From: a virus
IMG/VR virus record: IMGVR_UViG_3300023179_002972
Span: 1-23,519 of that record
Reading direction: 5' to 3' (one strand)
DNA: 23,519 bases
Positions within the stretch are counted from its first letter, which is position 1. Each line of letters begins with the position of its first letter. The translations under genes and the position numbers were made by a program. This document shows positions 1 to 23,519 of the stretch, in pieces. Below the pieces are notes generated by a model. It had not been told where the DNA came from. It saw only the letters and a program-made list of their open reading frames with translations, and did not search any database.

Positions 1-1
1 G

Positions 2-103
2 TTTCTAAACGATATGAGACTGATTATGAACTATGATCAAAGTTCTCAATACGTTGATAATAAGTTAATCCGTACCGAGAACACTCATCTCATCGGACCA
101 TAA
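2..103 (+). CDS. possible C-terminal end of a plus-strand gene (partial)
   Basis: A plus-strand frame is open from the window edge to a TAA at 101-103. Counting from an ATG at 14 it would encode 29 residues ending in ENTHLIGP; it also reads open upstream of that ATG, so it may be the tail of a longer gene. It converges on gp32. I do not recognise the protein and no ribosome binding site is visible. It could equally be non-coding sequence upstream of the window. Confidence 0.28.
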   Translation, partial: FLNDMRLIMNYDQSSQYVDNKLIRTENTHLIGP

Positions 104-127
104 AGGGGGAGGATTAACCCCCCCCCC
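103..127 (-). terminator. G/C hairpin terminator after gp32
   Basis: Directly after the gp32 stop the minus strand reads a run of ten G, then TTAATCC, then CCCCC followed by TTTA. Five G-C pairs can form with a short loop. The U-run is only three long, so termination may be partial. The 10-C run on the plus strand (118-127) is a homopolymer prone to length errors. Confidence 0.5.
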
Positions 128-133
128 AGATAA

Positions 134-1063
134 TCAGTCTTCTGCAAGTTTAGCAAAGTAACTGAGTGCATCATCTTCACTCTCATCATCTTCAGCAACC
201 ACAGTGGCGGGACGAGTGGGTTTGAGGTTACTAAGTTCTTCACGAAGATCTTCATCCAGATCCTTCACATGACCACGGGTGTTATCTTCATCGAGATCTT
301 CAGGATCCTGATAGCGAGGAGTGCCTTTAGCACCAAGAACATAGTCAAGACGCTTCTTCAGTTCATCATAGGTCTTAAACTGGTCGGTAGCAACAAGTTC
401 GGCAAGTGAATACTGCTTCTTCCACACTGTTTCCATTGCGTCATCGTCATCCAGTAGAGCACCTTGTGCAGCAAACTCACTGGAATCATAGTTACGATAA
501 CCAGCAACATTCTTTGCCTTCAGTTTGAAGTTGGCACCTTGCCAGAAGTCAAATGGATCGATTGCTTGTTCATCTTCAAACTCGGGTTGCATTGCAGCAG
601 TCAGTTTATCAAAGATTTTTTTACCGTATTTGAACAAAAAGACTTTACCTTCATTGGCAGGATTAGCGGGGTCCTTGACCACATAGATGTTGCTCACATA
701 AGTCAGTTTACGCTTCTGCTTACGGGCAACTTCTTTACCAGCATCGGTGCCGTTGTTCCAGAGTTCGGAGTTCAGTTCTGAAACAGGATCTTTCTGACCC
801 AGAGTGGTGAGACTGTTCTCAATATACCAACCACCAGAACCTTGAAATGCGTGACTATAAAGTTTTACGAATGGTAGGTCTTCACCGTTAGGAGCAGGAA
901 GGAAACGAATGACGGCATAACCGTTGCCGCTCTTATCGCATTCGAGTTTCCATACACGATCATCGCCAGATGATGTGTTGTTATTCATTTTTTCAACTTC
1001 CTTGACCAGTTTTGCAGTCAGGGAACCAAGTTTGGATTGTTTTTTAAGATCAGAAAAGGACAT
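134..1063 (-). CDS. 32: gp32-like single-stranded DNA-binding protein
   Basis: Homologue of T4 gp32, the ssDNA-binding protein that coats template strands in replication, recombination and repair and contacts gp59. The 309 residues are close to T4's 301. A basic N-terminus (LKKQSKLGSL) matches the cooperativity arm, the core WKLECDKSGNGYAVIRFLP is the OB-fold entry, and the C-terminus is strongly acidic (EDDESEDDALS), as in the T4 protein-interaction tail. Where T4 has the Cys-rich zinc loop, this protein reads GQKDPVSELN, so the zinc ligands appear lost. The ATG at 1063 has a good ribosome site (GAGGTAA). It is the last gene of the gp59-DUF1825-gp32 run and also has its own promoter at 1107-1135. 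In T4, gp32 represses its own translation; the leader here contains a repeated element (see findings). Confidence 0.96.
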   Translation of the reverse strand: MSFSDLKKQSKLGSLTAKLVKEVEKMNNNTSSGDDRVWKLECDKSGNGYAVIRFLPAPNGEDLPFVKLYSHAFQGSGGWYIENSLTTLGQKDPVSELNSELWNNGTDAGKEVARKQKRKLTYVSNIYVVKDPANPANEGKVFLFKYGKKIFDKLTAAMQPEFEDEQAIDPFDFWQGANFKLKAKNVAGYRNYDSSEFAAQGALLDDDDAMETVWKKQYSLAELVATDQFKTYDELKKRLDYVLGAKGTPRYQDPEDLDEDNTRGHVKDLDEDLREELSNLKPTRPATVVAEDDESEDDALSYFAKLAED

Positions 1064-1106
1064 TTGGATTACCTCGGATAGTTTGGATTCGGGAGATTAC
1101 TCGGAT

Positions 1107-1135
1107 ATTATAGCAAAGATACTCTCATCGGTCAA
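1107..1135 (-). promoter_or_regulatory. sigma-70-type promoter for gp32
   Basis: Minus strand: TTGACC (1135-1130), exactly 17 nt, then TATAAT (1112-1107). This is the best host-type promoter in the window. The expected start is near 1100, giving a leader of about 37 nt before the gp32 ATG. It would allow gp32 to be transcribed separately from the upstream operon by host RNA polymerase. Confidence 0.7.
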
Positions 1136-1457
1136 CGTATTGTTTGAGAGATTCAATTGTTTTATTCATACTATTAAACAAGATACTCATATCAGTTTCT
1201 GGTGGAAATCCCATCAGAACAACAGATTTGCGAAGATTCTCTTTCATCTCAATCGCTTGGGGGTCATCGGAAAGAGACAAACGTGTATACATTACACATT
1301 GTTTTTCAAGGAGCACTTGTAGTTTTTTAATATGTTCCAATTTTGTTTCACGGTCCATCATACCAAAAGAAAGAATACTTCCGTAAATCTCCTCTTGCAA
1401 CTTATTGATTTCTTTCAGCTCTTCTTGAATAATATCAGAATCAAAAAATCTACTCAT
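1125..1457 (-). CDS. DUF1825-like protein of cyanobacterial type
   Basis: A 110-residue, largely helical charged protein. From memory it resembles the cyanobacterial DUF1825 family: FFDSDIIQEE at the N-terminus, FGMMDRETKLEHI, then RLSLSDDP, a G-x-P segment and a C-terminal helix (MNKTIESLK). DUF1825 has no firmly known function; it is near-universal in cyanobacteria, so a phage copy suggests host acquisition or mimicry. The start overlaps the gp59 end by 8 nt (translational coupling) and the stop lies within the gp32 promoter. Its slot next to gp59 could tempt annotators to call it gp33, but a better gp33 candidate lies at 2733-2993. Confidence 0.8.
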   Translation of the reverse strand: MSRFFDSDIIQEELKEINKLQEEIYGSILSFGMMDRETKLEHIKKLQVLLEKQCVMYTRLSLSDDPQAIEMKENLRKSVVLMGFPPETDMSILFNSMNKTIESLKQYVDR

Positions 1458-2040
1458 TGATTATTTCCCGTAAAATCTTTTTGTAATGGAACTTATCGAT
1501 ATTTATGAATGGTGAATACTTTTTGATTTTTAAACTTACTGTCTCCCACACTGGATCCAAAAGTTTCTTATCAAAATCTTCTGCAAAAGAAAAGATTCTG
1601 TTGTAGATTACGAAAGTTTCTAGCGATAATTTCCCGCTTAGAAACTTTTTGAGAACTGGTGGGTGTCCTTTGGAACATCCCAATACATCTTCTAATTTTT
1701 TCTCCAAGAACAATTCGCTGCTTTGTTCTTTGAACAAGTAAGTCAAACTCTGTTGGCGTCTCATCCATTCTTGATAGGTTCTTTCGCCAGAATTGATAAT
1801 TTCGCCAATCCATAAGTTACTTGGGGAATCTGCTGCTACAAAGTTTGATACTAAAAAATCTACGACTTCTTTGTCGCCATATTTCCTCGAAGTTTTTTCA
1901 AACCAGTATTTATCTCTCCTTTTATTAAAGGATGTTATACTTGCACGAGTCTTTGCACCATATTTAAAAAAATCATATTTTGGATTTGTAAAATGGTTTT
2001 TGAGTGACAAATAATGTTGGTAAGTTTCAAATGGTGACAT
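1450..2040 (-). CDS. 59: gp59-like loader of DNA helicase
   Basis: Homologue of T4 gp59, which loads the gp41 replicative helicase onto gp32-coated forks. The 196 residues compare with 217 in T4. The clearest match is KRRDKYWFEKTSRKY (residues 40-54), nearly the same as KRRDKYFFQKLSEKY in T4 gp59. FVAADSPSNLWIGEI aligns with T4's NLVANQDAWIGDI, and the C-terminal half keeps the all-helical pattern (GKLSLETFVIYNRI against SNIISFETFILLD). It is followed by the overlapping DUF1825 gene and gp32, close to the T4 order 33-59-32, but here two genes have been inserted: the SGNH-like gene between 33 and 59, and the DUF1825 gene between 59 and 32. Confidence 0.93.
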   Translation of the reverse strand: MSPFETYQHYLSLKNHFTNPKYDFFKYGAKTRASITSFNKRRDKYWFEKTSRKYGDKEVVDFLVSNFVAADSPSNLWIGEIINSGERTYQEWMRRQQSLTYLFKEQSSELFLEKKLEDVLGCSKGHPPVLKKFLSGKLSLETFVIYNRIFSFAEDFDKKLLDPVWETVSLKIKKYSPFINIDKFHYKKILREIINE

Positions 2041-2056
2041 AATGAATTACAAAAAA

Positions 2057-2716
2057 CTACTTTCCCCCATATGTCTTATATCGTGAAGTCTCAGTATCTG
2101 TCCAAGATCTTGGTTTGAAGTCAGCACCTGCTCCAGAACCTGTTACACCCCTCAATCTTGATAAAACTTTTGGTTGGGATGAAGTATTTGCAGAAGGTTT
2201 TGGTGTAGAAACAGGAGCAGAAGGTATGGGTAAAGTATCTTTACTTCCAGTATCATAGGATGAATAACTTTTTGGATGAACACCATCCTTTCCAGCAACA
2301 AATCCCCCCTTAAAATTTGCACCATATGATGATGAAAGACTAGCAAGTCTTTCATTTTCTTTATCATAACGACCTTTTGCTGCTCCTAAAACAGTTACAT
2401 TTGCCCCAGATTTTTTAAGAAGAGCAAGTTGTCTTTCAATACTTTTAAAATCACTAGGATTATTACTCACACCAGTTGAAACATTGACAGATTGCCCTTT
2501 AAATTTATCTGGATTATTTTTTAAATCTGATTGAAGTTGTGTATATACTTCGGCAGGACTAGCCCCAACTCGTCTTGTTCCAGGAGAATTTCCACCATAT
2601 CCAACGGCAATACTGTCACCATAATAATATTCAACCAAATGATCAGCAAAAGATGGTGAGGCCGTAGAGGAGGCAAGTAAAAACTGTCCGAAAGTTTTCA
2701 TTAATTTGCTTTTCAT
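2057..2716 (-). CDS. SGNH/GDSL hydrolase-like phage protein
   Basis: A 219-residue protein whose first 150 residues look like an SGNH (GDSL) hydrolase: YYGDSIAVGYG (nucleophile Ser at about 35), a central Gly region, VSNNPSDF in the position of the GxND block, and DGVHPKSY (residues 144-151) as the D-x-x-H block. Such domains hydrolyse ester or acetyl groups, often on polysaccharides. The last 65 residues are Ser/Pro/Thr/Lys-rich, a linker-like tail, which fits a virion-attached enzyme. ATG codons at 2716 and 2701 are both possible; the second (MKTFGQFLL) resembles the N-termini of several cyanophage virion proteins and leaves room for a leader after the late-promoter-like motif at 2725-2732. 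It sits between gp33 and gp59, genes that are adjacent in T4. The fold assignment is by motif only. Confidence 0.72.
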   Translation of the reverse strand: MKSKLMKTFGQFLLASSTASPSFADHLVEYYYGDSIAVGYGGNSPGTRRVGASPAEVYTQLQSDLKNNPDKFKGQSVNVSTGVSNNPSDFKSIERQLALLKKSGANVTVLGAAKGRYDKENERLASLSSSYGANFKGGFVAGKDGVHPKSYSSYDTGSKDTLPIPSAPVSTPKPSANTSSQPKVLSRLRGVTGSGAGADFKPRSWTDTETSRYKTYGGK

Positions 2717-2724
2717 TATAAGTT

Positions 2725-2732
2725 TATTTATT
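2725..2732 (-). promoter_or_regulatory. late-promoter-like AATAAATA
   Basis: Minus strand AATAAATA, one mismatch from the T4 late element TATAAATA, between the gp33 stop and the SGNH-like gene. It overlaps no coding sequence. The predicted start lies just downstream, favouring use of the ATG at 2701. Confidence 0.4.
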
Positions 2733-2993
2733 TCAAAGAGGAAGTTTTGCTTTTGAAGTTTTCTTCATAAAGTTTAGATTAATCGCATCATATTTCAACC
2801 TCTCTTTGAGAGGTTTTGAAATCAAACGAGCAATAGTATCAACTTCAATATTATTTATTTCACAATAATGACAAATAGCATCAATATAGTTACACTTCTC
2901 GTCTGTGACTATTTTTTCTATCTCTAAAGAAAACTTAGAAGGGGTTAAAAACTTATTCTGGATCGCTTGTTCTAGTTCTTTATTTGGTTCCAT
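2733..2993 (-). CDS. 33: gp33-like late transcription co-activator
   Basis: An 86-residue protein that I align with T4 gp33, the small co-activator that binds the RNA polymerase beta flap and links it to the sliding clamp at late promoters. The matching part is the C-terminal two-thirds: SLEIEKIVTDEKCNYIDAI here against FIIEKMVEEFGMSYLEAT in T4, then YCEINNIEVDTIARLIS against FLEENSIPETQFAKFIP, then a conserved tail with a basic end. An upstream in-frame ATG at 3098 exists, but the ATG at 2993 has a strong ribosome site (TTGGAGATCT) and overlaps the nuclease gene by only 14 nt, so I choose it. T4 gp33 has 112 residues; this one lacks most of the N-terminal part, as expected for a compact cyanophage form. 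Confidence 0.82.
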   Translation of the reverse strand: MEPNKELEQAIQNKFLTPSKFSLEIEKIVTDEKCNYIDAICHYCEINNIEVDTIARLISKPLKERLKYDAINLNFMKKTSKAKLPL

Positions 2994-3660
2994 AGATCTC
3001 CAACTTATCTCTAACAAACTCTCCAATGTATTGGGTAAGGAGTTTGATGTATTTTGATTTTTCTCTTTCTTCATAAACGATGCATTCTCCATTTTCACAA
3101 GCCATAATGATTACAAGTTTTTTGACTGAGATACCAGTCAGTTCGTATAGCATACAACCATATGCCATACATTGAACAAAGTAGTGTTCAATCCACTCTC
3201 GTGGTTTTGGTTTTTTAGAAGTCTTAAAGTCTATTATTGCTAACTCGCCGTCATATTCGGCGATGCAGTCAACAGTCCCAGCAATACCAAGTTGTTTGCT
3301 GTATAAGGATCCTTCAAGGGCGTAAATGTTATTTATACGTTTTAGATATGTCTTTGAAATATTAAATAAGAAATCTGATAAAGGTTGTACCGAAGGAAGA
3401 TCACGATTATGAAGATAGTTTTCCACAAGTGTGTGCATATCCGTTCCACGACTAGTTGCCTGTCGTGTAATTTTATCCGCTTCTTCTTCACCAACTTTTT
3501 TACGCCAGTTAGCAAATATCTGGCGATTTTTATGACTTGTTACGGAAGTAATAGAAACTAATTTTAAAAGTTTTTTTGCATCGGGAACTTTATAGTAACG
3601 GACACCATCAATGGTTTCACGCTCCAACTGAGGGAGTTCAATATTAATATGATTAAACAT
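2980..3660 (-). CDS. PD-(D/E)XK family exonuclease
   Basis: A 226-residue RecB/Cas4-like nuclease. Motifs in order: RGTDMHTLVENYL (residues 71-83), Glu117, the catalytic Asp131 in GIAGTVDCI, and IIDFKTSKK with Asp144 and Lys146 forming the D-x-K centre; a Gln/Tyr-containing helix follows (YFVQCMAYGCMLYEL, motif QxxxY). This architecture is that of phage exonucleases related to mitochondrial MGME1, which trim single-stranded DNA ends in replication and recombination or degrade host DNA. No Fe-S cysteines of the AddB/Cas4 type are seen. It lies between PhoH (1-nt overlap) and gp33 (14-nt overlap), so it is translated as part of the replication operon. Confidence 0.85.
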   Translation of the reverse strand: MFNHINIELPQLERETIDGVRYYKVPDAKKLLKLVSITSVTSHKNRQIFANWRKKVGEEEADKITRQATSRGTDMHTLVENYLHNRDLPSVQPLSDFLFNISKTYLKRINNIYALEGSLYSKQLGIAGTVDCIAEYDGELAIIDFKTSKKPKPREWIEHYFVQCMAYGCMLYELTGISVKKLVIIMACENGECIVYEEREKSKYIKLLTQYIGEFVRDKLEIYGTK

Positions 3661-4418
3661 TAAAAACCTTCTTCTATTTTTGCGAGGATGTATTCTTTAA
3701 CAAGTCCAGAGCGAACAATATCTTCTACACCAAACTCAATTATATCAAAAGATGGCATTTTACGCAAGATGCTCATAAAATCTACGATTCCATTTCTCTC
3801 ATTTGTTTTTTGTAAATCTGATTGAGAGGCATCTCCACAGAAACAAATCTTGGTGTTTTCACCAACACGAGTAATAATAGAGTCAAGTTCGTGGAAGTTT
3901 AGGTTTTGAAACTCATCCACAATAATAATCGAGTTATCCAGTGTAGTTCCGCGAAGGAATGAAGTTGACCAGAACTTAATGGTTTCTTGTGACTTCAAGT
4001 TTCCATATAGCATTTCAAAGTCTGCATCAGAAGGCATTTGAAACATATACTTCACCATATTCTTATAAGGAATCTGGTAAATATCTGCCTTATCTTCGTG
4101 AGAACCAGGAAGGAAACCAATCTCTCTTGTGGCAACTAATGAACGAACAAGATAGATTCTTTCATAAGGAGACTGCTCATTTAGAACATCTTGTAGAGCA
4201 TTATACAGAGTAATAAAGGTCTTACCAGTTCCAGCACATCCATAAGCAACGATATGCTTTCCATCAGAGTAAGATTCAAATAATTTTTTTTGATTATCTG
4301 TAAGAGGATCAATATCAATTAAATAGTCAGAACTTAGAGGTTTTTTTCTCTTCATTTGCTTTGCAGTCAGATCAACTTCAATAGATTGATTAATGTTGCC
4401 TCTTTTTCTTCTTGCCAT
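3660..4418 (-). CDS. phoH: PhoH-like P-loop ATPase
   Basis: A 252-residue PhoH-family ATPase. Walker A is GCAGTGKT (residues 60-67) and Walker B is SIIIVDEFQNL; NTKICFCGDASQSDL corresponds to the sensor segment with GD-x-x-Q. The N-terminus is short and basic (MARRKRGN), with none of the N-terminal extensions found in bacterial PhoH2 toxins. PhoH is among the commonest auxiliary genes in marine cyanophages. It is linked to phosphate stress in E. coli, but its phage role is unresolved; the family is related to helicase-type ATPases and its position beside an exonuclease suggests nucleic-acid work. The ATG at 4418 follows the upstream gene by 9 nt. Confidence 0.93.
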   Translation of the reverse strand: MARRKRGNINQSIEVDLTAKQMKRKKPLSSDYLIDIDPLTDNQKKLFESYSDGKHIVAYGCAGTGKTFITLYNALQDVLNEQSPYERIYLVRSLVATREIGFLPGSHEDKADIYQIPYKNMVKYMFQMPSDADFEMLYGNLKSQETIKFWSTSFLRGTTLDNSIIIVDEFQNLNFHELDSIITRVGENTKICFCGDASQSDLQKTNERNGIVDFMSILRKMPSFDIIEFGVEDIVRSGLVKEYILAKIEEGF

Positions 4419-4427
4419 ACTAGTAGG

Positions 4428-4670
4428 TTAGATTTTTTTTACACGTGAACCAGGGGCTTTACTTGCTTTTGCGAGTACATCATTCCATCCAGGATTTTTT
4501 GCAACAAGTTTATCCTTCCACTCACCAACTTCTCCTGGTGTAGCACATCCTTGTGACCAATCTCTGGACCACTGGGGATTGTCTTTATACCACTGGGTAA
4601 TGTCGTGAACGCTCATTTCAATCACTTTTTTTTCACCAGTTTCCTTGTTTATAATTGGATATATTGCCAT
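4428..4670 (-). CDS. FmdB-like small conserved cyanophage protein
   Basis: An 80-residue protein starting MAIYPIINKETGE with a typical FmdB-type layout: short beta N-terminus, a helix with a K-x-NPQW segment, then a C-terminal part (NPGWNDVLAKASKAPG) that recalls the Gly-F-x-D-V-L tail of cyanophage FmdB-like regulators. The zinc-ribbon cysteines of bacterial FmdB proteins are absent (one Cys only), so any metal role is doubtful. Function unknown. It lies upstream of PhoH in the same operon and has a late-promoter-like motif 23 nt before its start, so it may be expressed from an extra promoter. Family assignment is by recalled resemblance. Confidence 0.72.
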   Translation of the reverse strand: MAIYPIINKETGEKKVIEMSVHDITQWYKDNPQWSRDWSQGCATPGEVGEWKDKLVAKNPGWNDVLAKASKAPGSRVKKI

Positions 4671-4692
4671 TTGTTAAAATAATTTACAAAAA

Positions 4693-4700
4693 TATTTATT
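4693..4700 (-). promoter_or_regulatory. late-promoter-like AATAAATA
   Basis: Minus strand AATAAATA overlapping the stop codon of the 52-aa gene, 23 nt upstream of the ATG at 4670. The same 8-mer occurs at 2725 and 17427, each time just before a gene start. Confidence 0.38.
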
Positions 4701-4854
4701 CTATGCAAATAGATGGTGCATCATCACATTCGATGCAATTGATGCACTCGTCGATGTCTGGATTCTTTTTTAGAAAATCTTGAAACTCTTGTTCAGTTAA
4801 AAGAATCTTAAATATATTGCCAGTAAGATGATCTTTGATACAGTAAGATTTCAT
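4696..4854 (-). CDS. 52-aa acidic Cys-rich peptide
   Basis: A small protein beginning MKSYCIKDHLTGNIFKI and ending in an acidic Cys cluster (CINCIECDDAPSICIE) with four Cys in 13 residues. The middle, LTEQEFQDFLKKNPDIDEC, is reminiscent of the helix in FmdB-like proteins such as its downstream neighbour, so the two may be divergent relatives. I chose the ATG at 4854, which follows the ThyX stop by 4 nt; an upstream ATG at 4899 would add 15 residues overlapping ThyX. Neither has a clear ribosome site, which suggests reinitiation after ThyX. Function unknown; metal binding is possible. Confidence 0.65.
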   Translation of the reverse strand: MKSYCIKDHLTGNIFKILLTEQEFQDFLKKNPDIDECINCIECDDAPSICIE

Positions 4855-4858
4855 TTTC

Positions 4859-5614
4859 TTAAGGAGATAATCTAGCTTTATGTAGTCTCTTTTCTTCATA
4901 ATAACTAAAAATCTCAGGAACCCATTCTTTAATGATAGGAACCATACCTTCACAGAGTGCCTGAATCTCTACCTGAGCATCTAGTTTTGCACGAAGATCT
5001 AAGAAGTGGAGTGCTGCTCTTAGTGAAAATGAAACTACAAAGTTCTGACGAATGTTCTGAGGAAGATAATCTCTCAGATGCTCTTCTGCCATACCACGCT
5101 TTTCATAACCTTCTGCATAACGCTCAGATGCCGCTAGACAGAACTTTAACTGCCTTTCGTAATCTTCTCTTGTCCATTCGTATTTGTGCCCCTTACGATC
5201 CAAATACAACCCCTCTGGGCGAACATAATAAACTTCTTCGGGTCTTAGATCACCCTTAGCAACTTTTAGAACACGGCGTCCAGTATAACGCTGCGATTGA
5301 ACATCAAATGATACACCAACACGATGAGTTCTTGCCTGAACCATTACATTATGAACAAATCCAGCACAGTCCAAAGTGATTGCAGGATGTTCCAACGGTC
5401 CCCAATGACCTCTTTCATTTGCAAGTAATTGGTCCACAACCCATTTTCCACATTCTTTTTCAAATGGAATATCTTTCGTATGAATGGGTTCCTCAGAGTA
5501 ATCATTCTTTCCTGCCTGATAAACAAGAGTTTGCGAAAGTTGTGTCTTCTGAAGCAACACAACTTTCATATTCTTATCTAGTTCTAAAAGATCTTTTGCT
5601 TTAATAGGTTTCAT
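4859..5614 (-). CDS. thyX: flavin-dependent thymidylate synthase ThyX
   Basis: A 251-residue ThyX, which makes dTMP from dUMP using methylenetetrahydrofolate, FAD and NADPH. The signature is RTHRVGVSFDVQSQR (residues 95-109), matching the ThyX motif around RHR-x7-S. HWGPLEHPAI (70-79) is the conserved N-terminal block, and the C-terminal LRAALHFLDLR-x4-AQVEI block holds the conserved catalytic Arg region. Length is in the normal range. Cyanophages carry ThyX to supply dTMP during infection, and it lies here with glutaredoxin, another nucleotide-pathway gene, about 2.5 kb upstream. Its start overlaps the previous gene's stop as ATGA (4 nt). Confidence 0.96.
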   Translation of the reverse strand: MKPIKAKDLLELDKNMKVVLLQKTQLSQTLVYQAGKNDYSEEPIHTKDIPFEKECGKWVVDQLLANERGHWGPLEHPAITLDCAGFVHNVMVQARTHRVGVSFDVQSQRYTGRRVLKVAKGDLRPEEVYYVRPEGLYLDRKGHKYEWTREDYERQLKFCLAASERYAEGYEKRGMAEEHLRDYLPQNIRQNFVVSFSLRAALHFLDLRAKLDAQVEIQALCEGMVPIIKEWVPEIFSYYEEKRLHKARLSP

Positions 5615-5790
5615 TTAGTTTTAAATCCTTTTGATGTTTGTGCTTCTAGTTCTGCAAGTTCTTTTTTTACTGTTCGCAGTTGAGATTTCATTTCTTTAAT
5701 TTTATCTTGAGAATATAAATGTTCTTGTTTAAGTAGACGCTCTAAAAGTTTTACAAGTTTTCTTACTTTACTAGTCGGGATAACCATCAT
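5611..5790 (-). CDS. 59-aa coiled-coil protein
   Basis: A short, highly charged protein, predicted almost entirely helical (KLVKLLERLLKQEHLY, then KIKEMKSQLRTVKKEL) with heptad-like Leu/Val spacing, suggesting a coiled coil. It is coupled to ThyX by an ATGA overlap and overlaps the end of the 58-aa gene by 20 nt. Candidate ATGs are 5790 and 5787; there is no clear ribosome site, which again suggests translational coupling. No family recognised. Confidence 0.65.
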   Translation of the reverse strand: MMVIPTSKVRKLVKLLERLLKQEHLYSQDKIKEMKSQLRTVKKELAELEAQTSKGFKTK

Positions 5791-5947
5791 CGTCAAAAAT
5801 TTCGTCGTAATCTAAAGCAGGTTTTTGTATTAGTTTTGATTCTGCAGATATTGAATATGCAGAAACATCAGAATATATTTCCACTTTTAAAGAATCAATT
5901 AAAAGTTCTAGATTGCGGATTATTAGTTTAAGTTTTTCTTTATCCAT
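5771..5947 (-). CDS. 58-aa acidic small protein
   Basis: A short gene starting MDKEKLKLIIRNLELLIDSL and ending YDEIFDDDGYPD. The N-terminal half is an amphipathic helix, the end is very acidic. The tail with the D-D-x-GYPD pattern is one I associate with small cyanophage proteins. It starts inside the stop region of the gene upstream (8-nt overlap) and its own end overlaps the next gene, so it is embedded in a tight run of small genes. A weak ribosome site (GTGAGAT) precedes the ATG. Function unknown. Confidence 0.65.
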   Translation of the reverse strand: MDKEKLKLIIRNLELLIDSLKVEIYSDVSAYSISAESKLIQKPALDYDEIFDDDGYPD

Positions 5948-6140
5948 TTATCTCACAAATAAGAAGACCAAAGTAATGATTAATCTCATCGATTAAAATT
6001 AACTTCTCTGAGGTAGAGAGGAATACTCTCCCAGAAGTTGCCTTATCAAGCATTTTACTCAAATGATTTGCTAGTTCTTGAGAATATTTGAGTCTGATTC
6101 TTTCTTCTCGGTTCATTACATCTTTTTTAAAATATCTCAT
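5940..6140 (-). CDS. small helical protein
   Basis: A protein of about 66 residues, mostly helical (EERIRLKYSQELANHL, STSEKLILIDEINHYFGLLI). Possible ATGs are at 6155, 6140 and 6116. I use 6140; 6155 lies inside the U-run of the terminator at 6156-6178. There is no good ribosome site for any of them. Being the first gene after a terminator it needs either read-through or its own promoter, which I cannot identify. Function unknown. Confidence 0.6.
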   Translation of the reverse strand: MRYFKKDVMNREERIRLKYSQELANHLSKMLDKATSGRVFLSTSEKLILIDEINHYFGLLICEING

Positions 6141-6155
6141 TATTGATTTTAACAT

Positions 6156-6178
6156 AAAAAAAGAGGGGTGTAAACCCC
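6156..6178 (-). terminator. rho-independent terminator of the riboswitch unit
   Basis: On the minus strand GGGGT-TTAC-ACCCC forms a 5-bp stem with a 4-nt loop, followed by CTC and then seven T. It lies 17 nt after the stop of the 43-aa gene and closes the transcription unit that starts near the riboswitch. Confidence 0.65.
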
Positions 6179-6194
6179 ACCCCCCCAAAAAATA

Positions 6195-6326
6195 TTATTT
6201 GAGTGATGCTAGTTGTGCCGCTTTACGACGCTGTTCTTTTTGAATTTGTTCTTTAATCAGTTGAAGAACATTGATCTTACGATCTTCAACGTTACACTTA
6301 ACACTGCGATGAGTTGCTGTTGTCAT
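6195..6326 (-). CDS. 43-aa basic micro-protein
   Basis: A 43-residue protein starting MTTATHRSVKCNVEDRK and ending in a basic amphipathic helix (LIKEQIQKEQRRKAAQL). The ribosome binding site AAAGGAG lies 9 nt before the ATG and is among the best in the window, which strongly supports translation despite the small size. It is the second gene of the unit behind the glutamine riboswitch and is followed by a terminator. The basic helix could bind RNA, DNA or a host protein; nothing more can be said. Confidence 0.75.
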   Translation of the reverse strand: MTTATHRSVKCNVEDRKINVLQLIKEQIQKEQRRKAAQLASLK

Positions 6327-6368
6327 TAGGTTTGCTCCTTTACTTGTTTAGGGTGAGGTAACGTTCCT

Positions 6369-6521
6369 TCAGTCAACTTTTGCGTCTATCTTACACTCCT
6401 TTGGAGAAACTTGTTTGAGTTCCCAAATCAGTTCATTTTTTTGTTGTTTGGGAATATTTTTTTGATAAATTCTTCCCGCAATTAGTTGTGCCTGTAGACA
6501 TGTTAAAATGAGTGTTTCCAT
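6369..6521 (-). CDS. 50-aa peptide downstream of the glutamine riboswitch
   Basis: A 50-residue protein beginning METLILTCLQAQLIAGRIYQ and ending KECKIDAKVD, with NELIWELKQVSP in between. It matches from memory a small protein repeatedly found in T4-like cyanophages (WELRQVSPKECKIDAKVD-like end). It starts 4 nt after a repeated TCGTTC element of the riboswitch, and there is no Shine-Dalgarno sequence, so translation may depend on RNA structure. Two Cys residues and a hydrophobic N-terminal helix are visible but no known domain. A different-frame reading of this stretch (6433-6627) runs through the riboswitch and is rejected. Function unknown; control by glutamine implies a link to nitrogen status of the host. 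Confidence 0.82.
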   Translation of the reverse strand: METLILTCLQAQLIAGRIYQKNIPKQQKNELIWELKQVSPKECKIDAKVD

Positions 6522-6525
6522 AGAT

Positions 6526-6580
6526 GAACGAAATCCGTTCCGAGTCGCTTACTTCCGTCTGGTTTCCCAGATGAACGATA
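6526..6580 (-). promoter_or_regulatory. glutamine riboswitch (glnA / Downstream-peptide type)
   Basis: The minus strand reads ATCGTTCATC (6579-6570), a hairpin TCTGG-GAAA-CCAGA (6571-6558), then GACGGAAGTAAG (6559-6548). This is the conserved core of glnA and Downstream-peptide RNAs (GUUCAUC, P2 hairpin, GACGGAAGUAGG). TCGTTC (6578-6573) can pair with GAACGG (6540-6535) to close the junction (P1). These RNAs bind L-glutamine and occur in marine cyanobacteria and their phages, typically before short ORFs, exactly the arrangement here. One core position differs from my recalled consensus (AAGUAAG rather than AAGUAGG). Recognised by eye, not by a covariance model. Confidence 0.8.
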
Positions 6581-6585
6581 GGAGT

Positions 6586-6614
6586 ACTATACTCCCTTTC
6601 GTGATATTTAGCAA
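6586..6614 (-). promoter_or_regulatory. promoter candidates before the riboswitch
   Basis: Minus strand TTGCTA (6614-6609), 17 nt, TATAGT (6591-6586): a plausible sigma-70 promoter placing the start near 6580, at the first base of the aptamer. The same stretch contains GCTAAATA (6612-6605), a late-promoter-like element that would start a few bases earlier and include the hairpin GGAGTATAGTACTCC (6595-6581). Both readings put the transcript start just before the riboswitch. Confidence 0.5.
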
Positions 6615-6694
6615 CTATCAATCGCATAATGTGATATAGTTTTATAAAACCTTAATGCGTAAAAATTTTGAAAAATTTTTCCTAATCTGGAAAA

Positions 6695-7039
6695 TTACTT
6701 TCTCTTTTTAGTTTTAGGTGTCTGATAACCCCAGGTTTTTGGATTGATTGTACCATATCCAAAATCGATGCTTTTTAAGTTCTCACGAAACTTGTCCCAG
6801 TACATATCAAACAGTTTACTTTTGCTACCTTTGGTCAGGTCAAAACAAATCTTATCATCTACAAGATACTTAATGATACGAGCATCTGTAGGTGCTTCTT
6901 TCGTACAAACTTCGGCATATGAACCATTTTCAACTATAATCTCACAGGCATAACGTGACTTACAAGTTTCTTTTTCTGTTGGTGTCCAATGTCCCATATG
7001 CTTTTTTGTATCTTGTATCTTTTCAACAACTTGACTCAC
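6695..7039 (-). CDS. conserved cyanophage protein, unknown function
   Basis: A 114-residue protein with a basic C-terminal tail (PKTKKRK), Cys residues at four positions and a charged, soluble composition. The start codon is GTG, overlapping the previous stop as GTGA; GGGGAGGAC gives a near-perfect ribosome site 6 nt upstream, so the GTG is preferred over the internal ATG 14 codons later. The core RYACEIIVENGSYAEVC and KLFDMYWDKFRENL read like an ordered alpha/beta fold, but I do not recognise the family. It follows the DUF6433-like gene and precedes the intergenic region before the riboswitch. Confidence 0.78.
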   Translation of the reverse strand: MSQVVEKIQDTKKHMGHWTPTEKETCKSRYACEIIVENGSYAEVCTKEAPTDARIIKYLVDDKICFDLTKGSKSKLFDMYWDKFRENLKSIDFGYGTINPKTWGYQTPKTKKRK

Positions 7040-7674
7040 GAACGTCCTCCCCAGACAATATCAGGAAATGCTTGCGAAACAATGTCCTTACTAATCTTGT
7101 ACTTTGTTTCAAGTTTTTTATCTTTCACAAGACATATAATCTCCGCCTCAAGAGGATGAAGACCTTGTAGAATATTAATGAACATGGTCTCTCTGCGAAT
7201 AGAACTCAATGAATCATTACCACCCCTCACAAAGTTATAAAATCTTTGATACTCTTTACGAATAGAAGAGTGTCCTTGATCTTGAGAACCCAAAGAAGTA
7301 CTTCCAAGTTCTTCCATTTTTTCTACTGCATCCGCAATCTTTTCACTCAGAGTGCCTTTGAATGAATCCATCTCATTTACAGCAGAGTAAGGAACATCTC
7401 CAGGAGGGAGAGCAGAAATCACGGTTTCATCAAAGTTCCAAATAAAAACTGCTTTCAGGCAAGGGTGATCATATTTGCGAAGCACCTCAACTTTTTTGGT
7501 ATTATTCGTTTGTTTTACAACAAGATTAAAAATCTCAAAGACAAAGGGGTTTGCAGGAAGATCAATCATCGATTCTTCCGAAACGATTGCCTTTGGTATT
7601 GTTGTTGTTTTTACTGTGGTAGTAGTCTTTGCTCTACTCTTCGTTGCTGCTGTCGTCTTCTTCGTCGTAGTCAT
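7036..7674 (-). CDS. DUF6433-like conserved cyanophage protein
   Basis: A 212-residue protein with a low-complexity Thr/Lys/Ala N-terminus (residues 1-25) and a conserved body: NPFVFEIFNLV, KVEVLRKYDHPCLKAV, SSIRKEYQRFYNFVRGG, ETMFINILQGLHPLEAEIICLVKDKKL and the tail FPDIVWG. That series of motifs is typical of a protein found in nearly all T4-like cyanophages, which I recall as DUF6433; its function is unknown. I use the ATG at 7674; an upstream TTG at 7686 has no support. Its 5' end overlaps the membrane protein gene by 41 nt. The Thr-rich leader may be a flexible tether. Confidence 0.82.
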   Translation of the reverse strand: MTTTKKTTAATKSRAKTTTTVKTTTIPKAIVSEESMIDLPANPFVFEIFNLVVKQTNNTKKVEVLRKYDHPCLKAVFIWNFDETVISALPPGDVPYSAVNEMDSFKGTLSEKIADAVEKMEELGSTSLGSQDQGHSSIRKEYQRFYNFVRGGNDSLSSIRRETMFINILQGLHPLEAEIICLVKDKKLETKYKISKDIVSQAFPDIVWGGRS

Positions 7675-7867
7675 GATAGTTTTCAAAATTAAATGCGATT
7701 ACTTCGTTGGGTATAAGATTTCCTTGATTATCAAACATTTCGGGATGTGGTCTAGGAATCTCACGATAGTTCATTACATATTCTCTTGCCACCCAACCTG
7801 TTACAAGTCCCACTATAAGAAATAAAACCGTTAGAAATGAACCAAGTACTAAACTAACTGCTAACAT
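7634..7867 (-). CDS. single-pass membrane protein, conserved in cyanophages
   Basis: A 77-residue protein with one strong transmembrane helix at residues 4-26 (SLVLGSFLTVLFLIVGLVTGW) followed by a conserved cytoplasmic or periplasmic segment RPHPEMFDNQGNLIPNEVIAF and an acidic tail (DYDEEDDSSNEE). The HPEMFD-NG-IPDEV-like segment is, as I recall, widespread in cyanophage membrane proteins of unknown role. The ATG at 7867 has a good ribosome site (GAGGTAAAAG). It overlaps the next gene by 41 nt. Confidence 0.85.
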   Translation of the reverse strand: MLAVSLVLGSFLTVLFLIVGLVTGWVAREYVMNYREIPRPHPEMFDNQGNLIPNEVIAFNFENYHDYDEEDDSSNEE

Positions 7868-7872
7868 TTCTT

Positions 7873-8106
7873 TTACCTCGGGAAACTACTTTTTTTCTTC
7901 CTTGATTTAAAGGAAAACTCGAAATGGATAGTTACTTCCCGATTTAGAAAGCAAACCACCTTTTCGAAGATGATGTTGGGGGGTTGAGCTTGCTTTCTTT
8001 TACCTCCATTAAGTATGAGTTCGACACCCCGATTGAAGTGGTCTTCTTCTTTATTTATGTTCGTATCAAACGATTTTTTGCTCTTTGAGGAATTTGATTG
8101 TTTCAA
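7873..8106 (-). CDS. small basic protein with TTG start
   Basis: A frame of up to 77 residues: a Lys/Ser-rich N-terminus, then FNRGVELILNGGKRK and a conserved-looking strand-rich part (FEKVVCFLNREVTIHFEF). There is no ATG in the frame. The TTG at 8106 has AGGAGG at a 5-nt spacing, but that sequence also encodes the conserved Gly-Gly of glutaredoxin, so the match could be accidental. The gene fills the otherwise empty 190 nt between nrdC and the membrane protein, where a tightly packed phage genome would be expected to code. Function unknown. Confidence 0.5.
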   Translation of the reverse strand: MKQSNSSKSKKSFDTNINKEEDHFNRGVELILNGGKRKQAQPPNIIFEKVVCFLNREVTIHFEFSFKSRKKKSSFPR

Positions 8107-8302
8107 CCGATCCTCCTAACTTTTTATCATTACAAACAATCTGTGGAAATGAAGACCCTTCTCCAAACTCGGCGCAAAATTCTTCTCTGGTAAAATCCTC
8201 ACCAAGAGTATATATCACAAAAGATTGTTTTGTCAAGGATAGTACATCCTTAATTTTGTCGCAATATGGACATCCTGGCTTTGAATAAATTGTAAAGTTC
8301 AT
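8066..8302 (-). CDS. nrdC: glutaredoxin
   Basis: A 78-residue glutaredoxin, with the redox centre CPYC at residues 11-14 in KPGCPYCDK, a TVP-like position replaced by SSFPQIV (cis-Pro), and the C-terminal GGSVETIKFL, the glutathione-binding GG-S segment. Length and fold match T4 gp nrdC and bacterial Grx. It provides electrons to ribonucleotide reductase or reduces disulfides in the infected cell. The ATG at 8302 has only a weak ribosome site. It is the first main gene of the minus-strand run below 8.3 kb, transcribed away from the halogenase. Confidence 0.92.
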   Translation of the reverse strand: MNFTIYSKPGCPYCDKIKDVLSLTKQSFVIYTLGEDFTREEFCAEFGEGSSFPQIVCNDKKLGGSVETIKFLKEQKIV

Positions 8303-8367
8303 ATGGTTTTGTAAACTCTTATTAATTTATCTAAAATTTTTTCCTCTTGATTTTTAGTGAGATACAT
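8299..8367 (-). CDS. possible 22-aa leader peptide before glutaredoxin
   Basis: A 22-codon frame (MYLTKNQEEKILDKL...) ends in ATATGA, overlapping the nrdC ATG by 4 nt, the pattern of translational coupling. The ATG lies only 3 nt after a TATAAT sequence (8376-8371), so a transcript from that promoter would start at or inside it. No ribosome site. Weak evidence. Confidence 0.2.
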   Translation of the reverse strand: MYLTKNQEEKILDKLIRVYKTI

Positions 8368-8376
8368 AGTATTATA
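8347..8376. promoter_or_regulatory. divergent promoter pair
   Basis: Plus strand: TTGATT (8347-8352), 17 nt, TATTAT (8370-8375), a reasonable sigma-70 promoter for the halogenase block with a leader of about 22 nt. Minus strand: TATAAT at 8376-8371, sharing the same bases, for the nrdC run. The plus strand also contains TATAAAAC (8380-8387), resembling a late element. The two directions would compete for one site. Confidence 0.5.
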
Positions 8377-8403
8377 ACATATAAAACAAAAACTGATTAG
8401 TTT

Positions 8404-10038
8404 ATGTATAGATCACAAAGAATTGTCGTTGTTGGTGGCGGCACTGCTGGTTGGTTCTCAGCAACAACTTTAAAAAGATTTTTTCCAGAAAGAGATATAA
8501 CCGTTATTGAAAGTCCCAAAGTCCCGATTATTGGCGTAGGAGAAAGTACCTTAGGATACTTTACTTACTGGTTACATGCAATGGGTATTGATGAAAAAGT
8601 TCTTTTCCAATACACAGACGCTTCTTATAAATCCAGTATTAAGTTTACGGACTTTTACAAAAAAGATGCTGGAGGATTTCACTATCCATTTGGCAGACCA
8701 TGGACTCCTAACGAACTTTTTGGAGATATTGGTGCTAAAGCTTGGCAGTATAAAAAAGTTTTTTATCCAGAAACTCCAGTAGAAGATTACTGCAGAACAA
8801 TATATCCTCATATGCCATTGATTGAAAATAATAAAATAAACAAAAATGAGGAAGGAAAACTAGAAGATTATACATTTATACATGCAAATGCATATCATTT
8901 TGATGCTGTTAAGTTTGGAATATTTCTAAGAGATCATCTATGCGTTCCAAATGGAGTTAAACACATTACGGCGGAAGTAAAGAAAGTTGTATCGGATGAA
9001 AATGGAGTTAAAGAAGTCGTTCTTGATGATGGAAGAGTCATTCAAGGTGATTTATTCGTTGATTGTACTGGATGGAAAAGTCTTCTGATAGGTGAAGAAA
9101 TGGGAGAACCTTTCTTATCCTACGATCACCTTATTCCAAACAATAAAGCTTGGGCAACAAAAATTCCATATACAGATAAAGAAAAAGAACTTGAACCATA
9201 TACCAACTGCATAGCATTGGGAAATGGATGGGTTTGGAATATTCCTCTCTGGTCAAGAATTGGAACTGGGTATGTCTATTCTGATAAGTACATCTCAAAA
9301 GAAAATGCTCTAGAAGAGTTTAAAAGATACCTTAAATCAGATAAAATGAGCCATTATGATCCAAACAGAAATGTAGATGATCTTGAGTTCAAAGATATCA
9401 ACATGCGTATTGGAATTCATCGCAGAACCTGGGTTAAAAATGTAGTTGCCATCGGTCTTGCTGCTGGATTTATTGAACCATTGGAAAGCACAGGTTTATA
9501 CACTGTTCACGAATTTCTAATGAAACTGGTGAGTTACATAGATAGAGATTATTATAATCAGTTTGAGATTGATTCATATAATGCGACAACAAGATTAATG
9601 TTTGATGGTCTATGTAAGTTTGTTGCCGTTCATTATGCTCTCTCACACAGAGACGATACTGAATACTGGAGAGATGTTAGAAAAAGATCTTATGCATCGT
9701 ATTTAATCGATGATGTTCAAACAAATCAAGCAATAGAACTTCAGTATTGTGTCGACCAGTTTGGAGAACTTGTTGCTAGAAAATCGCATGTCCATGAACA
9801 CAATCTACGTTCAGGCAATCACTGCATTTTAAATGGTCTGAACTATAATGTAGTTAGTATGGAAAATGTTGTTCATGATGGATTCTATGGATATGGGCCA
9901 AGTGTTGAGGATGCTAAGAAAACGATTAATCAGATGATGGTTAAGTGGGAGGAAAAGCAAAAAGAATGGCAAAAAATTGCCGATGAATCTCCAACTCAAA
10001 TGCAATACTTATACGATAATTTTTACAAGCATTTTTAA
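8404..10038 (+). CDS. flavin-dependent tryptophan-halogenase-like enzyme
   Basis: A 544-residue FADH2-dependent halogenase. Motifs: the dinucleotide loop GGGTAGW (11-17), GVGEST (44-49), the catalytic Lys76 in SYKSSIKF that forms the lysine-haloamine or guides HOX, and WVWNIP (276-281), the W-x-W-x-I-P signature separating halogenases from mono-oxygenases. IGLAAGFIEPLESTGL is the second conserved flavin-side block. The cyanophage Syn10 enzyme VirX1 of this family prefers iodide and accepts many substrates, so a Trp substrate should not be assumed. It starts 28 nt after a divergent promoter and is followed 1 nt later by the HldD-like gene, forming the only plus-strand operon here. Confidence 0.95.
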   Translation: MYRSQRIVVVGGGTAGWFSATTLKRFFPERDITVIESPKVPIIGVGESTLGYFTYWLHAMGIDEKVLFQYTDASYKSSIKFTDFYKKDAGGFHYPFGRPWTPNELFGDIGAKAWQYKKVFYPETPVEDYCRTIYPHMPLIENNKINKNEEGKLEDYTFIHANAYHFDAVKFGIFLRDHLCVPNGVKHITAEVKKVVSDENGVKEVVLDDGRVIQGDLFVDCTGWKSLLIGEEMGEPFLSYDHLIPNNKAWATKIPYTDKEKELEPYTNCIALGNGWVWNIPLWSRIGTGYVYSDKYISKENALEEFKRYLKSDKMSHYDPNRNVDDLEFKDINMRIGIHRRTWVKNVVAIGLAAGFIEPLESTGLYTVHEFLMKLVSYIDRDYYNQFEIDSYNATTRLMFDGLCKFVAVHYALSHRDDTEYWRDVRKRSYASYLIDDVQTNQAIELQYCVDQFGELVARKSHVHEHNLRSGNHCILNGLNYNVVSMENVVHDGFYGYGPSVEDAKKTINQMMVKWEEKQKEWQKIADESPTQMQYLYDNFYKHF

Positions 10039-10039
10039 T

Positions 10040-10828
10040 ATGATTTTATTGACAGGATCTTCTGGATTTATTGGAAAAAACTTTTGCAATCGATTGTCTG
10101 ATCATGATGTTCTTTTATTAGATGTTAATGATGCATATAGATTTTTAAGAGATTTTGATGATTGGCAAAAAATCTCCTTGATTATTCATCAAGGAGCAAT
10201 CTCTTCTACTACAGAAAAAAATATTCCTACAATTTATCACCACAATGTGGCATTTACTCTTTTCCTTTTAGAGTATGCCATACAATATGAAATCCCCATA
10301 AAGTATGCTTCGTCAGCCTCGGTGTATGGAAATACACAGGGACAGATCAATCCTCTTAATCAATATGCGATTTCAAAACTACAAATTGATTATTGTGTAT
10401 TGGACAATCTAGATAAGTTTCCATTAATTCAGGGATTTCGTTACTTTAACGTGTATGGTGAAGGAGAAGAACATAAAGGCGATCAAGCAAGCCCAGTAAG
10501 TAAGTTTACAAAGCAAGTTAAAGAAACTGGAAAAATCAAACTCTTTGAGGGGTCTGATCAGTTTGTAAGAGATTTTGTTTGTGTAGACGATGTTGTAGAT
10601 ATTGTGCTCAATAACAATGCTCCTAGCGGCATATATGATATTGGAACAAGTTCCCCAATTTCATTTCAAGAAGTTGCAGAACTTGTTGCCGAAAAAGAAG
10701 GGGGTGAGATAGAATATATCCCATTCCCTGAGCATTTAAAAGGAAAATACCAAACTTATACTTGTGCAGATATGAGCTGGTTAAAAGATTATAAGTTCAA
10801 AACAGTTAAAGAGTATCTCCAGAAATAA
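10040..10828 (+). CDS. hldD: ADP-L-glycero-D-manno-heptose 6-epimerase-like (HldD)
   Basis: A 262-residue short-chain (extended SDR) epimerase. The NAD loop is TGSSGFIG (5-12), the active site Tyr109-x3-Lys113 is in NQYAISK, with the Ser of SSASVYG before it. QGAISSTTE (51-59) is the signature of HldD, which reads EGACSSTTE in bacteria, and FRYFNVYGEGEEHKG matches the HldD-specific FNVYG-x-x-E-xHKG. It would interconvert ADP-D- and ADP-L-glycero-manno-heptose. It is about 45 residues shorter than E. coli HldD. I use the ATG at 10040, one base after the halogenase stop. Its end overlaps the convergent cupin gene by 23 nt. Confidence 0.9.
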   Translation: MILLTGSSGFIGKNFCNRLSDHDVLLLDVNDAYRFLRDFDDWQKISLIIHQGAISSTTEKNIPTIYHHNVAFTLFLLEYAIQYEIPIKYASSASVYGNTQGQINPLNQYAISKLQIDYCVLDNLDKFPLIQGFRYFNVYGEGEEHKGDQASPVSKFTKQVKETGKIKLFEGSDQFVRDFVCVDDVVDIVLNNNAPSGIYDIGTSSPISFQEVAELVAEKEGGEIEYIPFPEHLKGKYQTYTCADMSWLKDYKFKTVKEYLQK

Positions 10829-11186
10829 CTCTATAACTATCAGAATCAAAATGTTCCGTCGAAAACTCAAATAGTTCAGAATCTTCCATAGCAACCATTT
10901 GATGTTTGAGACCTATTGGAATGTGAAAGGAATCCCCTGGTTCTAAAACTAAGATTTCTGCTTTTGCAAGATCTTCATCCCACCCATAATATAAAGAGAT
11001 GAGACCACTTTGTAAGTAAAAAGTCTCATCTTTTATTTTGTGATAGTGCCAAGAACATCTTTTACCTTTATTGAAGAATAAAAGTTTTCCACAATATTTT
11101 TCATTATTCACGATCCACTTTTCAAATCCCCAACCTTTGGGAACTATTTTAATACCACTCATTTGGTTATCTTTGTTAATTCTCAT
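10806..11186 (-). CDS. cupin domain protein
   Basis: A 126-residue single-domain cupin. Motif 1 is GKRCSWHYHKIKDETFYLQSG with metal ligands His47, His49 and Glu54; motif 2 is PGDSFHIPIGLKH with His95. The Lys/Gly/Trp-rich start (VPKGWGFEKWIVNNEKYCGK) resembles sugar-nucleotide-associated cupins of the mannose-6-phosphate isomerase type II or WbuC-like kind. In a heptose cluster it may isomerise or modify a sugar, but the substrate is unknown. ATGs at 11186 and 11162 are both possible. Ends in a 23-nt convergent overlap with hldD. Confidence 0.85.
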   Translation of the reverse strand: MRINKDNQMSGIKIVPKGWGFEKWIVNNEKYCGKLLFFNKGKRCSWHYHKIKDETFYLQSGLISLYYGWDEDLAKAEILVLEPGDSFHIPIGLKHQMVAMEDSELFEFSTEHFDSDSYRVISGDTL

Positions 11187-11811
11187 TACTATAAACTGAT
11201 ATGTACATATTAGCGGCTATAGTATATCTAGGATCTTCAGAATCAATCAAACAACTTCTGTGCGGTAGCCATCCTGGAAAAATAATCCAAGAAAATAAAT
11301 CTGGTTCGATTACATACGATCCATTTGTTTTTAGAATCGAACTTTTGGGATCGAAAAATTCTGTTCCTTTTTTATAGTTATCTGGTATTTTTAAATAGAA
11401 AACTCCAGAAAGGTATGCTGGAGAATGTGTATGAACAGGATTGTTATTTTGTTTTTGATTTAAAGAATGCCAAGACTTAAAAGCCCAAGCATGAGAATCA
11501 ATCGGATTTAAAGTTTCTAGTGTATGTTTATCGCAATATTCTGGAGTTTGTTTCAAATAAAAATAGCAAGCATTGTAAAATGAATCTTTTAATTTTTTCC
11601 AAACTTTTGGTCTATCTTCATTAAATAAGACAATCTTTGTTTGATAAAGCGGATGATTACCAGTATTTTCAAACATTCCAATATCAATCAAATGATCAAT
11701 ATCTCTGATCATCTCTTGTTGATCTTGAAGTGTGAAATGTTCAGATAGGTCAACTTTCACAACACTAGTTGGAAATAAATCTGTCTTACAATATTTTATA
11801 TCGTTTTCCAT
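11176..11811 (-). CDS. 2OG-Fe(II) oxygenase (TIGR02466/PF13759-like)
   Basis: A 211-residue putative 2-oxoglutarate/iron oxygenase. NPVHTHSPAYLSGVFYLKIP (125-142) carries the proximal H-x-H and the family's conserved LSGVFY strand, FFDP supplies an acidic ligand, and FPGWLPHRSCLIDSEDPRYTIAANMY gives the distal His184 and the 2OG-binding Arg195. Members of this family are frequent in cyanophages and hydroxylate unidentified substrates. It sits between the HAD phosphatase (its stop is 1 nt from this start) and the cupin, so it is co-transcribed with sugar genes and may modify the sugar or a carrier. Confidence 0.88.
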   Translation of the reverse strand: MENDIKYCKTDLFPTSVVKVDLSEHFTLQDQQEMIRDIDHLIDIGMFENTGNHPLYQTKIVLFNEDRPKVWKKLKDSFYNACYFYLKQTPEYCDKHTLETLNPIDSHAWAFKSWHSLNQKQNNNPVHTHSPAYLSGVFYLKIPDNYKKGTEFFDPKSSILKTNGSYVIEPDLFSWIIFPGWLPHRSCLIDSEDPRYTIAANMYISVYSNEN

Positions 11812-12129
11812 TTAGTTCTTAAAAAAATAATCAGATTGAATAGCTTTGTCATCTATGTAGTAATCTGCAGATGGTTTACCCATATAAAGATGATCGTATT
11901 TACAACCCCACTGATCTAATTGCTTTTTGGTGAAAGAATACCACTCAGCACAAGCTTTAGATGGTGGAGGATTTTTACTCATACCTCTTGCAGTAAAATA
12001 CCATATTTCATGCCCCTGATCATGAAGATCATTGATTATTTTGATTCTTTCCACAAAAGGTTCTGCTTTTTCATAAGCACCAAAAGTATTTGTGCAAATT
12101 GTACCATCTATGTCAACTACATATTTCAT
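11812..12129 (-). CDS. HAD-family phosphatase
   Basis: A 105-residue minimal HAD phosphatase. Motif I is VDIDGTICT (Asp6 nucleophile, Asp8), motif II is FTARGM (Thr46), and the C-terminal block GKPSADYYIDDKA (84-96) provides the Lys and the Mg-binding Asp93/Asp94. This capless type is found in polysaccharide and sugar-nucleotide clusters. In ADP-heptose synthesis, GmhB removes a phosphate from heptose-1,7-bisphosphate between the two HldE steps; this gene lies directly after the kinase (17-nt overlap), so it is a good candidate for that step although it is not a clear GmhB orthologue. Confidence 0.87.
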   Translation of the reverse strand: MKYVVDIDGTICTNTFGAYEKAEPFVERIKIINDLHDQGHEIWYFTARGMSKNPPPSKACAEWYSFTKKQLDQWGCKYDHLYMGKPSADYYIDDKAIQSDYFFKN

Positions 12130-12871
12130 TTATGTCATCCCGAGTCAATACGTAAGTTCCACGATTTTGAACAGCAATCGCTGCTGCTTTATTTGCATAT
12201 GGCATTGCATCTTCTATTCTACCATATTTTAAATAAAAATACACCAAAGTACAGAGAAAAGTATCTCCTGCACCAACAACATCATAGACATTTACCTTCT
12301 CTCCTGGATATGATTTTCCATCATATACAGATCCTTTATCACCATAAGTAACTATTAGATTTTTATTATTTTTAGATTCCTTATTCAATCTATTATATTC
12401 CTGCTCATTAATTTTAATGTAACAGTTATATTCTGGTAATATAGTTTTTTTAGTATCAATAAAAACTGGACATTTCATACTATAAACAATCTCAAACATT
12501 TTTGAACTTGTTATAAATCCTTTATTGTAATCACTGATTACAACTGCATCATATTTTTCATTTGGAATATCATACTCCATCGGTTTGCATTGATCCTCAG
12601 TATCAACTCTAAGAATCTGTTGGTTTGTTTTTTCATCAATATATCTGGTTTTTATAATCTTCTCATTATTGGTCATCATATAAACTTCTAAACCAAATGC
12701 TTTCAAATTATTATAAACATTCCAGGCCATACCCTGTCTTTTTTCTGTTCGTCTGTATTTTAAAATGGGAACGGGTGCTTCTGGATTTAATCTTTCAACT
12801 ACACCATAAACATATTCATCTATACAACTATCACCTATTAATAATATTTTGAATCGTTTTTGTTGTGGCAT
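12113..12871 (-). CDS. hldE: HldE kinase-domain homologue (PfkB family)
   Basis: A 252-residue PfkB-type sugar kinase equivalent to the N-terminal half of bifunctional HldE. It has the HldE-specific RLNPEAPVPIL in its first 40 residues, GDSCIDEY near the start, DYNKGFI in the core and the ATP-site signature DVVGAGDTF with the catalytic Asp. The usual GG-A-x-NVA substrate loop is changed to QGMAWNV. It would phosphorylate D-glycero-manno-heptose-7-phosphate. The ATG at 12871 is preferred over a GTG two codons earlier; the ribosome site AGGTGAT is adequate. It overlaps the adenylyltransferase by 41 nt, so the two halves of HldE are encoded as separate, coupled genes. Confidence 0.88.
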   Translation of the reverse strand: MPQQKRFKILLIGDSCIDEYVYGVVERLNPEAPVPILKYRRTEKRQGMAWNVYNNLKAFGLEVYMMTNNEKIIKTRYIDEKTNQQILRVDTEDQCKPMEYDIPNEKYDAVVISDYNKGFITSSKMFEIVYSMKCPVFIDTKKTILPEYNCYIKINEQEYNRLNKESKNNKNLIVTYGDKGSVYDGKSYPGEKVNVYDVVGAGDTFLCTLVYFYLKYGRIEDAMPYANKAAAIAVQNRGTYVLTRDDINEICS

Positions 12872-13229
12872 AATCACCTACTCTATCAAAGAATAAAAGT
12901 TTTGCGGCATAGTATGATCCTATCACAGATTTACCTTTCCAATCAGATCCTACTACCATTATATTAGGTTTAAAGGATTTTATCATTTCTTCCAACTCAT
13001 TATCAGTAGAAAAGATATCAACAGCATTAACTGATTTAAGATTTTCTAGAAAAAATTTTCTTTCTTCCTGATTATGTATAGGTCTTGTTGGACCCTTTTT
13101 TTCAGAAACTCTATCATCACTATCAATACCAACTAATAAAAAATCTCCTAAACTCTTTGCATAGTTTAAAAGTTCTAAATGACCACGATGAAGAAGATCA
13201 AAAGTTCCATTTACAAAAACTTTAGTCAT
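12831..13229 (-). CDS. hldE: HldE adenylyltransferase-domain homologue
   Basis: A 132-residue cytidylyltransferase-like protein corresponding to the C-terminal half of HldE. VNGTFDLLHRGHLELL contains the HxGH-type nucleotide loop (H-R-G-H), KKGPTRPIHNQEER is the conserved substrate block, and FSTDNELEEMIKSFKPNIMVVG with DW-KG is the family's third block. It transfers AMP from ATP to heptose-1-phosphate. It starts immediately after the YkgJ-like gene (1-nt overlap) and precedes the kinase, the reverse of the domain order in fused bacterial HldE. The close family also contains glycerol-3-phosphate and other nucleotidyltransferases, so the sugar specificity is inferred from context. Confidence 0.9.
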   Translation of the reverse strand: MTKVFVNGTFDLLHRGHLELLNYAKSLGDFLLVGIDSDDRVSEKKGPTRPIHNQEERKFFLENLKSVNAVDIFSTDNELEEMIKSFKPNIMVVGSDWKGKSVIGSYYAAKLLFFDRVGDYATTKTIQNIINR

Positions 13230-13735
13230 TAAGAAAACTTACCATGAGATTTTTGATTTTTCATATATTCTAAGAACTCGGCATCGCCAAGATAGCGAAC
13301 TTCTCCTTTAGATCCAGGAAATTCATATACCAAAGGTGTTTTGTTGTTTAAACAAAAATCAAGAATCCAAACAAAAGTTTTAACATCATATCCATCACCA
13401 ATTGATAAAACTCTAAGCATTTGATATTGTTTTTGCTCACCCCACCTTTCAACACAAACTAAAATATTAGATTCATCTGGTTTCATCCACTCAGGCAAAA
13501 GTCTTTGTGACCAGGCACATTGAAAATTTCTGCAAACATCAGGTCTATTTTCGTGAATAGTACATTTTTTTTCTTTACACAGAAAAAAACAAGGATTGCC
13601 TGGTTTTACTGTATGTCCATATACATCTTCAATGTATAAGTTTTTACAACATTCTGTACAGGAACCACAATCTCTAAAATCCTTTATTACTTGCAAGTTT
13701 TCTTGGTTTTGTTCTAATAGTTTGTGGTTTTTCAT
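13229..13735 (-). CDS. YkgJ-like Cys-cluster protein
   Basis: A 168-residue protein of the YkgJ/UPF0153 metal-binding family: CGSCTECCKNLY (residues 23-34), then GNPCFFLCKEKKCTIHENRPDVCRNFQC with the typical C-x-I-H/Y-x-x-RP-x-x-C-x-x-F. The cysteines probably bind an Fe-S cluster or zinc; the family has no established reaction. Its ATG at 13735 has a good site (AAAGGA) and overlaps the GT9 gene by 62 nt. Within a sugar cluster it may mature a cofactor or act on an amino or methyl group, but this is speculation. Confidence 0.85.
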   Translation of the reverse strand: MKNHKLLEQNQENLQVIKDFRDCGSCTECCKNLYIEDVYGHTVKPGNPCFFLCKEKKCTIHENRPDVCRNFQCAWSQRLLPEWMKPDESNILVCVERWGEQKQYQMLRVLSIGDGYDVKTFVWILDFCLNNKTPLVYEFPGSKGEVRYLGDAEFLEYMKNQKSHGKFS

Positions 13736-14669
13736 AAGAATCCTTTACATCCTCCCCGATCTTTGTAAAAATTTCTTTTAACTGCGATTCATCAAATTTC
13801 ATAACACCATCATTTGTTCTATCTGCAAGTTGACAATCTAATCCACCAATTCTGATTGGATTATATTTTACTTTTACATTTCTGTTTCTATAAAATTTAA
13901 AGTAATCTGGATATGATACATTTTTTTCAAAAGTAGATCCCATTAAAATAAGACCCTTTTTGTTAAAGGCACGAGCTATATGTTGCCCAACACTGTCACA
14001 CCCAATAAAATAATCACACTCATTTATCAGTGACATGTACATTCTTAAATCTGTCGTTGGTGGGCAAAATGCATCAGAACATCCAGAGAACTGAAATAAA
14101 TCTGGAGGACCAAAGTAAACAATTCCAGCATATTGAGAAAGATGTTTACACAAAGTTGCAAAATCTTCTGGATACATGCTTCTACCAGAAGAGTCTATGA
14201 AAAGATTATTCTCAAGTTTTGCTCCACTTCCAAATGGTTGAAAAACAATAATTTTATTTTTATTAACTTGCTGCTTAAAATTTTCAATATTTGATCTTAT
14301 TCTTGCTGTTTCTTCATAACTAACGTACAGATTAGGTTTATCTAAATCGCTATGGTCTTCAGTTTTATTAATGATTTCATCAAAAGATTCGGCAAGTGAT
14401 TTTTCTTGATTGTAGTATCCATATACATGATATGGTTCTGGAGCAACAAGATTATAGTTTTTAATATAGTTTTCAAAAATTCCTTTCTGACTTACCTCAA
14501 AAGTTTTTTCTTGTAAGATTGGATGACTCCAATACATCATGTCCCACCCATGCACCAAAACTTTAAAATCATCATCTGGATTTAGTCTGGCAAACTTTTC
14601 AAGTGCTGGGATTGCAGTTACAACCCTACCAGATCCACCACTAATTAAAAATGATGTATTTTTTTTCAT
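13674..14669 (-). CDS. GT9 heptosyltransferase-like glycosyltransferase
   Basis: A 331-residue GT-B transferase resembling GT9 (WaaC/WaaF-like) enzymes. The N-terminal ISGGSGRVVTAIPALEKFA matches the G-x-G-D-x-x-x-T-P-loop region, and the C-terminal half has KIIVFQPFGSG, DYFIGCDSVGQHIARAFNKKGLILMG, the donor-site block D-S-x-x-x-H-x-A. GT9 enzymes transfer heptose from ADP-heptose to LPS core, which fits the ADP-heptose genes directly downstream. It is coupled by an ATGA overlap to a 31-aa frame upstream and its end overlaps the YkgJ gene. The donor sugar is inferred from context. Confidence 0.83.
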   Translation of the reverse strand: MKKNTSFLISGGSGRVVTAIPALEKFARLNPDDDFKVLVHGWDMMYWSHPILQEKTFEVSQKGIFENYIKNYNLVAPEPYHVYGYYNQEKSLAESFDEIINKTEDHSDLDKPNLYVSYEETARIRSNIENFKQQVNKNKIIVFQPFGSGAKLENNLFIDSSGRSMYPEDFATLCKHLSQYAGIVYFGPPDLFQFSGCSDAFCPPTTDLRMYMSLINECDYFIGCDSVGQHIARAFNKKGLILMGSTFEKNVSYPDYFKFYRNRNVKVKYNPIRIGGLDCQLADRTNDGVMKFDESQLKEIFTKIGEDVKDSYEKPQTIRTKPRKLASNKGF

Positions 14670-14761
14670 AACTTATTCCACTCACGGATAATTTTTTCTG
14701 CAATATTTACAGATGAAGTTTCGTCCTCTGTACCAATATGTATAAGATATTTTTTTGTCAT
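14666..14761 (-). CDS. 31-aa peptide coupled to GT9 (doubtful)
   Basis: A 31-codon frame (MTKKYLIHIGTEDETS...) ends as TTATGA, overlapping the ATG of the GT9 gene. The N-terminus KYLIHIGT resembles the first beta strand and G loop of a nucleotide-sugar or sulfotransferase fold, so it could be the remnant of a larger gene. There is no convincing ribosome site; an AT-rich stretch with TTATAG lies upstream. Confidence 0.4.
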   Translation of the reverse strand: MTKKYLIHIGTEDETSSVNIAEKIIREWNKL

Positions 14762-14804
14762 TCTTTAAATGCAACTATAACATAATATACTATTTTTTTA
14801 CAAG

Positions 14805-15296
14805 TTATAGATAAAGATTTGTATAATCATTTGATGAAGGTTCTTGAATAAATCCTTCTGGCATACCATCATCAATCAAAATTTGTTTTACACTTTCTCG
14901 CGTAACTTCTTCATTAGTAAACATCAGTTCTTCCAACTTATATGGGCAGATTTGATAAAAAAATGCGGTTGCAAAAATTACCGAATGAGTACAAGTTAAG
15001 ATTTCCTCGGTTGACGTATCATCATTAACTTTAAAAATGTCAGACATTGCATGTCTAATATTTTTCCTTATATCATCAGATGGAAAATGTGGATTTAGTT
15101 TATGCCAAGACTCTGGAGTCTCAACTTTAGGAAAATCAATAGAAAAACTTTTAGCTTGCTGATTTATTTCTCTTAACCATCCCAACAATGCGATAAACAT
15201 ACCGATTAAATCATTATCATAATCTGCATGTTGAAATTGATTATGATATGACTTTAATTTTTTAAAGTTTTCATCAAGAAAATGTGTTTTAGTCAT
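14805..15296 (-). CDS. unknown 163-aa protein
   Basis: A 163-residue soluble protein, mostly helical, with no motif I recognise. Notable parts are ADYDNDLIGMFIALLGWLREI (a hydrophobic helix), a pair of His near 66-70, and the Cys-His segment ILTCTHSVIFATAFFYQICP. The ATG at 15296 has a good site (GGAGATAA). It lies between GT25 (5 nt upstream) and the GT9 gene, so it probably belongs to the glycan cluster. It could be a helper of one of the transferases; no function is assigned. Confidence 0.72.
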   Translation of the reverse strand: MTKTHFLDENFKKLKSYHNQFQHADYDNDLIGMFIALLGWLREINQQAKSFSIDFPKVETPESWHKLNPHFPSDDIRKNIRHAMSDIFKVNDDTSTEEILTCTHSVIFATAFFYQICPYKLEELMFTNEEVTRESVKQILIDDGMPEGFIQEPSSNDYTNLYL

Positions 15297-15301
15297 AATT
15301 T

Positions 15302-16012
15302 TTATCTCCAGTGTGTTTCGTATCCCCAGTCTTTATGTATGGTGGATTCGAATTTAGTTTTAGAATATAAGTATGGATCATCATAAGCAAAAAGACCAAA
15401 TTGAACTATTGGAAAAAAATCTGCTCGCATGTATATATCCAAAGATTCATATATGCCGTGTTGAATTACATGAGAAACTAGATTTTTAGATGCCACTGGA
15501 TCTAAAGCATAGGCATGAGCACGACATATACTTCTTACATGCCCTTCACAATCTGTAGCATGAGGAGGAACATTATAAATGGGACTTCTTCCAGTATATT
15601 GTTCATGTGAACCCAGATACACTATTATACCATATGCATTATGAAATGTATAGTTTTCGACCATAACAGCGTCATGTTCCAAAATAACTATTGGTCTATC
15701 AATTTCAATACAATGACACCACAGACTAAAGTGAGAAAGAAAACATGCCACCTGAGTCGGAGTCAAATACGTGTTATAAAGTTTTAACCAACCCAAGTAA
15801 TCTTTATTTTTTAAATGATCTGGTGTAGATATTTTTCCAGATGTTCCGTCAAAAGCACTCCAAGTTTTATATTTTTGTCCAACCTTGTCACAAGATTCTA
15901 TACACCTTTTAGTAAAGTCTTCTGATATTTTATTATTTTCTAAGGAAATGATGTATGCAGATTCAACATCCCTATCATAAGAATAATGTAAACTTTTATT
16001 AATATCAAACAT
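15302..16012 (-). CDS. GT25-family glycosyltransferase
   Basis: A 236-residue LPS-type transferase of the GT25 family (LgtF/LpsA-like). It begins with a YIISLENNK strand (the usual VI-N-L-R-x-x-R position), contains ACFLSHFSLW (90-99), the conserved ac-LSH-x-x-lW block, and PIVILEHDAVM (107-117). The normal LEDDA is changed to LEHDA, losing one Asp of the metal-binding pair. RSICRAHAYALDPVAS and the G-I-Y-ESLD-IYMR stretch resemble the C-terminal GT25 pattern. The family transfers galactose or glucose; acceptor unknown. The substitution could change metal use. Confidence 0.8.
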   Translation of the reverse strand: MFDINKSLHYSYDRDVESAYIISLENNKISEDFTKRCIESCDKVGQKYKTWSAFDGTSGKISTPDHLKNKDYLGWLKLYNTYLTPTQVACFLSHFSLWCHCIEIDRPIVILEHDAVMVENYTFHNAYGIIVYLGSHEQYTGRSPIYNVPPHATDCEGHVRSICRAHAYALDPVASKNLVSHVIQHGIYESLDIYMRADFFPIVQFGLFAYDDPYLYSKTKFESTIHKDWGYETHWR

Positions 16013-16034
16013 TATTTAAAAAATATTTCTAATA

Positions 16035-16820
16035 TTATAAGCTATAGTTTGAAGGAACACAAGCAATCGCAGCAGATCCATGATGGCTTGTATTAATATC
16101 TGTCCAAAATGTAGAAGTAGCCGCACCGACCTGACTTGGACAATAACAGGTCCCTGTTGAATTCAATCCCAGTTCACCATGAGGGTTGTATCCCCATGTC
16201 CAAAGAGTTCCATCAGATTTAGTTGCCGCTTGGTGATGACTATCAATGTTACAAGATAATCTAATCCAGGTTGTTCCGCAACAGATTGTCTGAACAGGTG
16301 AGCTTCTTGGTATTGCTGACCCATCTCCCATTTCACCATGAGGACTATGCCCCCATCCCCATAAACTATTATCGGTTTTTCTGGCGAACATACGTGTCTG
16401 ACCACCACCAATATCAATCCAACTAGATCCAGGAACTTGAACTGGACAATTTCTCTCGCAAGTATCATTCAATCCTAGTTGACCATGAGGGTTATGTCCC
16501 CATGTCCAAAGAGTTCCATCAGATTTAAGACCAGCAGTAGCATGACCACCTACAACAAGACCGCAAATCCAGTTACTACCTGGAAGTTGAATTGGAGAGC
16601 TGAAGTGAGGACAGATGCAACACGGGTCTGAACAACAAGGAACCCATCCATTATTACATGCCCAAACAGATGGGCAGAAGCAAGTTGGAGAACAACAAGT
16701 TCCAAAATAAGGACAAGCAATGCAACAAACACCCAAAGCCCCGTGACCATTATTCCCCCATGTCCATGCCGTCCCATCACACTTAATGCCTATAGTATGA
16801 TGTCTGTTGCCAGAAACCAT
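16035..16820 (-). CDS. RCC1-repeat protein, C-terminal part after in-frame TGA
   Basis: The open frame from the ATG at 16820 (261 residues) to 16035 carries blades 4 to 7 of an RCC1 propeller (WGNNGHGALG, WGHNPHGQLG, WGHSPHGEMG, WGYNPHGELG). The same frame is open further upstream to 16985, covering blade 3, and joins the N-terminal part across a single TGA at 16986-16988. The ATG used here lies inside a blade and has no proper ribosome site, so independent translation is unlikely. Blade 4 holds an insertion with 13 Cys in about 43 residues (16603-16730). The protein is probably an extracellular adhesin on the virion. Treat it as half of one interrupted gene (16035-17390). Confidence 0.72.
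   Translation of the reverse strand: MVSGNRHHTIGIKCDGTAWTWGNNGHGALGVCCIACPYFGTCCSPTCFCPSVWACNNGWVPCCSDPCCICPHFSSPIQLPGSNWICGLVVGGHATAGLKSDGTLWTWGHNPHGQLGLNDTCERNCPVQVPGSSWIDIGGGQTRMFARKTDNSLWGWGHSPHGEMGDGSAIPRSSPVQTICCGTTWIRLSCNIDSHHQAATKSDGTLWTWGYNPHGELGLNSTGTCYCPSQVGAATSTFWTDINTSHHGSAAIACVPSNYSL
16191..16221. repeat. 31-nt repeat encoding the KSDGTLWTWG blade strand
   Basis: Identical over 31 nt to 16497-16527 and with one mismatch to 20092-20122 in the next RCC1 gene. It encodes the conserved strand of a blade on the minus strand. Flanking bases (ACCATGAGGGTT) are also shared. Confidence 0.85.
16497..16527. repeat. second copy of the 31-nt RCC1 repeat
   Basis: Same sequence as 16191-16221. 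Together with the copy at 20092-20122 it provides micro-homology both inside this gene and between RCC1 paralogues. Confidence 0.85.
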
Positions 16821-16985
16821 TTTCCAGTTAGTGCCTGGTATTTGAGTTGGTGAGGCAAGGCTCTGATTTCCTTTACATCCCTGCCCAAGTTGCCCGTTAT
16901 CACCAAGTCCCCATGCCCATAGAGTTCCATCACATTTAATACCAAAACTATTATGACACCCACCAAAAAGCCTTGACCAGTTGGT

Positions 16986-16988
16986 TCA
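16986..16988 (-). other. in-frame TGA at a conserved Gly codon
   Basis: The frame reads ACT CAA CTA CCT TGA ACC AAC TGG. In other blades the same spot is PG-S/T-NW with GGA or GGC, so one G to T change explains the stop. Downstream the frame stays open for 55 codons before the next ATG and for 317 codons to the final stop. Confidence 0.9.
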
Positions 16989-17390
16989 AGGTAGTTGAGT
17001 TGGTGATGAAAGTTGATTGCTAAAACCACCTATTCCCAAAGCCCCGTGAGGATTACTCCCCCATGTCCATGCCGTGCCATCGGTTTTTGTGGCAACAACA
17101 CGACAGTTACCCATAGATACAGTTTTCCAGTTAGATCCTGGAACTTTTATAGGAACTAAAGAACAACCTGGTTGAGGAAATTGTTCACCAAATGCCGCAC
17201 CAAGAATTGATCCAGTGTTATGTCCCCACACATACATTCTAGTTTCATTAGGATCGGCGGCACTATAATATCCACCCGTTGTATTAATACCAGAACTAAT
17301 GGCATCAAACATCTTGTTTAGATTATTTGTTGTCTTTAATGAAAATGGACTCGGTAGTGTACCAGCCTTTGGTGGTAGTTGAAACGCCAT
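16986..17390 (-). CDS. RCC1-repeat protein, N-terminal part
   Basis: A 134-residue N-terminal portion starting MAFQLPPKAGTLPSPF, a short proline-rich arm that may attach to the tail, followed by RCC1 blades 1 and 2 (MYVWGHNTGSILG, TWGSNPHGALG). Each blade ends in the SPTQ-x-PG-x-NW consensus; here the last one reads SSPTQLP-stop where Gly is expected. Without readthrough the product would be two blades, not enough for a closed propeller. An AATAAATA motif at 17427-17434 lies 36 nt upstream, and the gene follows the TPR-GT9 gene. Confidence 0.78.
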   Translation of the reverse strand: MAFQLPPKAGTLPSPFSLKTTNNLNKMFDAISSGINTTGGYYSAADPNETRMYVWGHNTGSILGAAFGEQFPQPGCSLVPIKVPGSNWKTVSMGNCRVVATKTDGTAWTWGSNPHGALGIGGFSNQLSSPTQLP

Positions 17391-17419
17391 ATTAAATTCC
17401 TACTTTACAGCGATTAGTT

Positions 17420-18670
17420 TTATTTGTATTTATTCGCAAATGATTCCACTAAACTATACATATTAGTTATAGCATCACTCCAATCATTATATTTAGTTTG
17501 GCGAACAACTGTCACACTTTCGTACCAACGCAAATCATCATTTGCCCAAACAAAATAACAAACCAGTGGAACTATAACTATAGTTGGCAGATTCATTGCA
17601 CCAGCTAAATGGGCGGTTGAAGTGCAACTCGTAACTAACAAATCAAGTCCAGAAAATACAGAATACGTATCTTGCCAATCTTTGATTACATGTCTACACG
17701 GAATAAAATGATCATCATCTTCATTTTCTTCTAGTTGCAAAGAAAACAAAGATCCATAAAGATTTAAATCATAAAATGCCTGTTTTGGAATTGTCCGAAA
17801 CTGATCATGTTCAAATTCTGGATTACCCATCCATTTGACTCCGATCTTTAAATTTTTATTTTTCTCAGAAGACAATATATCCATTCCTCGTGTAATATAT
17901 GGTTCACTAATACTTTGAACATAAGGTAATCTTACTTTATCCAGTGGATGATTAACATCAATAAAGTTGGGAATAGACATTCCAGGAACATAATGATCAT
18001 ATTCTAATGTTGGTATTGAATAATCAGGAATAACGTCGTATCCAGCATTCGAAAGTAATCTACAAAGTTTTTCTGGTACGGCAATAATAAGTTTTTTACA
18101 TTTTGTTTTAAGATAATCAGACCACCGTAAAAAAATAAGACAATCACCAATACCTCCCTCTAAAAATAATAAAAGTGTTTGTGTTTGATTTCCGTGCCAC
18201 CTTTTTTTTATGTCAATCTTATCATTCTCAAGATGAATATATTCGTGACCCCATGCTCTACATTTAGAACCCTCTTCTAAAAGTTCAAAGGCTTTTTTAA
18301 AATTTCCTTTTCTCATTAAATGCCATCCAATGTTAAATCTAACTCTTGAATCGCTCTGATCTAAAGTTTCGTAAACCTGTAATGCAAAATCAAAATTTCC
18401 AATCGCATTTTCATAAATGGCGGCATCTAATTGAGTATCTGTATCACCTAAGGATTTACAAGATGCTAAAAGTTCTAAAGCTTTAGGGGCTTGTCGGTTA
18501 TAATAATAACATCTGGCTAGATTAGGTTTAAATTCTTCTGGAAAATCTTCCACACCAATCTGTTCGAAACATTTTATGGCACCAGAGTAATCATGTTGAT
18601 CAAATAATTCCTTTGCCTTATCATTAATATTGTTTAAAATATTAATCTTTTCTTGTGTAAATTCTTTCAT
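17420..18670 (-). CDS. TPR repeat protein with GT9-like glycosyltransferase domain
   Basis: A 416-residue protein. Residues 5-150 contain at least four TPR-like helix pairs (AKELFDQHDYSGAIKCFEQI, then NFDFALQVYETL, GNFKKAFELLEEG), a protein-binding module. Residues 160-415 resemble GT9: LLLFLEGGIGDCLIFLRW is the glycine-rich loop, IGVKWMGNPEFEHDQFRTIP is the typical G-V-W-x-GNP segment, and DLLVTSCTSTAHLAGAMNLPTIVIVP is the donor-site S-T-x-x-x-HLAGA block. The architecture matches TPR-GT41/GT9 proteins of bacteria that glycosylate proteins. Lying between two RCC1 genes, it could glycosylate them. I use the ATG at 18670; it overlaps the P4H gene by 29 nt. Confidence 0.86.
   Translation of the reverse strand: MKEFTQEKINILNNINDKAKELFDQHDYSGAIKCFEQIGVEDFPEEFKPNLARCYYYNRQAPKALELLASCKSLGDTDTQLDAAIYENAIGNFDFALQVYETLDQSDSRVRFNIGWHLMRKGNFKKAFELLEEGSKCRAWGHEYIHLENDKIDIKKRWHGNQTQTLLLFLEGGIGDCLIFLRWSDYLKTKCKKLIIAVPEKLCRLLSNAGYDVIPDYSIPTLEYDHYVPGMSIPNFIDVNHPLDKVRLPYVQSISEPYITRGMDILSSEKNKNLKIGVKWMGNPEFEHDQFRTIPKQAFYDLNLYGSLFSLQLEENEDDDHFIPCRHVIKDWQDTYSVFSGLDLLVTSCTSTAHLAGAMNLPTIVIVPLVCYFVWANDDLRWYESVTVVRQTKYNDWSDAITNMYSLVESFANKYK
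17427..17434 (-). promoter_or_regulatory. late-promoter-like AATAAATA
   Basis: Minus strand AATAAATA within the last codons of the TPR-GT9 gene and 36 nt before the RCC1 start at 17390, leaving a leader of about 28 nt. Confidence 0.42.
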
Positions 18671-19241
18671 CAGTTTCAATCCAAGTTACTAAGCTAAAAC
18701 GCTCACCTTTTGTTACGGGATGAACTCTATGTGGATATTCGTAATATGATGGGAACGATATGATTGTTCCTTTTTTTGGTTTTATTTTTAAGCCTAAAGA
18801 AGGAAACTCCAACTCTCCACCTTCATAGTCATCATTAAGATAACAAACAATACTAATATCTCTATTCGCAACTTTTTCAAGTTTACCATCAACAAAATCT
18901 TCGGCATCATTATGTATGTCATATTTACCACCCAAAGGATAATATAACATCTGAACTGGTTCTAGTTTTATAACTTCACGGACATATATTGGCTTTAAAA
19001 TACGATCATATAAGCTTATTATAGCATCTTGTATATTTTCCCTCAAACCACTTGGAATAACAATCCAATGTGTATTTCTATAGCTTAGATTTGGACTTTG
19101 ATCTTCATCATGTCCGATTAATGCGGGAGCAGTGTCGTGTTTTTCACTTAGAGCATACTCATTTAATATTTTTAAATGCTCTTCTGGAATTGCATTTGCA
19201 ATGATTTTAATGTAATCATATGGACTGTTTATTTTATTCAT
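18642..19241 (-). CDS. prolyl-4-hydroxylase-like 2OG-Fe(II) oxygenase
   Basis: A 199-residue 2OG-Fe(II) oxygenase of the P4Hc type. GGKYDIHNDAE (104-114) supplies His110 and Asp112, and EYPHRVHPVTKGERFSLVTWIET supplies the distal His (171 or 174) and Arg181 for 2OG. YLNDDYEGGELEFPSLGLKIKPKKG is the very characteristic beta core of cyanophage P4H-like enzymes, which probably hydroxylate Pro or Lys in proteins, such as collagen-like fibres. A collagen-like fibre segment occurs at the window end, making it a plausible target. It overlaps the TPR-GT9 gene. Confidence 0.92.
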   Translation of the reverse strand: MNKINSPYDYIKIIANAIPEEHLKILNEYALSEKHDTAPALIGHDEDQSPNLSYRNTHWIVIPSGLRENIQDAIISLYDRILKPIYVREVIKLEPVQMLYYPLGGKYDIHNDAEDFVDGKLEKVANRDISIVCYLNDDYEGGELEFPSLGLKIKPKKGTIISFPSYYEYPHRVHPVTKGERFSLVTWIETDERIYTRKD

Positions 19242-19284
19242 TCAAAAAATTTTATATTATCTAGTTTTAAAAATAAAAAGAGTA

Positions 19285-20547
19285 TCAGTTATAACAGCAA
19301 ACACCATAAGGCGTATAAAAAACCGAAGGATACGTTTCAAAACATATTCCTTCTTGTTTCTGTGAAACACCATCAGTTCTTGCCACAACGAACCAGTGTC
19401 CTGCAGCAACATCTCTCCATGTGGTTCCTATAATTTGTTGTGGACTAGATCTTGGTGTTGCTGTAATATCAATTTCGCTGTGTGGATTTTGCCCCCATCC
19501 CCAAAGAGTTCCATCACATTTAACACCAAAGATTTCATTATAACCAGCGCCCACACAGCACCATGTTGTCCCAGCAACTTGAAGTGGAGAAGACATTGTA
19601 CCACAAGTAGTGCAGTTGCCAGGTTCTCCTGCAGGTAAATGCCCCCAAACCCAAAGAGTATTATCATTTTTAACTCCAGCCGTTTGCCAATGTCCAGTCG
19701 ATGATTTTGAGATATAAGTCCAAGAACCTGGCAACAATACTGGAGAACAATAGTTAGAGGTATTACTAGTACCTAAATTTCCATGTGGATTAGATCCCCA
19801 ACTATAATGAGATCCATCTGATTTTTTTCCAAAAGTTCCTCTACTTCCACCTCTGGCACAACACCAAGTTCCTGATATTTGAACAGGTGAGCTTCTAAGT
19901 GTTGTTGTCCCATCTCCCAGTTCACCATGGGCATTATAACCCCAAGAATACAAGTTACCATTACATTTGACGGCATATCCTTGGTGTTGTCCAGCATGAG
20001 ATTGACACCAATCAGTACCAGATCCAACTTGCTGAGGAGTCGGATAACTACTTCCATCAATGTTTAAACCAAGTTGTCCATGAGGATTAGCTCCCCATGT
20101 CCAAAGAGTTCCATCACATTTAACACCAGTTCCACTATAAAATCCAGCAGAAACATATCTCCAACATCCTGCAATTTGAGATGGTGAAGATGATGGTGTA
20201 TATGATCCATTTCCAAGCATACCATGATTATTGTAACCCCAAGCCCATGCTGTTCCATCGGTTTTAAGTGACATCAACCAATAACATCCTACCATGTCAT
20301 CGATGGCATGAGTTCCAGACCAACAATCAACCGAACCAACTAAAACTGGTACGTGACTAGATCCTGGACTACCTGCCCTCCCATATCCGAATTCACCATG
20401 TGGGTTATGGCCCCATACATATAATCCATATAATCCAGAAGAGGTCGCTTCATATCCCCAGCATTTAAAATTTAATCTACCATATACATCATTGATTGTC
20501 CACGGACCTTTTTTATGCCTTGTCAGAATATTCGTTCTTACACTCAT
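19285..20547 (-). CDS. RCC1-repeat propeller protein (tail adhesin candidate)
   Basis: A 420-residue protein made of seven RCC1 blades: WGHNPHGEFG, WGYNNHGMLG, WGANPHGQLG, WGYNAHGELG, WGSNPHGNLG, WGHLPAGEPG and WGQNPHSEID. Seven is the number that closes an RCC1 propeller. An N-terminal arm (MSVRTNILTRHKKGPWTINDVYGRLN) may attach it to the tail, and the protein ends FYTPYGVCCYN. Several Cys pairs occur between blades (WCCARGG, NCTTCGT, WCCVGAG). There is no signal peptide. The eukaryotic RCC1 function is not implied; in phages the fold is likely a receptor-binding or tail decoration domain. Strong ribosome site AAGGAGTAAT before the ATG at 20547. Confidence 0.88.
   Translation of the reverse strand: MSVRTNILTRHKKGPWTINDVYGRLNFKCWGYEATSSGLYGLYVWGHNPHGEFGYGRAGSPGSSHVPVLVGSVDCWSGTHAIDDMVGCYWLMSLKTDGTAWAWGYNNHGMLGNGSYTPSSSPSQIAGCWRYVSAGFYSGTGVKCDGTLWTWGANPHGQLGLNIDGSSYPTPQQVGSGTDWCQSHAGQHQGYAVKCNGNLYSWGYNAHGELGDGTTTLRSSPVQISGTWCCARGGSRGTFGKKSDGSHYSWGSNPHGNLGTSNTSNYCSPVLLPGSWTYISKSSTGHWQTAGVKNDNTLWVWGHLPAGEPGNCTTCGTMSSPLQVAGTTWCCVGAGYNEIFGVKCDGTLWGWGQNPHSEIDITATPRSSPQQIIGTTWRDVAAGHWFVVARTDGVSQKQEGICFETYPSVFYTPYGVCCYN
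20092..20122. repeat. third copy of the RCC1 repeat, in the second paralogue
   Basis: One mismatch (CAC for CAG in the plus-strand reading) from the two copies in the first RCC1 gene, 3.6-3.9 kb away. Confidence 0.8.
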
Positions 20548-20552
20548 TGATA

Positions 20553-21335
20553 TTACTCCTTGGTATTATTTTTCTCTTCGGTATAAAGTAAATACTCCCA
20601 TCTACGGACAAGATCTGGAACATGAAGCCCTAATCTATTTGCTGGACGTTCTTCAACGGGAGGTTCTGGATCTGGTGTCGAACCATCTGGAGGTGTCGGT
20701 ATATCGATTCCAGTGGGCGAAGATGGAATCCTCACATTAAGAACAAATTCCGTTTGAGTATAACTTAAAAATGACTGATATGGATTCTCCGAGTCATAAA
20801 CAAATGATTTTATTCTGTCTACAATTTTTCCCCTTAATCCCGATAGTTTGGCATCGGTTTCTCTAAACTTATTATGATTATTAACGATTTTCTGAGATAG
20901 CACCGAAGTAGAAACTTCTCTAGCAGTTGCTTCTATTTGAATTGTTTTTGATGCCTCACCACCTGCTAGGCAATCAAGAGCTTCTTGGTACTTCTGAATA
21001 CCTGCCGTAGTAGCAGATTCATGATATCTGCTGAAAATTTCTTTTCTTATCTCTTTCTCTTGCTCATATGCATCCTCGATTGCTTTACCCTGAAGATCGG
21101 AGATTATACGTCCAATTTCATAGGAATACTCTTCAAAAGTTATTTCATAGATACGATTTTCTGGATCAAATGGAGCATCATCATCTACTCTAGCATAATA
21201 CCATTGCATATCAAAACTTTGACACAAATCGTAAATAGTGCCAAGATTAGGTAAAGAATGTCCGTTTTCCGAATCTTGTTTATCAATGGAAATTCCAGTT
21301 ATAGAATCAACCATTTTAAACTTTACATATTTCAT
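20553..21335 (-). CDS. 260-aa tail-region protein of unknown function
   Basis: A 260-residue protein between two RCC1 genes. Residues 1-80 form an alpha/beta domain (MKYVKFKMVDSITGISI, then WYYARVDDDAPFDPE), residues 80-190 are helical and charged, and a proline-rich linker (PTPPDGSTPDPEPPVEERP) precedes a short C-terminal tail RRWEYLLYTEE. The plan is that of an adaptor or fibre-assembly protein joined to a virion structure by a flexible linker. It ends 5 nt before the RCC1 gene, so the two are probably co-expressed. A late-promoter-like ACTAAATA lies upstream. I do not recognise the family. Confidence 0.8.
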   Translation of the reverse strand: MKYVKFKMVDSITGISIDKQDSENGHSLPNLGTIYDLCQSFDMQWYYARVDDDAPFDPENRIYEITFEEYSYEIGRIISDLQGKAIEDAYEQEKEIRKEIFSRYHESATTAGIQKYQEALDCLAGGEASKTIQIEATAREVSTSVLSQKIVNNHNKFRETDAKLSGLRGKIVDRIKSFVYDSENPYQSFLSYTQTEFVLNVRIPSSPTGIDIPTPPDGSTPDPEPPVEERPANRLGLHVPDLVRRWEYLLYTEEKNNTKE

Positions 21336-21370
21336 CTTTGTTTACCCTGAAGATTGTTCTACTTAATAAG

Positions 21371-21378
21371 TATTTAGT
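21371..21378 (-). promoter_or_regulatory. late-promoter-like ACTAAATA
   Basis: Minus strand ACTAAATA in the 48-nt gap between the third RCC1 gene and the 260-aa gene, 36 nt before the start. It shares the core TAAATA with the elements at 2725, 4693, 6605 and 17427. Confidence 0.4.
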
Positions 21379-21383
21379 TGATA

Positions 21384-22562
21384 CTAACACTTAATGCCAT
21401 AAGTACTATCACCAAATGAAGAAATGGTAGTCCAAGTTGAGAATGAAGTTCTTTGTCCAAGACCGTTTGCACATCCCAAACTATTGCTACCCAGTTGCCC
21501 GCAAGAGTTATTTCCACTACTATATAGCAAGTTGCAGCAAGAGAGAATCGTAACGTGATTTGCACCAGCAGCAACAAGGTTTTTCCAACATGATGAACTG
21601 GCATTAACAATACAAAAACACCCACAGTTTGCGCCAGATCCTACGGCGCCAGCCATTTGCCCAACACTGTTAAGACCCCACGCAAAAAAGTTTCCATTAA
21701 GATCAGTCCCATAACTATTATTTTGTGAGGCAGAAGGTTTATACCAGGCTCCAAGAACTTGAACTGGAGATGATCTGTCTGGAGCATTTCCCTGGCATCC
21801 ACCACCAAAACTAAAACAAGCAGTTCCAATACCTAGTTGCCCATAATAGTTATTGCCCCAAGACCACATAGTACCATCAGACTTAATAGAAAGTGCATGG
21901 TAAAATCCAGCTTCTATTTCGCACCAGTTATTACCTGGAATTTGAACTGGTGAAGATCTTGGAGATACACTAATATCACCAACTTGTCCATAACAGTTAT
22001 ATCCCCAACCATACAACTGTCCTGTAACTGTTGTTGCATATGTGTTATAGTATCCGCCTACAATATTTTTCCATCCAGTTCCTGGTATTTGAACTGGTGA
22101 GGATCTTGGAAGATTTCCAGCGGCGCAGTTATCTCCCAGTTGTCCATAAAGATTAGATCCCCAAGACCACAAAGTTTGGTCCGATTTAACCGCAATAGTA
22201 TGCTGTCCACCAGTACCCACAGAAGACCAAGATCCTGGAACTTGAATGGGTGAACTTCTTGGAAAAGCCGTACAATCTCCCAGTTGTCCAACACTATTAT
22301 CTCCCCATGTCCATAAACTACCATCCGCTTTAATACCAGCAGCGTGTTTATCACCAGAAGAAATATAAATCCAGTTAGTTCCTGGAACTTGAGTCGGTGA
22401 AGATCTTGGAAGTATAGTACCATCACCAAGTTGTCCACAGTCATTTGATCCCCAAACTAACAAACATCCAGGTTCACCAGCAATAGAATCTGCTTTCCAG
22501 TTACCATCTAAAGTTCTATCTTTTACTACATTTAGACTCCATATTCCAGATCTGTATGGCAT
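21384..22562 (-). CDS. RCC1-repeat propeller protein, Gln-Leu-Gly type
   Basis: A 392-residue protein with seven blades: WGSNDCGQLG, WGDNSVGQLG, WGSNLYGQLG, WGYNCYGQVG, WGNNYYGQLG, WGLNSVGQMA and SGNNSCGQLG. The blade turns are the ordinary RCC1 N-x-Y-GQLG form, whereas the other two paralogues have N-P-H-G, so this one is the more distant member. It is Cys-rich near the end (GANCGCFCIV, LSCCNLLYSS). The N-terminus MPYRSGIWSLNVVKDRTLDG may be the attachment arm. It follows the fibre-like gene and its leader has a GGGG ribosome site. Likely a virion adhesin. Confidence 0.88.
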   Translation of the reverse strand: MPYRSGIWSLNVVKDRTLDGNWKADSIAGEPGCLLVWGSNDCGQLGDGTILPRSSPTQVPGTNWIYISSGDKHAAGIKADGSLWTWGDNSVGQLGDCTAFPRSSPIQVPGSWSSVGTGGQHTIAVKSDQTLWSWGSNLYGQLGDNCAAGNLPRSSPVQIPGTGWKNIVGGYYNTYATTVTGQLYGWGYNCYGQVGDISVSPRSSPVQIPGNNWCEIEAGFYHALSIKSDGTMWSWGNNYYGQLGIGTACFSFGGGCQGNAPDRSSPVQVLGAWYKPSASQNNSYGTDLNGNFFAWGLNSVGQMAGAVGSGANCGCFCIVNASSSCWKNLVAAGANHVTILSCCNLLYSSGNNSCGQLGSNSLGCANGLGQRTSFSTWTTISSFGDSTYGIKC

Positions 22563-22611
22563 AGTATTAACCCCTAGTTATAATTTGTTAGAAACATAAA
22601 AAAATAAAAGA

Positions 22612-23519
22612 TTATGAAGTTTTATATTTTCCAGCAACTATTACTTCCATTCTATTTGCAACGTTTGCCGTGGCTCTTATTTTATGGAATCTTGGCAGTA
22701 GTTTTTGAGTTTCTAGAACTTCAACAGAACCACCAGCAGGTATCACAAGATTATATGAATAATAAGCTTGTCTAGTGTTAGCAGCATCTGTCCATTCCAG
22801 TATTATTTTTCCATCAGAAACACCATGAATGTTTGATACAAAAATACTCTGTATTACTGCATCATTTTGTCCAGCTCCACCAGTTGCAGTAAAGCAATCT
22901 GTAGCACTAGTAGTGCTTAAATCAGTACCTTGCCCAAAATAATTAGCATCAGAACTTGTCTCATAAGTTATCTGTGCAGCTAATGTTGAACTACTAGTAC
23001 CCTGGAATCTGATTGTTCCGCTAGGATACATGATTTTAGGTTGTGTAAGAAGTTCTACAGAAGATTGACCAGGAACGGGTATAAGATAGGCAATGTTTTG
23101 ATTGCTATAGTTTGTTCCAGTTAAATCGCAAGTAAGATTAACTGTAGTAGCATTTGGGTCAATATTTGAAATATGAATAGAATGAATTATATATCGAAGA
23201 CCCGCAGTTGATGGCAGAGTTAAACCTGCCGTCAAAGATGTGGTGATAGTATATCCAAGACTTGTAGTAATACCAGTATTGAATAATCCGAGTCCAGCAC
23301 CAGAACCACCACCAGATGCCGCAGCCCAGGAAGGAACACCAGAACTAACAGTTAAAACTTGACCATTACTACCAACACTTAACTTAGTTAATGTATTAGT
23401 TCCAGAGGCATAAAGAAGGTCACCAGTTGTATATGTACTTTGTCCAGTTCCCCCACGAGTGGTGCCGATTGGATCTCCACCCCAAATACCTTGTACACCA
23501 GTTGCTCCTGTTGCAACAA
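22612..23519 (-). CDS. collagen-like tail fibre protein, C-terminal part (partial)
   Basis: The frame is open to the window edge (at least 302 residues) and has its stop at 22612. The first visible part, VATGATGVQGIWGGDPIG, has Gly-x-y steps typical of collagen-like fibre shafts. Next is a segment common in phage fibres (GGTGQSTYTTGDLLYASG, NTLTKLSVGSNGQVLTV), then a Gly-rich hinge GGGSGAG and a beta-rich C-terminal domain of about 200 residues (YIIHSIHISNIDPN, QSIFVSNIHGVSDGKIIL), with two similar halves that both contain an I-x-S-I-x-x-SNI strand. A TTG at 23235 is not the true start. It is probably the tip of a tail or whisker-type fibre and a candidate substrate for the P4H. Confidence 0.85.
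   Translation of the reverse strand, partial: VATGATGVQGIWGGDPIGTTRGGTGQSTYTTGDLLYASGTNTLTKLSVGSNGQVLTVSSGVPSWAAASGGGSGAGLGLFNTGITTSLGYTITTSLTAGLTLPSTAGLRYIIHSIHISNIDPNATTVNLTCDLTGTNYSNQNIAYLIPVPGQSSVELLTQPKIMYPSGTIRFQGTSSSTLAAQITYETSSDANYFGQGTDLSTTSATDCFTATGGAGQNDAVIQSIFVSNIHGVSDGKIILEWTDAANTRQAYYSYNLVIPAGGSVEVLETQKLLPRFHKIRATANVANRMEVIVAGKYKTS

Follow-up and report, generated by a model that had tools for sequence, protein, structure and literature searches.

The in-frame TGA that interrupts the RCC1 gene at positions 16035-17390 most probably represents a very recent change of one base, private to this record, in an otherwise ordinary and conserved gene, either a base error or a null variant, with no programmed role (probability of about 0.94). 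According to the proposed sequence of events, the RCC1 gene of a T4-like cyanophage, situated in a neighbourhood of tail-fibre and baseplate genes, would have acquired the change in one record, and a conserved turn glycine would thereby have become TGA. The stretch of DNA analysed (the window, 23,519 nucleotides) is, as judged from its sequence, a 23.5-kb record of such a phage.

The RCC1 gene and its in-frame stop

The features of the window considered here are as follows.

16035..17390, minus strand: RCC1 seven-blade propeller gene, 451 codons counting the TGA as a codon
16986..17390, minus strand: 134-codon open part and stop, encoding the N-terminal segment, the closing strand (residues 49-56), blade 1 and the first strand of blade 2
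16986..16988, minus strand: in-frame TGA at residue 135, in the turn that joins the first two strands of blade 2
16035..16985, minus strand: 316-codon open part past the TGA, encoding the remainder of blade 2 and blades 3-7
19285..20547, minus strand: RCC1 paralogue, intact, seven WxWG blades
21384..22562, minus strand: RCC1 paralogue, intact, seven WxWG-type blades

Translation of 16035-17390 on the minus strand yielded 134 residues, the TGA, a further 316 residues and the terminal stop, confirming the description in the first-pass annotation of a frame open on both sides of the TGA. Pfam RCC1 models matched on either side in one frame, and the read-through translation scored 131.3 bits with PF00415 against a curated cut-off of 21.7, which places it among RCC1-type proteins. 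The W-x-W-G signatures, counted by eye, numbered seven both here and in each of the paralogues. The annotation had also counted seven blades across the TGA, as in both paralogues, in agreement with these signature counts and with an AlphaFold2 model of the intact allele. A Cys-rich insert with about 13 Cys in 45 residues lies between blades 3 and 4 (16602-16730, minus strand); it is kept in a relative with 57% identity, and a similar insert was observed in another record (L081).

The AlphaFold2 model, for which the input was the intact allele from a near-identical record with 23 sequences, had a mean pLDDT of 76.5, a pTM of 0.78 and seven blades; confidence was low in the region of the Cys-rich insert (residues 224-258). 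From the N terminus onwards, the model comprised strand 49-56, then six blades of four strands each, and finally three strands at the C terminus (415-445). Read together with the RCC1 fold, this order suggests that strand 49-56 and residues 415-445 form blade 7 and close the ring. The best PDB matches found with Foldseek were UVR8, the HERC2 RLD, RPGR and RCC1 (E about 1e-24 to 1e-29), and the viral structural matches were RCC1 proteins encoded by phages and by giant viruses. The phage protein therefore shares with the RCC1 propeller family (PF00415 / PF25390; RCC1, UVR8, HERC2 RLD) the seven blades, a PF00415 score above cut-off and an N-terminal strand predicted to close the last blade, but differs in the Cys-rich loop that separates blade 3 from blade 4 and is about 20% identical to the eukaryotic proteins with solved structures. 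A further difference is that nothing points to a Ran or chromatin role for the phage protein. According to the model neither half should close the ring alone, since the 134-residue product would contain blade 1, a single strand of blade 2 and the strand needed for closure, and the remainder would lack that strand. Since neither fragment resembles a finished protein, the model argues against a designed short form.

Carrier phage and intact relatives

The gp32-type single-strand-binding protein of the window shares 78% identity with its counterpart in Synechococcus phage S-SRM01, and the genes of the window include those for PhoH, ThyX and a tryptophan halogenase. The halogenase gene (8404-10038, plus strand; phrog_2928, E 1.6e-140) is on the strand opposite to most genes, with a nucleotide-sugar epimerase-like gene after it. 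A glutamine riboswitch aptamer was located at 6532-6579 on the minus strand (Rfam RF01739, 38.3 bits, above gathering). The genome of S-SRM01 (NC_070963) encodes three RCC1 genes, gp335, gp337 and gp344 (32% identity over 97%), in the order baseplate wedge, long tail fibre, RCC1, RCC1, TPR protein, 2OG-Fe(II) oxygenase and RCC1, a neighbourhood like that in the window. Unlike the gene in the window, the S-SRM01 genes are annotated as intact with no premature stop. A tail-associated host-contact (adhesin) role for the RCC1 protein is plausible from this neighbourhood. A literature search found no paper on the function of cyanophage RCC1 proteins, and the S-SRM01 paper does not mention RCC1.

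The record IMGVR_UViG_3300014819_000019 (45,195 bases), from another dataset, spans the window except for two short scaffold gaps. By eye, the parts of it beyond the window hold tail-fibre-like and baseplate-like genes. Over about 23.4 kb aligned, the two records differed at two bases. The difference at base 79 is a synonymous third-position GAA/GAG transition that lies 79 bases inside the window, in the last part of a baseplate-like gene. The difference at base 16988 is the only change in 16035-17390; 3300014819_000019 has a glycine codon at this site and its RCC1 gene stays open throughout. This record has assembly gaps of its own, and its glycine was confirmed by 3300017917_002411 (about 90% nucleotide identity), in which the RCC1 gene is likewise intact. 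A third relative, with 57% amino-acid identity, also has an intact gene and Gly at the site. Separately, 3300014819_000019 contains 71 bases that match nothing in the window, with a run of N after them (L125:3897-3977, beside window 14397-14418), probably a contig-end or scaffolding artefact.

The first-pass annotation had attributed the stop to a single base change at a conserved Gly and had proposed a search for the glycine allele in related phages. Both points were borne out by the one-base difference at 16988, by the invariance of Gly135 in an alignment of 23 proteins and by the presence of Gly in all three relatives. None of the relatives found had an identical early stop. The 316-codon part past the TGA showed no decay, being identical to that of the intact allele in 3300014819_000019. 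Comparison of the intact allele with the 90% relative yielded a dN/dS of 0.12 for the part preceding the site and of 0.22 for the part beyond it, results indicating that both halves have been retained as one protein. Since the gene in the window has no further change, the stop is either very recent or not real.

A wider census gave a similar result. The sequence flanking the site, scanned exactly with either base, matched only 3300014819_000019, a scan that may omit the record of the window itself. Scanned over viral_contigs, the TGA form of the turn pattern returned 41 distinct matches, of which none fell in an RCC1 frame, and the GGA form returned 65, of which several dozen did. Among 175 distinct phage RCC1 arrays (50,316 codons), gathered by RCC1-like patterns from fetched records and including many distant relatives, so that they represent a census of those records and not of all phages, five had a stop between signatures. 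Four of these stops are the ends of tandem RCC1 genes with a Met close behind, and the fifth is the TGA in the window; the 174 other arrays (about 50,000 codons) had no stop inside a gene. The turn residue across the 175 arrays was Gly in 258 instances and a stop in one. Very long tandem RCC1 genes, with 10-22 consecutive signatures in two adjacent same-frame genes, were observed in four other phage records (L173, L174, L198 and L206).

Readthrough, recoding and reinitiation

The first-pass annotation had listed programmed UGA readthrough, by which a single gene would yield both a short and a long product, as one of three possible causes of the stop. The frame is open to either side of the TGA, and in bacteria a UGA with A as the next base is prone to leakage. 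A comparable arrangement is found in the Q-beta coat and A1 proteins, where one UGA likewise lies between two open parts of one frame and the virion requires the protein made by readthrough. Unlike that of Q-beta, the stop in the window is confined to one record and the relatives are intact, so that the conservation of the stop expected for readthrough is lacking in every relative found. The A following the TGA begins a Thr codon in the intact alleles as well and was therefore not selected for readthrough. The 86 bases past the TGA fold no better than shuffled sequences (z +0.44), although bacterial readthrough can occur without downstream RNA structure, and Rfam returned no recoding element, the sole match being the distant glutamine riboswitch. 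The short form would moreover be an incomplete propeller. Programmed readthrough is accordingly considered highly improbable. Similarly improbable is a newly arisen dosage or host-range variant, in which a leaky UGA would keep the propeller at low dosage in one lineage. The possibility with the least to recommend it is that the two parts are translated as separate proteins, the second by reinitiation at an internal ATG (16820). This ATG opens an ORF of 261 codons, but it is an ordinary internal Met in the intact alleles, lies about 165 bases past the stop and has no clear ribosome-binding site by eye. The ring-closing N-terminal strand is also encoded before the stop and would be outside the reinitiated product.

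Recoding of UGA in the genome, which the annotation had dismissed, is contradicted by the use of TGA as the terminator of 7 of the 27 genes in the window. No tRNA genes were found in the window, and those in the scanned parts of the 45-kb record 3300014819_000019 were for Met and Ile only, with no suppressor tRNA among them. Of the three causes listed, mutation and error remain, and readthrough giving short and long adhesins is contradicted, since the stop is present in no relative found, stimulatory RNA was not detected and the fragments are not predicted to close the ring.

Origin of the stop: base error or real variant

The favoured origin of the private change, at slightly better than even odds, is a base that is wrong in the assembly as the result of sequencing error, DNA damage or a low-coverage consensus, as judged from the assembled sequence. 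The stop is private to one record and is an isolated G:C to T:A change. PMC8748355 proposes guanine oxidised after shearing as a source of false G:C to T:A changes. Of the single substitutions that the gene can undergo, about 4.6% create a stop, as do 47 of the 595 (7.9%) in the G:C to T:A class; an error is favoured over a real allele because selection purges stops from real variation and not from errors. Against an error, many phage RCC1 records from different datasets agree at every base over 4-8 kb, so that consensus errors seem rare in this collection, although some of these records may derive from shared assemblies. Slightly worse than even odds were given to a real nonsense allele, null or nearly so, that is common in the source population; the odds for both origins are a matter of judgement and not of computation. 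The synonymous third-position transition at base 79 resembles real microdiversity, and two intact RCC1 paralogues remain, so that the allele was perhaps tolerated, or was perhaps favoured through altered host contact. If real, the variant would be expected to produce a non-functional 134-residue fragment, apart from basal leakage at the UGA. A real allele is opposed by its occurrence in only one record and by the purifying selection on the gene, and the downstream frame with no decay whatever would require the allele to be very young.

Three other origins were considered. Misassembly driven by repeat collapse is inconsistent with the finding that every k-mer (11-31 bases) spanning the changed base occurs just once in the window. 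A pseudogene would be expected to show decay, and no other change was present in the gene relative to the intact allele. A diversity-generating retroelement seems unlikely, only one base being different and no reverse transcriptase having been noticed among the longer ORFs of the window.

Nonsense variants and base errors in established gene families are familiar events. The lesson is one of quality control, namely that a lone premature stop be compared with near-identical records before recoding is proposed. If the base is an error, the TGA is not a real feature. A real allele would show that loss of one RCC1 paralogue out of three can occur in nature, a result that would help to probe the role of these common cyanophage propellers.
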